From positions 1 to 53,082 of the forward strand of contig JANTGM010000032.1 in assembly GCA_024762925.1 (NCBI GenBank): a stretch of 53,082 bases of DNA, given 5' to 3'. This DNA is from Kofleriaceae bacterium. GTDB lineage: Bacteria > Myxococcota_A > Polyangia > Haliangiales > Haliangiaceae. Each line of letters begins with the position of its first letter. Position 1 is the stretch's first letter. Positions 1-53,082 of the stretch are shown piece after piece. The notes beneath the pieces were generated by a model that was not told the origin of the DNA, searched no databases, and saw nothing but the letters and a program-made list of their open reading frames with translations. A program made the position numbers and the translations under genes.

Positions 1-57
1 AGGACGACCTTGCTGGGGCAAGGAAGGATCTGAGCAACGATGAGCCGAAGGCGTTCA
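1..57. repeat. Dispersed hairpin repeat, copy A (5' part missing)
   Basis: A 6-bp inverted repeat (CCTTGC at 8-13, GCAAGG at 18-23) is followed after exactly 8 nt by GAGCAACG (32-39). The same layout with a different stem sequence occurs at 152-231 and 53011-53082. The left arm is cut off by the window edge. The 232-390 stretch that follows copy B shows no further recognisable element. Confidence 0.6.
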
Positions 58-151
58 AAGGGCGAAGAACCGAGCCAGGGCGTTCTATGCCTCTGGAGCC
101 CACACTAGTGCCAAGTTTAGGAGCATAGATTTCCTCTCACAGGCTTGGTTC

Positions 152-231
152 TCTGGAAAGGCGCGAACGACGACCTTACCGGGGTAAGTAAGGGCTGAGC
201 AACGAAGGGCGCTGGCCATGCCAGTTCCTTG
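152..231. repeat. Dispersed hairpin repeat, copy B
   Basis: Left arm TCTGGaaaGGCGC (152-164), central inverted repeat CTTACC/GGTAAG (175-188, 2-nt loop), 8-nt spacer, then GAGCAACG (197-204) and a right arm containing GGGCGC. The left arm matches copy C (53011-53023) nearly base for base. The centre differs but keeps its pairing, as expected for a REP-like or MITE-like element under structural selection. Confidence 0.65.
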
Positions 232-390
232 CTGGGAACGCGAAGCACGAAACAGCGCGTCAAGAGGGCAAGAAAGCGAGCGAGAGGTTTCTGTGCTCGC
301 GGATCTGGCACTCATGTTCGGATTCGGCTGGTCTTGCTCGTCTGAGGCATGCATACTGCGACAAAGATCCACACTGAGGGGAATTTACAT

Positions 391-1461
391 ATGTTGAAGA
401 GACGACTTGGACTTTCTGCTGCACTGCTACTCACTTGCTCATCAATGTTCGCTTGTTCGTCTGATGACGATGGCAATCCCAGCAACATTGACGGGGGAAA
501 CAGTGACGTCACCGATGCTGATGTTGGTGGCGCCGACGCTGACACCCGTTCTGGAGATTCCTTCTCGGTAACCTGGGGCCCCTATGACGTTGAGTCTGGT
601 GTTGAAGACACCAAGTGCATGATTCGCCGGGTCAACAACGACCGCAGTATCCATGTTGGAGAGATTCACAATGTTCTTGGCAATGTCTCTCACCACTTCA
701 TCATCTACCGGATCGCCGAAGGCGAAGAGAGCACCGAACCATTCGCATGTCAGCCCTTCGCCGATGTCCTAAACCCCACCGCAGGTGCACCGCTCATGGT
801 CACCCAGAAGGCCGACGAGATACTCACGCTTCCCGATGGGGTCGCATTTTCGTTCGAGCCAAACCAGCTTGTGCGACTTGAGCTTCACTACCTCAACGCA
901 ACCCCAGAGACGCAGTCGGTTGAGGTCACTTCGACCTTCACCACGGTTTCTGATGCTGACTTCGAGCACGAGGCCGATTTCCTCTTTATTGGAAACCCCG
1001 ACATCGACCTTGCTCCAGGTGAAATCTCGACTCTTGGACCACACTTCTTGCCTCTGCCCGACGATGTCGTAGGGGCCAACATCTTCGGCATTACTGGGCA
1101 CACCCACGAGCTCGGAACCGACGTCACCGTTGCCTACCAAGAGGGCGAGGGCGGAGCTGAGACGATGCTCTACGACATTGAGAACTATGATTGGGAGGAG
1201 CCACCCACGATCCTTCTAGACCCACCTCAAGTTATCGGCGCAGATGGTGGTTTCAACTTCAGCTGCTCGTGGCACAACACAACACAGTCTCAGGTGACAT
1301 TCGGTGAGGGAGTTGCTGAGGAGATGTGTTTCTTCTGGGCGTACTACTACCCGAGCAATGGCGCTCGCGTCTGTGTGCACAGCGAGCAGGCACCGCAAGT
1401 TGCCACGGATTTGTGTTGCCCTGGTGATGCGCTTTGCGCGCTTCTCGACGGACTGCTGTAA
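391..1461 (+). CDS. PHM-like type II copper monooxygenase lipoprotein
   Basis: Exported protein of 356 aa with a signal peptide and a lipobox-like cysteine at C22, then an Asp/Gly-rich linker. I chose ATG 391 because GAGGGGAA lies just upstream and the hydrophobic signal starts right after it; an in-frame start at 349 only adds 14 polar residues. The copper ligands expected for the peptidylglycine-hydroxylating / dopamine-beta-monooxygenase fold appear in the right order: His-His (101-102) and His166 for CuH, then His237-x-His239 and Met312 for CuM. Known members are ascorbate-dependent C-H hydroxylases; the substrate here is unknown. The N-terminal third is short compared with animal enzymes. 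It is a single gene, closed by a terminator at 1492-1527. Confidence 0.75.
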   Translation: MLKRRLGLSAALLLTCSSMFACSSDDDGNPSNIDGGNSDVTDADVGGADADTRSGDSFSVTWGPYDVESGVEDTKCMIRRVNNDRSIHVGEIHNVLGNVSHHFIIYRIAEGEESTEPFACQPFADVLNPTAGAPLMVTQKADEILTLPDGVAFSFEPNQLVRLELHYLNATPETQSVEVTSTFTTVSDADFEHEADFLFIGNPDIDLAPGEISTLGPHFLPLPDDVVGANIFGITGHTHELGTDVTVAYQEGEGGAETMLYDIENYDWEEPPTILLDPPQVIGADGGFNFSCSWHNTTQSQVTFGEGVAEEMCFFWAYYYPSNGARVCVHSEQAPQVATDLCCPGDALCALLDGLL

Positions 1462-1491
1462 CAATCCGAGAAATAGCGCTCTGCTGAGGAG

Positions 1492-1527
1492 AATGCTGCC
1501 AAGACTCTCGAGTCCGAGCAGCATTTT
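1492..1527 (+). terminator. Rho-independent terminator after the PHM-like gene
   Basis: AATGCTG (1492-1498) pairs with CAGCATT (1519-1525), with an inner GACTC/GAGTC stem, followed by TT. It lies between two co-directional genes and argues that the following kinase gene has its own promoter and starts well downstream of 1540. Confidence 0.6.
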
Positions 1528-1704
1528 CCGCTTTCGGACGTGTCAACGAGCGCTCTTGTTGGGGGAAATGCACTTCGCTTCGCCTGGGGATTGGCTATAC
1601 TTCCCAGGCTGAGTTCTGGTTTGCCGGATACCAAAGAGATAGCTTCCTTAGACACGATCATAGTCTCGCCTGAGGAACGGAAGAATTCTGATGAGCCCCA
1701 TCAG

Positions 1705-4700
1705 ATGCCCGTCAACGCCTCTCTGGCGGAAACGCTCGACGCAACGAGCGATCCAGCCCTCCAACATGGCCCCTTGGCTAAGGGGTCAAGGGATACAGGT
1801 GGACCACTCGAGGTTGAAGTCGCCCCAACAATTGCCGCCGGAAGCGCAAGTGATGTGCGCGCCACGGAGCGACGCGAGGTTTCTAGCTCAACCATTCGTC
1901 CTGGCGCGCACCTAGGACGGCTCGAAATCGGTGAGACCTTGGGGAGTGGGGCATTTGGAGTGGTCGTCGCAGCCTATGATCCAGAGCTCAAGCGAAAACT
2001 CGCAGTAAAGATTCTGCGCCCCGAAGTCTTCGATTCCAAAAATGGTGAGGACGCTCAAAAGCGGTTGCTGCGGGAAGCCCGTGCAATGGCGCGCATCTCT
2101 CATCCCAACGTCGTCACAGTACACGACATTGGCACTGTGGACGGGCAGGTCTATGTGGCCATGGAATTTGTGGCTGGCACGCACCTTCGTCACTGGGTCA
2201 CTAAGAAAGACCGCAGCTGGCAAGAGATCGTCGAGATTTTCTCGAGTGCCGGTCGCGGCCTGGCCGCAGCCCACAAGGAGGGACTCGTTCATCGCGACTT
2301 CAAGCCCGACAACGTCTTGGTTGGTGACCTCGGGGAGGTGCGAGTTGCCGATTTTGGTCTCGTCAGTATCTCGTCACAGGAGAGGGAGAAGGTCGCCTCT
2401 TCGGAGTTCCAGGTGCCTAGGTCAAACTCCGATGAACTCGGGATAACGCGCGTTGGTGCGGTAATGGGAACGGCGCTCTACATGGCACCCGAGCAGCACA
2501 GAGGACATGAAGCTGGCCCCAGCGCAGATCAGTTCGCGTTCTGCGTTGCCTTGTATTGGGGACTTTACGGTCGGACACCGTTCGAGGGACAGGACTACGA
2601 AGAACTCCGAGGTAACGTTCTTAAGAATCGGCTCATTCAGCCGCCTGCCGATTGTGGTCGGCCAAAGTGGCTCTGGCCGATTCTCGCCAAGGGAATGGCA
2701 ACAGATCCAGCGTCTCGCTTTGAAACTATGGAAGCGCTGCTGGCAAAGCTTGCCTTCGACCCAACGAGGCGCCGAAATTCGCGCCTCAAGATGGCAGGAG
2801 TGGCTCTGGCAGGTGCTGGTGCACTTGGCGCATTCTTCATGACAAGACCGGCCGCTGGAGCTGTCTGCCAAAATGTTGAGAAGCGATTGGCCGGCACTTG
2901 GGATGCTGAGGCCAAAGCCCGCATCTCAGGTGTCTACTCACAGGCAGAACGCGGGGCATCCTATGCGCGTCTTGAGAGCGCCATGGACCGCTACACCGAT
3001 AACTGGGTTTCGGTGCGCACACGAGTCTGCGAAGCAACACATTTTGTCGGTGACCAAAGCGATTCGCTAATGGACCTGCGCATGAGTTGCCTTGATCAGC
3101 GTCTTGGGTTTCTTGGTGAATTGATGGGACAGCTGCGCCCAGGAACTGCAGGTCCCATACTCGACAAAGCTGTTACCGCAGCAATGGCGCTTCCCGCGTT
3201 GGATGCATGCACGCAGGCTCAGGAAAGTTCTGGAGCGATGCCTCTGCCCGAAGAAGCAAGCGAGCGTGAAGCGGTCCTGGCACTGCAGGCCGCCGTTGAG
3301 AAAGGGCGAGCCTTCTCCGAGCTTGGCAAGCCTGCAGAGGCCGCGGCCGTCTTGCGCGAGGCGCTGAAGACGCCCGTTGACTTTCCACCGGCACAGGCAG
3401 CTGCAACCAATCTGCTCGGCAAGGCCCTATCGGATATGGGTGAGCTCACTGAGAGTGAGGCGATTCTCCGCAAGAGCATTGAATACGCGACCGTGGCAGG
3501 CAATGATGTTTCCGTAGCCTCGAGTTGGTTGGCACTGATGCACTTGGTGGGTGTGGAGCGCGAGAACTACGAAGATGGGTACGAGATGGGGCGCATGGCA
3601 AAGCTCGCCATGACGCGAGGCCGAGCAAACCCCTTCAGATTTGCAGTTATTGATAAAGCGACGGCCGCAATCCTACTGCGCGAGGGCAAAGCAGGCGAAG
3701 CGATCGAGCTTCTGCAACCGCTGCTTCCTCTCTACGAGAAGTCGGCGGAGACTACCGAGCTGGCCTTCTATCTTGCTGCACTCGCCGACGCCAAGGCCGC
3801 CGACGCTCGCTATGAAGAGGCGATCGCCGACTATCGACTGGGCTTGGCTCACCTCGAATCGGTATTGGGCCCCGACCACCTTGAGAATGTCTATGTTCTA
3901 AACAACCTCTCTGTTGCTCTCAAGAACGTCGGCAAGGTGGCTGAGGCCAGGGAGACGCTTGATCGCAGCTTGGCGATCTTTGAAGCGACCCACGGCAAGC
4001 GGCATCGCGGGATCGTCACGATTCTCATCAACCAAGGAAACCTGGCGCGCCGAGATGGTGACATTGAAGGGGCAAAGTCGATTTTTGCTCGCGCAATTTC
4101 ACTCGGCAACGAGGTGCTCGAGAAGGGCCACCCCAATGTGACCAAGGCGATCATGAACCTCGGAATTGTGCTGGCATCCGAGGGCGACTTCGAAGGAGCA
4201 ACGGAGAAGTTCTTGGTGGTGTTGGAACGAGCTAAGGAAAGTTCTGATGGCGATCATCCAGATCTGGCAATGGCGTTGAATAACGTGGGTGAGTCGCTCG
4301 CATTGGAAAAGAAATTTAGAGAGGGACTACCCTATGTGACACAAGCTCTTGAGATGAAGAGTCGCATGTATGGCGCAAACCACCCCAAGAGTGCCAGCAG
4401 TATTGCAACTGTCGGCACGATCCATGCTGCGCTCGGCAATGTCGCCGAAGCAGAGGCGCATTTGAAACGGGCACTTGATATCTTCGTCGAAGCCGCAGGT
4501 CCAGAGCACCCGCGAAGCATCAAGATGCTGAGTGAGCTTGGAACGCTGCACGCCAAGCACGGCTCGGCCAAACAGGCAGTGTCATATCTAAGGCGCGCAA
4601 TTGCCGCTCGTGGCGAACGAAGCACCGCTGCCCTGGGAGAGGACCGCTTGCAGTTGGCGAAGGCTTTGTGGGCTCTATCAGATCACAAGGGAGCCGCTGC

Positions 4701-4791
4701 CGAAGAGGCCTTGGTTGAAACGCTGATCGAAGAGCTGGACGACTCCACGTCTCTGCAAAGTGCCCTGGAACAATGGCGCAGCGAACGCTAG
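1705..4791 (+). CDS. Transmembrane Ser/Thr protein kinase with TPR tail
   Basis: Hanks-type kinase of 1028 aa. The frame is open from a GTG at 1540, but that lies only 13 nt after the terminator, so I prefer ATG 1705; the start remains uncertain. Kinase motifs are all present: glycine loop GSGAFGVV, LAVKIL lysine, HRDFKPDN catalytic loop, DFG and APEQ. A single hydrophobic segment near residues 361-383 anchors it in the inner membrane. The C-terminal half (about 525-1000) is a series of tetratricopeptide repeats of the kinesin-light-chain type (repeated ALNNLG-like helices), a protein-protein interaction solenoid common in myxobacterial kinases. Partner and signal cannot be read from the sequence. 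It converges on the GrpB-GNAT gene 40 bp away. Confidence 0.9.
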   Translation: MPVNASLAETLDATSDPALQHGPLAKGSRDTGGPLEVEVAPTIAAGSASDVRATERREVSSSTIRPGAHLGRLEIGETLGSGAFGVVVAAYDPELKRKLAVKILRPEVFDSKNGEDAQKRLLREARAMARISHPNVVTVHDIGTVDGQVYVAMEFVAGTHLRHWVTKKDRSWQEIVEIFSSAGRGLAAAHKEGLVHRDFKPDNVLVGDLGEVRVADFGLVSISSQEREKVASSEFQVPRSNSDELGITRVGAVMGTALYMAPEQHRGHEAGPSADQFAFCVALYWGLYGRTPFEGQDYEELRGNVLKNRLIQPPADCGRPKWLWPILAKGMATDPASRFETMEALLAKLAFDPTRRRNSRLKMAGVALAGAGALGAFFMTRPAAGAVCQNVEKRLAGTWDAEAKARISGVYSQAERGASYARLESAMDRYTDNWVSVRTRVCEATHFVGDQSDSLMDLRMSCLDQRLGFLGELMGQLRPGTAGPILDKAVTAAMALPALDACTQAQESSGAMPLPEEASEREAVLALQAAVEKGRAFSELGKPAEAAAVLREALKTPVDFPPAQAAATNLLGKALSDMGELTESEAILRKSIEYATVAGNDVSVASSWLALMHLVGVERENYEDGYEMGRMAKLAMTRGRANPFRFAVIDKATAAILLREGKAGEAIELLQPLLPLYEKSAETTELAFYLAALADAKAADARYEEAIADYRLGLAHLESVLGPDHLENVYVLNNLSVALKNVGKVAEARETLDRSLAIFEATHGKRHRGIVTILINQGNLARRDGDIEGAKSIFARAISLGNEVLEKGHPNVTKAIMNLGIVLASEGDFEGATEKFLVVLERAKESSDGDHPDLAMALNNVGESLALEKKFREGLPYVTQALEMKSRMYGANHPKSASSIATVGTIHAALGNVAEAEAHLKRALDIFVEAAGPEHPRSIKMLSELGTLHAKHGSAKQAVSYLRRAIAARGERSTAALGEDRLQLAKALWALSDHKGAAAEEALVETLIEELDDSTSLQSALEQWRSER

Positions 4792-4831
4792 CGAGCAGGT
4801 TCCGCAAGATAGAAGGCTCCCTCGTCGGGGC

Positions 4832-5851
4832 TCACCGGTGTCGCGCGGCTAAGGTGCAGTCGCGCCAGGTGCCTTCGCGGAGAAGGTAGCTCACAAGAAC
4901 GCCCTCAACCTGAAACCCGAGCCGCTCTAGAAGGCGATGGCTCTTTGTGTTTTCGGCCTCGTAATAGGCTTCGACGCGATGAACGCCCCACTGGTCATGG
5001 ACGTAGTCAATGGCAGCTTGCACACCCTCTGTCATCAAGCCGTTGCCAGCACTGGCCTCGGCGACAGTAAAGCCAACAGCACAGTGCTGGTAGCGCCTCC
5101 AGAGAAATCCCGAGAAGTGACACGACCCGACAATCTCGTTGCTCTCTGGCTCTCTCATGAGAAAGGTGAGCGCCTTCCGCTGGAGCCGCGACATGAACTC
5201 TTCGGCGAAGCGCGCTTGCCAGAACTTGGAGGTCAAATGGCTCGATGTTCGCGAGCCGAAGTTCTGATGGAATGCTTGGTTATCTCGTCGATAGCGAGCG
5301 TACGCTTCTCCGTCGAGGCTTAACGGAGTCTCGAGCCGCAAGCGCTTCGTGCAAATTTCGATGCGAAAGGAAGTCTGATTTCCTTTGGGCAACGAAGCGC
5401 CTCGTTCGCTTGGGCGAGCGAGAACGTCAGCAAAGAACTGTTCTTTTGCAATCGCATATTGGCGGCCCGGCGTGTGGGCATACTGCTCTTGCAGGGCGCG
5501 GAATTCGCCCATCAGCATCGGGTCGCTGGCGAGTATGTGTCGGAGTTGCAGGCTCTCGTGCAAAGCGCGCTTGTCTTCGACTTGGATGGATACCGGAAGT
5601 GGCAACTCTGGCCATGTCGTTCGATCGGCGATCGCTTCGCGCACAGTGCCAATGGACGCCCTGTTCGTAAGAACCAGGATGTCTACGGTGCCCCTGGTGA
5701 GAAGTGGCAAGAGAGCTGTGGTACCAACGTGCAGCAATTCGTCTTCTGCGCCTAGAATCCTTCGTAGGATTCGCGTTGCGCCAAGGACCGTGCGCTCAAT
5801 GTCTCCCTGAAGTTCATGTACTGGGCGTAGAATAGGGTTTGGAGTCCACAT
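4832..5851 (-). CDS. GrpB-like nucleotidyltransferase fused to GNAT acetyltransferase
   Basis: A 339-aa cytoplasmic protein with two parts. Residues about 1-165 resemble the GrpB/UPF0157 family, a nucleotidyltransferase fold (early GTTALLPLLTRGTVDILVL region with an Asp after the beta strand; ADRTTWPELP; DPMLMGEFRALQ). Residues about 170-339 are a RimJ/RimL-type N-acetyltransferase (TKRLRLETP start; GNGLMTEGVQAAIDY acetyl-CoA-binding loop; NTKSHRLLERLGFQVEG ending). GrpB domains are usually stand-alone or fused to CoaE; an acetyltransferase fusion is less usual. The substrate is unknown. It lies downstream of ppk2 on the same strand, 116 bp away, with a hairpin between them. Confidence 0.8.
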   Translation of the reverse strand: MWTPNPILRPVHELQGDIERTVLGATRILRRILGAEDELLHVGTTALLPLLTRGTVDILVLTNRASIGTVREAIADRTTWPELPLPVSIQVEDKRALHESLQLRHILASDPMLMGEFRALQEQYAHTPGRQYAIAKEQFFADVLARPSERGASLPKGNQTSFRIEICTKRLRLETPLSLDGEAYARYRRDNQAFHQNFGSRTSSHLTSKFWQARFAEEFMSRLQRKALTFLMREPESNEIVGSCHFSGFLWRRYQHCAVGFTVAEASAGNGLMTEGVQAAIDYVHDQWGVHRVEAYYEAENTKSHRLLERLGFQVEGVLVSYLLREGTWRDCTLAARHR

Positions 5852-5894
5852 AAGAGTTTTACCTATTCCGACGAAGTCCTATAGGAGTGCCCGG

Positions 5895-5948
5895 GAGCGC
5901 GCTGGAGTTGCAGCGATCGAAGAGGTGATGCGAACCAGCCGCGCGCTC
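5895..5948 (-). other. Inverted repeat between ppk2 and the GrpB-GNAT gene
   Basis: GAGCGCG-CTGG (5895-5905) pairs with CCAG-CCG-CGCGCTC (5935-5948), an 11-bp stem with a 3-nt bulge, 19 bp after the ppk2 stop on the minus strand. It has no T-tract, so it may be an attenuator or an mRNA-stabilising structure rather than a simple terminator. Confidence 0.45.
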
Positions 5949-5967
5949 ACGGCCTGACCAAGACGCA

Positions 5968-6900
5968 CTACATGTCAATCTGGCTGACAGATCGATGGAA
6001 CCGTCGAACAACGGATGGATCTGGTGAGGTGCTAATGACAGGATCGCTGTCACCTTTGTAAGGAAGATGGTTGAGTGCATACCGCATGCCCTCGAGACGG
6101 GCGCGTTTCTTCGAGTTTGCTTTGACGATAATCCACGGGCTAAAGGTTGTGTGCGTCTTGGCAAACATCTGCTCCTTGTAGTGGGTGTAGACATCCCAGC
6201 GTTCTTGAGCCTGTTCGTCAACCGGGCTGATCTTCCACTGCTTGAGTGGGTTCTCCTTGCGGTCTCGAAAACGCTTCTTCTGCTCTCGTCTCGAAATCGA
6301 AAACCAGAATTTTATGAGTTCAATGCCATCTTCGTAGAGCATGTGTTCGAACTCGGGCACCTGCCGCATGAAGCGCTTGTATTGTTCCTTGTCACAGAAA
6401 TCCATGACCGGCTCAACGACAGCTCTGTTGTACCAACTGCGATCGAAGAAGCAGATTTCGCCTTCGTTCGGCAACGCCGCGCAGTACCTTTGAAAATACC
6501 ACTGTCCACGTTCGGTCTCGGTGGGTTTGTTGAGAGCAACCACGCGCGCGGTTCGTGGGTTGAGATGCTCGATGAAGCGTCGGATGCAGCCTCCCTTGCC
6601 GGCAGCATCTCTGCCTTCAAAGATAATGGCGACGCGCCGTCCTTCCTGTTGAACACTGCGCTGGAGCTTGACCATTTCGATCTGCAATTGCATGAGCTCT
6701 CGTTCGTAGTCCACAAACCGCAGGACGCGGCGGACTTCCGAGTTTGAGTGCTTCTTGCTGCGCAAGAGCTTAATCAGGCCCTGGCGTGTAGCTACCTTGC
6801 CTAGCTCATCGTGGCTGAGCAGTGCTAAGGGCGATGCATCGGGCTTAAGGCTCGAACGTTTGTTTTTCTTTGATTCCTTGGACTTGCTTTTACGCGCCAT
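5968..6900 (-). CDS. ppk2: Polyphosphate kinase 2 (PPK2 family)
   Basis: A 310-aa PPK2 enzyme, which transfers phosphate between polyphosphate and nucleotides (reported substrates include ADP, GDP and AMP, depending on class). Seen directly: Walker A GRDAAGKGG, the lid and Walker B region FDRSWYNRAVVEPV, and the WKISPVDEQAQERWDVYTHY family motif. The length fits the single-domain form. The first 25 residues are rich in Lys and Ser. ATG 6900 is preceded by GAGGG with short spacing; an in-frame GTG at 6918 is the alternative. It is divergent from the Ppx/GppA gene across 174 bp, a natural arrangement for polyphosphate turnover. Confidence 0.93.
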   Translation of the reverse strand: MARKSKSKESKKNKRSSLKPDASPLALLSHDELGKVATRQGLIKLLRSKKHSNSEVRRVLRFVDYERELMQLQIEMVKLQRSVQQEGRRVAIIFEGRDAAGKGGCIRRFIEHLNPRTARVVALNKPTETERGQWYFQRYCAALPNEGEICFFDRSWYNRAVVEPVMDFCDKEQYKRFMRQVPEFEHMLYEDGIELIKFWFSISRREQKKRFRDRKENPLKQWKISPVDEQAQERWDVYTHYKEQMFAKTHTTFSPWIIVKANSKKRARLEGMRYALNHLPYKGDSDPVISTSPDPSVVRRFHRSVSQIDM

Positions 6901-7074
6901 TGCCCTCAATTCTATCACTGCCGTATACGGTGCAAAGTCTCGAGTTTGACTTCACAACGATTCCTAGTGATGAGGTTGAATTGCGCGCAACCACTGCCTC
7001 CAATGATACTTGGCGCGCAGACCGTGCGCCGATTTTACAGAGCTGTGGCGTCGGCGTTATCATGGCGCACCTCG

Positions 7075-8622
7075 ATGTCTGAGCCTATTAAACTGGCCGC
7101 GATTGATGCTGGGTCCAATGCCATTCGCATACTCATCGTCGAAGCGAGTTCGGAGCAGCGAACATGCTTAGCAGCTGAACGTGTACCCGTGCGCTTGGGG
7201 CAGGGGACGTTCTCCTCAGGTCTCATCGCCAGCGAAACGATCGAGCGAGCGGTACAAGCGTTCGTGCGCTTTCGTGCGCTTTTCGATGAGCATGGTGTGA
7301 CGGTCTACAGGGCTGTTGCAACCAGCGCTGTACGGAGCGCGAGCAATCGCGAGCGTCTGATTGATCGCATTTTTCAGGAAGCGGGTATCGAGCTCGAAGT
7401 GATCGATGGTGCTGAAGAAGGGCGCCTTGTGCGAAAGGCAGTGCTGGCGCAGTTTGGTACGCGCAAACATCCGGACGCAATCTTCGACCTTGGAGGTGGC
7501 TCATTAGAACTCATGCGCCGAGCAGACGGCGATTGGCTAAGCGACAGCACGCGAATCGGCACGGTGCGCTTGCTCGAAACGTTTGGGCTCAAGGGAGCGA
7601 TTAGCGAAGACGAACGGCGCATGGTCCAGCGCTTCCTCAAGTCCACACTGCGAAGCGGATTCTCGGAGGAGTTGCGGGCCGATGGCATTCGTCGTGCGGT
7701 TTGCTGTGGTGGCAACGCCGAGTGCTTGGCGAAGCTTTTTGGAACGCAAGAGAAAGGCGGCATGGCCTATGTTTCGCTTGACGAGCTTCGGAGTGCGGTC
7801 ACAAAAATCACGGCTCTCGATGTGAAAGAGCGCATTGCAACCTACAAAGTGCGAAAGGATCGCGCTGAGGTCATGGGCGTCGCCAGCATTGTTCTCGCGA
7901 CTGTGGGCAAGGAACTTGGACTCGATGGGTACACCGTACCTGGTGTGGGCATTCGGGATGGTGTTGTGCTCGATCTCGCAGAGGCGCAAGTTGGCAAGCT
8001 CGGCTCAAAGTCCGAGGAACCGAGCATTGCCTCGGCCCGTTCCTTTGCCGCTCGCCTTGGGCACAACGCCAATCACGGGGAGCAGGTTCGCATCATTGCC
8101 AAGCGTCTTTTCGACGAGCTTGCCGATGTGCACAAGCTTCCACAGCGATGTGGGACGGTTTTGCAGCTAGCGGCTCTCTTGCACGATGTTGGTGAGGTGG
8201 TTCATCGAAAGAGCCACCACAAGCACAGCGAGTATTTGATCTTGCACGGACGGATTCCGGGAATGGACAGCCCGCAGAGGGAATTGGTAGCGGCCACTGC
8301 GCGTGGTCACCGAAAGAGCTTGCCCGGCAAGCGCAAGCACGAAGTATTTTCCAACCTGGATGCCAAGCAGCAGTCTCAGGTCCTGAAGATGTCCGCACTG
8401 CTGCGACTCGCCGACACGCTGGACGCGAGTCGAGGGCAGCGCGTCGTGGCGCTCTCTACGAAAAACACCAATAGCACGGTGGTGCTAACGATTTCGACGA
8501 TGGGTGTGGCCAAGCCCCCAGGCGAGGCGATTGAAGCTCGCAAGGCTGACTTTCAGGAGGTCTTTGGACGTTCGCTGGAGTTTCGCCATCAGCAAGTTAC
8601 TGGCAACGCCAACAACGCGTAG
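7075..8622 (+). CDS. ppx: Ppx/GppA exopolyphosphatase with C-terminal HD domain
   Basis: A 515-aa ASKHA-fold phosphatase that hydrolyses polyphosphate and/or pppGpp. Residues 1-300 carry DAGSNAIR (phosphate loop), AVATSAVRSA, the FDLGGGSLEL signature and VCCGGNAECLA. The C-terminal part has an HD hydrolase-like segment (ALLHDVGEVVHRKSHHKHSEYLI), as in long Ppx proteins. ATG 7075 is chosen because MSEPIKLAAIDAGSN matches the family start; the frame is open from 6946 but that part is not conserved-looking. Paired divergently with ppk2. The stop codon lies within a 17-bp direct repeat (8608-8644). Confidence 0.92.
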   Translation: MSEPIKLAAIDAGSNAIRILIVEASSEQRTCLAAERVPVRLGQGTFSSGLIASETIERAVQAFVRFRALFDEHGVTVYRAVATSAVRSASNRERLIDRIFQEAGIELEVIDGAEEGRLVRKAVLAQFGTRKHPDAIFDLGGGSLELMRRADGDWLSDSTRIGTVRLLETFGLKGAISEDERRMVQRFLKSTLRSGFSEELRADGIRRAVCCGGNAECLAKLFGTQEKGGMAYVSLDELRSAVTKITALDVKERIATYKVRKDRAEVMGVASIVLATVGKELGLDGYTVPGVGIRDGVVLDLAEAQVGKLGSKSEEPSIASARSFAARLGHNANHGEQVRIIAKRLFDELADVHKLPQRCGTVLQLAALLHDVGEVVHRKSHHKHSEYLILHGRIPGMDSPQRELVAATARGHRKSLPGKRKHEVFSNLDAKQQSQVLKMSALLRLADTLDASRGQRVVALSTKNTNSTVVLTISTMGVAKPPGEAIEARKADFQEVFGRSLEFRHQQVTGNANNA

Positions 8623-8644
8623 CCTGGGCCAACAACGCGTAGCC
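8608..8644. repeat. 17-bp direct repeat overlapping the ppx stop codon
   Basis: GCCAACAACGCGTAGCC at 8608-8624 is repeated perfectly at 8628-8644 after a 3-nt spacer. The first copy holds the TAG stop of the Ppx gene. It looks like a recent slippage duplication. Confidence 0.85.
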
Positions 8645-8740
8645 GGGGGCTTCCGATAACAGGCTCTCACGCTCACCATCCTGTCGTCCGCGTCTTCTCG
8701 CGGGGTAAGGGCGGTGGGCGTGTGCAGCAGGTGCAGGAAG

Positions 8741-10642
8741 CTATTCGATGGGGTTAATGATCTTGACGTCAGAACCGCCAGGATAGCCGTAAGACCCGAC
8801 ATTGTAGTACCCGTACACCGTTAGGCCGAAGGGCTTGTCAGAACTCACCGAGTGAACGCCTTCGCTCATGGGGCAAGTCAGCTGGTCGTACGTGATGCCA
8901 TTGACGACTCCCACAACCCCAGTTGTGCAGTTGTTAAACTCGGCGAGTGACTGTCCATCAATGCTGATGCCAGCGTTCTGTGGTTTCGACAGCACCATGT
9001 AGTTGCTGCTGAAGGTTGTCGGAACAAGGAAGGTGTAGTCCTTGCGATGCTGCTCAGCAGCAGGAAAGACCACAAAGGTTGGATCTCCTGTACCACCTTG
9101 CGGGATAAGGTCTTGGCTCACCAAGAACTGTCCAACCATCACGGCTCCACCGTTCGACTTGAGTGTAAATCCGTGGTCGGCGTGGAACGCTTTCCAATCG
9201 CCTGCGTTGAGAGTGAAGCTCGCAAACTCGCCACCCAAGTTGGTCTCGATGTTGGTGCCATCAGTCGTTGCGACAACTCGGTAAATGTCTGGTTCCGCCC
9301 AACTTGGGTCGGTCGATCGAACAGGGCTGCGACTGATCGCAAATTGCTTGCCCAGTGCTGTGGTGGGGAACATCTGTTGCTCGAGGTGGTCTGTGCAACA
9401 GGAGTCGCCGTCCCAACCTGGAGGCTCGGGAATCTCGAGGCCGCCTGTCCCAACTCCGCGCTCGAGACTGGAGAAGACTGCGACAGGCTTTGTGGACGAA
9501 ATCTCGCTGCCGCTAAAGTCACCGTCTTGTGTAGCGGCGAGTGAGAGACATGTTGAAAACGAGCCAATTGGTTGATCCGACTCCAAGTTCACGACATCGT
9601 ATTTGTTGACCGTAAACGTGAGTGGTGTTCCTGCTGGAGTTGCGGGAATGGCGACTCCTGATGGGCCCGAGGAAGCCATGATTGGATGTGTGGGCTTGAC
9701 GGTGACCTGTGTGCCGTCTTGGGTACCAATGATTGTGATGGAAGTGTGATCGGGAATGCTATCGGTGAGTTCACCGCCCGGGAATCCTTCGATCTTGCAC
9801 GGATTGGCTGTTGGGTAGCCAAGCACGTAGTAGTGCTCACCAAGAGCTTGCCTCGGAATCAAGATCGATGCGTCATTGGAAAATTGCTGAATGATCGGAT
9901 TGAACTGGTATGCGACGACAGGTTCGTTCGTCTCGATGCGGTAGGCATGTGGACTCACAAATGTTCCCGAACCGGAACCGCGTGTGTACGTGCCGTTTTG
10001 TCCCATCGTGCCATCGACCTCTCGCTGATCGAGATTGATCTGGGCAAGGTCGCGAGGAGGCACCGTCACGGTCTTCACAAGCTGCTCGCTAATGGGCTCA
10101 CCAACATTCGCCGTGTTGATGTAGACCTTGGCCTCCGCAGGCACAAAGCTGTTGTTCGCAATCACCACCGCGTACTGGGCAGCGGCAGCATCATTGCTAA
10201 TGGCTCCGCCCGAGGCTTCGTTGTCCAAATCGACTGCCCAGAAATGGCAGCCAACATTCGACGGCTCGTCCTCTGCCTTTGAGCAGCGGTCCTTGCAAAA
10301 GCCGTTAGAGCAAACCTCGCCGTCCTCACAGCGACCGATTTTCTCTCCCGCTTTTCCGTCTTCTGTGCAGGAGTAGATGTCTTGGCCATCGGCGCCACCG
10401 CAGTAGTTCGTCTCGGGAATGCACTCAACACAGCCATCCGAGTTCACACAGACTTCGCTCTCTTCGCAAACCACAGGATCCGCGTATTGATCGGGACCCA
10501 AACACTCCTCCCAACCAAAAGACGTGCAGCGGCTGGGGCAGGTGTTGTCTCCGCCTCCGTCATCACCAGCGTTGCTTGATGCGCCGCAGGCAGCAAGGCT
10601 AAGAGCGAGCAGCAGTCCCAGGGATTTGGTGGCTAAGTGCAT
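8741..10642 (-). CDS. IgGFc-binding-type lipoprotein
   Basis: A 633-aa surface-type lipoprotein with a signal peptide and lipobox cysteine C19 (SLAAC). A Cys-rich region follows (about 30-120, many C-x-C-like pairs in an EGF-like pattern). The main body matches the IgGFc-binding N-terminal domain often seen in myxobacteria: VVAYQFNPI, SNDASILIPRQALGEHYYVLGYP, the TSITIIGTQDGTQVTVKP beta hairpin and ENL-like GDWKAFHADHGFTLKSNGGAVMVGQFLVSQD. Such domains are thought to bind glycans or proteins at the cell surface. It converges on ppx and ends 118 bp from it; no clear terminator is seen between them. Confidence 0.82.
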   Translation of the reverse strand: MHLATKSLGLLLALSLAACGASSNAGDDGGGDNTCPSRCTSFGWEECLGPDQYADPVVCEESEVCVNSDGCVECIPETNYCGGADGQDIYSCTEDGKAGEKIGRCEDGEVCSNGFCKDRCSKAEDEPSNVGCHFWAVDLDNEASGGAISNDAAAAQYAVVIANNSFVPAEAKVYINTANVGEPISEQLVKTVTVPPRDLAQINLDQREVDGTMGQNGTYTRGSGSGTFVSPHAYRIETNEPVVAYQFNPIIQQFSNDASILIPRQALGEHYYVLGYPTANPCKIEGFPGGELTDSIPDHTSITIIGTQDGTQVTVKPTHPIMASSGPSGVAIPATPAGTPLTFTVNKYDVVNLESDQPIGSFSTCLSLAATQDGDFSGSEISSTKPVAVFSSLERGVGTGGLEIPEPPGWDGDSCCTDHLEQQMFPTTALGKQFAISRSPVRSTDPSWAEPDIYRVVATTDGTNIETNLGGEFASFTLNAGDWKAFHADHGFTLKSNGGAVMVGQFLVSQDLIPQGGTGDPTFVVFPAAEQHRKDYTFLVPTTFSSNYMVLSKPQNAGISIDGQSLAEFNNCTTGVVGVVNGITYDQLTCPMSEGVHSVSSDKPFGLTVYGYYNVGSYGYPGGSDVKIINPIE

Positions 10643-10768
10643 GTGTGCAGGTTCTTAGCCGGTGTGGCGCAGGTCAATCAAGAATTGTTCCGTCGCCAAT
10701 GTATTGGTTTTGCCAATAATGCTGTCCGGGTGATCGTATGCAGATCCAACGCCGAAGAAGTGTGCGCC

Positions 10769-12196
10769 CTAAGCGACGTCGAGCGTTGGTTCGAGCTCCT
10801 CAACAAGCGTATCTGCCGTATCACTCTTATCGTCGAATTCGTCAACCGGGGTGGCATGTGGCACCAACAACGGCATCTGAATCGCATCAAACACCTGACT
10901 TATGTCCCCTGGCAAGGCGGCGATTTCTCGCTGCAGCTCTTCTTGGTGAATTGCAGCAAACGCCTGGCTTACATCACCGCGGCGGATTCTCCTTGCGCGT
11001 GCGTGTCGGCGTTTTGACGGACTTGCGTCTCGATTTGCTTCTCCCACGAGTCCCTGCCACCGCACGAGTCCTTCTTCGTGAACCGGAAGGTGAACTAGGT
11101 CGACCACATATCCGCGCTCGCCCAGCACACACCTCTGCACGAGTACCGCAAATCGGTAGCGCTCGTAGTTACGGAGAACGCTCATTCGAGTGACGCTGCC
11201 GGGCTCAGCCGGTATGGCGCCTTGGACGCTCATGCTCAGTCCGCACACATGCAAGCTTGAGTATGTGGCCGAGGGCTCTTCGAGAGTCACCTCGTAGTCC
11301 ATTGGGCAAATCGCACGACGCCTTGGAATCGTGGTGCTCAGTGGCAGCGAAGTGTCGGCTCCTTGGCAGTCTAAGTATTCAATGCTCGCCGAGATACCCA
11401 TCGCCGCTCCTGCGACGGTTTCTCTGCGTTTCTGACACTCCATACCTGGGATCGTGGTCATTGATTGCAGACCAAAGCAGGGGTTGGAGTCCATGGTTCC
11501 AGCAATCGTATTTGCAACCTGCAAGAGCTCACTCATTCCTTGCGAATCAGTATTATTCTTAGTCGCCGTATCATTTCGAATCGCTGATGGGAGGTGCAGC
11601 GGATCGAGCAATACGGTCAAGATGTCGGCGTTGTACGAACGCGCCAGGGCCAGGCAGCGATTCGGTGAGAAGGCGCTCGCCGTGTGTGTCGAGAGTAGCT
11701 CCTCAAGGCAGCGCAGTGCGGCAAGTGTTCCAAGCTCTCCCAGTAGCGCGCAGGCATAAGCCTCATCAGGCCACTGGCCAAAGTTGTCGGCCAAGCTTGT
11801 CGCAAGCTCTGCTCGCATGAGCGAATGTCGCCAAACCAGCCGGTGCAATGGCAGAAGCGGGGAGGGCGAATCCTCACTCTGGTCGTGGCGCTTCGCGAGT
11901 TTTCGAAACCAACTTGGGCCCAAATGCGAAACGGCAGAATCGATGGAGCAGATTCGAGAACCGAACTGTTCTGCCTGCACGTTCACAGCTCCCAGGGTTT
12001 GCGTCGAGAGAATCACATCGCTCTTGACCAGCCCAGCAATCCGGCGCCAGTCAGGATTCGTCTCATTGCGCAGGTACAATGCAAGCCGACTCGCCATCCA
12101 CGGCAGTGGAGCTAGACGCAGCTCACCATCGAGTACCCGCTGAACGTACGCCATCACAGCGCTCTTTAGCGGATCCGTAGAAACCTCTGGATCCAT
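10769..12196 (-). CDS. HDOD-domain regulatory protein
   Basis: A 475-aa cytoplasmic protein. Residues about 20-260 resemble an HDOD domain: LAPLPWMASRLALYLRNE, DWRRIAGLVKSDVILSTQTLGAVN, then SIDSAVSHLGPSWFRKLA and ACALLGELGTLAALRCL. HDOD proteins are HD-related signalling scaffolds without the catalytic HD pair. The C-terminal 170 residues contain a beta-rich stretch (VCGLSMSVQGAIPAEP...RYRFAVLVQRCVLGERGY) that could be a divergent PilZ-like module, followed by a basic segment and an acidic tail; this part is a guess. ATG 12196 is preceded by AGGG. It lies 44 bp downstream of the kinase at 12241-14304 on the same strand and is probably co-transcribed with it. Confidence 0.65.
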   Translation of the reverse strand: MDPEVSTDPLKSAVMAYVQRVLDGELRLAPLPWMASRLALYLRNETNPDWRRIAGLVKSDVILSTQTLGAVNVQAEQFGSRICSIDSAVSHLGPSWFRKLAKRHDQSEDSPSPLLPLHRLVWRHSLMRAELATSLADNFGQWPDEAYACALLGELGTLAALRCLEELLSTHTASAFSPNRCLALARSYNADILTVLLDPLHLPSAIRNDTATKNNTDSQGMSELLQVANTIAGTMDSNPCFGLQSMTTIPGMECQKRRETVAGAAMGISASIEYLDCQGADTSLPLSTTIPRRRAICPMDYEVTLEEPSATYSSLHVCGLSMSVQGAIPAEPGSVTRMSVLRNYERYRFAVLVQRCVLGERGYVVDLVHLPVHEEGLVRWQGLVGEANRDASPSKRRHARARRIRRGDVSQAFAAIHQEELQREIAALPGDISQVFDAIQMPLLVPHATPVDEFDDKSDTADTLVEELEPTLDVA

Positions 12197-12240
12197 GTTG
12201 AACCCTATCGGATCGATCGTCGCAGTCCTTGAGAATCAAC

Positions 12241-14304
12241 CTATTGGACAGGAAGTTCGTCCTGCTGTTGCTCGAGATTGAGGTACTTCTCAATCCGCCG
12301 CGTAGGCTCGTAGAGCGAGTCATCCGCTGGCAAGAAGCCGGCAAATGGCAGATCGTTGTCAACAAGCACTTCCTGGCTAAGGTTTGAGCCAACTTTGAGG
12401 TCGGTCAGCGCCTTGGTTAGGGCCGCCACCGTTTCGTCATCGAGCATGTCGGTCACGCAATACGCATCCCAGGTAACGCGCTCTGTTGTCGCCAAGACCG
12501 TGAAGGAGGAGGCCTGCAAACCGCTCTTTTCAGCCTCGATCCAAATCTTGTCGTAGACAGCGGCACCGTCACACCCACCAGTTGCCAAGACCCGCAACGA
12601 CTCCATGTGGTCGCTGGTGAAACGTGTCTTAAGGTGAGTATCAGGATTGATGTGGTTTTCGCGAAACACGGCTCGTGGGTAGAGGTAGCCCGAACTCGAT
12701 GACTTGCTTGTGTAGCAAAACGTCTTGTCCTTCAGATCTTCTAGTGTGCGAATGCCTGAGTCGGCTTTCGCGAGGATGTAGGCACCATAGCTTGGCCCGC
12801 TCTTGGTGGTTGGAGTGGCGAGCAGCTTTAGTGTTGGCAAGCGACGCTTTGCGCGAACGTAGTTTGCGGCCGAAAGCGCTGCGAGGTGAATCTGGCCATT
12901 ATTGAGCCGCGCCGAGACGTCGTCGTAGTTGTCGACAATCTTAATCTCAACGGGTCGATCGATTTCTTTGGAGAGGTAGTCGGTGAGGGGTTTCATCTCG
13001 GAAATGATCTCTTTGGGATCCTTGTGTCGAGTGATTGCGAAATACAAAGGATCGCCTTCGACGATGGCAGCGACGTCATTTCCAGCATTCTCGGGCGAGT
13101 TGCCAGCCTGGGTGTTCTTCTTACTCTCCTTGGTGAGAGAATAGGTGACGACACCACCAATAATGGCCCCAAGTACAATCACCATGAGAGCGATCCACTG
13201 CCAGGTCCTGTTGTTGGGGCCAAGGTCTGTTGTTGGGCTTGGGTGCACAGCGCTCATGAGGGCTGAGGGCACAGCGGCACGAGTTGGTGCGGTCGCGTAG
13301 TCTGGAATGTCACCGGTGCCGATGGGAGCACTGCCTGCAGAACCCTGGCTTGGGGTTGGCCCAAGGGAGGCAGGACGCACAGTAGACGCTTGGCGCCCGG
13401 CACCGTAACTCTCCGTTGGCACGGCCCTTTGAAGTGCTTCGTTGAACTCGTAGGCGGTCTGGAAGCGCTGATCTCGGTCGGGGTGCATCGCTTTGTAAAT
13501 CACCGCCTCGAGCTCTGGAGTGATTTCGGGGCGCAGCTCCGTTGGTGGCGTGGGTTGTGCCACGAAGATGTTTCGGTAGAGCTCTTCGGCGTTGCTCCCC
13601 ACATAGGGCAGCTTGCCGGTGACCATCCGATACAACATGATTCCTGCCGCGTAGATGTCGACACGTCCATCGAGCTCATCGCGTGCGCGAATTTGTTCCG
13701 GTGACATGAAGTTGGGCGTGCCCACCAACGCACCTTGTGCCGTTACATTGAGAGTTGCAGAGAGGTCGCCTAGCTTTGAGATGCCGAAGTCGAGGATCTT
13801 TACTCGCCTTGAACCATCACTTTGGGTGGCAATGAAGACGTTGCCGGGCTTTAGGTCACGGTGCACGATGTTCTTTGCATGAGCAGCGCCAAGGCCTGCG
13901 AGAACTTCTGAGGTGATCCAAGCGCTTAGACCGGGAGAGAGCAAGCGTTCACGGCGCAGAGTACCCGCCAGGCTTTCTCCTTCAAGCAGCTCCATCACCA
14001 AAAAGGGGATGCCGCTCTCGTCATTCCCTGCATCCATGACCGAGATGACATTTTCGTGGCGAATCTGCCCCATCACCTTCGCTTCGCGCCGAAAGCGAGC
14101 AAGGCTGTTTGGGTTGTTTACGCTCGCCTCACTCAGAAGCTTCACTGCCACTTTCGCACCAAGCTCACGATGATCAGCCTCGTAGACGGCGCCCATTCCT
14201 CCTTCGCCGAGAACGCGGCCAAGATGGTATTTACCAGCGATGACACGCGTCGGCGCGAGCACGTCAGTGGCGATCATGCCGTTATTCTTTTCGCCATCGC
14301 TCAT
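12241..14304 (-). CDS. Ser/Thr kinase with extracytoplasmic PhnD-like ligand-binding domain
   Basis: A 687-aa one-pass membrane kinase. The N-terminal kinase domain (about 20-290) has GEGGMGAVYEA, VAVKLL, HRDLKPGN, DFGISKLG and SPEQ, so it should be active. A Pro/Ser/Ala-rich juxtamembrane linker is followed by one transmembrane helix (about 367-390). Residues about 415-665 resemble periplasmic phosphonate/phosphate-binding PhnD-type domains: YFAITRHKDPKEIISEMKPL, LNNGQIHLAALSAANYVRA, SGIRTLEDLKDKTFCY, SSSSGYLYPRAVF and the GGCDGAAVYDKIW region. Inference: ligand binding outside controls phosphorylation inside. The HDOD gene 44 bp downstream is the nearest candidate partner or target. No good ribosome site is seen before the ATG. 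Confidence 0.85.
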   Translation of the reverse strand: MSDGEKNNGMIATDVLAPTRVIAGKYHLGRVLGEGGMGAVYEADHRELGAKVAVKLLSEASVNNPNSLARFRREAKVMGQIRHENVISVMDAGNDESGIPFLVMELLEGESLAGTLRRERLLSPGLSAWITSEVLAGLGAAHAKNIVHRDLKPGNVFIATQSDGSRRVKILDFGISKLGDLSATLNVTAQGALVGTPNFMSPEQIRARDELDGRVDIYAAGIMLYRMVTGKLPYVGSNAEELYRNIFVAQPTPPTELRPEITPELEAVIYKAMHPDRDQRFQTAYEFNEALQRAVPTESYGAGRQASTVRPASLGPTPSQGSAGSAPIGTGDIPDYATAPTRAAVPSALMSAVHPSPTTDLGPNNRTWQWIALMVIVLGAIIGGVVTYSLTKESKKNTQAGNSPENAGNDVAAIVEGDPLYFAITRHKDPKEIISEMKPLTDYLSKEIDRPVEIKIVDNYDDVSARLNNGQIHLAALSAANYVRAKRRLPTLKLLATPTTKSGPSYGAYILAKADSGIRTLEDLKDKTFCYTSKSSSSGYLYPRAVFRENHINPDTHLKTRFTSDHMESLRVLATGGCDGAAVYDKIWIEAEKSGLQASSFTVLATTERVTWDAYCVTDMLDDETVAALTKALTDLKVGSNLSQEVLVDNDLPFAGFLPADDSLYEPTRRIEKYLNLEQQQDELPVQ

Positions 14305-14367
14305 CAGTACTGCGGGTATTCTGCGCTCGTCTGCACTAGGTTGAAAGCTTAACAGGAGGAACCAAAC

Positions 14368-14910
14368 ATGCGTTCTGATTCGCGGCCACTCCTGTGCAGT
14401 GGTGTTCGATCTTGGTGCGGTGACTTACATAACATCACCCAAGGCCACTCACTTCCCCCCGCGACCGGCGAGATTTTTGCCGATGAAGCACTCTGCCGAG
14501 CGAAGCATTCGATTCCCGACTGCGCCCGATTCCGATCGATCATCGCCGAGGCTGTTGCTGGGTGGCTACGAGCTTGCCGTCGACGATTTGGGGGGCAAGA
14601 CATGCGGGCCTCAATGCGCTTGCGCTCTTGCCGCCCGACTTCCTCAAGACCGACGGTTCACAATACGCATCTTGCTCGGCGGCGGGCAAAGCTGCTTCGA
14701 CGCATCATCGATTTTGCCAATGACATGGGCATTCGTCTGGTCGTCGAGGGTACCGAATCAGGGGATTTCTACGGGCGTCCTCCAATTGGAGCTCGTCTTG
14801 CGGGATTTCCGAGAGTGAGTCGCAGCCGAGGCTCTGCTCGCAGCTGGCAGGCTCCACAGATCAGAGATTTGCTACCAGAAGTAGCCGTCGGTGAGTTTGA
14901 TTCAGTGTAA
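14368..14910 (+). pseudogene. Decayed EAL-domain (c-di-GMP phosphodiesterase) gene
   Basis: Pieces of an EAL domain are spread over all three frames. ATG 14368 still has a strong AGGAGG upstream. In that frame TGEIFADEALCR (EAL signature, GAAGCACTC at 14485-14493) is readable. The next frame gives LLLGGYELAVDDLG (14552-14593), then after a run of six G another frame gives ARHAGLNALALLPPDFLKTD, and after an AAA run the first frame resumes with LLRRIIDFANDMGIRLVVEGTES (from about 14690). The gap between EAL and DDLG is about 30 codons instead of roughly 120, so there is also an internal deletion. The gene cannot encode a working enzyme. The apparent 180-aa and 139-aa frames here are therefore not separate genes. 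Confidence 0.8.
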
Positions 14911-15113
14911 GCCTCACTCAACAAGCGAGGCTGTATTGTAGGGATTTGCATACAGCTGTCATGGCTGTGTCTCAGGCCTGTGAACGAACGGTGGTGATCG
15001 ATCCTCCGGATGCGAGTCTGGATCACTTTTTGTCTGCTCAGGGCTTTTTCTGAGGGAAGGCTCGGTGTAATTTGCTCGTCGTTCAGGGCGGCTCTCTTTG
15101 ATCCCCTTGTCAC

Positions 15114-15119
15114 TTTATA
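15114..15119 (+). promoter_or_regulatory. Possible -10 element before the NPCG-repeat lipoprotein
   Basis: TTATAAA stands out in this GC-rich context about 100 bp upstream of ATG 15217. No good -35 hexamer is seen at the right distance, so the call is weak. The 14911-15113 stretch otherwise shows nothing I recognise. Confidence 0.3.
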
Positions 15120-15155
15120 AATGGCCCCTTCTCAATACTTTGAAGTCGGTCGCTC

Positions 15156-15186
15156 TGTAAACAGCGTGCACAGTGCACGTGTAAAC
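15156..15186. promoter_or_regulatory. Palindromic operator-like site
   Basis: CGTGCAC-A-GTGCACG (15165-15179) is a perfect 7-1-7 inverted repeat, framed by two direct copies of TGTAAAC (15156-15162 and 15180-15186). It sits 38 nt before the lipoprotein start, where a dimeric repressor or activator could bind. Confidence 0.45.
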
Positions 15187-15216
15187 CCCCTAAGAAGATT
15201 TTTGAGGAGTAAGAAT

Positions 15217-15489
15217 ATGACTTTCCTACGTACAGCAGTTCTTTCTATTGGAATGATGAGCCTTGTCGCCTGTGGCGGAAGCAGCGATAGTGGTTCAACC
15301 ACCCCTGCAGCAAACCCATGCGGTGAGAACCCATGTGGCGAAGAAGCAAACCCTTGTGGTGAGAACCCATGCGGTGAGAACCCATGTGGCGAAGAAGCAA
15401 ACCCTTGCGGTGAGAACCCATGCGGTGAGAACCCATGCGGCGAAGCAGCCAACCCTTGTGGTGGCGAAGCAGCCAACCCCTGCGGCTAA
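15217..15489 (+). CDS. Small Cys-rich NPCG-repeat lipoprotein
   Basis: A 90-aa protein with a signal peptide and lipobox SLVAC (lipidated C19), then a short Gly/Ser linker and ten copies of the tetrapeptide NPCG separated by E, EEA or GEA. Nothing else is present. The DNA is correspondingly repetitive. The start is well fixed by GAGGAG 8 nt before ATG 15217; the open frame upstream to 15121 is not translated-looking. Ten evenly spaced cysteines next to acidic residues suggest metal binding or redox buffering at the membrane surface; this is inference only. It has a palindromic operator-like site upstream and a strong terminator downstream, so it is a single-gene unit. Confidence 0.8.
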   Translation: MTFLRTAVLSIGMMSLVACGGSSDSGSTTPAANPCGENPCGEEANPCGENPCGENPCGEEANPCGENPCGENPCGEAANPCGGEAANPCG

Positions 15490-15503
15490 GCTTTCGATTC
15501 GTC

Positions 15504-15546
15504 AAAAAAGCGGGCGCGACCGATCTTCGGTTGCGCCCCGTTTTTG
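15504..15546 (+). terminator. Strong intrinsic terminator
   Basis: A run of six A, then CGGGCGCGACCGA paired with TCGGTTGCGCCCCG, then TTTTTG. The stem is 13-14 bp with one G-T wobble. The A-run upstream means it could act in both directions. Confidence 0.9.
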
Positions 15547-15567
15547 TTTTCGGGCTAGATTCAAAGC

Positions 15568-16656
15568 TTGACGAGAGCATTCAGATTCACTGTCGTGGCA
15601 TCCATTGCGGTAGCCGCACCAGCATGCTCTGGCTGCGATGGCGGTTCCGCTCGTCCCGATGCCCAAACAGCACCCGATGCCCAGGTCGGCTGGGCCCGCG
15701 GCCCCGACCTGCCCGAACCTGTTTCCAACAACGCCTTGGCTTCTGTGGAAACCGAAGGTGGTTGCATGATTTTCAGCCTGCTGGGGCTCGACGCTAGTCG
15801 CGACGCCAGGGGCATCCACAATCGCGGATTTCGACTTCGCGAGGGTGACGACTCTTGGATTTCCTTGCCTAGCATTCCCGGGCCACCTCGGCTCGCGACC
15901 AATGCGGTGGGGCTTCGTGGAGAACCCTATTTGCTCGGTGGCTACGAAGTGCAGGCTGGTGGCACCGAAGTCACCGCAGACACGCTGCAGCGCTTCGACC
16001 TGGCCTTCGGTCGTTGGGTGACCATGGCGCCCATGCCCGTCCCGGTTGACGATGTTGGTGCTGTGACCTGGCGGGACCGCTACATTGTCGTGGTCTCAGG
16101 TTGGTCAAACAGTGGCAATGTCGACGATGTACAAATCTACGATGTTGAAACCGACACTTGGATAGCCGCGACCAGCTTCCCTGGCACACCAGTCTTTGGA
16201 CAGAGCATGGCAATTTCCGGTGATGAGCTTGTGCTTATCGATGGTGTTCGCAGTGGCACCTTGGGATTCACGCTGGTGAACCAGGCTTGGCGTGGGACGC
16301 TTGATCCCAACGAGCCGAGTAACATCGTGTGGGCCGATTTGGGTGAGCACCCAGGACCTGCCCGGTATCGAGCAGCGGGCGGCACCACAGCTGCTGGCGC
16401 CATGTGGTTTCACGGTGGCACCTCCGAGCCCTACAATTTTGATGGCCTGCGCTATGACAATGGCCAACCCGCTACACCGCTGGCAACAACTCTCAGCTAC
16501 CAAGACAGGGCGTTTTCGCTAAGCGACGTTCCAGAGAAGCCAACAGCAACAATGGACCATAGAGCGCTTGTGCCATGCGGAGAACGCATGCTCAGCGTGG
16601 GTGGCATGGTGAGTGGCCCAGAAGTGACCGCGCAAATCTGGTCCATCATTCCATAA
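15568..16656 (+). CDS. Kelch-repeat (beta-propeller) lipoprotein
   Basis: A 362-aa exported lipoprotein beginning at TTG 15568 (weak ribosome site), with lipidated C20 (APAC). The body shows Kelch-type blades: YLLGGYEVQAGG, LQRFDLAFGRWVTMAPMPVPVDDVGAVTW, YIVVVSGWSNSGNVDDVQIYDVETDTW, and MLSVGGMVSG at the end, which would close a six-bladed propeller. Related secreted Kelch proteins include NanM-type sialic acid epimerases and galactose-oxidase-like domains, but no catalytic signature is evident, so a ligand-binding role is as likely. It starts 22 bp after the terminator. Confidence 0.72.
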   Translation: MTRAFRFTVVASIAVAAPACSGCDGGSARPDAQTAPDAQVGWARGPDLPEPVSNNALASVETEGGCMIFSLLGLDASRDARGIHNRGFRLREGDDSWISLPSIPGPPRLATNAVGLRGEPYLLGGYEVQAGGTEVTADTLQRFDLAFGRWVTMAPMPVPVDDVGAVTWRDRYIVVVSGWSNSGNVDDVQIYDVETDTWIAATSFPGTPVFGQSMAISGDELVLIDGVRSGTLGFTLVNQAWRGTLDPNEPSNIVWADLGEHPGPARYRAAGGTTAAGAMWFHGGTSEPYNFDGLRYDNGQPATPLATTLSYQDRAFSLSDVPEKPTATMDHRALVPCGERMLSVGGMVSGPEVTAQIWSIIP

Positions 16657-16731
16657 GCCCGACGCCTATCAAGAGCATGGCGCCAAAGAGCCCTACGCAA
16701 CCCGGAGGATCCGCAGGGCTGAGAGTTCTTC

Positions 16732-17385
16732 TTACTTGGGGTTCGCGACGCTTGCGGGAACCATGGCTTTGCGCGCAGCGATGGCACAGTTCTTAACCAT
16801 GGCCTCGTCATTCACACTGGGACCCGCCATCGCCTCTACCGTGCACTTGGTGTCTGGCTCGATGAATTTGTAGGTGTAAGAGTACTCCACGCCTTTCTCG
16901 GTGGCGCGCAGGCACGCAAAGCTACCTTCGATGGAGCTGCGCGAATTGCCGTCCTTTTCGCACTTGGCTTTGAACGTATCTTCATCGTTGGCAAGTGAGC
17001 AGTAGCCGCTGATCATGCAGTACTCATCGCCTGGCAAGACACCGAGCTTTGCGTATTTGTCTTCAAGCGTCTTCAGCTCTTTTGGAGACTCAGGGGGCTC
17101 GCCCGCCCGAATGAGTGAACACACAAATGTGGCTTCACTATTCGACTTGCCCTTGTCCACGATGGAGCCGATTTCGTCGCCCATCGCTTCCGTGAAGATC
17201 GCGGTGTCGGGAAAGACATCTTCACAGGCCAGGTGTTTGCCGTAGGGGACAGACGTGGTGAGCTTCGTTACGTTGCTCTTCTTCTTGGCTACCGGCTTCT
17301 CCGCCGGCTCCTCTCCCTCCAATTCCCCTTTGCAGGCAAAGGTGGAAACGAGCATCAGGCTTGCTGCGAGTAGTTGCGTTTTCAT
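16732..17385 (-). CDS. Hypothetical lipoprotein
   Basis: A 217-aa protein with a short signal peptide and lipobox cysteine C18 (STFAC), then a charged EGEEPAEKPVAKKK linker. About six cysteines are spread through the mature part, which suggests disulphides in the periplasm. I do not recognise a family. It is convergent with the Kelch gene and upstream of no co-directional partner; the protein at 17425-18159 reads towards it with a 39-bp gap, so the two may share a transcript. Confidence 0.7.
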   Translation of the reverse strand: MKTQLLAASLMLVSTFACKGELEGEEPAEKPVAKKKSNVTKLTTSVPYGKHLACEDVFPDTAIFTEAMGDEIGSIVDKGKSNSEATFVCSLIRAGEPPESPKELKTLEDKYAKLGVLPGDEYCMISGYCSLANDEDTFKAKCEKDGNSRSSIEGSFACLRATEKGVEYSYTYKFIEPDTKCTVEAMAGPSVNDEAMVKNCAIAARKAMVPASVANPK

Positions 17386-17424
17386 GGCGCAGCGACCATA
17401 GCAAGATCCTGGGGGATGAGGTTT

Positions 17425-18159
17425 CTACCTAGGGGCAAACTCGGTTGTACTGGTGCGGACAGCGTTCAGGTTGCGCACTTCCTCTTGGGAGAAGCCGTTA
17501 CGGGTGCCGCTGGGTAACTCGGAGGCGATGAAAGCTAGAATGATCTCACGGGCCTGCGCCCCCTCCTTGGCATTGCCTGCGCCACCCTCCGCACACTCAT
17601 CCCACAGCGCAAAGAGTAGCTGGCGACGAGTCTGTGCATCCCATTGCTGGCGCCAAATCGCAGAAAGATAGGCGGGGAGGGCATCGATGGCTCGCTTGCG
17701 AACCTGCGCGCGGTTGTGCTTGGACAGGGCTGCACGACGCTCAAAGGTTTCTTCCAATAGCTCCAGTTTTTGCCAGGCGTAGGGGTCATACTTGCCAAGA
17801 ATATCCGTGAGATCAAAGACGCCGAATGCTCGTGGCCCTGTAACTGGATCCGATGAGAGGCCGGTTGAGAGTACCTTTGCGTCAAAGATGAGTCGCCCAT
17901 CATCATGGATACGCGCGCTAAAACCGGGCTGACTAAGGGTACGACCAGAACCCAAGCTGGGATCGGGTGGCACCTCGGCTGCACTTGGGGGAGGCAGGCT
18001 TGGCATCGGCGAGTGGGCCGTGAATGGCAGTGGTGGAAGCGCCTGATTGTAGGGGTAGGAATTTGGGGCGCCAGGGACCATCACGCTGGGTTGCGCCTTT
18101 GCCTCTGCGGTCGCGAGTAGGACTAGCAAAGCCGTGAGAGGCACGATTCGAATGCGCAT
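17425..18159 (-). CDS. Hypothetical exported protein
   Basis: A 244-aa protein with a Sec signal peptide (MRIRIVPLTALLVLLATAEAKAQ). ATG 18159 is preferred over 18183 because the signal peptide begins there and AAGG lies just upstream. A Pro-rich N-terminal stretch is followed by a segment with FSARIHDDGRLIFDAK and FDLTDILGKYDPYAWQKLELLE, then a helical region rich in Arg and Ala. No family recognised. FDLTDILGKYDPY resembles a recurring motif of unknown function in exported proteins of this lineage, but I cannot confirm that. Confidence 0.65.
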   Translation of the reverse strand: MRIRIVPLTALLVLLATAEAKAQPSVMVPGAPNSYPYNQALPPLPFTAHSPMPSLPPPSAAEVPPDPSLGSGRTLSQPGFSARIHDDGRLIFDAKVLSTGLSSDPVTGPRAFGVFDLTDILGKYDPYAWQKLELLEETFERRAALSKHNRAQVRKRAIDALPAYLSAIWRQQWDAQTRRQLLFALWDECAEGGAGNAKEGAQAREIILAFIASELPSGTRNGFSQEEVRNLNAVRTSTTEFAPR

Positions 18160-18285
18160 GCCTTGAGCATTTGCAAAACACATCCCACCCAGCGCGTCGG
18201 CTATCTAGCCGCGATTACGTAGCAGATCGGCATAGACCTGTTGCAAGGAGCACACAGCGGGCGCTCTTTGCAACGGGGTTGGTCA

Positions 18286-18927
18286 TTACCACCAGAAGGT
18301 GGCGTTGATGCTCTGCGTGAAAAGCCCAATATCGATGGTGTCGAATGAGTCGGAGAACGTGAGTCCGCCGCCGATTCCGACCCCCAATGTGAACTGGTCC
18401 ATGAGTGCATAGTCAACGCCCATAACGACATCGACACCGAGGGCCAGTGTGTCCCCAGCTTCGGAAAAATCGCTGATCGCAATGAAGCCGCCAGGCTCGA
18501 GGTAGGGGCGAATCTTTCCCTCGGTTGGCTTGTACATGCGGTAGCCAGCACCGGCAAAGAGCCCGACAGCGGTCTCGTTGGTCGTCATTGTTGGATCCAT
18601 TGGATCAACGACCACGCCTTTGTTGATATCAAATCCAAAGCGAATGTTCAGAAACGTCTCGGCGTCGAGCCCATAGAGCACATTGGCGGCGCCTCCATCT
18701 CCGCCCGTTGGGAACGCGGTTGAGATGCCCATTGTCCGATCTGCAACAGACGTTGATCCGGACGTGGACGTGGTTGTCGAAGTGGCGGCTGGCTCGCTTG
18801 GCTCAGGCTCACTCCAGCTCTCCGATGGCTCTGTGCTTAGAGGGTCTTCCTCGGGTTGAGCTACGGCAACTCCAGCAGTGGCCGTGAGAAACAATGCTGT
18901 GATAGCTGCACTTGTTAGGTTCTTCAT
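18286..18927 (-). CDS. Outer-membrane beta-barrel protein
   Basis: A 213-aa protein with a signal peptide (MKNLTSAAITALFLTATAGVAVAQ), a Pro/Ser/Thr-rich linker, and alternating hydrophobic strands (NIRFGFDINKGVV, AVGLFAGAGYRMY, RPYLEPGGFIAISDF, QFTLGVGIGGGLTFSD), ending in ATFWW. A C-terminal aromatic residue is the usual signal for BAM-dependent insertion. The size fits an 8-stranded OmpA/OmpX-like barrel. ATG 18927 is chosen over 18963 because the signal peptide starts there. Three 28-bp direct repeats lie 49-145 nt upstream and may control it. Confidence 0.75.
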   Translation of the reverse strand: MKNLTSAAITALFLTATAGVAVAQPEEDPLSTEPSESWSEPEPSEPAATSTTTSTSGSTSVADRTMGISTAFPTGGDGGAANVLYGLDAETFLNIRFGFDINKGVVVDPMDPTMTTNETAVGLFAGAGYRMYKPTEGKIRPYLEPGGFIAISDFSEAGDTLALGVDVVMGVDYALMDQFTLGVGIGGGLTFSDSFDTIDIGLFTQSINATFWW

Positions 18928-18975
18928 GGCGCGGAGTTTCAGGCGAGCTGTCCAATAGGGCAAATTTTTGCCGTC

Positions 18976-19072
18976 CTATCACGAGCACCTCACCGCCAGC
19001 GTTCTATCACGAGCACCTCACCGCCAGCGTTCTATCACGAGCACCTCACTGCCAGCGTCTTCTGCCAGCGTC
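18976..19072. repeat. 28-bp tandem direct repeats upstream of the barrel gene
   Basis: Three head-to-tail copies of a 28-bp unit beginning CTATCACGAGCACC and ending GCCAGCGT occur at 18976-19003, 19004-19031 and 19032-19059; the first two are identical and the third differs at two positions. A partial copy (TGCCAGCGTC) follows at 19063-19072. They could be iteron-like operator sites or a small variable-number repeat. Confidence 0.85.
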
Positions 19073-19123
19073 TTCCGAAACGTGCAAACGGTCTGCAATT
19101 TCTCGCGAGCCGAAAACACACTC

Positions 19124-20272
19124 GGCGGCCCTAGTGGGCCGCCTAACGAATCGGGGTTTCCCCTTCAAAGGTTTGAGACTTTGTACGAAGGAACAGTTTC
19201 GCTGTCGCCAGCGATCCAGCAGCCTCTTATGAGATTCGCTGCACTTCAGAGTTTTATGAACAGAGGGCTAGCAACCTATCCGGTTAGCTGCTCCCACCAT
19301 GACTTTCTTGTTTCCAAAAAGCCTTCGCGGTTTTTGCGTCTCTGTCGTCCCCTACTTCATTTGCAATCGATAGGTTCAGCCTCTCTTGCGCTTTCCGTTC
19401 TCTTTAGAGTTCGTTTCCGTTCAGAGCCCGTTGTGCATGCGGACATGCTCAACACCGTTCTTGAGGTTTCGTTCTCTATCGCGACATCCGCCCGAAGAAT
19501 CCACTAACAGCAAGCATCCGACGCTTTGCCTTCGTTCCACCCTCAGTGTTTCGCACACTCTCAGCGGTTTACTCCTCTTCCGACTTCCTGAGCTTATTTC
19601 ATCCCAGAGCCACGTTTGAGATTCGCTTTCCAAGGGTTTTCCCCACCATCAAGCCTCCACGACTCATCGCCGCTTCATGCCCTCTTTGTATTAGCGAAGT
19701 TCGTCTACTGTGAGACTGCCTTTGCAGACTGCCCACACAGCGCCAACTTTCCTCGCCGCACATTCAAGGCTTTGCTCCTGATAGCGATCCGTAACAACCA
19801 TCGATGGGGTTAGCACCGATACCGTCCGATCCCCTCCTAAGCTTCCAACTTCTCCAGGACTCACACCCTATGCCTTGGCTGCGCTTACACGCAGCCTCCA
19901 CTCATGTCCTTAGCTTCAAGGTCCTCACAGTGAACCTCGCCGCCGAACTTCAGCGTCTCATCAGCATCTGGCCCCTTGCTCTGTCCCCAGAACAAGCACC
20001 TGCTCAAGTCTTTCCTAACTGCCCTACAAACGCCGAAGCACTTGCAGAACGAGATACCCGATTCAATTGTCAAGCGACCCAAGAGAGCCGCCGAGCGATG
20101 GTGGGGACTAGTGCAGCTGGTGTGCCAGACTTGAGTTGTGCACAAGTAGGTGATTTTCTAAGATCCGGATTCTTAAGGGATTGTCGCCAATTTGAACAGG
20201 TCTGTGGACAAGCTATGGACAGAGTGTGTGACCTGAGAACCAAACTTCGAGTTCCCAATAGTTTGGGCGGCC
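19124..20272 (-). ncRNA. Candidate large structured noncoding RNA
   Basis: About 1.15 kb without a convincing gene: the frames here start without ribosome sites and read as low-complexity Ser/Arg/Pro. The minus strand is purine-rich and shows many local hairpins, several with classic RNA tetraloops: TCGCTG-GCGA-CAGCGA (19199-19214, GNRA loop), GCATG-TCCG-CATGC (19435-19448, UNCG loop), GGCTGCG/CGCAGCC (19877-19896), AGTGT/ACACT (19545-19559), a two-part stem at 19219-19242, GGGGAAACCCC (19153-19163) and a strong 8-bp stem at 19124-19143 near the 3' side. I find no group II intron domain V, RNase P, tmRNA or rRNA signature. Strand and ends are inferred, and transcription is not shown. Confidence 0.4.
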
Positions 20273-20293
20273 AGTGTCCAAACTTTGGACACT
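20273..20293. promoter_or_regulatory. Perfect 21-bp palindrome at the end of the HD hydrolase gene
   Basis: AGTGTCCAAA and TTTGGACACT flank one central base. It overlaps the stop codon of the minus-strand HD gene. In RNA it could form a 7-bp stem with an AAAGTTT loop, but no T-tract follows, so a protein-binding site or a processing hairpin is as likely as a terminator. Confidence 0.55.
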
Positions 20294-21614
20294 ATTCGGG
20301 AGTGTCGCGGGAGTGATCACGTAGCGATTCGGCGATGGGGCGAAGAGATCCCACAAGCTCGGGCGCGCAGACCAAGCGAACCGTCGAAACCGGGCGCCCT
20401 AAGGGGAGATCCTCCAGAAGTCGACCAAGTGTGACAGTGCCATAGCGTGGGTGGCCAACGACGTACAGCTCCTCGCCAGAGTGCGCGCTGTAGCCAATCT
20501 GCTCGGCGTTGTCCAAGTAGTAGTAGCTTGAGGCCGCATCACCAAAGGTGGATTCAGCGACTTGGTGGACCTCGCCACGTACCTGCTCAATGACGGATGG
20601 ATCATCGCCGAGGTCGAGAGTTTTGAACAGGCGGCGGCGCACCAGTCGATCGGCCAGATCGCGAATCACTGGGTCTTTGGCTGCGCCCAACGCACCATTT
20701 GCGCCAAGGCCAGCCCACCGGTCAATGGCGCTGTAGAGGGAGTAGTCCTCAAGGAAGAGGAATTCACTGGTGCTGAGGCGTTCGCCACGCGCGAGTTTCG
20801 CTGCCACTGCCAGCCCCTCGGGTTCCTCGCCATGGATTGCGAGCTCTGAGAAGCGACTCAGAAGTTTTATGAACATCCTTTCGGCGGCGCGAACCGCCTT
20901 GTGGTGATAGACCTGCGCATACATATACGTTCGTGCAAAGAGGTATTGCTCGACCGCGTACATTCCGCGGCGATAGTCGATTACGAGATCTTCTGGGTCG
21001 TCTCCTTTATGCACATCCTCGATGCGCAATGCGTGCAAGATCCACTCAAGATCATAGGTCGCGTAGCCCGCGCCCGAGTAGTGGCCATCACGCAAGAGAT
21101 AGTCGAGACGGTCGACGTCGAGTTGGGAGCTAACCAGCTTTCGCGCAAAGGTCGGCTTGTAGGTCTTGTTGGTAAATCTGCTGAGTGCCTCGGGAAGGTC
21201 TGGTGCAAGGCCGCGCAAAACCGCCGCCATTTCCTCGTCTTCGGTGATGATACGAGCGCCCCACTCTTCGTGGTCGAAGCTTGGAAAGACTTGCTCCCAG
21301 GTATGCGAGAACGGTCCATGACCAACATCGTGCAGGAGCGCTGCAGCTTTGACGTGCATGCGAACCGGCTCCTCAAGCCCGAGTCGCTCGACCACCAATG
21401 AGGCAACGTGGAAGGCTCCCAGAGCGTGACCAAAGCGTGAGTGTTCAGCACCCGAGTACACCTGCCATGCAAAGCCCATCTGCTTGACGCGACGCAATCG
21501 CTGAAAGGCACGGGTATCGAGAATGGCTGCTAACGGTCGGTTCTCACCAACAAACTCAATAAGTCCGTGAACAGGGTCTCGGAATACTCTATCGGCCAAG
21601 TTCGACTGGGGCAC
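20292..21614 (-). CDS. HD-superfamily phosphohydrolase (dGTPase/SAMHD1-like)
   Basis: A 440-aa cytoplasmic metal-dependent phosphohydrolase of the COG1078 type. The HD metal motif is complete: H in [14 protein letters not shown] in [14 protein letters not shown], and the later Asp in [20 protein letters not shown]. The start [38 protein letters not shown] is typical. Relatives hydrolyse dNTPs or have unknown substrates. The GTG start at 21614 is supported by GAGGTAGAG 7 nt upstream. Single gene, divergent from fdhD (97 bp). Confidence 0.9.
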
Positions 21615-21711
21615 GCGGCGACTCTACCTCAGGGATTCATCGAGTGGTACCAAACGCCTCGCTCGCAGCACGCGCTTGGTTTGCGGTGAACAATGAACTA
21701 GCCTGGGCACG

Positions 21712-22485
21712 ATGCGCACTTCAACGCGAGCGATTCACAAGACAAGCGGCGGGCAATTGTCGCGCTTCGATGATGAACTTGCGATTGAAGAGCCGCTGGA
21801 AATTCGCGCACACAGCAAGAGTCTTGCGGTCTTGATGCGAACACCCGGTGACGACATGGAGTTGGTACGCGGGCTCTTGCGGGCCGAAGGCGTTATTCGT
21901 GAGGAACCGTTTACGCTCTCATGCGCTGGCCCAAACGAAGTGGTCTTGGACATGGACGAGGCTCTGCTAAGCCAACGATGGTCGAGCCGAGATGTGATCA
22001 GCTCATCCGCGTGTGGCGTGTGCGGAGCTGCTGCACTCGCCGTGCTCGAAGAACTCGCAGCGCCGGTGCGATCGGACTTGACGTGGTCGCCCGAGCTCGT
22101 GTGCCTTGCGCCAACGCGTCTTCGCGAGAAACAGGACATCTTCACGAAGACAGGTGGCCTGCACGCCGCTGCATTGTTCGACGCCGAGGGACAGTTGCTG
22201 GTGTGTCGCGAAGACGTGGGGCGACACAACGCTGTCGATAAAGTCATTGGCTGGGGCTGGAGCTCACCGCGAGTCCGGTTCTCAGAACAAGTCTTAGTCG
22301 TCTCTGGGCGTTTGAGCTATGAGATCGTGCACAAAGCGGTAGCCGCTGGGATTCCTCTTGTGGTTGCGGTTTCCGCGCCAAGCAGCTTGGCTGTGGATCT
22401 GGCAGAGCGTTGGCGCGTCACCCTTGCGGGGTTTGTGCGCGAGCAAACGTTCAACGTGTATAGCCACCCGGGACGCATTCGCTAG
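21712..22485 (+). CDS. fdhD: Formate dehydrogenase accessory sulfurtransferase FdhD
   Basis: A 257-aa protein that transfers sulfur from a cysteine desulfurase to the molybdenum cofactor of formate dehydrogenase. The active-site loop [12 protein letters not shown] carries the conserved Cys pair. Also seen: [62 protein letters not shown] and a [16 protein letters not shown] segment near the C-terminus. Length is normal for the family. No formate dehydrogenase or molybdenum cofactor gene is within the window, so its client enzyme must be encoded elsewhere. Confidence 0.95.
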
Positions 22486-22630
22486 AGGAAATCTTTGCTC
22501 CTGGACAGCTCCTGCAATGCCCTATCTCTTCCACAAGGAAGAACAAGGGGCCTTGAGCGTTCTGCGAACGTCCTCTGCTCATAGGCAACGTGCAATGAGG
22601 CTGTCTCAGTCTTATCCAAGGGGGGCTACC

Positions 22631-22696
22631 ATGACGCTTGCCCACGGAAATCGGGGCGCACTCACAGATGCCGCCAACCGCTGCATCGAGTTGTAA
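22631..22696 (+). CDS. Possible 21-residue leader peptide
   Basis: ATG 22631 has a strong AAGGGGGG 5-12 nt upstream. The frame encodes MTLAHGNRGALTDAANRCIE plus Leu and ends TAATG, overlapping the ATG of the next frame. This could be a translationally coupled leader or the visible end of a larger broken gene. Between fdhD (22485) and 22631 nothing else is recognisable. Confidence 0.3.
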   Translation: MTLAHGNRGALTDAANRCIEL

Positions 22697-23052
22697 TGCA
22701 TCGGGCTTGCATGGCGCGTCCTCAGTGCGGTACCCGTTGTCCCGTGAGTTCGTCACTACATCCAAGCGAGGGAATTCGGCTCCTACTCGACCGCGAGTCT
22801 GTAACCGAAGACAAGGCAACTGCCGTGTACCAAGCATCGATTTACACGACCTTGGAGATGTTCACATATCGGGCAACGCTCAATATGGATGGCACAGCCG
22901 TTGTTGAAGCGGATGGTGCCCAAGCGTCCGAAGCTGATGCCAAGCAGCTCACCAACATCGCAAGATCAACAGCGCGAGCCGCAAAGCGCAAACTCGACGA
23001 AAACCTGCCCCCGTGGCCTCCGCGCATTCTGCGATGGCGCGCACCGCGCTAG
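22696..23052 (+). CDS. Small hypothetical protein
   Basis: A frame of 118 aa whose second half looks genuinely coding (VYQASIYTTLEMFTYRATLNMDGTAVVEADGAQASEADAKQL, then basic helix and a Pro/Trp/Arg-rich tail). The start is unclear: ATG 22696 overlaps the stop of a short upstream frame; ATG 22711 and GTG 22742 are alternatives. The first 20 residues contain two Cys and read less convincingly. No signal peptide, no family recognised. Converges on the DUF4262-like gene with 22 bp between stops. Confidence 0.5.
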   Translation: MHRACMARPQCGTRCPVSSSLHPSEGIRLLLDRESVTEDKATAVYQASIYTTLEMFTYRATLNMDGTAVVEADGAQASEADAKQLTNIARSTARAAKRKLDENLPPWPPRILRWRAPR

Positions 23053-23074
23053 GTCTACGAAGTTTTCTTAGTCG

Positions 23075-23815
23075 CTACTGCTTTGGACGCGAGAGGTCGG
23101 GCTGCTGTCTCACAACCTCCGGATCGCAGCCTGGATCCCAAGGAAAGCGTCCTTCCGCATCGGCCCAGTAGATCTGTAGGATGTCGAAATCCTCGCTTCC
23201 GTGGTACCAGAGGCCGTAGCCAAGATAGTCGCGGTACCAGGTTGGATGCACAGGTTTCGCATGGAGGCTCAGTCCGGATATTGGGACGAGGTTGGTGTTT
23301 GGCTCAAGGCGTGCGCCATTGGAGATTCGGTCTCCGAGGGTATTGAGCGCTTTCGCCACGGTCTCGCTCGGTTGCCCAATCATGAGCAATTCACAATGTG
23401 ACTGCGTGACTGGCATGCCAATCGTGTACGCAAAACATGTTGGCGCCGAGATATTCTCATCACTCACAAGGGCAACAAACCAGCCGTGCTGTTCTATGCA
23501 CGCAGGTATCTCAAGGGCAAGTTGGTCTCCCTGCACCCACGGCTCATCAGCCGCTGGGCGCTCTGCATAGTCGTGTGGTGCGAGCGCAGAAATCGCGTTG
23601 AGGCTCGGGTCAATCTTGACCATCTCCTTGAGCGGCAAGGCCTGACCCTCGTGATGATCTTGCCGGTGATCACGACCACAAAGAAACATCCAGCTGCCAT
23701 CGGCTGCGCGGATGACATGAAGAACGGGGTCTTCATCTTGGGTGATGTGACGACATACGCGAACGGTGGTGTCGCGAAGTTCGTGAAGGTGGAAGAGAGC
23801 AGTTTGCGCAAGCAT
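23075..23815 (-). CDS. DUF4262-like protein
   Basis: A 246-aa cytoplasmic protein in two parts. The N-terminal half (VCRHITQDEDPVLHVIRAAD, SWMFLCGRDH, MVKIDPSLNAI) matches a module that often precedes DUF4262. The C-terminal half (IEQHGWFVALVSDE, CFAYTIGMPVTQSHCELLMIG, ETVAKALNTLGDRISNG) matches DUF4262 itself, a small fold of unknown function sometimes found near toxin or immunity genes. ATG 23815 has AGGAG at a 7-nt spacing and is preferred to 23842. Ends in SRPKQ. Nothing nearby suggests a toxin. Confidence 0.7.
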   Translation of the reverse strand: MLAQTALFHLHELRDTTVRVCRHITQDEDPVLHVIRAADGSWMFLCGRDHRQDHHEGQALPLKEMVKIDPSLNAISALAPHDYAERPAADEPWVQGDQLALEIPACIEQHGWFVALVSDENISAPTCFAYTIGMPVTQSHCELLMIGQPSETVAKALNTLGDRISNGARLEPNTNLVPISGLSLHAKPVHPTWYRDYLGYGLWYHGSEDFDILQIYWADAEGRFPWDPGCDPEVVRQQPDLSRPKQ

Positions 23816-24310
23816 CAAGAAACTCCTAGGGATAGCGGACATGGGATCCTTTTCTCGGAGTCCCTGAGCCTTCTATCGCCCGGTCTCTCGATAGTCCTAA
23901 GGAGTTTTTCGCAGCTCGCGTTTGCTCTTGGCGATCAATGATAGAACACGACACTTGCACCGACGCAGGACGGTTCGCAGCCCCACATCAAGCCCGATCG
24001 TCGTGCTCTTGATGGGCGAAACTCCAGGCCCATATGGCTGTGAAAGTTCGGACGTTGTGAAGATTGGCGTACAGGTGATCGGTTCCTCCCGCTGTACGCC
24101 ATCTGGGGTAGGGCGCAGTCGCGTCGAATGTTGTTGCTTGTGCAAATCTAGTCTGTTGGGGCGTGGGCCTCTGGTACCTCTGGGGAAGTGAGCACTCACG
24201 GCGCAAGTATTTCGCCGCAGGGTGTGGCAGTTTTGTCGGAAGACAGATCGCCTCACCCGTAGCCATGGCGAGGAACCCAAATGAATCACATTTTGTCGTA
24301 AGCAAGGATT
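23816..24310. other. Gene-free interval
   Basis: About 500 bp without a supported gene. The only structure I see is CTATCG/CGATAG (23873-23894, 10-nt loop). A 130-codon minus-strand frame (23897-24289) is Arg/Thr/Pro-rich, has no ribosome site and no recognisable motif, so I leave it out. Confidence 0.5.
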
Positions 24311-24339
24311 TTGACACGCAAGATCCGGCCCCCTAGACT
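24311..24339 (+). promoter_or_regulatory. Sigma-70-type promoter of the phosphatase-superfamily operon
   Basis: TTGACA (24311-24316), exactly 17 nt, then TAGACT (24334-24339). Transcription would start near 24346, giving a leader of about 100 nt before ATG 24448. This is the best promoter match noticed in the window. Confidence 0.6.
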
Positions 24340-24447
24340 GCCTTTGACTTTCGCGGGAATTCCTGCATTTTCCGCAGCGTTCACCTTTCTACCGTCTCTC
24401 ACCGCCGTTTTCTCGACTCTTCGAGCGAGCCAGCTTATTTAAGGGCC

Positions 24448-26757
24448 ATGCCGTTGTTACCTACCACCTTTCGATCTTCCTTTTGCGCGCTAGCTCTCAG
24501 CGCGACCTTCCTGGCCAGCGGTGCATGTGGCGATTCGAAGAAGGGGGATTCGCCAACAGCCAACAAAGGTGGCGAATCCAAAACATCTGCTTCGGGCAAG
24601 GACAAGGGCAAGACGAAAGCTAAGAAACCTTCTGAGCGTCCAAAGATGGCTACCTTTCGTCCTCTGCTCGCAGAATCAGCGCGTGCAGAGTTGGACTCAG
24701 GTGGTCTGCTCATTGACTTCGGAACGGCGGATCAGCACAAGTACACTCGAGGCGGCTGGAAGACCGGTTGGGCCAAGAGCAACAATCAAAAGGGCATTAC
24801 CTACGCGCCCGCCGATGCTCGCAAGAGTGATGTGGATGTCGTCATTCCGGACGGTGGTGAGGTGAAGGAAATCATCATCCGCGGACGCACAGCGGTCGCC
24901 GGCCAAGTGTTGACGGTGTACGTCGATGGCGAGCGAGTTGGCGACGGAACGTTCGGGGCAACGTGGAGCACGATTCGAATTCCCGCCAAGGGCCTAGAGC
25001 CAGGCCTGCACGGCATCGACTACGTCTTTAGCAAAGAAGGCAAGACCCGCGCCGAGATCGATTGGATGTTGCTTGCTCGAGAAGTGGGTGGAGCTGAGCC
25101 CACCTTGATGCCCAGGGTTCTGCCAATCAAAATCGACAAGAGCCCAATGCGGAGTCTGATTGCACCGACAGCCCGCAGCTACTCCTTCTTCATGCAGCCA
25201 CCCGATGACGCGCGGTTGGTCTTTGACTTCGGCGCCGACAAGAATGCCACATTCAAGGTAACCGCCCAGGTCGATGGTGCGGAAGCAAAAGAGCTTTGGA
25301 GCGCACCGGCCAAAAACGAGTGGCAGGAGGCTGTGATTGATCTGTCTGCATACGCAGGTAAGGCAACTCGACTCTCGCTGGTAACCGAAGGTGACTCTGG
25401 CGTCGCTGGTTGGGGCGAGCCGGAAATCATGCTTGGCAAGGCTCCAACGCCACCAATGAAGGAGGGGGCGGCTCCTAAGAACGTCATCCTAATCTTGATG
25501 GACACCAACCGCGCCGACAACTTCAAGGCGTTCAACCCTGATAGCAAAGTGAAAACTCCGAGTTTTGATGCCTTTGCCGCAAAGAGCCTGGTCTTCGAAA
25601 ACGCGTACAACCAGGAGAACTGGACCAAGCCTTCCGTCGCCACAACCCTCAGCGGAACATACCCAGATACTCACCAAACCAAGAAGGATAGCTCTGCACT
25701 TCCTGCTGAGGTTGAACTGATTAGCGAGCGTCTTAAGGGAGAGGGCTTCCAAACCGCGGGCTTTGTCGCCAACGGCTACATCTCAGAGAAATTCGGATTT
25801 GAGAAAGGCTGGGATGTATTCAAGAATTACATCCGTGAGAGCAAGCCTTCACAAGCAGAACATGTCTATGGCGACTCCCTTGCGTGGCTCAAAGAGCACA
25901 AGGACGAGAAGTACTTTCTCTACATTCAAACAATCGACCCACATGTGCCTTACCGTGACAACGGTGAGACAACCGCCCAATACTATGCAGGCGACTACAA
26001 GGGCGCATTGGGCAACAGCATCTCGGCAGAGGAGCAAATCGCGGCCGGCAAGACCCCACCCTCAGCCGATGACCTAAAGTGGCTCAAGGCAATGTACTAC
26101 GGTGAGACCACTCATCATGATACTGAGATGGGTAAGTTCTTTTCTGAGCTCGAAGCTATGGGCGTTCTCAATGACACCATGGTCATCGTGACAAACGACC
26201 ACGGCGAAGAACTTGGCGAACACAAGAAGTTTGGACACGGGCATTCTCTCTACGAAGAACTCTTGCGAGCTCCTCTCATCGTGCACTACCCGCCGCTCAT
26301 CGAGGCTGGAAAGCTTCGCAACGAGGTTGCCGAGAATGTCGACGTCTCGCCAACCATCGTGGATGTGCTTGGCCTGAAGCCCATGGAGAAGGCCGATGGG
26401 CTTTCGCTCGTTCCTCTCATGAAGGGCGAGCCTGTTCAGCGCCCGTTCTACGCAATGAGCGAGTTCATGGACACCTTCAGGGCAATTCGCGTTGGCGGCT
26501 GGAAGATGATCTGGGGGGGCAAGCGCGTTGACGTCTATCATTCGGAAGAAGACCGAGCGGAGACCAAAGATCTTGCGAAGAAAGCTCTCATCGCGCGGCG
26601 CATGCTCGAGGTGCACGCGGGTGAAGCGCAGGCTGCCTACGACAAGAAGCAGCGCATGCAAGACATCACAACGAAGCGTCAATTCAAGGCGGGTGAAGCG
26701 GACATCGATCCTGAGACCCGCAAGCAACTTGAGGCGCTGGGGTACTTCGGCGAATAA
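24448..26757 (+). CDS. Sulfatase-like alkaline-phosphatase-superfamily lipoprotein, Thr nucleophile
   Basis: A 769-aa lipoprotein (signal peptide, ASGAC lipobox, C27) with a Lys/Ser/Gly linker. Residues about 60-330 form two beta-sandwich-like segments (similar REVGGAEPTLMPRVLP / VYVDGERVGDGTF patterns). The sulfatase fold starts at NVILILMDTNRADN (D352) and continues through FENAYNQENWTKPSVATTLSG, TIDPHVPYRDNG, TNDHGEELGEH (D584, H585), GHGHSLYEELLRAPLIVHYPP and VDVSPTIVDVLG. The position of the formylglycine Cys is occupied by Thr393, so it is not a classical sulfatase; phosphoethanolamine or glycerol-phosphate transferases of this superfamily use Thr. AAGGG precedes the ATG. First gene of a five-gene unit; the next starts 2 bp after its stop. 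Confidence 0.85.
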   Translation: MPLLPTTFRSSFCALALSATFLASGACGDSKKGDSPTANKGGESKTSASGKDKGKTKAKKPSERPKMATFRPLLAESARAELDSGGLLIDFGTADQHKYTRGGWKTGWAKSNNQKGITYAPADARKSDVDVVIPDGGEVKEIIIRGRTAVAGQVLTVYVDGERVGDGTFGATWSTIRIPAKGLEPGLHGIDYVFSKEGKTRAEIDWMLLAREVGGAEPTLMPRVLPIKIDKSPMRSLIAPTARSYSFFMQPPDDARLVFDFGADKNATFKVTAQVDGAEAKELWSAPAKNEWQEAVIDLSAYAGKATRLSLVTEGDSGVAGWGEPEIMLGKAPTPPMKEGAAPKNVILILMDTNRADNFKAFNPDSKVKTPSFDAFAAKSLVFENAYNQENWTKPSVATTLSGTYPDTHQTKKDSSALPAEVELISERLKGEGFQTAGFVANGYISEKFGFEKGWDVFKNYIRESKPSQAEHVYGDSLAWLKEHKDEKYFLYIQTIDPHVPYRDNGETTAQYYAGDYKGALGNSISAEEQIAAGKTPPSADDLKWLKAMYYGETTHHDTEMGKFFSELEAMGVLNDTMVIVTNDHGEELGEHKKFGHGHSLYEELLRAPLIVHYPPLIEAGKLRNEVAENVDVSPTIVDVLGLKPMEKADGLSLVPLMKGEPVQRPFYAMSEFMDTFRAIRVGGWKMIWGGKRVDVYHSEEDRAETKDLAKKALIARRMLEVHAGEAQAAYDKKQRMQDITTKRQFKAGEADIDPETRKQLEALGYFGE

Positions 26758-26759
26758 CC

Positions 26760-28877
26760 ATGCGCAAGCTTCTCCTACCGCTCGCTGTATTCGCGGCTCT
26801 ACTAGCGCTGCCCACGGAAGCTCACGCTTATGTGGGGCCGGGCGCAGGAATCGCTGTCGCGACGACGGGCTTCATGCTCGTCATTTCGCTCTTCCTCGCC
26901 ATCTTTGGCATCATGTTTTGGCCGTTTCGCTGGGTCTACAAGCAAATCACCCGCAAGCGTCCGCCAAAGCCGCCAAAGATCAAACGAGCGGTGCTGGTTG
27001 GTCTCGACGGACTTGATCCCAAGCAGGTCCGAAAGATGTTGGATGCAGGCCAGCTTCCCAATCTTAAGAAAATTGCTGATAAGGGGGGATTTCAGAATCT
27101 TGGCACTACCTTTCCGGCCATGTCTCCAGTCGCCTGGAGCTCATTTGCAACAGGGGTGAACCCCGCCAAGCATGGCATTTTTGATTTCCTAACCCGCGAC
27201 CGAAAAACCTACGCACCCGATCTTTCCTCTGCGGACGTTCGAGGTCCAAAGCGTGAGTTCCGAGTGGGTGAACTCGTGGTGCCCTTGGGCAAGCCTGAGA
27301 TTCGTTTGCTTCGCAAGAGCAAGCCGTTTTGGAAAGTGCTTGGCCAGCACCAGGTACCCTGTTCGATTCTGCGCGTACCCATCACGTTTCCGCCCGAGAA
27401 GTTTCACGGAACCATGCTGTCTGCGATGTGCGTTCCCGATTTGCAAGGCACGCAAGGATCGTTCTCCTACTACACAACCGAAGACGATGATGGCGAAGCG
27501 ATTGGCGGTGCCCGCTTTCGGCTTGAAGAGAACGATGGCATCATCGTCGGCGATTTGATTGGGCCGCCAAACCCCATGCGAAAGAATCACGCGCCTACGA
27601 AGATTCCCTTTAGGATCGTTATGGCAGAAGATCGCAAGTCGGCTGTCATGACGCTGGCGGGTGAGAAGATCAAACTCGATTTGCACGAGTACACAGAGTG
27701 GATTCCAGTGGCGTTTCCACTGGCACTTGGCGCCAAGCTGCGTGGCATCTGCCGCTTTCGCCTGATGGCCGGCGAGCCGTTCAAGCTCTATGTAACACCC
27801 ATTAACATCGATCCGGAAAACCCCATTTTGCCGATTTCGCATCCCAAGTACTTCGCGACCTACCTGGCGAAGCTTCTCGGGGGCTACGCCACGTTAGGCC
27901 TCGCAGAGGACACCTGGGCGCTCAATGAGGGCGTCATCGACGAGCAGGCCTTTCTCGAGCAGGCTTGGAACAACCATGAAGAGCGCGAGAGCATGTTCTT
28001 CGAGATGCTCAAGCGCACGCCAAAGGGCCTCATCACCTGTGTCTTTGATGGCACCGATCGCATCCAACACATGTTCACCCGCTTCATGGATGATGGTCAT
28101 CCAGCGATGAAGGACCAAGAGAAGAATAGTGAATGGACTGACGTTATCCCCGACACCTACGCCAAAATGGACAAGATGGTCGGTGAGGTCATGAAGCAGG
28201 TCGATATCAACGACCCGTCCAACCTCTTGATCGTCCTTTCCGACCATGGCTTTCAAACCTTCAGGCGCGGCGTGAATCTCAACTCTTGGTTGCTGCAAAA
28301 CGGCTACTTGAAGCTCAAAGACCCAGAGGCAACGCGCAGTGGTGACTGGCTAACGGGAATCGACTGGGAGAACACCACCGCGTACTCAGTAGGTCTCGCA
28401 GGAATTTTTCTGAACGTGGCAGGGCGTGAACGCGATGGCCAGGTAAAAGAGAGCGAGGCCAACGCCCTGGCCGATGAAATTTGCGCCAAGCTCGATGGCT
28501 TAGTTGACGACGACGTGGATGCCGTAGCCATTCGACAGTGCTACGCCGCGCACAAGCTCTACGATGGCCCTTACGCGGAAGATGCCCCGGACATCATCGT
28601 TGGCTACAGCGCTGGTTGGCGTGCTTCATGGGATGGAGTTCGCGGTATCGCTCACGATGTGGTCTTTGATGACAACACCAAAGCTTGGAGCGGTGATCAC
28701 TGCATAGATCCCGACCTCGTTCCCGGTGTGCTGATCAGCAGTCGGAAGATGGGCAAGGACGATGGCTCTGAGGCCAACATTGCTGATATGGCGCCAACCA
28801 TGCTTGATCTCTTTGGAATCCCCGCTCCTAAGTACATGGACGGTTCAACACTCGACAAGAAGCAGGCAAGCGCATGA
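26760..28877 (+). CDS. Alkaline-phosphatase-superfamily (type I phosphodiesterase-like) membrane protein
   Basis: A 705-aa protein with a signal peptide ending in AHA, then YVGPGAG and a transmembrane helix (about 38-58) followed by a basic stretch, so the catalytic domain's side must be tested; a second signal-like helix may place it in the periplasm or leave it cytoplasmic. The phosphodiesterase fold shows AVLVGLDGLDPKQV (D83), FPAMSPVAWSSFATG with Ser122 at the nucleophile position, HGIFDFLTRD, CVFDGTDRIQHMF and VLSDHGFQTF, the metal ligands of nucleotide pyrophosphatase relatives. Length and order match the next gene, which is a clear paralogue. Overlaps it by ATGA. Confidence 0.82.
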   Translation: MRKLLLPLAVFAALLALPTEAHAYVGPGAGIAVATTGFMLVISLFLAIFGIMFWPFRWVYKQITRKRPPKPPKIKRAVLVGLDGLDPKQVRKMLDAGQLPNLKKIADKGGFQNLGTTFPAMSPVAWSSFATGVNPAKHGIFDFLTRDRKTYAPDLSSADVRGPKREFRVGELVVPLGKPEIRLLRKSKPFWKVLGQHQVPCSILRVPITFPPEKFHGTMLSAMCVPDLQGTQGSFSYYTTEDDDGEAIGGARFRLEENDGIIVGDLIGPPNPMRKNHAPTKIPFRIVMAEDRKSAVMTLAGEKIKLDLHEYTEWIPVAFPLALGAKLRGICRFRLMAGEPFKLYVTPINIDPENPILPISHPKYFATYLAKLLGGYATLGLAEDTWALNEGVIDEQAFLEQAWNNHEERESMFFEMLKRTPKGLITCVFDGTDRIQHMFTRFMDDGHPAMKDQEKNSEWTDVIPDTYAKMDKMVGEVMKQVDINDPSNLLIVLSDHGFQTFRRGVNLNSWLLQNGYLKLKDPEATRSGDWLTGIDWENTTAYSVGLAGIFLNVAGRERDGQVKESEANALADEICAKLDGLVDDDVDAVAIRQCYAAHKLYDGPYAEDAPDIIVGYSAGWRASWDGVRGIAHDVVFDDNTKAWSGDHCIDPDLVPGVLISSRKMGKDDGSEANIADMAPTMLDLFGIPAPKYMDGSTLDKKQASA

Positions 28878-30787
28878 GAAAAACTCTGTTCACCGCGATG
28901 GCGGGAGTGCTGCTGTTCGCGTCTTGCGGAAGCGACCGGGACTATCGAGCCCGGCCCAAGACCGACAAGAAGCTCATTATTCTCGGCATTGATGGCATGG
29001 ATCCGGTCTTGGTGAAGCGCTACATCAAGGAAGGCCGTTTGCCAAACATCGCGAAGATGATTGAGGGCGGAAGCTTTCTCGATTTGCAAACAACGGATCC
29101 TCCGCAAAGCCCTGTCGCTTGGTCTGCATTCATCACGGGCCTTGATCTCGATGGTCACGGAATCTACGACTTTGTACATCGTGACCCCGTGCATCTGGAA
29201 TCATACCTTTCGACGTCGCGTCCCGTTCCGGAGGACACCATGCTCGGCATCATTCCAAACGGCGGTGGCGGTCACGAACTGCTTCGCGGCGGGGAAGCGT
29301 TTTGGCAGAGTCTCGAGAAGGAAGACGTGGGCGCTACGATGGTGAAGATTCCGGCGAACTTTCCTCCTGCAAGGACCGATGCCAACGAGTCGATGTCAGG
29401 AATGGGAACGCCGGACATGCTTGGAACCTACGGCACGTTCCAGATGATTACTGATGAGCCAGAGTGGAAGGACAAGCATGTGAGTGCAGGTGAAATCCAC
29501 ATGGTTGATTTCTCTAAGTCCGACGCGGTGCAGACGGCATTGGCTGGACCCGGCGCAGAAGCCGCTGTCGAGGTGTCTATTGATCGGGAGCAGAACATGG
29601 CTCTCATCGATCTTGAGGGCGAGAAGGTCTTGCTTAGGGCCGGCGAGTGGAGTGAGTGGACCCCTGTTGACTTTGGCGTGGGCCTAACTGGCTCTGCAGC
29701 TGCACATGGGATCGTCCGCTTCTACCTTCGGAGCGTCTCACCATTCCACCTCTACGTCAGTCCCGTGAATACCGATCCGTCAGATTCGGATTTGCACATT
29801 AGCGAACCGCCGAGTTGGTCAGAAGAAATGGCAAAGAGCATCGGCCGCTTCTACACACAGGGCATGGCGGAGGACACCAAGGCGCTTGTTGGAGGTGTGC
29901 TCAGCGACGAAGAGTTCTTAGCGCAGGGGAACATCGTTTTTGAAGAGCGAATCAAGATGCTGCATCATGAGCTCGACACGTTTGAAGGTGGCCTACTCTT
30001 CTTCTACTTTAGCAGCATCGATCAGCAATCTCACATGTACTACGGCAGTATGGAGGCCGATGCGCTTCCTCAATACGCCAAGTACGCCCATGTCGTCCCA
30101 GAACTCTACGAGCGTATGGACGCAGTTGTCGGCGAAGCATTGGCGAAAGCAGGAGACACACCTGTCGTCATAATGAGCGATCATGGCTTTGCTCCCTGGA
30201 CCTGGAAAGTCAACCTGAATACCTGGCTCGCCCAAAAGGGCTATCTCTCTGTGCATCCACAGGGACAAACGGGCAAAGGCATTCTCGGACACATCGATTG
30301 GGAAAACACTCAGGCCTACGCCTTGGGGCTCAACCAGCTCTTTATCAATCTCGAAGGGCGAGAGGCCCATGGCGTGGTTCCGCAGGATGAAGCAGAGGTC
30401 GTCATACAGCGCATCAAGCGCGATCTGGAATCGTGGCGCTATTCGGAGACGGGTCAACGCGTGGTGACCAAGGCGATGCCAGCCCCCGTGGGCCAGTATG
30501 TCGATCGTGCGCCTGACCTCATCGTTGGTTACAACCGGGGCTTCCGCTCATCGGATAGCTCCGCAATGGGCGCCGTAGGCAATGAGGCGATCGAGCGCAA
30601 CGAAGGCCACTGGAACGGCGACCACTGCATGTACGCAGGCCACGTTCCGGGAGTTCTTATCAGCAGCAAACCTCTCGGCATCAGCAAAGCATCACTCGTA
30701 GATTTCGCCCCGACGGTTCTCAACTACTTTGGTATCAAAGTCCCCGAGGGCATGAAGGGGAAACTCCTCTTTGAAAGCGACCTATAG
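28874..30787 (+). CDS. Alkaline-phosphatase-superfamily (type I phosphodiesterase-like) lipoprotein
   Basis: A 637-aa lipoprotein (FASC, C18). The start overlaps the preceding stop (ATGA), indicating translational coupling. Catalytic motifs parallel the upstream paralogue: ILGIDGMDPVLVKRYI (D40), DPPQSPVAWSAFITG with Ser79 as nucleophile, HGIYDFVHRD, YFSSIDQQSHMYY and VIMSDHGFAPW, and the ending FAPTVLNYFGIKVPEGMKG. The pair probably arose by tandem duplication and then diverged in anchoring (transmembrane versus lipid). Substrate unknown; the superfamily cleaves phosphomono- and diesters or transfers head groups. Confidence 0.82.
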   Translation: MRKTLFTAMAGVLLFASCGSDRDYRARPKTDKKLIILGIDGMDPVLVKRYIKEGRLPNIAKMIEGGSFLDLQTTDPPQSPVAWSAFITGLDLDGHGIYDFVHRDPVHLESYLSTSRPVPEDTMLGIIPNGGGGHELLRGGEAFWQSLEKEDVGATMVKIPANFPPARTDANESMSGMGTPDMLGTYGTFQMITDEPEWKDKHVSAGEIHMVDFSKSDAVQTALAGPGAEAAVEVSIDREQNMALIDLEGEKVLLRAGEWSEWTPVDFGVGLTGSAAAHGIVRFYLRSVSPFHLYVSPVNTDPSDSDLHISEPPSWSEEMAKSIGRFYTQGMAEDTKALVGGVLSDEEFLAQGNIVFEERIKMLHHELDTFEGGLLFFYFSSIDQQSHMYYGSMEADALPQYAKYAHVVPELYERMDAVVGEALAKAGDTPVVIMSDHGFAPWTWKVNLNTWLAQKGYLSVHPQGQTGKGILGHIDWENTQAYALGLNQLFINLEGREAHGVVPQDEAEVVIQRIKRDLESWRYSETGQRVVTKAMPAPVGQYVDRAPDLIVGYNRGFRSSDSSAMGAVGNEAIERNEGHWNGDHCMYAGHVPGVLISSKPLGISKASLVDFAPTVLNYFGIKVPEGMKGKLLFESDL

Positions 30788-30796
30788 GGAAACGAT

Positions 30797-31114
30797 ATGG
30801 CACTACTCAAATTTAAAGTGAAGCCCCCAAAAGAATTGCACAGCCGACTTAAGGACGTTGGAAAGAAGCACGACCTCGGTGACCTTGACGCAGTTGTGAA
30901 TCACTTCATGACTCGTGGTCTAAAGGCCTACGAAGCATCCGAAAGCGATTCTCTTAAGAAGCAGATCGACTTTGTGGTCGACGAACAGGGCTACTCAGGA
31001 CGCGATGAGCTGGTCGAACACTTGTTGCTACGCGGTTTGCGTGCCTATGAAGAAGAGGCGGACGATCCAGAAGCGCTTGCAGCTCGCTTGCGCGGCCTCG
31101 GCTACATTGACTAA
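30797..31114 (+). CDS. Small internally duplicated protein
   Basis: A 105-aa soluble protein that begins 9 bp after the preceding stop. Two similar halves are visible: KELHSRLKDVGKKHDLGDLD followed by HFMTRGLKAYEA, and KKQIDFVVDEQGYSGRDELV followed by HLLLRGLRAYEE. Each would be a helix-turn-helix-sized unit, perhaps a ribbon-helix-helix-like or helical adaptor repeat. The tail DPEALAARLRGLGYID resembles the tail of the first enzyme of the operon (DPETRKQLEALGYFGE), a pattern common at the ends of sulfatases. Function not recognised; the position suggests an accessory or regulatory role for the operon. Confidence 0.7.
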   Translation: MALLKFKVKPPKELHSRLKDVGKKHDLGDLDAVVNHFMTRGLKAYEASESDSLKKQIDFVVDEQGYSGRDELVEHLLLRGLRAYEEEADDPEALAARLRGLGYID

Positions 31115-31160
31115 TCACAAACAAGTAACCGCGGGTCGAGTGAGAAAAGAGCAGCAGTAG

Positions 31161-31970
31161 ATGGGTGCCATTGCAGCAATCTTTAGAAGCGGGATGGAGG
31201 CCCTGATGGTTCCCTTCGACCTGTTGGGGCCATTTTGGGGCCTCACATTGCTATCTCTTCTTAGTGGCGTGGGCATGCTGTGGGTGGTGGGGAAGACCAC
31301 TCCACAGAAGCTCGTTGAGCGAGCGCGCAATCGCATGGACTCAGCGGTCTACGAGATTCGCCTTTTCATCGACTCACCCAAGCGGGTCGGGATTTCACTT
31401 GGTCGGCTCATGAGCAACAGCTTGCTCTACATAGCAACGATGCTTCCAGCATTCTTGATCCTGGCGGTGCCGCTTGCCTTCATGTACCTGAGCCTCGAAG
31501 TTCGGTATGGCCTTGAAGCGATTCCCCTGAACAAGCCCTTCGTCGTCTCGGTAGAACTCGCAGATGGCGTCGATGGGCGAAAGCTTGCGTTCACTCCAGA
31601 AGCTGGGCTTGAGCTCACCTCGCCACCTCTCTATGTTAAGAGTGAACAAGCTGTGTACATCCGCGCCGTGGCCACCAAGCCTGTCTCGAGTGACCTCCAT
31701 CTCGACCTTGGGGGACGCACTGAAACCAAACGCATTGTCGCTGACCCCAATGCAGAGCAAATGGCACCGGATCGAGCCAGTGGCATAGATCTTTTCACGA
31801 GCTATGGCTCTGAGAGGCCACTTGATGGTGACATCACAGCCATTAGCGTTCCTCACGAGACCAAGGATGGCCGGTACCTCGGTATCAATATGCCGTGGTG
31901 GATTTGGTGGCTGCTCCTCATGATGATTGCAGCTTTCGGGCTGCGCAAGCGGATGGGCGTCACACTGTAG
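31161..31970 (+). CDS. Membrane protein of unknown function (possible Oxa1/EMC3-like topology)
   Basis: A 269-aa protein with one N-terminal transmembrane helix (FWGLTLLSLLSGVGMLWVVG), a charged cytoplasmic loop (KTTPQKLVERARNRMDSAVYE...), a second helix (LLYIATMLPAFLILAVPLAF), a roughly 130-residue soluble beta-rich domain and a C-terminal helix (WWIWWLLLMMIAAFGLRKR). The helix-charged loop-helix start, with LEVRYG after the second helix, recalls the small Oxa1/EMC3/DUF106 insertases, but this is a weak resemblance. AAAGAG precedes the ATG at a longish distance. Last gene of the unit beginning at 24448; no clear terminator in 31971-32205, where I see nothing else. Confidence 0.65.
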   Translation: MGAIAAIFRSGMEALMVPFDLLGPFWGLTLLSLLSGVGMLWVVGKTTPQKLVERARNRMDSAVYEIRLFIDSPKRVGISLGRLMSNSLLYIATMLPAFLILAVPLAFMYLSLEVRYGLEAIPLNKPFVVSVELADGVDGRKLAFTPEAGLELTSPPLYVKSEQAVYIRAVATKPVSSDLHLDLGGRTETKRIVADPNAEQMAPDRASGIDLFTSYGSERPLDGDITAISVPHETKDGRYLGINMPWWIWWLLLMMIAAFGLRKRMGVTL

Positions 31971-32205
31971 ATATGAAGCCTCAGGCGCTAGGAGTTTTTC
32001 CTACGTCTATGGTGGCGTCGATGGGAACGGCGATATCAAGGTAGAGCTGTTTTCAAGCGTTTCCGTGAGAGCGTACATACTCGTACCTTAGCCTCCGCCG
32101 CCATGCGTCCGTTGCTCTGCATCTGTGGCCGGGCTGCCACCATCGTTATCGTCTCCTGCTCTCCAGTGGAGCACTGCGGCGCTGTTCTCTGCGCGGCAAT
32201 TCGAG

Positions 32206-32796
32206 CTACTCGAAGACCCCTTGTCCCGTCGTTTCAATGCTGCCATTGATTGTGCACGTTGCCACACCGCTACAGCTTCGCAGAACGAGGGAACTAAATT
32301 CTGCCTTCACGATGCCCTCCGAAGGCCGATAATCATCGATTACAACGGAGCCGGGTGCTGAAGGGGAATCGTCAAACCAGCAATGGTTGCCGTGCAGTGA
32401 GAATGCGCTAGATGTCACAGCAACAATTTGCCGCGGACCATTGCCGTCCCAGGCCTCGGGATTTGGAATTGCACCAGTGAAGTTGGAGGGAACTTCAAAC
32501 TGTATTGAGCCCAAGAATGTGAACGGGCTTTCGGGCTCCGTGAAGCTGATGCCGAGGTTGCCATTGACGTTTACAACAGCGCGGCCTTGCAACGTTGCGC
32601 AGTCTGAGCTGAGCGTCGATGCAAGTTGAGAAGCGCCACCACCTGCATCCACAGACTCGCCAGGCATGGCATCCGAAGCCGAGGTCGCAGCATCGGCTGT
32701 TGCGCTGCTGCCACCGTCGGTGAGTTGGTCATCTATAGGCTCGCCACCTCCACAAGCCACGAGAACAAGGAATAGGGCTGTGTGAGCATTGCGCAT
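32206..32796 (-). CDS. Hypothetical lipoprotein
   Basis: A 196-aa lipoprotein (LVAC, C15) with the Asp/Ser/Ala/Gly-rich linker common in this genome (about 18-55). The mature domain is beta-rich with four Cys (DCATLQGRAVVNVNGNLGISF, HGNHCWFDDSP, RSCSGVATCTINGS). No family recognised. The end ...GQGVFE lies 235 bp from the membrane-protein gene and converges with it. Not obviously in an operon with the next minus-strand gene (124 bp gap). Confidence 0.7.
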   Translation of the reverse strand: MRNAHTALFLVLVACGGGEPIDDQLTDGGSSATADAATSASDAMPGESVDAGGGASQLASTLSSDCATLQGRAVVNVNGNLGISFTEPESPFTFLGSIQFEVPSNFTGAIPNPEAWDGNGPRQIVAVTSSAFSLHGNHCWFDDSPSAPGSVVIDDYRPSEGIVKAEFSSLVLRSCSGVATCTINGSIETTGQGVFE

Positions 32797-32920
32797 GACA
32801 CCCTCTAGAGCCAGCAGAGGGCGCTAGGTCGCGACATATTTTCTGGCCGCTCTTACCTTTTCGAGCGAACCGATAGCGCACAGCAAGCAGGACACGTCGG
32901 CTCACAGTCAAACTGTCTGT

Positions 32921-33397
32921 CTAATCTGTCGAAGGCTCGACGAGCGTTGCTTCAACGGTAGTCTCGGTACAATCAGTGCCGTTGCAGGATGCTAGGTAGC
33001 CCGAGAGCGTGTCGGCATCGACCACCGCGCAGAGATTCACTGCAAGTGAGGTGAGGTTGTATGTTCTGTGCAGGAAGAAGTTGTTGTCGTCAACATGGAG
33101 CGCATCGGTGGGAATCGCGTCCAGAATTCCTCGGTGAACGCCCTCTTCCAAGAGCAGGTAGCTTGAGAACTCACTTCCCGCGTTTGTCACATGGTCCCAC
33201 TTTCCCAAGAGGTTCATCGAGGCCAGGCTGCCGTTATCATCGCAGTTGTCGCGTGAGAAATCTTCGTAGCTCTCATAGGTGAGAGGACCTGCATCCACGG
33301 TCACCACAAAGGCATCTAGCGCAGGTGCGGCATCCGGCGTCTTGGCTGCTGAATCCGAACACGCTAGCATGCTCAAGAGTGGTAGCAGCCTACGCAC
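32921..33397 (-). CDS. Hypothetical lipoprotein
   Basis: A 158-aa protein with a very short signal peptide and lipobox SMLAC (C13), then a DAAPALDAF linker. The mature domain has four Cys (RDNCDDNGS, VNLCAVVDAD, ASCNGTDC) and reads as a small disulphide-stabilised fold. No family recognised. Its start overlaps the end of the sulfotransferase gene by 8 bp, so the two are probably translated from one message. Confidence 0.7.
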   Translation of the reverse strand: MRRLLPLLSMLACSDSAAKTPDAAPALDAFVVTVDAGPLTYESYEDFSRDNCDDNGSLASMNLLGKWDHVTNAGSEFSSYLLLEEGVHRGILDAIPTDALHVDDNNFFLHRTYNLTSLAVNLCAVVDADTLSGYLASCNGTDCTETTVEATLVEPSTD

Positions 33398-33968
33398 TTG
33401 CTCCTTTGCGCTGTCGGTAGAGCGTTGGGTCGATGACGGTTGCCATCTTGGCAGCGTCTAAGTCGGCCGCCATAAACTTTGCAATGCGAGCGATTTGGCT
33501 GTCGGCTTCGCTCTGCATTCGGTTATAGCTAACGAAGAGCACTTGCACATGGTCCGATGCTCGAAGCCATGCTTCAACTTCTTCTACGTGGCCAGCAAAG
33601 CTCGATTTCATATCGTCGTCGCCCGCGCCGTCTTGCTCGTCGCGATTGACGAGCATCTTCTGCTGTGAGGCCAATATCTCGTCGAGATTGCGGCGCATGA
33701 AGACGATCTTGTACTGCTCGGTTTCAGGTAGGTCCTGCAGCAGTTGCGATATGACCTTTACGACCTTGCCACGCGCAGGCTCAACCCAGCTTGGGTCTTG
33801 TTTGGTGCGCTTGACCGCCTCGAGTTCGTAGTAGCCTTTTGGGTTGTCATCGTCAGCACTGCGAATGCCATCGGTAACAGGCTCAAGACCACCGGCCTCA
33901 AGCATCTTCATCATCATGGAGGTACCTGAACGGGGCAGGCCCGAGACAACGTAAATCGGGTTGGGCAT
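33390..33968 (-). CDS. Sulfotransferase-family protein
   Basis: A 192-aa P-loop protein. IYVVSGLPRSGTSMMMKMLE is the 5'-phosphosulfate-binding loop of PAPS-dependent sulfotransferases, and YKIVFMRRNLDEILASQQKML matches the 3'-phosphate-binding Arg/Ser region. At 192 aa it is shorter than most members (250-300), so the acceptor-binding part is reduced. Acceptor unknown. Coupled by an 8-bp overlap to the downstream lipoprotein. Starts 83 bp before the small heat-shock protein gene's end on the same strand. Confidence 0.8.
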   Translation of the reverse strand: MPNPIYVVSGLPRSGTSMMMKMLEAGGLEPVTDGIRSADDDNPKGYYELEAVKRTKQDPSWVEPARGKVVKVISQLLQDLPETEQYKIVFMRRNLDEILASQQKMLVNRDEQDGAGDDDMKSSFAGHVEEVEAWLRASDHVQVLFVSYNRMQSEADSQIARIAKFMAADLDAAKMATVIDPTLYRQRKGASA

Positions 33969-34028
33969 GGCTAAGAGATAACACAGAAGGCCCCACGAAG
34001 CGCGTCTTCATGAGGCCAGCTGCGATTT

Positions 34029-34048
34029 GCCAGCGGCCCAAGGCTGGC
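34029..34048 (-). terminator. Hairpin just after the small heat-shock protein gene
   Basis: GCCAGC (34029-34034) pairs with GCTGGC (34043-34048) across an 8-nt loop, ending 1 bp from the minus-strand stop codon. There is no T-tract, so termination is uncertain. Confidence 0.3.
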
Positions 34049-34049
34049 G

Positions 34050-34472
34050 CTAGCCAAGTTCGATCTTTCGAGCTTTGTGCTCGGCTTTCTTTGCGATGGT
34101 AATGGCCAGAACGCCAGCTTCAAGCTTGGCTTGTACTTGCTCTGCGTTGGCATCTTTGGGGAGTTTCAGGCGTCGTTCAAAAGAGCCGTACTGACGCTCT
34201 CGAACTAGGAAGTTCACGCCTTCCTCCGTTGACTCTTCGGCACGAGTTCCACTCACGCTGAGCACTCCTTCGTGCACGGTGATTTCGAGATTCTCCTCGG
34301 CGATGCCAGGAAGGTCGGCCTGCAGCCGGTAGTTTTCATCGGTCTCAATGAAGTCGAATCGTGGGGTGTGCGTTGCTGTGTCGCGAGTTAGCGGGACCCC
34401 AAAGAAATCGCGTGCGATTTGTGTAAATGGGTCTGCCTTGGTGCGGTTGTTAAGTCGTGTGAGTTCGTACAT
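34050..34472 (-). CDS. Small heat-shock protein (Hsp20/alpha-crystallin)
   Basis: A 140-aa ATP-independent chaperone. The alpha-crystallin domain covers about residues 38-130: PRFDFIETDENYRLQADLPGI start, GVLSVSGTRAEE, RQYGSFERRLKLPKDAN, and the AKLEAGVLAITIAKK ending with the conserved G-V-L. The short N-terminus contains FTQIARDFFG, the usual oligomerisation helix. GGAG lies 8 nt before the ATG. The leader has GGCC/GGCC near the ribosome site; whether it acts as an RNA thermometer is not shown. Cytoplasmic. Confidence 0.93.
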   Translation of the reverse strand: MYELTRLNNRTKADPFTQIARDFFGVPLTRDTATHTPRFDFIETDENYRLQADLPGIAEENLEITVHEGVLSVSGTRAEESTEEGVNFLVRERQYGSFERRLKLPKDANAEQVQAKLEAGVLAITIAKKAEHKARKIELG

Positions 34473-34590
34473 GGTGTCTTCTCCAGGTTGGGGCCATTGG
34501 CCGTTGCCCTATCGAGATAAGCACCGAGGTTGCAAGTGCAAGACCTTGACGAGGCCGAATTCGTGCTCAGGCGGCCAGAAAAACTCTGCG

Positions 34591-35238
34591 TTACGCGGCC
34601 AACGCCACACAAGTCTCCATTTCTTCGCGAAGGTTTGCCAAAGCGTTGGCATGTGCCCGGCTTGCCCAGGATTTGGAGATGCCAAGCGTTTTGCCTGAGT
34701 CCTGAAGAGTTGCGTCGCCGAAGTAGTGGTCCATGACAAGGGTTTGCTGCTGCGCCGGAAGCTTGTCGATCGCTGTGCGAAGGGCTGCCGTAAGCTCGTT
34801 GCGTTCAGCGACGTCTTCCGGGCTCATGCCAGCTCGTGGATCGATGATTTCCTCTGGTTGCATATCCTTGGAATAGATGGCGTGGAAGTCCCCTCGGCTG
34901 GCTGCGTGTCGGTAGTCTTTGCGAGAGAGTGGGGCAATCTTTCCAATGCCATCAAGCATCGCGCCACGAACGCGAAGATAGGCAAAGGTTGCAAGAGTCG
35001 CTTCGCCACCGGGCACGAAGCGATTCATGGCTTCGAGCAGACCTGTTGTACCCCAAGCCATAAGCTCATCGAGGTCAGCTTGGCCATGGGTGCGCCTAAG
35101 AACTCGAAGCGCGATTCGACGAACCATGGGCAAGTGCTCAGCGACTACTGCATCGCGGTTGGTGCAGTGCTCTGGACGCGCGTTGCGGTTGCAAGTAAGT
35201 GGTCTACAAGGAGCCGAGTTCTTCGTTGTCGTGTTCAT
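34591..35238 (-). CDS. Sigma-70-family sigma factor (FliA/WhiG-like)
   Basis: A 215-aa sigma factor. Region 2 is seen at about 40-110 (VVAEHLPMVRRIALRVLRRT, DLDELMAWGTTGLLEAMNRF, ATFAYLRVRGAMLDGI), region 4 at about 160-210 (LPAQQQTLVMDHYFGDATLQ, LGISKSWASRAHANALANLR). Region 3 is short, as in alternative factors. The frame is open back to 35415, but the upstream 59 codons run through the inverted and direct repeats at 35317-35390, so ATG 35238 (MNTTTKNSAP) is far more plausible. Divergent from the FHA/sigma-54 activator; its targets are unknown. Confidence 0.85.
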   Translation of the reverse strand: MNTTTKNSAPCRPLTCNRNARPEHCTNRDAVVAEHLPMVRRIALRVLRRTHGQADLDELMAWGTTGLLEAMNRFVPGGEATLATFAYLRVRGAMLDGIGKIAPLSRKDYRHAASRGDFHAIYSKDMQPEEIIDPRAGMSPEDVAERNELTAALRTAIDKLPAQQQTLVMDHYFGDATLQDSGKTLGISKSWASRAHANALANLREEMETCVALAA

Positions 35239-35316
35239 GTCCGGCTGTAAGAGCAGAGGCCGTACCACCGGAGAGGATGCGTTAAGTTGCTGAAAATAAA
35301 GGATGTTGTTGGGGCT

Positions 35317-35343
35317 GGGTGGATCCAAAATCTCGATCCACCC
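35317..35343. promoter_or_regulatory. Perfect 9-bp inverted repeat in the divergent control region
   Basis: GGGTGGATC (35317-35325) and GATCCACCC (35335-35343) flank a 9-nt spacer. It lies directly next to the GTTCCA repeats, between the sigma factor gene and the activator gene, and looks like an operator for a dimer. Confidence 0.65.
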
Positions 35344-35344
35344 T

Positions 35345-35390
35345 GTTCCACCTACGTTCCAGGTTGTTCCACCCTGTTCCACCTGTTCCA
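35345..35390. promoter_or_regulatory. Five helically phased GTTCCA direct repeats
   Basis: GTTCCA begins at 35345, 35356, 35366, 35376 and 35385, i.e. every 11, 10, 10 and 9 bp, all on one face of the helix. Most copies continue as GTTCCACC. This is a typical layout for cooperative binding of a regulator. The complement (TGGAAC) is only distantly similar to a sigma-54 -24 element. Confidence 0.7.
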
Positions 35391-35413
35391 CGGTCAGGCT
35401 ATGGTGGCGCGGC

Positions 35414-36790
35414 ATGGGCGAGAAGTCGGGAACCCTGTCTTACGCAGGAGGTGGCGAGGACATTCGCAACACGTTCACAGCGCCATATTTGGTGCTGCTC
35501 ATGGTCGCGGACCGACCCGAAATTGGCAGCGCACGGTTCTCGCTCGCTGAAGTCGGCCTGGTGAACATTGGACGCCACGAAACCTTCGAGCACCAAAGGT
35601 CCCATGATGGCAGCGAGGCGCAGCTTGAGATCAATGTGCCGGACGGCTGGATGTCGACGCGCCATCTACAACTCCGACTTGAGGAGGGCGCATGGGTGAT
35701 GCGCGATGCTGGATCGAAAAACGGGTGCTATCGAAACGGCCAGCGTTGCCAGGAAGCCGTCCTGCAGGATGGCGATGTGGTCGGCACAGGGAACACCTGC
35801 TTTCTCTTTCGAAGCAATGTCGAGAGAACCCACCTTGATGCCGCAGATGCCAGCTCGCTCATGATGCGCACCTTGCCGGCGGCCTCTCAGACATTGAGTT
35901 TGCCACTTGCACATCTCATGGCGGACATGTCGAGAGTAGCCTCGTCTCGAGTCTCAGTGATTCTCGGAGGGGAAACCGGAACCGGCAAGGAAGTAAGCGC
36001 TCGCTACGTGCATCAATGCTCAGGGCGCAAGGGAAGCTTTGTCGCAGTGAACTGCGGGGCACTCCCAGCCACGCTTGTAGAAAGTGAACTGTTTGGTCAC
36101 CGCAAAGGGGCATTCTCGGGTGCCAATACCGATCGCGTTGGCTTGGTACAGGCATCGGATGGCGGAACGCTCTTTCTTGATGAAGTTGCGGAGCTTCCAT
36201 TGGAGGCGCAGGTAAAACTCTTACGCTGCCTGCAAGAGCGCGAAGTGGTTCCCGTGGGAGCAAGTCGACCGATTCCAGTTGACATTCGGGTGGTTGCAGC
36301 CACCCACGCAGACCTGCCAGAGCTTGTGGAAGCTGGCGCCTTTCGTGCAGACCTCTATGCGCGACTTGCGGGCGTGAGTTTTCGACTACCAACGTTGCGA
36401 GAGCGTCGCGAGGATCTTGGAATCCTTGTTGGCACGTTGCTGGCTCGCTGCGCGGGTGAGCGGATGTTTTATTTTGATAGAGAGGCTGTTTGGGCGATGG
36501 CGATGTATTCGTGGCCGCTAAATATTCGCGAACTCGAACAAGCGTTGGCCGCAGCAACGGCTTGGGCGGATCGAGGGCGCATCGAGTTGCGTCACTTGCC
36601 TGCACCTGTCGCAGCATCGCTGAGCCCTTCAGAACCTACGACCGATGACTCCCTCAAGAGCGAACTCGTCGCTGCGCTTCGTAAACACGCGGGAAACGTG
36701 AGTGCGACTGCCCGCGAAATGGGCAAAGCGCGAGTGCAGATTCGGCGTTGGTGCAAGCGCTATGGACTCGACCCGGCGCAGTTTCGCTAA
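35414..36790 (+). CDS. FHA-domain sigma-54-dependent activator
   Basis: A 458-aa enhancer-binding protein. An FHA domain (about 45-130: VNIGRHETF, STRHLQLRLEEG, DAGSKNGCYRNG) binds phosphothreonine and so links it to Ser/Thr kinases. The AAA+ domain (about 165-395) has Walker A GETGTGKE, Walker B GGTLFLDE, GALPATLVESELFGH and the sigma-54-contacting loop as GAFSGA (usual GAFTGA). A Fis-type helix-turn-helix ends it (ALRKHAGNVSATAREMGKARVQIRRW). There is no receiver domain. The frame is open from 35303, but ATG 35414 is past the DNA repeats and fits the family. Divergent from a sigma factor gene. Confidence 0.9.
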   Translation: MGEKSGTLSYAGGGEDIRNTFTAPYLVLLMVADRPEIGSARFSLAEVGLVNIGRHETFEHQRSHDGSEAQLEINVPDGWMSTRHLQLRLEEGAWVMRDAGSKNGCYRNGQRCQEAVLQDGDVVGTGNTCFLFRSNVERTHLDAADASSLMMRTLPAASQTLSLPLAHLMADMSRVASSRVSVILGGETGTGKEVSARYVHQCSGRKGSFVAVNCGALPATLVESELFGHRKGAFSGANTDRVGLVQASDGGTLFLDEVAELPLEAQVKLLRCLQEREVVPVGASRPIPVDIRVVAATHADLPELVEAGAFRADLYARLAGVSFRLPTLRERREDLGILVGTLLARCAGERMFYFDREAVWAMAMYSWPLNIRELEQALAAATAWADRGRIELRHLPAPVAASLSPSEPTTDDSLKSELVAALRKHAGNVSATAREMGKARVQIRRWCKRYGLDPAQFR

Positions 36791-36797
36791 GAATCCG

Positions 36798-37913
36798 ATG
36801 TCGTGGCGCACACTCACGCTTGCTTGGGGCTTCATGCTCTTCATGCTTGTTGCACTTCCATCGAGTGCGATGGCACATCAAAGCTCGTACACCTACGGCT
36901 CTCTCGCGATCTCCGATTCGGGACGCGAAGTCCACTACGAGGTTCGTTTGAGTAGCAACGACTTGTTTGAAGCGCTCAAGCTTGGTGAAGATCGCGATGC
37001 GACCGATGCCGAGATTGTGGCAGGGGAGCAAGACCTGCGGACCTACGTTTTTAACCGAGTGCACTTGGTCGTGCTGGGACAGGCGTGCGCACAGGATCCG
37101 GGCACAGTGAAGGTGGTGAATGATGGGCAGCGATTTGCCCAAGTTCAGACGACGGTGCGCTGCTCCTCGGCGATTTCCTCTGTGGAGCTTGTGTATGACC
37201 TCTTCTTTGACTTGGACGAGCGCCACGAGGGACTGTTGCGCGTTGGCGCCGGATTGGTGCAACTCACGAATGCGAGGAGGCGATATGTGCACACTCGGGG
37301 GAGTCCCGCACCCGAAACGCGACTAGGGTTTCTCCGTTCCGGAGCTCTGCACGTTCTCTACGGACCTGATCACATACTTTTTCTGTTGTCGCTCCTAGTG
37401 GTGATAGGCTTACGTCTCGACGCGAATGGGCTGCGGGCTCGTACGATTCGCGAGAGCCTGCGAGGTGCTGCTGGCATTGTCACAGCGTTTACCATCGGGC
37501 ACTCGATGACCCTCGTGATGGCTGCGCTCGGCTGGATTTCACTGCCGAATCGCTTTGTCGAGAGCATGATTGCGGCTTCGATTGTCTACGTTGCGGTGGA
37601 GAACGCTCTCCGACCTGACCCTCCGCGGAGAGCTTTAGTAACGCTGCTCTTTGGCTTTATGCACGGTCTTGGTTTCGCCTCTATGCTTCGGCCCCTGTTA
37701 CCAGCTGAGGATGTCGTGTTGCCCCTGTTGGTCTTCAACTTGGGGGTCGAGGTTGGACAACTTGCCATCGTCGCGATTGCATTGCCGATCTTGTGGGGAG
37801 CGATTGCGATGCTTGGGGCTTCTCGGTACCGACGGATCATCATCCCGATAACATCAGTGCTTCTCGCCATTGCTGGGACTCTTTGGTTTGCAGAGCGAGC
37901 GTTGGCGCTCTAG
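36798..37913 (+). CDS. HupE/UreJ-like membrane protein with periplasmic domain
   Basis: A 371-aa protein: signal peptide ending SAMA-H, a soluble domain of about 150 residues, then six predicted membrane helices of the HupE/UreJ_2 type. Conserved metal-site-like segments are HVLYGPDHILFLL, FTIGHSMTLVMAA and FGFMHGLGFASMLRPLLP. HupE/UreJ relatives move or bind nickel for hydrogenase and urease, but neither enzyme is in the window, and the long N-terminal domain marks the type 2 subgroup of unknown substrate. It starts 7 bp after the activator's stop, so it is probably co-transcribed. ATG 36798 begins the signal peptide; earlier in-frame codons overlap the activator. Confidence 0.82.
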   Translation: MSWRTLTLAWGFMLFMLVALPSSAMAHQSSYTYGSLAISDSGREVHYEVRLSSNDLFEALKLGEDRDATDAEIVAGEQDLRTYVFNRVHLVVLGQACAQDPGTVKVVNDGQRFAQVQTTVRCSSAISSVELVYDLFFDLDERHEGLLRVGAGLVQLTNARRRYVHTRGSPAPETRLGFLRSGALHVLYGPDHILFLLSLLVVIGLRLDANGLRARTIRESLRGAAGIVTAFTIGHSMTLVMAALGWISLPNRFVESMIAASIVYVAVENALRPDPPRRALVTLLFGFMHGLGFASMLRPLLPAEDVVLPLLVFNLGVEVGQLAIVAIALPILWGAIAMLGASRYRRIIIPITSVLLAIAGTLWFAERALAL

Positions 37914-37998
37914 TGCCTGATGCATTGACATTGACCAAGCAAACTCGATTCTTCGCTCGCTGGCCGCTTTGCTCATCGTTGTTCATCGGGGCGACGCC

Positions 37999-38325
37999 TC
38001 AGAGAAGCTCGGTCTTTGCTGCAAAGACAAAGTCGCTCTCAGTGAGGCCATCGATCGTGCGTGTCCAGATCTCAACCACCGCTTCGCCCCAGCGCAGCTG
38101 CAAGTTAGGGTGATGATTCTGTTGCTCGGCCAACTCACCCACGCGGTTCACAAAAGCGAGGGCCGAGGCGAAGTCGGGAAACGAAAATGGCTTAATGAGC
38201 CTCCTTTCATCAACAACGTCCCAGCCGTTCCCAAGTTGGTTCTTGAGCGCTTCTAGCGGTTCCCCCACAAGTCGCGGCACATCCGGTCTGCCTGTGATGC
38301 ACTCTTTCTTCGCAAGCTCTTCCAT
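37999..38325 (-). CDS. phhB: Pterin-4a-carbinolamine dehydratase
   Basis: A 108-aa enzyme that dehydrates 4a-hydroxytetrahydropterin formed by aromatic amino-acid hydroxylases, regenerating the cofactor. The family signature is visible: FSFPDFASALAFVNRVGELAEQQNHHPNLQLRW, then VEIWTRTIDGLTESDFVFAAK. MEELAKKECI matches the usual N-terminus, so I start at 38325; 38343 and 38367 are open alternatives. No phenylalanine hydroxylase is in the window. Divergent from the EamA gene with about 30 bp between starts. Confidence 0.88.
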   Translation of the reverse strand: MEELAKKECITGRPDVPRLVGEPLEALKNQLGNGWDVVDERRLIKPFSFPDFASALAFVNRVGELAEQQNHHPNLQLRWGEAVVEIWTRTIDGLTESDFVFAAKTELL

Positions 38326-38354
38326 TGGTGGTGCGAAGAGCATAAGACCACGCC

Positions 38355-39245
38355 GTGCTTGTCGCAATCACATACATCACCTGTGCAGTGGTGTGGGGAA
38401 CAACCTGGTTTGCGATTCGTGTGTGCATTGGCGAGGACGGGTTTCCAACGCTCACAGGGGCGGCGATTCGCTTCACCATCGCTGCAGTTCTTTTGCGGCT
38501 CTTGGTGCATGTGCTTGGAAGCTCTCCTGGCATTCGCACGCGGCATCAGCGCTCATGGTTCACGGTGGCCGGCCTGCTAAACGGAGCGGGATACGCCTTG
38601 GTGTATCTAGGGGAGGAGACCGTGCCAGGTGCATTTGCATCGATTCTCTTTGGCACTCTGCCGCTGCTAACCGCCTTTCTCGCAGCCATTAGCAAAACCG
38701 AGCGAGTGACGCTGGGACATTTTCTGGGCGCCCTCATCGCGCTCGGAGGCATCATCGTCATCTTCGGTGATCGCGCTTCGGTATCATCCGAGCAGGGAAC
38801 CGGCGTGGCCCTCTTGTGCGGTGGCGTCGTTCTATCGGCCTTCTACAGTCTTGTTCTTAAACGCGAGAGTTCGAGTGTTCACGCCTTGTGCGCCACGAGT
38901 TGGTTTCTCTCGGTCACCGCCGTTGCTCTTTGGGGCGCTGCTCTTTTGTCGGAAGGTTGGTCGGTGCCGTGGCCGCCACCCTTCGCTCCAACAGTCGCGC
39001 TTCTCTACTTGGCAATCTTTGGCTCTGTGCTTACGTTCGCCAGCTATCTTTACTTGCTGCAGCACGTCTCCCTCATGGCCACCACCACACTGGTCTTCAT
39101 CCAACCTCTCATCGCCCTCTTCGTAGACTCACAGTGGGAAGAGGATGTGCAACTCACGTTAACGAGCTATGTGGGGGCGGCCATCACACTCGGTGGAGTA
39201 CTGGTTGCGACTCTTTGGAAGCGCTACAGCACAGCCAAAGCGTAG
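38355..39245 (+). CDS. EamA/DMT-family transporter
   Basis: A 296-aa inner-membrane protein with about ten hydrophobic helices in two EamA repeats (VVWGTTWFAIRVCIGE...GLLNGAGYALVYLGEETVPGAFASILFGTLPLLTAFL and AFYSLVLKRESS...SVLTFASYLYLLQHVSLMATTTLVFIQPLIALFVD). These carriers usually export amino acids or metabolites; substrate cannot be inferred. It starts at GTG 38355, very close to the divergent dehydratase gene. The SRAP gene follows after 14 bp. Confidence 0.9.
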   Translation: MLVAITYITCAVVWGTTWFAIRVCIGEDGFPTLTGAAIRFTIAAVLLRLLVHVLGSSPGIRTRHQRSWFTVAGLLNGAGYALVYLGEETVPGAFASILFGTLPLLTAFLAAISKTERVTLGHFLGALIALGGIIVIFGDRASVSSEQGTGVALLCGGVVLSAFYSLVLKRESSSVHALCATSWFLSVTAVALWGAALLSEGWSVPWPPPFAPTVALLYLAIFGSVLTFASYLYLLQHVSLMATTTLVFIQPLIALFVDSQWEEDVQLTLTSYVGAAITLGGVLVATLWKRYSTAKA

Positions 39246-39259
39246 TACTCTCAATCATC

Positions 39260-39943
39260 ATGTGTGGCCGCTATACGCTTACTTCTCCGGACGAACTTGT
39301 GCATGAGTTTGGGCTCGGTGAGCTGCCGTTCTCCCTTGCGCCTCGCTACAACATCGCTCCCTCAAATGAAGTTCCTGTTGTCACTCAGGAGGATGGAGCA
39401 TATTCACTCAGACTTTTTCTGTGGGGGCTTGTGCCAAGCTGGGCAACGCTCACTCGATCCACCAAGCGACCTATCAATGCGCGAGCAGAAACCGTGCATG
39501 AGAAGCCATCATTTCGAGAGGCGTTTGAACGACGTCGCTGCCTCGTCTGTGCGGATGGATTCTACGAGTGGAAGAGGCAGGGTAGCAGACCCATGCCTTT
39601 CTTCATGCATCGCCGCGATGAACGAGTAATGAGTCTTGCGGGCATCTGGGAAACTCACGTCTCTGATGAGGGAGCGACGACAAATTCGTTTGCGATTCTC
39701 ACCACGCAAGCCAATGAGCTGATGGCACCGATTCATCACCGAATGCCGATTGTGATTGATCGGAAAGCGCGTGCGCGATGGCTCGACTCCAGCATAAGAA
39801 AGAGACGGGACTTGGAGGACCTACTTGTGGCTCCTCTCACTGCGGACTACGAGATTTACCAAGTCTCAGAGAAGGTCAATTCTGTCGCGAACGACTCAGC
39901 GGCTTGTCTCAATCGGGGGCCAGATCAGCAAAGCCTCTTTTAG
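39260..39943 (+). CDS. yedK: SRAP-domain protein (YedK/HMCES type)
   Basis: A 227-aa protein that shields abasic sites in single-stranded DNA by forming a covalent link through Cys2. MCGRYTL gives the catalytic Cys after Met removal; PRYNIAPSNEVPVV, PINARAETVHEKPSFR, CLVCADGFYEWKR and HHRMPIVI complete the family pattern, including the Asn, Glu and His of the active site. The open frame extends upstream to 38888 through the transporter gene, but start at 39260 is fixed by the need for Cys2. Seven bp separate its stop from the convergent porin gene. Confidence 0.95.
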   Translation: MCGRYTLTSPDELVHEFGLGELPFSLAPRYNIAPSNEVPVVTQEDGAYSLRLFLWGLVPSWATLTRSTKRPINARAETVHEKPSFREAFERRRCLVCADGFYEWKRQGSRPMPFFMHRRDERVMSLAGIWETHVSDEGATTNSFAILTTQANELMAPIHHRMPIVIDRKARARWLDSSIRKRRDLEDLLVAPLTADYEIYQVSEKVNSVANDSAACLNRGPDQQSLF

Positions 39944-39950
39944 CCTGGCG

Positions 39951-41093
39951 TCAGAAGGGGCCAGCGAGTGCGAGATGCAGTGCCAGCTCGTCTTCGAAGT
40001 CGCTGAAGTCGTAGAGTTCCACACTGGACTTGATTCGCAAGCCCATACTCAGGCGATATGCAACGGCAGCGGTATATCGGAGCACCGCACTCTTTGAACG
40101 AAGTGGACTGTTTGCCACAACGTTGCCGAGTCGCCGCATGCCGTCCCAGCGTCCGATCACATCGAAGTTGTCAGTGAGGGGAACCTCGAGTTCGGTGTAG
40201 AAGCCATCCTTAACGAAGAAAGGATCAAACTCACCATCCGCGCCTGGGCCATACTTGAAGCGCGTCGATGGATCATCACCCAAGGCCATCTCCGTTCGGC
40301 GCACAATGTACTCAGAGCGCCAGTACATCCGTTTGAAGCGCAGTTGGAAATCCGCGCCCATCAATTGGTAGCTCAAGCTATTCTCGGGATCGTAGTGTCC
40401 GGCCATGCCCGATAGGCCAAAGGCCAAACTCAAGTCATCTGTGAGATCGAATGAAGTCCCGAGCTTTGCTCCAACCGAAGGCCGGGAGTTGTTGTCGACA
40501 TAGTAGCGATCGCGCGAACGGGACTGAATGAAGTCGAAGTCGTCTGCGCCGGTCGACGCCTTTGGGCCACCGATTGCGTAGAAGGCGTAGTCGAATCGCG
40601 CGCTATCGCCCGTGAACTTTGTGCCACTCACCTCCACGCCGTTGTCGACCCAAGGCGTCGGCAGGATGCTCATATTCCACTCGTCGGTGCGAAGCATGCG
40701 TCCCATGTCGTACGGGAGGGGCTTGTCACTTGTGCGGTGATTGGCCGGATCGTGGCGCAGCGGAAAACTGCCAAACTGCGGCGTGAAGCGGCCGACTCGA
40801 AAGTTGAGCAAGTCGCTTGAGCGCAGATCGAAGAACGCCATCCCCACGTCCAAACCGTGACACGCCACGCAGACTTTGATGTTTGACGAGACTTGGTCGT
40901 TGAAATCGACGGCGAGCTTCAGTGAAAGCTCTACTGTTGCACCGTCGAGGCCTTGATTGCGGGCCACGTCTTCTGTTGGAACAGCGAGATAGTCGAGCTG
41001 AACAGAACCTGCGAAATTGCGATCGTGATCTTCTGCTACAGCGCTGCTCGCAAGTGAAGTTAGGGCGATCAGAATAAGTACGACTCGAATCAC
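39951..41093 (-). CDS. Porin-like outer-membrane protein with CxxCH haem motif
   Basis: A 380-aa protein with a signal peptide (VIRVVLILIALTSLASSAVAED) and an alternating-strand body (ATVELSLKLAVDFNDQVSS, LNFRVGRFTPQFGSFPLRHDP, RFDYAFYAIGGP, LSLAFGLSGMAGHYD, LQLRFKRMYWRSEYIVRRT, ENFDVIGRWDGMRR-like strands), ending in ...ALAGPF with a terminal Phe, as in BAM substrates. C75-V-A-C78-H79 is a perfect c-type haem-binding site inside the barrel region, which is unusual for a porin. GTG 41093 overlaps the upstream stop as GTGA and has AAGGAAG before it. Last gene of the 44809-39951 operon. Confidence 0.75.
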   Translation of the reverse strand: MIRVVLILIALTSLASSAVAEDHDRNFAGSVQLDYLAVPTEDVARNQGLDGATVELSLKLAVDFNDQVSSNIKVCVACHGLDVGMAFFDLRSSDLLNFRVGRFTPQFGSFPLRHDPANHRTSDKPLPYDMGRMLRTDEWNMSILPTPWVDNGVEVSGTKFTGDSARFDYAFYAIGGPKASTGADDFDFIQSRSRDRYYVDNNSRPSVGAKLGTSFDLTDDLSLAFGLSGMAGHYDPENSLSYQLMGADFQLRFKRMYWRSEYIVRRTEMALGDDPSTRFKYGPGADGEFDPFFVKDGFYTELEVPLTDNFDVIGRWDGMRRLGNVVANSPLRSKSAVLRYTAAVAYRLSMGLRIKSSVELYDFSDFEDELALHLALAGPF

Positions 41094-41440
41094 TTCGCTT
41101 CCTTCTTCAAAGTAGCTAGTCCCTCCGAGCCGAACGAGCGGTAGACCAAGCACTGCACGATCTTAGGTTCTTCTGCCTCACGAATCCCTGCACCAGGCAT
41201 AAGTCGCATGCGATGCACGTACATACGCCAGGCCTCTGGAGTCCCAACTTCGGTCGCCAAAAGTTGGTCCATTGTGTGGCATCGCGTGCACTTCTTCTGC
41301 GCTAGTGTACAGCCTTCTAGCACGATCTCACTTGGGCTCTCCATGCCTCGCACAAGCGGGTTGCCGCCAGATTGGGCGCCCGAGCAACCTGCTGATGTGG
41401 CGAGAACTACCAACAGCGAACACACTGCCCTAATTATCAT
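41090..41440 (-). CDS. Monohaem c-type cytochrome lipoprotein
   Basis: A 116-aa lipoprotein (TSAGC, C19) with one haem site, C51-T-R-C54-H55, and a Met-rich segment (YVHRMRLMPGAG) that can give the sixth ligand. The size fits a class I cytochrome c domain. The ATG at 41440 lies inside the end of the preceding gene (11-bp overlap), and its stop overlaps the GTG of the porin gene. An open frame extends upstream to 41653 inside the neighbouring gene and is rejected in favour of the signal peptide start. Confidence 0.82.
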   Translation of the reverse strand: MIIRAVCSLLVVLATSAGCSGAQSGGNPLVRGMESPSEIVLEGCTLAQKKCTRCHTMDQLLATEVGTPEAWRMYVHRMRLMPGAGIREAEEPKIVQCLVYRSFGSEGLATLKKEAK

Positions 41441-41888
41441 TGGCGCCCTCCGCGATCCAGTCGTGAATGAGTTGTAAGAGTATCTCTGAGAGGTATGGCG
41501 GCCCACCGAGAGGCATGCGCGCGCCAAAAGGTGGGCCAGGGCTAACCTTTTGGTACAAGATGCTTTCGCAAGGTTGTCCAGGGATGATGGCAATTCCATC
41601 ACTATTGGCTCCACCGCGACGAGCCGTTCTGAGGCTCGAGAGGTCAAGGCCACTCACTTCGAAGCCGAAAGGTGTGGTTGCATCGGGTGTATGGCACTGC
41701 AGGCAGCCAAGTGGTTGAGGATCGAAGATGAGTGGCCGAATCTCGTCTCGGAAGCTCACATCAACATCTGGGTCGGTGTCTTCGTTTGAGCAAGGGGCAC
41801 TTTGTAGGGGGCCCACATCGGGCTCATATGACTCGATGCATCCTGCCTGCAGCAGAATGATCAACATGGATGGCATGAGCGTTCGCAC
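41430..41888 (-). CDS. c-type cytochrome-like lipoprotein
   Basis: A 152-aa lipoprotein (LQAGC, C17). C62-L-Q-C65-H66 lies in the pattern DEIRPLIFDPQPLGCLQCHTPD, typical of the planctomycete/deltaproteobacterial cytochrome C-like domain; RMPLGGPPYLSEILLQLIHDWIAEGA is the usual C-terminal half and supplies the Met ligand. GTG 41888 directly follows the upstream TAG. Membrane-anchored, probably facing the periplasm or cell surface. An electron-carrier role is inferred from the motif. Confidence 0.82.
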   Translation of the reverse strand: MRTLMPSMLIILLQAGCIESYEPDVGPLQSAPCSNEDTDPDVDVSFRDEIRPLIFDPQPLGCLQCHTPDATTPFGFEVSGLDLSSLRTARRGGANSDGIAIIPGQPCESILYQKVSPGPPFGARMPLGGPPYLSEILLQLIHDWIAEGANDN

Positions 41889-42887
41889 CTAGAGCCCCCC
41901 TGGAGCGGATTGTTGCGGCAGATTGCGCAAATCCTCGGTCTTCTCAAAGGAAACAACTCGACCGGGACGTGGCTCGGGAGCAAAGAGGTCACTAAATTGT
42001 TTGACACCCGATGCTTCTTGGTTCTGTGTGATGTCAATGAGAGGAAAGCCGTCGTCTGGCACTGTCACATTCACACGCCTTGTCAGCGGGCTGTAGCGTG
42101 CATCGGACGGTTCACGCTCAAAGACGTTGTTTGTGTCAACGATGTCACCATCGTTGGTTATATCCACCTGGCGAAGCGGCTCGCTCAAAGGTTCTTTGCC
42201 CTCACGAGAAATCACCAAGACTTCTGGCTCAGGCTCGGTGTTGCTATCGGGGATTGGCATGAGGCCGAGGTCGTAGTTGCGGACCGTCTTGCCTTGCCAA
42301 TAGAATAGATTGGAAGGTGGCAGCGGATCTTCGCCGTCACCGACTTCGAGACGTACATCGGTGGCGACGGCAGGGCAATTGATGGCAATGGTTGGTTGCC
42401 TTGGAGCGAGTACCAGTCCGAGTTGTTGTGCTTCTTCAACGGCGGCAAAGGACGTGATGAGTTCACCATCATACAGATCCGTCACCTCCAACAAGTAGAG
42501 AGTCCAATAGGGCGAGTATCCCGAGTCGCCAGGAATGGCATCGACGATCGTGTTATGGGCAAGGAAGATTGGTTCGTCGTTCTCATCGATTCGCACAAGT
42601 GCAAACAGTGGAGCGCCAAAGCTCGGGCTGCTTCCAAGGTCCCAATAGCGAACGGGCAAGCCATCGGCAAAGGCGCTCAGAAGCGGCACAGTTCCATCGA
42701 CGCCATCGTTATCGGCAATCTGCTGCTCGAGAACCGGGTCATCGTGGGCGCTCGGAACGTCGCTTCCTGCTGGAAGGATGAGTCCCGAGAGCACGACATC
42801 GTCGCTCACCTGAGGATCGAGACACGCGCCCACTCCGATTGAACATGCCGCAAGCATGCCAAGTGCGATTCGATTTTGTTTGGTCAT
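41889..42887 (-). CDS. Hypothetical lipoprotein of the kinase-cytochrome operon
   Basis: A 332-aa lipoprotein (VGAC, C22). The mature protein is mostly beta and has few features: an internal sequence PVRYWDLGSSPSFGAPLFALVRIDE, VTDLYDGELITSFAAVEEAQ, and a C-terminal stretch with ...VPDDGFPLIDITQNQEASG. No family recognised. Its ATG overlaps the stop of the kinase gene (ATGATGA arrangement), and the next gene starts directly after its own stop. Position alone suggests it belongs to an envelope complex with the two cytochromes and the porin. Confidence 0.75.
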   Translation of the reverse strand: MTKQNRIALGMLAACSIGVGACLDPQVSDDVVLSGLILPAGSDVPSAHDDPVLEQQIADNDGVDGTVPLLSAFADGLPVRYWDLGSSPSFGAPLFALVRIDENDEPIFLAHNTIVDAIPGDSGYSPYWTLYLLEVTDLYDGELITSFAAVEEAQQLGLVLAPRQPTIAINCPAVATDVRLEVGDGEDPLPPSNLFYWQGKTVRNYDLGLMPIPDSNTEPEPEVLVISREGKEPLSEPLRQVDITNDGDIVDTNNVFEREPSDARYSPLTRRVNVTVPDDGFPLIDITQNQEASGVKQFSDLFAPEPRPGRVVSFEKTEDLRNLPQQSAPGGL

Positions 42888-44809
42888 CATTGCTTGGGCT
42901 CGTAGGTGAGCGTGAACGAAACTGGCTGAGCGCCAGTGTCTGGATGGTCGCGAGTGCGAAGCTTCTTGACGGCCTTGTCGATGCAACTAGCGAGTCCGCT
43001 CAGTGGCGTGCTTGAGACGCTCACTCTTTCCGCCCGGCCATTCTCGTTGAGGAAGTACTTCACCTTCACACGGAGTTTCATGTTCTTCTGCGAAGCTTTG
43101 GCCGCTTTTTCGTAACACCCAGCAAACTTGGGCATGCTCGTCTTGATTGGGCGCCGCACTTTGCTATCAGAAAGGGAACCATCAGAGGCAAATGAGCCAA
43201 TGGCTGTTTTCGCTTTGAACACAGTGGGCTTTGGTGGCTGAACCACAGGAGGTCTTGGCTTGGGTTTCGGCTGCACCACCAGCTCGGGTTTTGGCTTGGG
43301 CTTTGGCACCGCCGGATCGGGTTTTTGCTCAGGCTTTGGCTGCATCACCAACTCGGGGGTTGGCTCGGGCGCTGGTGGCTCTTTTGCGCGTTTTGGGGTT
43401 GGGTTGCGCGGTAGTCGATTTCGGTCTCGGCGAGGCTTGTCGCGCTGTGGTTCGCGAGCCGATTCAACCGAGGCGTCTGCGTCTGCGATCGCAACTACAG
43501 CAGTGCTTGCATCGGGTGGTGGCGTTAGGGCCGGCTGCGTTAGCGCTTTGGTGCCCGCATCGACAACAATGAGTGCTGGTGTGAGTTTGGCAGTCTTCGA
43601 GTTTTCGTCTGCCGTTTTGTCATTGCCTAGAACAAGGAATGCAGCAGCTGCGACTCCCACCAGAGCAGTAGCCAACATTGCAGGCCTTGCCCATCGAAGA
43701 CCGCCTTTCTCTGGGGACTTTGCAACTGCGTTTTGCGGCGCAGCATTCGTCGCATCTGCTGCTGCCTCGCCAAGCGACCCTTCGTCCGTTGCCAGTTGAG
43801 CAACGGCCGTCATGGTTTGGGCTGTTTCGATTTGCTTGCGAGTGCTCTGTTCTGAAGTGCTCGTCTCTGCGCTTGCGTGAGCGACCGCCGCACGTGGTGC
43901 TTCGATCGCTTCAAGAGCGGCAAGAACCTCGCGGGCACTAGAGAATCGCTCGGCAGGATCCTTGGCCATGAGCTTTGTGATGACCGCTTCAAGCTGTGGT
44001 GAGACCGCAAGTCCTGCCCGCTCCGCGATTGGTGGCGCTGGTGCAGTTGCGTTCTTGTAGAGCACATCGATTACGCTGCCACTAAATGGCAACATGCCTG
44101 CCAACATCTCGTAGATGGAAACACCAAGGGCAAAAAGATCGGTGCGGAGATCAACTGGGTGCCCTTGGGATTGTTCTGGTGAGATATAGGCAGGTGTTCC
44201 AACCACGAGGCCCGCGGTTGTGAGTCGAACCGATGATTCTTCGGGGGTGCTGATGATCGCAAGACCAAAGTCGAGAATCTTAGGAACCGTCTTGCCGTCG
44301 TGTTCTACAAGTGCGACGTTGTCTGGCTTGAAGTCACGGTGCACCAAGCCCTGCTCGTGCGCGTGGGTAAGCCCCAGACAAATCTGCTTGGTGAGCTCGA
44401 TGGTCTCAAGCTCTGATAGTGCTCCGGCATCAACTCGATCGCAGAGGCTGCCGCCCTCAATGAAGTCCATGACCAGGTAGTGCAGGCCACTGTCCGTCTT
44501 TCCGAAATCGAGCACCGAAACAACGTTTGGATGCTGAAGCCGACTTGCTGCCTCGGCTTCCTGGCCAAAGCGCTGGCGCATGGTCGGATCGGCTGCCAGG
44601 TCGCCTAGGAGAACTTTGATCGCAAAGCGGCGCTTGGTTAGTCGAACATGGTGGGCCAGGTAGACTCGCCCCATCGCTCCTTCGCCAACGCAAGAATCGA
44701 TCGCGTATTGATCGGCAATGGTAGTGCCGATCAGCGGGTCGACCGAGAGAGTAGTGAGTGGGGTGTTGTCGATTGGGCAGGTATCAAAGCCTGTTCGATA
44801 CACTGCCAT
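42887..44809 (-). CDS. Ser/Thr kinase with TonB-like spanner and AgmX/PglI-type C-terminus
   Basis: A 640-aa membrane kinase. Kinase motifs: GEGAMGRVYLA, FAIKVLL, HRDFKPDN, DFGLAI, SPEQ. After a linker comes one transmembrane helix (RPAMLATALVGVAAAAFLVLG), then a Pro/Lys-rich stretch of about 100 residues (KPEQKPDPAVPKPKPKPE pattern) like the periplasm-spanning arm of TonB. The C-terminal 100 residues (MPKFAGCYEKAAKA, RVKVKYFLNENGRAERVSVSS, LASCIDKAVKKL) resemble AgmX/PglI TonB-like domains. ATG 44809 cuts a zinc ribbon in half: SCSTC lies just upstream in frame and CPID follows, so a CTG at 44827 may be the true start. First gene of a five-gene overlapping operon. Confidence 0.88.
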   Translation of the reverse strand: MAVYRTGFDTCPIDNTPLTTLSVDPLIGTTIADQYAIDSCVGEGAMGRVYLAHHVRLTKRRFAIKVLLGDLAADPTMRQRFGQEAEAASRLQHPNVVSVLDFGKTDSGLHYLVMDFIEGGSLCDRVDAGALSELETIELTKQICLGLTHAHEQGLVHRDFKPDNVALVEHDGKTVPKILDFGLAIISTPEESSVRLTTAGLVVGTPAYISPEQSQGHPVDLRTDLFALGVSIYEMLAGMLPFSGSVIDVLYKNATAPAPPIAERAGLAVSPQLEAVITKLMAKDPAERFSSAREVLAALEAIEAPRAAVAHASAETSTSEQSTRKQIETAQTMTAVAQLATDEGSLGEAAADATNAAPQNAVAKSPEKGGLRWARPAMLATALVGVAAAAFLVLGNDKTADENSKTAKLTPALIVVDAGTKALTQPALTPPPDASTAVVAIADADASVESAREPQRDKPRRDRNRLPRNPTPKRAKEPPAPEPTPELVMQPKPEQKPDPAVPKPKPKPELVVQPKPKPRPPVVQPPKPTVFKAKTAIGSFASDGSLSDSKVRRPIKTSMPKFAGCYEKAAKASQKNMKLRVKVKYFLNENGRAERVSVSSTPLSGLASCIDKAVKKLRTRDHPDTGAQPVSFTLTYEPKQ

Positions 44810-44856
44810 GCAGGTCGAACAGCTCAGACGTTCGTCTTCTTGATTTGCCGATTCGC

Positions 44857-45346
44857 TCAGGGCTCGCGTCCAGTCTCAGCTGCGTTCTCCGCAACCTGAA
44901 GTTGGAGGCTATTGTGACACAGCTTTGCGTCCTTGACCTCTTCTGGGCAGACGCTGTAAAGCAACGCAAAGTGTTCTGAGCGGCGGTCACTGGGCCCACA
45001 GTGTACGTTGGGTCTGCGTGAAGAGCTCTTGTGCTGCGCGGGAAGCAGGAAGGCCAGCATTTGACCAGGTCACTGCAGACTTCTTCCATAACTGTTGTGC
45101 GAAGTGTCTCTATGGCTTCGAACTTGGCACGATCCAAATGACGCATAATCGACTGCGGAAAGAATCGTGCGTGCCCACGCATCAATGTCGGCAGAGAGTT
45201 CGGCGTATCGGGATTCATCCAATGCGATTTGCGAGTACGCGTCTGCCGGAGCACCCAGACGCTCAAGTTCCGAGCCGAGCCAGACAAATGCATAGACCGA
45301 TACTTCCTCAAGCTCGGCAAGGCCGGCAAACCAGTCCTGGCAGTCG
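44857..45346 (-). pseudogene. Decayed ferritin-like-domain gene
   Basis: One minus-strand frame reads DWFAGLAELEEVSVYAFVWL, GSELERLGAPADAYSQIALD, ESRYAELSADIDAWARTIL and so on, with a pattern (E-x2-SVxAF, LGAP, A-x-DE-x-R-x-A) like the ferritin-like proteins of myxobacteria. It has no start codon (a TGA lies just upstream), breaks off at TGA 45070-45072, and then continues open in the same frame as far as 44857; a neighbouring frame carries DRAKFEAIETLRTTVMEEV in between, suggesting one shift out and one back. So this is a remnant, not a gene. The assignment to the ferritin-like fold is moderate. Confidence 0.55.
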
Positions 45347-45478
45347 ATTCATGAGGTGTGTTATGGCAGCTGCCATGCCATTGGTTTCGGCTCCGCAGCT
45401 GGCTGGATTCATTAGGGATCGAAAGCAGCCAGTTGCTTGCTTGCGGCAACCCGTGACAAGGTTGTCAGGACTGTGTTC

Positions 45479-46348
45479 TTGAAACGAAACACCGCAAGGC
45501 GCCTGTGGGTGTTGCTTGCCACGGTTGCAAGCCTGGTTGCCCTGACGACAACCGTTGGCGCCAAGCGGACCGTGTGGTCACAAGCAGTTGTTCCAGCGAG
45601 CGGAAGTGCAAGTGCGATTGGGTCCTACACCGCTGGTTGTGTGCGCGGCGCCAAAGCGCTACCTCTCTCGGGCAAGGGCTATGAAGTCATGCGTCCTGAA
45701 CGCAAGCGCTACTTTGGTCACCCCGAACTGCTCTCCGTAATCCAAGATCTTGGCAAGACGCTTCTCGCCGCCAAGCATGGACCAATTCTCGTTGGAGATC
45801 TTGGCCAGGCGAAGGGGGGGCCATCACCACGAGGGCATGCGAGTCACCAAAGCGGATTGGATGTTGATATTTGGTTTTGGCATCCTCGGATTGCTGAGCG
45901 GCGCACTCTCACTCGACGCGAGCGTCGAAAAACGCCCAATCACCGCGTGGTTGATCCAAAGAAACTCGAGTACACCAAGTACTGGTCGGACGACGTGCCC
46001 GCCATGATCTTCGCCGCCGCAGCTGATGCGCGAGTCTCGCGCGTGCTGGTTAACCCACTCATAAAAAAGCACCTCTGTGAAACGAAGGGGACCAAGCGCA
46101 AGCTTCTAAGAAAAATTCGGCCCTGGTATGGACATGCTGACCACATGCATGTTCGCTTGCATTGCCCCAAGGGCAATCGGCATTGTGTTCCCCAAGATGA
46201 GGTTCCAAAGGGAGACGGTTGTTCTGATTTGGAGTGGTGGCTCAGCCCCAAGGCGAAAAAGGACCGCAAGAAGGGCAAGAAACAGTACCTGAGCAACGTT
46301 GGCGCAGTGCCGCTACTGCCCGACCAGTGTCAAGAGTTGGTGCGCTAG
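45479..46348 (+). CDS. mepA: Penicillin-insensitive murein endopeptidase MepA
   Basis: A 289-aa periplasmic LAS-family zinc peptidase that cuts D-Ala-mDAP cross-links in peptidoglycan. A signal segment (RLWVLLATVASLVALTTTVGAK) is followed by the zinc ligands in GHASHQSGLDVDIWFW (His and Asp) and HADHMHVRLHCP (His). The KLEYTKYWSDDVPAMIFAAA and DGCSDLEWWLSP segments match the family. TTG 45479 with AGGA 8 nt upstream is my choice; 45437 is an open alternative. The stop overlaps the stop of the convergent metallophosphoesterase gene inside one CTAG. Confidence 0.92.
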   Translation: MKRNTARRLWVLLATVASLVALTTTVGAKRTVWSQAVVPASGSASAIGSYTAGCVRGAKALPLSGKGYEVMRPERKRYFGHPELLSVIQDLGKTLLAAKHGPILVGDLGQAKGGPSPRGHASHQSGLDVDIWFWHPRIAERRTLTRRERRKTPNHRVVDPKKLEYTKYWSDDVPAMIFAAAADARVSRVLVNPLIKKHLCETKGTKRKLLRKIRPWYGHADHMHVRLHCPKGNRHCVPQDEVPKGDGCSDLEWWLSPKAKKDRKKGKKQYLSNVGAVPLLPDQCQELVR

Positions 46349-47430
46349 TCGTCAACGCGGCGAGTCTCAATTGAGCGGATACGGTTTTCGACTGGATCTG
46401 GGTGCACGATCAAAAAGTGACGATCGATGCCGTCGAATCGTTCGGGAAGAGCTCCACCTCCACCAGAAATAAAGGCGGGAATGCCAGCGTTTTCAAACTC
46501 GTAGAGTGAGTGCACATGCCCATAGAGTGTGAGATCGACTTGGCCTCGGGCGAGCTGCACGAGGAGCTTGCTCGCTTCGCTACGACTTCGGAAGCCTGCA
46601 TTGCGCACTCCGACTGGGTCGAAAAGCGGGTAGTGCGTTCCGAAGATGTGGATGCGGTCCTTGCCATCCTCAAGCCATTGGGCGAGTCGACGCTGCAGTG
46701 AGGGATCTAAGGAGGCATTCCCGGAGTCTACATAGGAGAAGTCTACGCCCTTGAAGCGAAAGTGGGTGGAGAAGAGTCCGAAGAGGTCGTGCCATCGGGC
46801 CGCATCGATGGACAATTCGTGGTTTCCGACGGTCGAGAAAAAGGGAATGTCGAGAAGTTCGACTTGCTCTAAGAATAACTCGTACTCTTCGAATGTTCCG
46901 GATTCGACAACATCCCCTGTGCTCATGACAAATCGGATGTCGGGCTCCGATGAGATTGCCGCAAAGACCTCATCTGCCCGGTCCATTGCAGTCTGAATAT
47001 CGCCCATGTCGGCGAATCGAAAGTCCTCTTCGATCTCCCAATCGGGTGGGGCAATTGCAATCTGCGATTCGCCAGCGGCCAAGGCCACATCGAAGATGCA
47101 GTGGGTCGGCCTTGGCTGTGAGGTGGGGGATTGGCTTTCTGTTCCGATTTGCAACTGCGCCGCTGGCATACAGTTGAAGATCTCCAAAGTGACGTCACGC
47201 GGCCCCTCCGACGCTAGCGAAAGCTGCAGCGAAGGGGCCTGGGCCCAGAGAGTTATCCGCTCCCCAGTCATGTTCTGTACTGCGGCCAAGCCATCCACAA
47301 CCTCGATTTCGAAGGTCTCGAAGCTCGCTTTTCCCACGTCTCCGTCCATTTGCGAGCGCTCCTCTGCGGGGCGCACGCAGGATGAACTCAGGAGGAAGCC
47401 TATCGTTGCAGTAAGAAGTATTCTATTCAT
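46345..47430 (-). CDS. Metallophosphoesterase lipoprotein
   Basis: A 361-aa lipoprotein (LSSSC, C18). After a beta-rich N-terminal domain of about 100 residues, a calcineurin-like phosphoesterase follows: FADMGDIQ, VMSTGDVVESG, FFSTVGNHELS, IFGTHYPLFDP and LYGHVHSLYEF, the usual D-x-D/GD/GNHE/H/GHxH metal ligands, with the first motif slightly altered (DMGD for D-x-H). Likely cleaves a phosphoester outside the inner membrane; substrate unknown. ATG 47430 with GGGAG upstream overlaps the stop of the preceding gene (ATGA). Last gene of the msrB operon. Confidence 0.85.
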   Translation of the reverse strand: MNRILLTATIGFLLSSSCVRPAEERSQMDGDVGKASFETFEIEVVDGLAAVQNMTGERITLWAQAPSLQLSLASEGPRDVTLEIFNCMPAAQLQIGTESQSPTSQPRPTHCIFDVALAAGESQIAIAPPDWEIEEDFRFADMGDIQTAMDRADEVFAAISSEPDIRFVMSTGDVVESGTFEEYELFLEQVELLDIPFFSTVGNHELSIDAARWHDLFGLFSTHFRFKGVDFSYVDSGNASLDPSLQRRLAQWLEDGKDRIHIFGTHYPLFDPVGVRNAGFRSRSEASKLLVQLARGQVDLTLYGHVHSLYEFENAGIPAFISGGGGALPERFDGIDRHFLIVHPDPVENRIRSIETRRVDD

Positions 47431-48647
47431 TGTGCACTCCCTGTTCGAATTTCGATTCCTCCAGTCGCGACCCATGCGGACCCAATCTCGGAGCGAAGAG
47501 AAATGGCAAACCTATCGGAAACCGGCTGCCTGAGGGCCAAGCCAAAGTGACCGAGAAACCCTGAGCCGTTGCCAGGACTTGGGCTAAGACCGGCAGCAAA
47601 GCCATCTCGCCGGTGCTGATAGTAGCCCTCGATCTCACCGTTCTTGGGGAGATACAGACCATAGCCGAAACGCACCAAGAGTAGACCGATGGTATCTGCT
47701 GGGGCCACGTCGTAGCTTGTGCGGTGAAGCGCGTATCCAACGGTTGCTGTGGTGTACGAACCGGCCAAGCTTGCACCAAGATGGCTGCTGTTGAGTCGGC
47801 CCCCAACACTCAGCTCACCAATCGTGCAAGCAAATCCATCATCACCATAGCGATGATAGGTGGCCGCTACCTGGCCCTGTAGGAAGTCTCCAGCTTTGTT
47901 GTCGATTTGTCGGTAGCGGATTGGTAGACGTGCACGTTGATTGTCTGCATCGAGTGCAGTCCAAAGTGATGGGGCAACCCGAAGTGCATCGCGAACGTAC
48001 AAGCCGCTGACAACAGAGAAGTGCGTGTAGTCAAACTGCGGGTCGTCGACATAACCATAACCAACTGTCGCCGAGAGAGTTGGCCGTGGCGCGTAGGTTG
48101 ATGCCCGCCCACCTGTCGCACTTCCATAGATGTCTGCGTAGGCGGTATTCAGAAAAATCCCCGTGCCAGTTACGAGCGCGGGAATTGTGAGTTCATTGCC
48201 ATAGCGACTTGCACCGGTGAGACCAATGGTCGCTCCAGACGCAATCATGATGCCGAGCCCCACTCCCTGCCAAGCGAAGAGGCGCCAAGCGGTATCTTTG
48301 TCGCCGGCTACGTAGTGGCCGAAGCCGTGTATCACCAGACCGGGAATCACCGCGGCGACGGTGGACAATGCTCGAGGTGTGCTCTCCTCGCTTGCTTGAA
48401 CCTCTAGCTCGGTTCCTGCGTCTTCGGCCGTTGCTTTCCGGTCAGGTTGAGCAGCAGGCCCTGTCGAAGTCGCCTCCGTGCCGTGCGGATCAGCCATATC
48501 TATCGCAGTTGTTTTCGGACCATGTGGATCCGCGTTCTCTGTCCCACGAGGTTTTGCCGCGGTAGGGGCTTGTGCTCCTGCACTCGGGCCTAGGATCAAC
48601 AGCACGACTAGGGCTGTGAGTGAGCTGAAACTACGCTTTGCTTTCAT
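47427..48647 (-). CDS. Outer-membrane-type protein of unknown function
   Basis: A 406-aa exported protein with a signal peptide (ALVVLLILGPSAGAQ). A Pro/Gly/Asp/His-rich linker holds three near copies of a short ADPHG-T-like motif (DPHGPKTTAIDMADPHGTEA). A hydrophobic part (about 85-150: IPGLVIHGFGHYVAGDK, LFAWQGVGLGIMIASGATIGL) precedes a beta-strand-rich body typical of an outer-membrane barrel (FSVVSGLYVRDALRV, VAATYHRYGDDG, ASLAGSYTTATVGYALHR, LLLVRFGYGLYLP). No named family recognised. Starts inside the end of msrB (17-bp overlap) and overlaps the phosphoesterase start. Confidence 0.7.
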   Translation of the reverse strand: MKAKRSFSSLTALVVLLILGPSAGAQAPTAAKPRGTENADPHGPKTTAIDMADPHGTEATSTGPAAQPDRKATAEDAGTELEVQASEESTPRALSTVAAVIPGLVIHGFGHYVAGDKDTAWRLFAWQGVGLGIMIASGATIGLTGASRYGNELTIPALVTGTGIFLNTAYADIYGSATGGRASTYAPRPTLSATVGYGYVDDPQFDYTHFSVVSGLYVRDALRVAPSLWTALDADNQRARLPIRYRQIDNKAGDFLQGQVAATYHRYGDDGFACTIGELSVGGRLNSSHLGASLAGSYTTATVGYALHRTSYDVAPADTIGLLLVRFGYGLYLPKNGEIEGYYQHRRDGFAAGLSPSPGNGSGFLGHFGLALRQPVSDRFAISLRSEIGSAWVATGGIEIRTGSAQ

Positions 48648-49026
48648 CCGTAAAGTCGAGCGAAGCGGAGTTAATGCAGTAGCGCTGTCCTGTGTGTGTG
48701 GGACCGTCATCAAAGACATGGCCAAGGTGGGCATCGCATTGCGAGCAACGCACCTCGGTGCGAAATTGCCCATGACTACGATCTTCTAGGAAACGTAGAT
48801 TGTCGTTGTTCATATGGTCGGCAAAGCTTGGCCAACCGCAGCCAGCGTTGAACTTCTCGGTCGAGGAAAAGAGCTTGGCCTTGCAGCAAACGCAATTGTA
48901 GACGCCCGCCCGGTCGTGCGCATTGAAGATGCCAGTACCCGGCCTCTCAGTGCCTCCTTGGCGAGTGACCCAGAACTGCATTTCGGTGAGTTCGGCTCGG
49001 TATTCTTCGTCCGACTTTTTCGCCAT
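48631..49026 (-). CDS. msrB: Peptide-methionine (R)-S-oxide reductase MsrB
   Basis: A 131-aa cytoplasmic repair enzyme that reduces methionine-R-sulfoxide in proteins. The zinc site is present as CVCC and CSQC pairs; GCGWPSF and HLGHVFDDGP match the family, and RYCINSASL contains the catalytic Cys. The alternative resolving cysteine appears to be in the FNAGCGW segment. First gene of a minus-strand operon with overlaps (49026 to 46345). Divergent from the DTW gene, with 40 bp between starts. Confidence 0.95.
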   Translation of the reverse strand: MAKKSDEEYRAELTEMQFWVTRQGGTERPGTGIFNAHDRAGVYNCVCCKAKLFSSTEKFNAGCGWPSFADHMNNDNLRFLEDRSHGQFRTEVRCSQCDAHLGHVFDDGPTHTGQRYCINSASLDFTDESKA

Positions 49027-49066
49027 GATGTGAGTATAGTGCCTCTTATGAAATCGGGAAGTACCA

Positions 49067-50266
49067 GTGACTCAAGCAAGCGCTGATATCGCGCAGGGTC
49101 GCGCCTATTGTTATCGCTGCATGCGGGTTTCGCCAATGTGTCTTTGCGGCGCGTTTTCCCCATGTGACAATCGTACGGAGATTCATGTGCTCCAACACGA
49201 TCGTGAACGGCGGCATGCCTTTGGAACGGTACGGCTTTTGAAGATCGGCTTGCGCCAGCTCTTTGTGCATCGAATGCCCGCCGACTCGGGTGCCACGTTT
49301 GCCAAGCCACCCGGGTTTCCCGATGACGCGGGGGTCTTATATCCGGGCCCCGGCAGTCTCGATTTGGCAAAGCTGGATCCCGAGCAGCGACCTAAGAAAC
49401 TCATTGTGATTGACGGCACTTGGAGCCAGGCACATCGAATGTATCGAGATAGTCCCTGGCTTCAAGACTTGCCGCGGTACTCACTGCACCCTGCCGAGCC
49501 AAGTCGATATCGCATTCGCAAGGAGCCGCGGCACGAGTGTCTCTCGACCCTAGAGTCGACAGCAATGGCACTGCGGATGATCGAGCCGGAGACTCCCGAT
49601 ATTGACAATCTCTTGCATAGCTTTGAGCGCATGGTGGATCGCCAGCTTGCATGTATCGCCGAGAATGCTTCTGGCAAGCGCCGCATGAAACGCGCTCGCT
49701 TGCGGCCGATGCGCGCAGTACCAGAACCCCTGTGGCGAACGCCGCACCGTGTTGTTGTTGTCTATGGCGAAAGCGCGCTTCCGCGCTCCAGACGCGAGAA
49801 GCAGCACCGGGAACTCGCACAGTGGTGCGCGGTGCGTTTGCAAGACCCTGCCGAGCACTTTGAATCGATTGTTCAGAGCGAAGGTGCAATGCCTTCAGGG
49901 TTTTTCTTAGGTGAGCTTGGTTGGACTCAGGATGATCTCGGGCGCGCTGAGCGCATCGCTACGGTGCAGGCAAAGTGGCAAGAGTTTCTCCGTCCAGACG
50001 ATGTCCTCGTGGCGTGGAATAAGGGCTCGGCAAATCTCGCAAAGCAACACGGTCTATCGCCAGAGGTCTTGGTACTCAAAGAGGCCTATCGCAACACTGT
50101 TGTTGGCAATTTTGGGACCCTTGAGAACGTCATCCGGCGCGAGGGGCTGGTGCCGGGGGCCAGGCTGCCGATGGCGGGACGGGCTGGCCTTCGACTCGCA
50201 AATGCTCAGGTCGCCGCAGAGTTTCTTCGAAACTGGGCCTGCAAGCGGCTCGAGCTCGTCTCGTGA
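49067..50266 (+). CDS. DTW-domain tRNA aminocarboxypropyltransferase with extra C-terminal domain
   Basis: A 399-aa protein. The N-terminal 210 residues are a DTW domain (TDD superfamily), which makes acp3U in tRNA from SAM: CYRCMRVSPMCLCGAF zinc cluster, HVLQHDRERRHAFGT, VLYPGPGS, and LIVIDGTWSQAHRM with the DTW signature. A second domain of about 180 residues (HRVVVVYGESALPRSRREKQ, LRPDDVLVAWNKGSANLAK, GTLENVIRREGLVPGARL) is not part of the usual DTW protein (about 200-230 aa) and is unrecognised. GTG 49067 start. The GTGA overlap with truC implies coupled synthesis. Confidence 0.85.
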   Translation: MTQASADIAQGRAYCYRCMRVSPMCLCGAFSPCDNRTEIHVLQHDRERRHAFGTVRLLKIGLRQLFVHRMPADSGATFAKPPGFPDDAGVLYPGPGSLDLAKLDPEQRPKKLIVIDGTWSQAHRMYRDSPWLQDLPRYSLHPAEPSRYRIRKEPRHECLSTLESTAMALRMIEPETPDIDNLLHSFERMVDRQLACIAENASGKRRMKRARLRPMRAVPEPLWRTPHRVVVVYGESALPRSRREKQHRELAQWCAVRLQDPAEHFESIVQSEGAMPSGFFLGELGWTQDDLGRAERIATVQAKWQEFLRPDDVLVAWNKGSANLAKQHGLSPEVLVLKEAYRNTVVGNFGTLENVIRREGLVPGARLPMAGRAGLRLANAQVAAEFLRNWACKRLELVS

Positions 50267-50955
50267 CCACAAAACCGGAAATTCTCTACAAGGACGAGCA
50301 CGTCGTCGCAGTCAACAAACCATCGGGCATGCTTGTGCATCGCGGCTGGGACAACGACAAGGTTGTGCTTATGACTGAGGTGCGGGACGAGATCGGCCAG
50401 TGGGTCTATCCAGTGCATCGATTAGATCGCGGCAGTAGTGGTGTGGTCCTTTTTGCCTTGAGTTCTGAAGTCGCCGCAACGTTGGGCGCGGCGTTTGCGG
50501 AACAGCGCATAGAAAAACACTATCTTGCTCTCGTTCGAGGAATTCCCGATGAGCAAGGCATCGTCGACAACCCCGTCCCCAAAAAAGAAAAAGGGGAGCG
50601 CGTTGCTGCCGTGAGTGACTACCGACGCATCGCCGTTGCTGGACGTTACAGTCTTGTCGAAGTTCGCCCTCGGACTGGACGCCTGCATCAAATCCGACGC
50701 CATATGAAGCACATCTCCTGCCCGCTTATCGGAGACGTTCGCTATGGCAAAGGCGAGCACAATCGGCACTTTCGCGACAACTACAACTTGCATCGCTTAG
50801 CGTTGCATTGTCACGGGCTCGCACTTTCGCATCCTCGCGCGGATATGCGCCTTCAGATTCGAGCCCCGCTCTCAGAAGAACTCGTACGTGCATTTATGCA
50901 GCTCGGAGTTATTACTACAGCCGATGCCACCCTCGCGACCTTCGATCCCGTCTGA
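50263..50955 (+). CDS. truC: tRNA pseudouridine synthase TruC
   Basis: A 230-aa RluA-family enzyme that isomerises a uridine (position 65 in E. coli tRNA-Ile/Asp) to pseudouridine. HRLDRGSSGVVLFAL holds the catalytic Asp; EILYKDEHVVAVNKPSGMLVHRG and RTGRLHQIRRHMKHISCPLIGDVRYG are typical, and the GEHNRHFRDNYNLHRLALH segment separates TruC from RluA-type relatives. It overlaps the DTW gene by GTGA, so two tRNA-modification enzymes are made together. Cytoplasmic. Confidence 0.9.
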   Translation: MTTKPEILYKDEHVVAVNKPSGMLVHRGWDNDKVVLMTEVRDEIGQWVYPVHRLDRGSSGVVLFALSSEVAATLGAAFAEQRIEKHYLALVRGIPDEQGIVDNPVPKKEKGERVAAVSDYRRIAVAGRYSLVEVRPRTGRLHQIRRHMKHISCPLIGDVRYGKGEHNRHFRDNYNLHRLALHCHGLALSHPRADMRLQIRAPLSEELVRAFMQLGVITTADATLATFDPV

Positions 50956-50977
50956 CCCTTAGTTCGAAATTCGCCGA

Positions 50978-51111
50978 GTCCCTCGCAGGTGCGAAGAAGC
51001 GGCCGGTCCCAGAGGAGGCTGACTGGAGCAACCGGGAACGGTGTGCAGGGAAACCGACGAGAGCGAACCATGGTGGATGAATCAGGCCGTTAGCCACTCA
51101 CAGCGAGGGAC
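50978..51111. ncRNA. Candidate 134-nt structured element
   Basis: GTCCCTCGC (50978-50986) and GCGAGGGAC (51103-51111) form a perfect 9-bp stem that closes the segment. Inside, AGCGGCC (50998-51004) pairs with GGCCGTT (51085-51091) with one G-U pair. The ACCGG/CCGGT pairing (51003-51007, 51031-51035) is an alternative to it. No open frame of note. It matches none of the small RNA signatures I checked (4.5S, 6S core, c-di-GMP or cobalamin riboswitch). Strand unknown. Confidence 0.4.
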
Positions 51112-51170
51112 AAGGCTCTAAAGAAGTGTGCGACGTGCATCACGGTCCGTCTTCACAAGAGTGAAACCGG

Positions 51171-51205
51171 TTTCGGTGGCCCCGAGCCCCCCCGCAGGAC
51201 CGAAA
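51171..51205 (+). other. Inverted repeat upstream of the CotH-type gene
   Basis: TTTCGGT (51171-51177) and ACCGAAA (51199-51205) enclose a 21-nt C-rich loop including a run of seven C. It lies 54 nt before ATG 51259 and might be a leader hairpin or an operator. Confidence 0.35.
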
Positions 51206-51258
51206 TGCCTCTGTGCGCGAGGGGTAGGCATCTTGTGCGGATGGCGTATAGTGTCGAC

Positions 51259-52962
51259 ATGAGTCTCGCGCGCACATTGCTCACAACAGCATGGCTCTGT
51301 TGCGCCTGCACGGACCCGGCGGACTTTACAGACCTTGACGACCAAGGGGAGAGCCCGCAAAGCCCAGAAGAACTCTATGCGCCCAGTGAGGTGTGGCATG
51401 TTGATGTTCTGCTCTCGGATTCAAGCTATGCCTCGCTACTGGACGCACCGCGAGTTTACGTACCCGGTGACGTGCGCATCGGCGATACGATTGTCGAGCG
51501 GGTGGGCGTGCGTCTCAAGGGAGCCTTCTCGTTTCAGGGACTCGGAGGAAAATCGTCCTTCAAGATCAAGTTCAACGAGTTTGTGCGGGATCAGCGGTTT
51601 CTCGGGCTGGAAAAACTAACACTCAACAACATGCGCCAAGATCGCTCGCAGATTCACGAGTTTCTCGCCTATCAGGTCTTCAACGGAGCTGGGGTTCCCG
51701 CGCCTCGCAGTGGCTTCGCGCGCGTCTCGGTCAATGGCGAAATCTATGGTCTCTACGCCAACGTCGAGACTATCGACGACCGTTTTCTGACGGATCGCTA
51801 TGACGACGGGGACGGCAATCTCTACGAAGCCCCATGGGGAGCCGACCTTGACGTAGAGTCAGTAGAGCTCTACGAGCAGGACGAAGGCGACGATCGTTCC
51901 AGGCGGGACTTGGATGCTCTCGTCGCACATATTGCAATGCCAGGTGACTCAGTATTCTTCGGAGATGACACCCTCTTGAATACAGACGAGTTTCTTCGCT
52001 TTGTTGCGAGTGAAGCACTTTCCGGTCATTGGGATGGCTATTGGAAGTCCAACAATCACTTTCTCTATCATGAAGGGCCCGTTGAGGGAGCCGAGCAGGG
52101 GCGCTGGAACTTCATGCCCTGGGGGCTAGACCAAAGCTTTGGGCAGGACCTTGATCCGTTTACGAGCCGAGGAGTGCTGGCGGAGAAGTGTTATTCGTTG
52201 CCATCGTGCATGTCTGAGTACACACGTATCGGCCTTGAAGCCACCGAGGCGTTTGAAGCGCTGGCTCTGGATGCGGCTGTCGACGGTTCAGCTGCGGCGA
52301 TTCTCGACTATGTGCAATCAGATCCACGATCGCCGCACCCACCGGCCAAGGTTGCTCGCTATCAAGCGATCGCGCAGGCTCGCCTGGCTTCTGTCGGTTC
52401 GGAAATGCGCGACTACTTCTCGTGCATGGAGGATGGCGAGGAACAGGATCGAGATCGAGACGGGTTTGGCGCTTGCTTTGATGATTGCAACGATGCCAGC
52501 GACGAGGTGCGACCTGGAGCCCTCGAAGTGTGCGACGGCATCGACAATGATTGTGATGGGCAGGTGGATGAAGTCGGGTGTCCGTGCAGAGAGGAGAGCA
52601 TCGCTGGCATCGAGTATCTCTTCTGCGATGTTGCGGTTCCGTGGAGCGTTGCCAAGCGCGAGTGTGAAGAGCGTGGTGCGTCTCTAGCGGTTGTTGCTAG
52701 CCAAGAGGCAAGTGAGGAGGTCTTTGCGATTGCCCAAAGCATGGCTCCAACGACGTCATGGTATCTCGGAGTCACCGACAGTGCGGAAGAGGGAATCTGG
52801 TTGGACACTGAGGGCGAGGGAGCGACCACGCTTTTCGGGCCCGGTGAACCCGATGATTTCGGAGGCGAGCACTGCGGCGCCTTGGCATCATTTGCAAACG
52901 GTGACTGGGAAGACGTCCGATGTGGCGCCCGACTGCCATACATTTGCCAGGAGAGTGACTAG
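51259..52962 (+). CDS. CotH-like lipoprotein with MopE motif and C-type lectin domain
   Basis: A 567-aa lipoprotein (CCAC, C17). Domain order: CotH-like protein kinase fold (about 45-390: VRLKGAFSFQGLGGKSSFKIKF, LEKLTLNNMRQDRSQIHEFLAY, GVPAPRSGFARVSVNGEIYGLYANVE, NFMPWGLDQSFG), a MopE-type metal-binding motif (DGFGACFDDCNDASDE, VRPGALEVCDGIDNDCDGQVD), and a C-terminal C-type-lectin domain (SWYLGVTDSAEEGIWLD, GEHCGALASFANGDWEDVRC, LPYICQ). CotH kinases phosphorylate surface proteins in spore formers; MopE motifs bind calcium or copper. The combination suggests a surface adhesin or modifying enzyme. ATG 51259 chosen because the signal peptide starts there. Confidence 0.85.
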   Translation: MSLARTLLTTAWLCCACTDPADFTDLDDQGESPQSPEELYAPSEVWHVDVLLSDSSYASLLDAPRVYVPGDVRIGDTIVERVGVRLKGAFSFQGLGGKSSFKIKFNEFVRDQRFLGLEKLTLNNMRQDRSQIHEFLAYQVFNGAGVPAPRSGFARVSVNGEIYGLYANVETIDDRFLTDRYDDGDGNLYEAPWGADLDVESVELYEQDEGDDRSRRDLDALVAHIAMPGDSVFFGDDTLLNTDEFLRFVASEALSGHWDGYWKSNNHFLYHEGPVEGAEQGRWNFMPWGLDQSFGQDLDPFTSRGVLAEKCYSLPSCMSEYTRIGLEATEAFEALALDAAVDGSAAAILDYVQSDPRSPHPPAKVARYQAIAQARLASVGSEMRDYFSCMEDGEEQDRDRDGFGACFDDCNDASDEVRPGALEVCDGIDNDCDGQVDEVGCPCREESIAGIEYLFCDVAVPWSVAKRECEERGASLAVVASQEASEEVFAIAQSMAPTTSWYLGVTDSAEEGIWLDTEGEGATTLFGPGEPDDFGGEHCGALASFANGDWEDVRCGARLPYICQESD

Positions 52963-53010
52963 TGTGCAGATCGAAATGATTGACTGGAAGATCGCGCCGG
53001 GAGCTCGTTT

Positions 53011-53082
53011 TCTGGCAAGGCGCAAGGAGTGGAGCGTATCGAGATACGTGACCGACGAGCAACGCAGAGCGAAGCGCCCAGA
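53011..53082. repeat. Dispersed hairpin repeat, copy C
   Basis: TCTGGcaaGGCGC (53011-53023) at the left and GCGCC plus CCAGA (53074-53082) at the right form outer arms that can pair. The centre is CGTATC-GA-GATACG (53035-53048), followed after 8 nt by GAGCAACG (53057-53064). It is the only copy complete in the window and lies just after the CotH gene. Confidence 0.7.

Follow-up and report, generated by a model that had tools for sequence, protein, structure and literature searches.

Homologous RNA domains repeated within one transcript are known from tandem riboswitch aptamers, such as those for glycine, which lie upstream of the genes that they regulate, and multiple copies of a motif in one non-coding RNA are typical of the sponge RNAs CsrB and RsmZ. 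OLE, GOLLD, ROOL, HEARO, RNase P, group II introns and tmRNA are all among the families of Rfam 15. Three large ornate bacterial RNAs (GOLLD, ROOL, and OLE) form homo-oligomers, and ROOL has been described from phages and prophages (PMC12286853); the GlmY small RNA is stated to have a sigma54 promoter (PMC6075780). The RNA described here, encoded in a Kofleriaceae genome, resembles GOLLD, ROOL, and OLE in being a stand-alone RNA of hundreds of nucleotides to about 1 kb, with an elaborate conserved structure and a poorly understood function; unlike them, it has no Rfam match, occurs in Myxococcota chromosomes and not in phage or viral records, and combines homologous modules, recurring 3x3 purine loops and, in one clade, a sigma54-type promoter. 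As in tandem riboswitch aptamers, homologous domains recur within one transcript, whereas this RNA is free-standing, has no fixed downstream gene, is larger, and carries a nested fifth module. With CsrB and RsmZ it shares a motif repeated many times in one non-coding RNA, but no CsrA gene was found, GGA and ANGGA are not enriched, and the conserved fold is long-range. Moreover, it recalls sigma54-dependent small RNAs (GlmY) as a predicted non-coding transcript with a promoter of the GG-N10-GC type and putative upstream activator sites, and differs from GlmY in its length of about 980 nt and in an upstream site resembling the genome's own presumed DnaA boxes.

Searches against known RNA families were uniformly negative. 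The window, that is, the whole 53,082-nt stretch of DNA that was analysed, gave no match to Rfam 15 (4227 families) at the gathering score, and no tRNA or tmRNA in a dedicated scan; the RNA region gave only two sub-threshold matches at E up to 10, and 16 homologue loci searched at E up to 1 yielded a flanking tRNA and two sub-threshold matches. This agrees with an earlier reading of the sequence alone (the sequence-only reading), which had recognised none of OLE, GOLLD, ROOL, RNase P, tmRNA or a group II intron domain V here; its comparison with OLE, GOLLD and ROOL holds for the kind (a large, ornate, stand-alone RNA) and not as homology. RNase P identity is excluded, since RNase P RNA normally has a single gene in each genome and a canonical one, the only RF00010 match in the genome, lies away from the RNA locus (G000:C2:124185-124556, 311 bits). 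A covarying structure of hundreds of nucleotides without an open reading frame (ORF), at a locus of its own, places the RNA among large ornate bacterial RNAs by kind and not by family. We know of no counterpart to its modular build. None of the open PMC papers retrieved describes such an RNA in Myxococcota in its title or abstract opening, and the passages of PMC11109978 that were consulted contain no mention of Myxococc.

The RNA and the elements at its ends are as follows:

19119..20101 (about 20101 to 19119 in the sense direction), minus strand: large structured RNA of ~983 nt, defined by alignments, fold, and covariation
20070..20096, minus strand: 5' arm of the closing stem P1 (helix 1, inverted repeat)
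19120..19146, minus strand: 3' arm of P1 (helix 1, inverted repeat), alternatively part of the terminator-like hairpin
19124..19143, minus strand: terminator-like hairpin GGCGGCCC-ACTA-GGGCCGCC followed by a short T run, from a terminator scan

The proposal that 19124-20272 holds a large structured RNA region of more than 1 kb was supported in its main claim by homologues, covariation, fold, and a non-coding signature; the RNA body was correctly placed, and the upper edge was not, as about 170 nt there are upstream regulatory DNA. The refined RNA runs from about 20101, a 5' end that we place provisionally from the -12 element of the promoter, to 19119, where P1 and the terminator-like hairpin have their base, and the promoter and upstream site reach to 20211. 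What that otherwise correct RNA call had overlooked were the precise ends, the repetition of modules inside the RNA, and the promoter of sigma54 type. As that reading had expected, the predicted fold of 19119-20101 on the minus strand is more stable than that of shuffled sequence: its energy of -368.9 kcal/mol compares with -329.0 on average in 20 dinucleotide shuffles, not one of which was as low (z -5.60), while the plus strand reached only z -1.57 and was equalled by two of 20 shuffles. Furthermore, G-U pairs outnumber A-C pairs by 665 to 149 in an alignment of 22 full-length copies, which fixes the sense strand, in agreement with the fold and with the strand originally favored. The window's genome carries a single copy.

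The individual hairpins singled out from the sequence fared differently. UCGCUG-GCGA-CAGCGA is present on the minus strand, in the predicted fold or directly readable, and its loop is GNRA in all 22 homologues, as one of a conserved set of GNRA loops, the prevailing loop type at several hairpins; the GGCUGCG...CGCAGCC stem was likewise found there. GCAUG-UCCG-CAUGC also exists on that strand, in a poorly conserved stretch, and consequently is no family feature. The final 8-bp GC hairpin, GGCGGCCC-ACUA-GGGCCGCC, is present and scores as a terminator, but both arms are also complementary to the 5' end, with which they form P1, and P1, rather than this hairpin, is the pairing that covaries (26 pairs, 18 with changes on both sides). 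In the terminator scan, two sites were found in the region against 1.7 expected, which by itself carries little weight, and since a run of at least six T follows the RNA in just seven of 50 loci, a classical terminator is not general; a distant homologue (L048) has a clear P1 and a T run, whereas local alignment in other distant homologues returned P1 arms that were too long and were discarded. Just downstream of the RNA 3' end, we observed a 28-bp tandem repeat (3.1 copies, 18972-19058) and a 13-bp repeat (19049-19075), and a different tandem repeat occupies the corresponding place 3' of the RNA in the homologous locus L012.

Homologues were recovered by blastn, by covariance model, and by pattern scan, as the sequence-only reading had anticipated for a genuine RNA. 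Against 95 relatives, blastn matched seven genomes, the window's own included: two congeneric species had full-length matches (81% and 77% identical), those in members of the family, order, and class covered the core only, one same-genus genome carried a second, diverged copy, and all eight copies could be aligned over their full length. A covariance model of the 178-nt core built from these eight (R1) was positive in at least 25 of 317 genomes of the class and in at least 60 of 377 of the phylum, with up to six matches per genome and seven genomes common to both lists; these counts are lower bounds because the best four to eight candidates were scored per genome, so that misses are no proof of absence. 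Moreover, a scan of one named genome per species (84,980 species) with a single exact pattern, which fits 34 of the 53 known cores, matched at least 31 DNA stretches, all scored by the refined model R2 (best matches 98 to 174 bits) and labeled as Myxococcales, Kofleriaceae, Myxococcota, Deltaproteobacteria, Proteobacteria or "uncultured" MAGs, with one cultured strain among them, Enhygromyxa salina SWB005. No match was obtained with the same exact pattern in viral contigs, nor by distant blastn among phages and plasmids. The distribution is patchy at the family level, many genomes lacking a match with eight candidates scored in each, and the RNA is consequently not universally needed. In one genome, two copies lie in the same direction about 1.76 kb apart (L025 and L039, at G139:C93:38076 and 39835).

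Comparative analysis of these loci revealed a conserved secondary structure. In the core alignment of 53 loci, which was fitted to R1, 96.4% of cells were paired and 40 of 43 pairs had changed on both sides; none of 500 shuffles reached any of these measures, and slid controls were 37-44% paired. For the 22 full-length copies aligned by sequence only (MAFFT), the RNAalifold structure comprised 282 pairs with 89.1% of cells paired and 206 pairs changed on both sides, which none of 500 shuffles equalled (slid controls, again 37-44%) and which bears out the covariation expected by the sequence-only reading. Compensatory cells numbered 1038 against 350 in shuffles; deriving the structure from its own alignment favors it somewhat, and the compensatory counts exceed such a bias. 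This alignment consisted of 21 loci picked by a promoter regex at the expected place and one added by position (L027), leaving out L040, which contains N runs, and the distant promoter-regex loci L044, L048, and L063; some variable regions were misplaced by MAFFT (e.g., columns 770-800 and 918-948), so that pair counts there are underestimated.

Within the closing stem, the RNA is divided into modules with a recurring internal loop:

19848..20009, minus strand: module D1 (helices 6-13; R2 matches near -375 from the core start)
19625..19842, minus strand: module D2 (helices 14-25; partial R2 matches near -150)
19473..19621, minus strand: module D3, the most conserved core (model R1; 53 sequences, 96.4% of cells paired)
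19160..19466, minus strand: module D4, carrying the nested fifth module (helices 33-49)
19241..19391, minus strand: nested module D4b within D4 (R2 matches at about +228, best E 5e-8), with end coordinates read off the consensus fold
19542..19562, minus strand: recurring 3x3 homopurine loop, D3 inner (GAG 19562-19560 / GAG 19544-19542), one of nine

When R2, rebuilt from the 53 cores, was run unfiltered over 24 of the 53 loci, it returned the 24 core matches and 48 further matches at E up to 1, the best of these at 5e-8. Among the latter, 43 were located within the RNAs already matched and in the same orientation, most of them near -375, -150, and +228 from the core start; of the others, two were in the upstream part of a second close copy and three outside. 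D1, D2, D3, and D4 share a common plan, in which an outer stem, a 3x3 loop, and a stem lead to a junction that bears a hairpin and a further stem; on the latter sit another hairpin and an inner stem, which contains the second of the 3x3 loops. The inner arm of D4 holds the further copy, D4b. The RNA thus consists of homologous three-way-junction modules, four in tandem and the fifth nested in the fourth, and from the shared plan and the secondary R2 matches we infer that they arose by repeated internal duplication. Each main module has one outer and one inner 3x3 purine loop (e.g., GAA/AAG, GAG/GAG, GGA/AAG, AAG/GAA, and ACG/GAA), and across the nine loops 372 of 388 cells have purine ends matched as A.A or G.G, whereas 1000 shuffles averaged 334 and never exceeded 350. 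Between species, a given loop may switch from G.G to A.A or back, which is a non-canonical form of covariation. Unpaired purines in D3 are highly conserved.

Upstream of the RNA, three elements were identified:

20112..20127, minus strand: sigma54-type promoter TGGCACACCAGCTGCA (GG-N10-GC), from alignment and regex
20136..20145, minus strand: second, palindromic site TTGTGCACAA beside the promoter, in the window and L012 only
20203..20211, minus strand: DnaA-box-like site TTGTCCACA, located 84 nt 5' of the promoter's -24 element

In the window's relatives, the promoter has the form TGGCAC-N6-TGCA. The regex TGG[CT]A[CT]-N5-8-[CT]GC[AT] matched between positions -432 and -540 relative to the core start in 24 of the 53 loci, leaving 29 without a sigma54-type promoter at the expected place, and six times elsewhere in the scanned upstream DNA, one of these matches being a more tightly spaced one at -425. 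Across the 22 aligned copies, GG and GC never vary, a figure that is partly selection because rows were chosen by the promoter regex, the unselected figure being 24 of 53. The window's genome encodes sigma54 (rpoN) and, together with GG-N10-GC at the 5' end of the RNA, this is the pattern of a putative sigma54-dependent unit; the motif strongly suggests that the RNA starts at a sigma54-type promoter in the window's relatives. The element is confined to part of the family; most distant loci are without it, a few of which show apparent sigma70-like hexamers on visual inspection.

The motif TTRTNCACA occurs within 200 bp upstream in 16 of 22 loci, at -83 or -84 in 12 of them, and is missing from that interval in six, against a background of 12 sites in 481,243 bp of surrounding DNA; these sites stem from related genomes and are not independent. 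The DNA just upstream of the genome's own dnaA contains boxes of this type, TTATCCACA once and TTTTCCACA twice, so the site at the RNA seems to resemble the presumed DnaA boxes of this genome. DnaA is an AAA+ ATPase, as are the usual sigma54 activators, and the conservative reading would be a dedicated enhancer-binding protein acting at TTRTNCACA. A composite promoter pattern, containing only the CACA end of the box, matched 21 times in the genome against seven for a reversed-pattern control, and among the matches listed no other gene looked convincing by eye, the RNA locus being the exception. Locus L026 has a CACAG/CACAA array with a spacing of about 11 bp (by eye) ahead of the promoter, which is reminiscent of head-to-tail DnaA box arrays.

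Rough gene calls in 41 extended loci placed the RNA between differing neighbors. The most frequent neighboring family, found in 10 loci, is a small lipoprotein-like protein (window 16732-17385) without a Pfam match, and its presence looks like synteny inside one family; the family of the adjoining HD-domain protein (20292-21614) was found in six. A fixed protein partner beside the RNA was rejected on this basis and, since no protein gene is common to most of the loci, the RNA most likely acts in trans. A perfect palindrome, TGTCCAAACTTTGGACA (20275-20291), lies in the gap that separates the RNA from the HD-domain gene; it is largely kept in two same-genus relatives and is possibly a regulator site. 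Farther away, at 15313-15463, a 51-bp tandem repeat in three copies would, as judged by eye, encode NPCGE-type cysteine repeats in a frame over 15121-15489.

Taken together, we consider it likely that the locus encodes a new class of stand-alone, trans-acting Myxococcota RNA, modular, started by sigma54 in the window's relatives, and serving as a multivalent scaffold. RNA polymerase with sigma54 would start at TGGCAC-N6-TGCA in these relatives, under the control of an activator bound about 84 nt upstream at TTRTNCACA; P1 would join the two ends of the resulting transcript (about 980 nt), which would fold into D1, D2, D3, and D4, with D4b nested in D4, and whose loop-and-junction units would dock one partner repeatedly, be it several molecules of a protein or other segments of its own or adjacent RNA chains. 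With several copies of one docking unit in a stand-alone trans RNA, a multivalent structural scaffold, working alone or with protein, is the best explanation and the most likely one, and it is repetition that suggests it; catalytic RNAs can be modular too.

A variant that overlaps with the scaffold, and that we regard as possible rather than probable, is an RNA-only homo-oligomer in the manner of GOLLD, ROOL or OLE, with the repeats as inter-chain contacts. Such behavior in three other large ornate bacterial RNAs lends it credit (PMC12286853), and repeated loops and GNRA tetraloops could be contact sites; nevertheless, no covariance model of any Rfam family matched, phage and viral contigs gave no match whereas ROOL comes from phages and prophages (same source), and internal repeats could instead give pseudo-symmetry in one chain. 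A little less credible is a large ribozyme, in which D3 would form or support the active site and the repeats would be structural props. The size, the end-to-end closure, the conserved unpaired purines of D3, and the GNRA loops typify large catalytic RNAs, but nothing matched RNase P, group I, group II or other Rfam families, a canonical RNase P RNA is encoded elsewhere in the genome, and homologous modules repeat the same loops instead of forming one unique center.

The remaining explanations carry very little weight. The 32 GGA triplets and repeated motifs might recall a sponge that titrates a regulator, like CsrB or RsmZ, yet this is hardly tenable, as GGA is barely above shuffle (32 versus 28), ANGGA lies below it (4 versus 7.4), and the structure is long-range and ornate; a CsrA sponge in particular was rejected, with no CsrA match in the window's own genome, and a sponge for another protein falls under the scaffold. 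Equally improbable is a mobile element, either a decayed intron or a transposon with terminal inverted repeats: 27-nt inverted arms at the ends, several copies in some genomes (two of them close together in G139), and variable neighbors would fit, but a single copy in the window's genome and the lack of a shared protein inside make it unlikely, while covariation marks the paired ends as an RNA stem, the distance from the arms to the promoter outside them is constant, and no intron matched in Rfam. Least plausible of all, to the point of being negligible, is a protein-coding locus, whether a decayed gene or one read from the opposite strand. Homologues do contain antisense ORFs (46-272 aa), with similar ones in four loci, but their positions and lengths vary, and the compensatory changes and G-U bias require an RNA. 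On the sense strand, the longest ORF in the window RNA has 70 aa, and those of the 22 copies range from 53 to 248 aa with scattered starts; mismatches between the window and L012 fall 56/58/53 over the codon positions, i.e., without codon periodicity, and indels measure 1, 13, 1, and 1, mostly single bases. A decayed coding gene was therefore rejected, and the earlier statement that the stretch holds no credible gene was upheld.

Returning to the scaffold, we also entertain a bolder, doubtful proposal of a replication-linked RNA machine, in which DnaA, or an enhancer-binding protein using the same box, would activate the sigma54 promoter, and the duplicated-module RNA would form a pseudo-symmetric particle, alone or with one repeated protein.

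Myxococcota are known for predation and development, known large structured RNAs have led to unexpected biology and to RNA-only assemblies, and, to our knowledge, RNAs of about 1 kb with comparable conserved structure are few. In this context, an RNA common to many myxobacteria suggests that an RNA-built cellular machine or scaffold has so far escaped notice. It is widespread in the phylum and has at least one cultured carrier, its modular build eases experiment, and its recurring 3x3 loop, in which A.A or G.G pairs are matched, offers a concrete target for structure determination. If confirmed, the pairing of a DnaA-like box with the sigma54-type promoter would link sigma54 transcription to the control of replication.

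Follow-up and report, generated by a model that had tools for sequence, protein, structure and literature searches.

The window analyzed here is a 53,082-nucleotide stretch of a Kofleriaceae contig in which five minus-strand genes abut or overlap one another between positions 39951 and 44809 (Table 1). Read in the direction of transcription, they encode a Ser/Thr protein kinase, a lipoprotein without a haem motif, two predicted monohaem lipoprotein cytochromes, which we refer to as cytA and cytB, and a porin with a haem motif of its own. All four junctions reported in the first-pass annotation are found in the sequence: the kinase stop and the lipoprotein start share ATGATGA (42887-42891), the GTG start of cytA at 41888 directly follows the lipoprotein TAG, cytA and cytB overlap by 11 bp (41430-41440), and cytB and the porin overlap in GTGA (41090-41093). 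Among the neighbor families of the barrel loci, we find no other conserved operon member beyond these five genes, and several apparent families were set aside as likely antisense shadows of these genes.

Table 1. Features of the five-gene cassette, with positions in the window.
Feature	Position	Strand	Evidence
Ser/Thr protein kinase with one TM segment, periplasmic Pro/Lys-rich arm and AgmX/TonB-like tail (547-633)	42887-44809	-	Pkinase 7.5e-44; myxo_SS_tail 8.3e-8; HRDFKPDN and DFG intact; hydropathy
N-terminal extension that probably belongs to the kinase, with in-frame Zn-ribbon SCSTC..CPID	44777-44860	-	Open frame upstream of ATG; ribbon also in homologues, e.g., L067
DUF7482-like lipoprotein, without haem motif	41889-42890	-	DUF7482 in 14/17 family members; AF2 pLDDT 85
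cytA, PSCyt1-like predicted monohaem lipoprotein cytochrome	41430-41888	-	PSCyt1 1.1e-6; alignment of 62 sequences
cytA CLQCH	41691-41705	-	Second Cys and His invariant, 62/62
cytA Met125, candidate distal ligand	41514-41516	-	Met invariant, 62/62
cytB, small class-I-like predicted monohaem lipoprotein cytochrome	41090-41440	-	Dehyd-heme_bind 8.9e-7; SorB-type 8.5e-7; alignment of 61 sequences
cytB CTRCH	41276-41290	-	CxxCH invariant, 61/61
cytB Met78, candidate distal ligand	41207-41209	-	Met invariant, 61/61
Haem-motif porin, 16 predicted strands, OprO/OprP type	39951-41093	-	AF2 pLDDT 76.7; OprP Z 25.3; Porin_O_P in 13/19 members
Porin CVACH (C75-H79), L2 hairpin, strands 3/4	40857-40871	-	77/77 homologues with coverage; stands in place of the L2 loop of haem-less porins
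Porin PLPYDMG, constriction loop L3; Met130 candidate distal haem ligand	40701-40721	-	Tyr128, Met130, Gly131 in 78/78; motif missing from haem-less porins

The predicted structure of the porin (AF2) is a 16-stranded barrel whose nearest structures are OprP and OprO, the match to OprP (2o4v) having an rmsd of 3.4 over 302 residues. The window protein itself is unmatched by the Porin_O_P model (PF07396), which is found in the majority of the family with a best value of 1e-7, and sequence searches of a library of solved structures returned no credible relative, whether the query was the barrel or a haem-less porin relative. Together, the Pfam matches within the family and the similarity to OprP bear out the proposal of the first-pass annotation that the barrel is related to porins.

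Reading the topology back from the C-terminal strand places the short turns in the periplasm and the long loops outside the cell. In this topology, three predicted strands come before the CxxCH motif, which is located at the L2 hairpin; when the protein is aligned with haem-less porins, the motif takes the place of their extracellular L2 loop. C75, C78 and H79 are invariant and K73 is nearly so in the 77 barrel sequences with coverage, and as CxxCH was not a search seed in the scan of the genome collection, this invariance is unseeded. The second conserved element is a Tyr-x-Met-Gly in L3. Y128, M130 and G131 occur in all 78 barrels, a count that is partly biased for Met130 by the inclusion of KPL[PV]Y[DEM]MG among the three search seeds of the scan; in a phylum survey run without such a seed, every full-length homologue carries the Met. 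Neither CxxCH nor PLPYxMG is present in the haem-less porin relatives that we examined. From these patterns of conservation, a c-type haem ligated by His79 and Met130 is likely. Two individual copies of the barrel are unusual. In a single-contig genome of 10.3 Mb (G177, locus L058, 9613-10392), one open frame covers just the C-terminal third of the barrel, and this copy looks broken or frameshifted. At locus L100 (2782-3798), where a kinase and a barrel are the only members detected, the motif reads CFACH and a deletion is observed just past it, at approximately strand 4.

The two lipoproteins upstream of the porin had been described as each having one CxxCH. Both motifs are present, whereas the lipoprotein assignment is less clear in the window, where the lipoboxes are imperfect (QAGC in cytA and SAGC in cytB), though lipobox-like signals are found in 49/61 cytA and 49/60 cytB homologues. 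The match of cytA to PSCyt1 includes CLQCH and, at 29.6 bits, is above the profile cut-off of 22 bits, while cytB matches two cytochrome-family profiles. In the cytA alignment, the second Cys, the His and the Met of an RMP motif are all invariant and the spacing of the haem motif varies, with CxxCH in 39 and CxCH, which has one spacer residue, in 22 of the 62 sequences. The shorter form is found, for example, at L072, L111, L113, L114, L116 and L121-L126, where the distal Met is still invariant. Mapped on the barrel tree, the distribution of the two forms needs at least six changes. In the literature searched, we found no paper on natural CXCH haem motifs. In cytB, both the CxxCH and the Met are invariant, such that the three haem motif sites counted in the first-pass annotation are conserved along with candidate distal Met ligands. 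A cytochrome with two cytB-type CxxCH motifs, possibly the product of a duplication, lies downstream of the haem-motif porin at L133 (8061-8672).

The lipoprotein encoded between the kinase and cytA matches DUF7482 in a profile search (E 4e-7), as do most members of its family. A comparison of its AF2 model with the PDB by Foldseek and VIA-align gave no match, and the predicted fold is possibly undescribed.

Within the kinase, the Pkinase domain spans residues 36-296 with HRD and DFG motifs intact, and it is followed by a single TM segment at approximately residues 376-395 and the Pro/Lys-rich arm. This much agrees with the first-pass annotation, which had also proposed an AgmX-type tip. The tip is less certain, as the C-terminal tail matches the AgmX/PglI C-terminal domain model (myxo_SS_tail, NF033768) at 32.2 bits (E 8e-8) when the protein is searched and at 36.8 bits in the genome search, both of which are under the curated cut-off of 40 bits. 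The tail model has 28 matches in this genome, indicating that the tail is generic. Both arm and tail are kept in most kinases of the cassette. PADLOC matches of the kinase were discarded as generic kinase-domain matches. The true start of the kinase probably lies upstream of the annotated ATG, since half of a Zn-ribbon (SCSTC) precedes this codon in frame and the same ribbon is found in homologues. There is no ATG, GTG or TTG start within the in-frame extension, and a CTG at 44860 is a possible start.

To describe the distribution of the cassette, we use two datasets. In a survey of 282 Myxococcota genomes, we observe approximately 21 strong barrel matches besides that of the window, with CxxCH in 20/20 of those covering the motif region. 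The scan of the genome collection yields 78 barrel loci, mostly from Myxococcota (Kofleriaceae, Polyangiaceae, Labilitrichaceae, Sandaracinaceae and Myxococcaceae), with single loci labelled Latescibacterota and Planctomycetota. Adequate flank, defined as at least 4.5 kb upstream and at least 3.5 kb downstream, is available for 36 of these loci. With iterated profiles, all 36 are found to carry cytA or cytB (cytA in 29, cytB in 31), while the kinase is present in 30 and the lipoprotein in 9; as the loci are related by descent, these figures are counts rather than independent events. Linkage in relatives, which the first-pass annotation had put forward as a check, is therefore observed. The gene orders include KabB, KLabB, KBLab, KbBLa, aBb and Bb (K, kinase; L, lipoprotein; a, cytA; b, cytB; B, barrel), and the retention of the same neighbors despite rearrangement points to a functional linkage beyond inherited order. 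The cassette is conserved and not a local accident.

The composition of this genome (6.8 Mb) provides a measure of chance association. It has approximately 152 kinase matches, 2 matches to PSCyt1 and one to cytB. With so few PSCyt1 and cytB genes in the genome, and with the same genes recurring beside the barrel across the phylum, the association goes beyond chance. Given how densely kinases occur in this genome, a kinase near the barrel would be expected in approximately 2-3 of the 36 loci, versus the 30 observed. No plasmid copy of the barrel was found. The genome's only other PSCyt1-type cytochrome (G000, contig C80, 2200-2358) lies less than 2 kb from another protein kinase gene, which is on the opposite strand.

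In the first-pass annotation, the products would form a chain from the cytoplasm to the cell surface with the kinase at its head. Neither an obligatory chain under the kinase nor a continuous path is supported. The haem-motif porin and cytochromes occur without the kinase in Latescibacterota L131 (cytA-barrel-cytB), Planctomycetota L138 and Myxococcaceae L110, while L080, L100 and L117 have a kinase and a barrel with no cytochrome detected within the available flank. As for the path, a kinase does not carry electrons. Because the kinase is absent in L131, L138 and L110, we consider it accessory to the redox core: the conserved core is the haem-porin with its monohaem cytochromes, and the kinase is a common addition in Myxococcota. 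At L100, the kinase directly abuts the barrel, and thus, a partnership between these two proteins stays plausible.

We favor the interpretation that the cassette is an outer-membrane electron-transfer module, similar in logic to Cyc2 and tethered or reporting to a kinase, and we assign it a probability of roughly 50%. In such a module, the 16-stranded OprP-type porin would hold one covalent c-type haem at the L2 hairpin, with Met130 of the constriction loop L3 probably closing the site, which would place the haem at the pore mouth or eyelet. cytA and cytB, as monohaem His/Met lipoproteins on the outer-membrane leaflet, would pass electrons between the porin haem and a periplasmic cytochrome pool. 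The inner-membrane kinase, whose arm would span the periplasm and end in an AgmX/TonB-like tip, appears to be co-transcribed in most Myxococcota; it most likely touches the outer-membrane complex and would either report the state of this complex in the cytoplasm or regulate it. The invariant CxxCH of the barrel, the Cys/Cys/His and Met of the cytochromes, the OprP/OprO fold, the constant adjacency of a cytochrome and the existence of a kinase-free core all support an electron-transfer module, as does the genome, which encodes cytochrome c assembly proteins and three haem-copper oxidases and has no match to an MtrB/PioB porin. Counting against it are the long gap that a single barrel haem would leave to any periplasmic carrier, the CxCH form of cytA in 22/62 loci and the kinase-barrel loci without a detected cytochrome. 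Furthermore, the neighbors of the barrel loci include no conspicuously conserved gene for an oxidoreductase, a quinol dehydrogenase or metal oxidation.

The main rival is a redox or gas sensor, in which the haem-porin and cytochromes would probe for an oxidant, reductant or gas outside the cell, while the TonB-like arm would relay the signal to the cytoplasmic kinase, with electron flow being incidental. The excess of kinases at adequately flanked loci is consistent with a sensor, as are the direct kinase-barrel adjacency at L100 and the conservation of arm and tail in most cassette kinases. However, the core is found without the kinase in several lineages, and two invariant His/Met cytochromes exceed what a sensor needs; we consider this explanation less likely than the electron-transfer module. 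A broader proposal, which we consider unlikely, combines several of these elements: a porin family with a c-type haem in the pore itself (L2 His/L3 Met) would serve as an outer-membrane electron gate or redox-gated channel read by the inner-membrane kinase via its TonB-like arm, amounting to a transenvelope redox-signalling device, together with a partner cytochrome that attaches haem via a natural CXCH.

The position of Met130 in the constricting loop of this fold, with the haem site replacing L2, raises the possibility that the haem staples L2 to L3 and that reduction or ligand binding frees Met130 to open or close an anion-type pore, the cytochromes setting the redox state. The fold is indeed that of the anion-selective OprP/OprO, but no conserved substrate, transporter or binding protein is found nearby, and we view a haem-gated porin as improbable. 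Finally, it is very improbable that the CxxCH pairs serve as disulphides or metal sites, with no haem, in an envelope-structure module tied to the kinase: cytA does tolerate CxCH, yet each of three unrelated proteins conserves a His and a Met along with both cysteines, and two of these proteins have cytochrome-family matches.

Under the favored interpretation or that of a sensor, the cassette would seem to be a hitherto undescribed means of moving or sensing electrons at the cell surface. To our knowledge, outer-membrane electron exchange has been little described in Myxococcota. If the porin carries haem, it would add to Cyc2 a second design of single-haem porin, one in which the haem lies on the side of the extracellular loops, and the co-encoded kinase could couple the redox state of the surface to signalling. 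The invariant KxCxxCH[GD] and PLPYxMG motifs provide an annotation marker for proteins that mostly lack a specific family name, and the repeated switches between CxxCH and CxCH in cytA offer a natural test of how tolerant haem attachment is.

Our literature search found no paper describing this cassette and, apart from Cyc2, no other haem-bearing porin of the phosphate-selective type. The first-pass annotation's statement that no system of such composition had been described must nonetheless be tempered, as Cyc2 has a closely related logic (PMC8406198). Cyc2 is a fused cytochrome-porin iron oxidase with a monohaem domain on a predicted 16-stranded OprO/OprP-like porin, and the cassette porin, which is of this type, likewise contains one CXXCH in its own chain. 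In Cyc2, the haem domain lies ahead of the barrel, on the side of the periplasm, and has AXPXFAR[Q/K][T/Y] 5 residues upstream of the CXXCH and PXL downstream (PMC8406198), whereas in the cassette, the motif lies within the barrel at the L2 hairpin, the AXPXFAR[Q/K][T/Y] signature is found in 0/79 barrels, and a cytochrome pair and a kinase are co-encoded. On the basis of haem position and the missing signature, the cassette porin does not belong to Cyc2. It shares the fold of the phosphate-selective porins OprP and OprO (Z of approximately 25, with most members matching the Pfam model) but differs from the haem-less relatives examined in that L2 is replaced by the haem motif and L3 is rewritten.

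As in MtrCAB, PioAB/MtoAB and Pcc, a barrel is paired with cytochromes in a system that would cross the outer membrane. These conduits, however, use large barrels (26-stranded in MtrCAB) and multihaem cytochromes. The cassette, with 16 strands, a haem motif in the barrel itself, one such motif per protein and no MtrB_PioB match in the genome, is not a member of this class. ExtI of Geobacter is a Porin_O_P-type porin in a cytochrome-rich cluster (PMC5877670) and is thus of the same broad type beside cytochromes, although it lacks a haem motif and has multihaem partners. The kinase, with its Pro/Lys arm and C-terminal tail, resembles the AgmX/GltG-type TonB-like tails of myxobacteria, here in a version fused to a Ser/Thr kinase.
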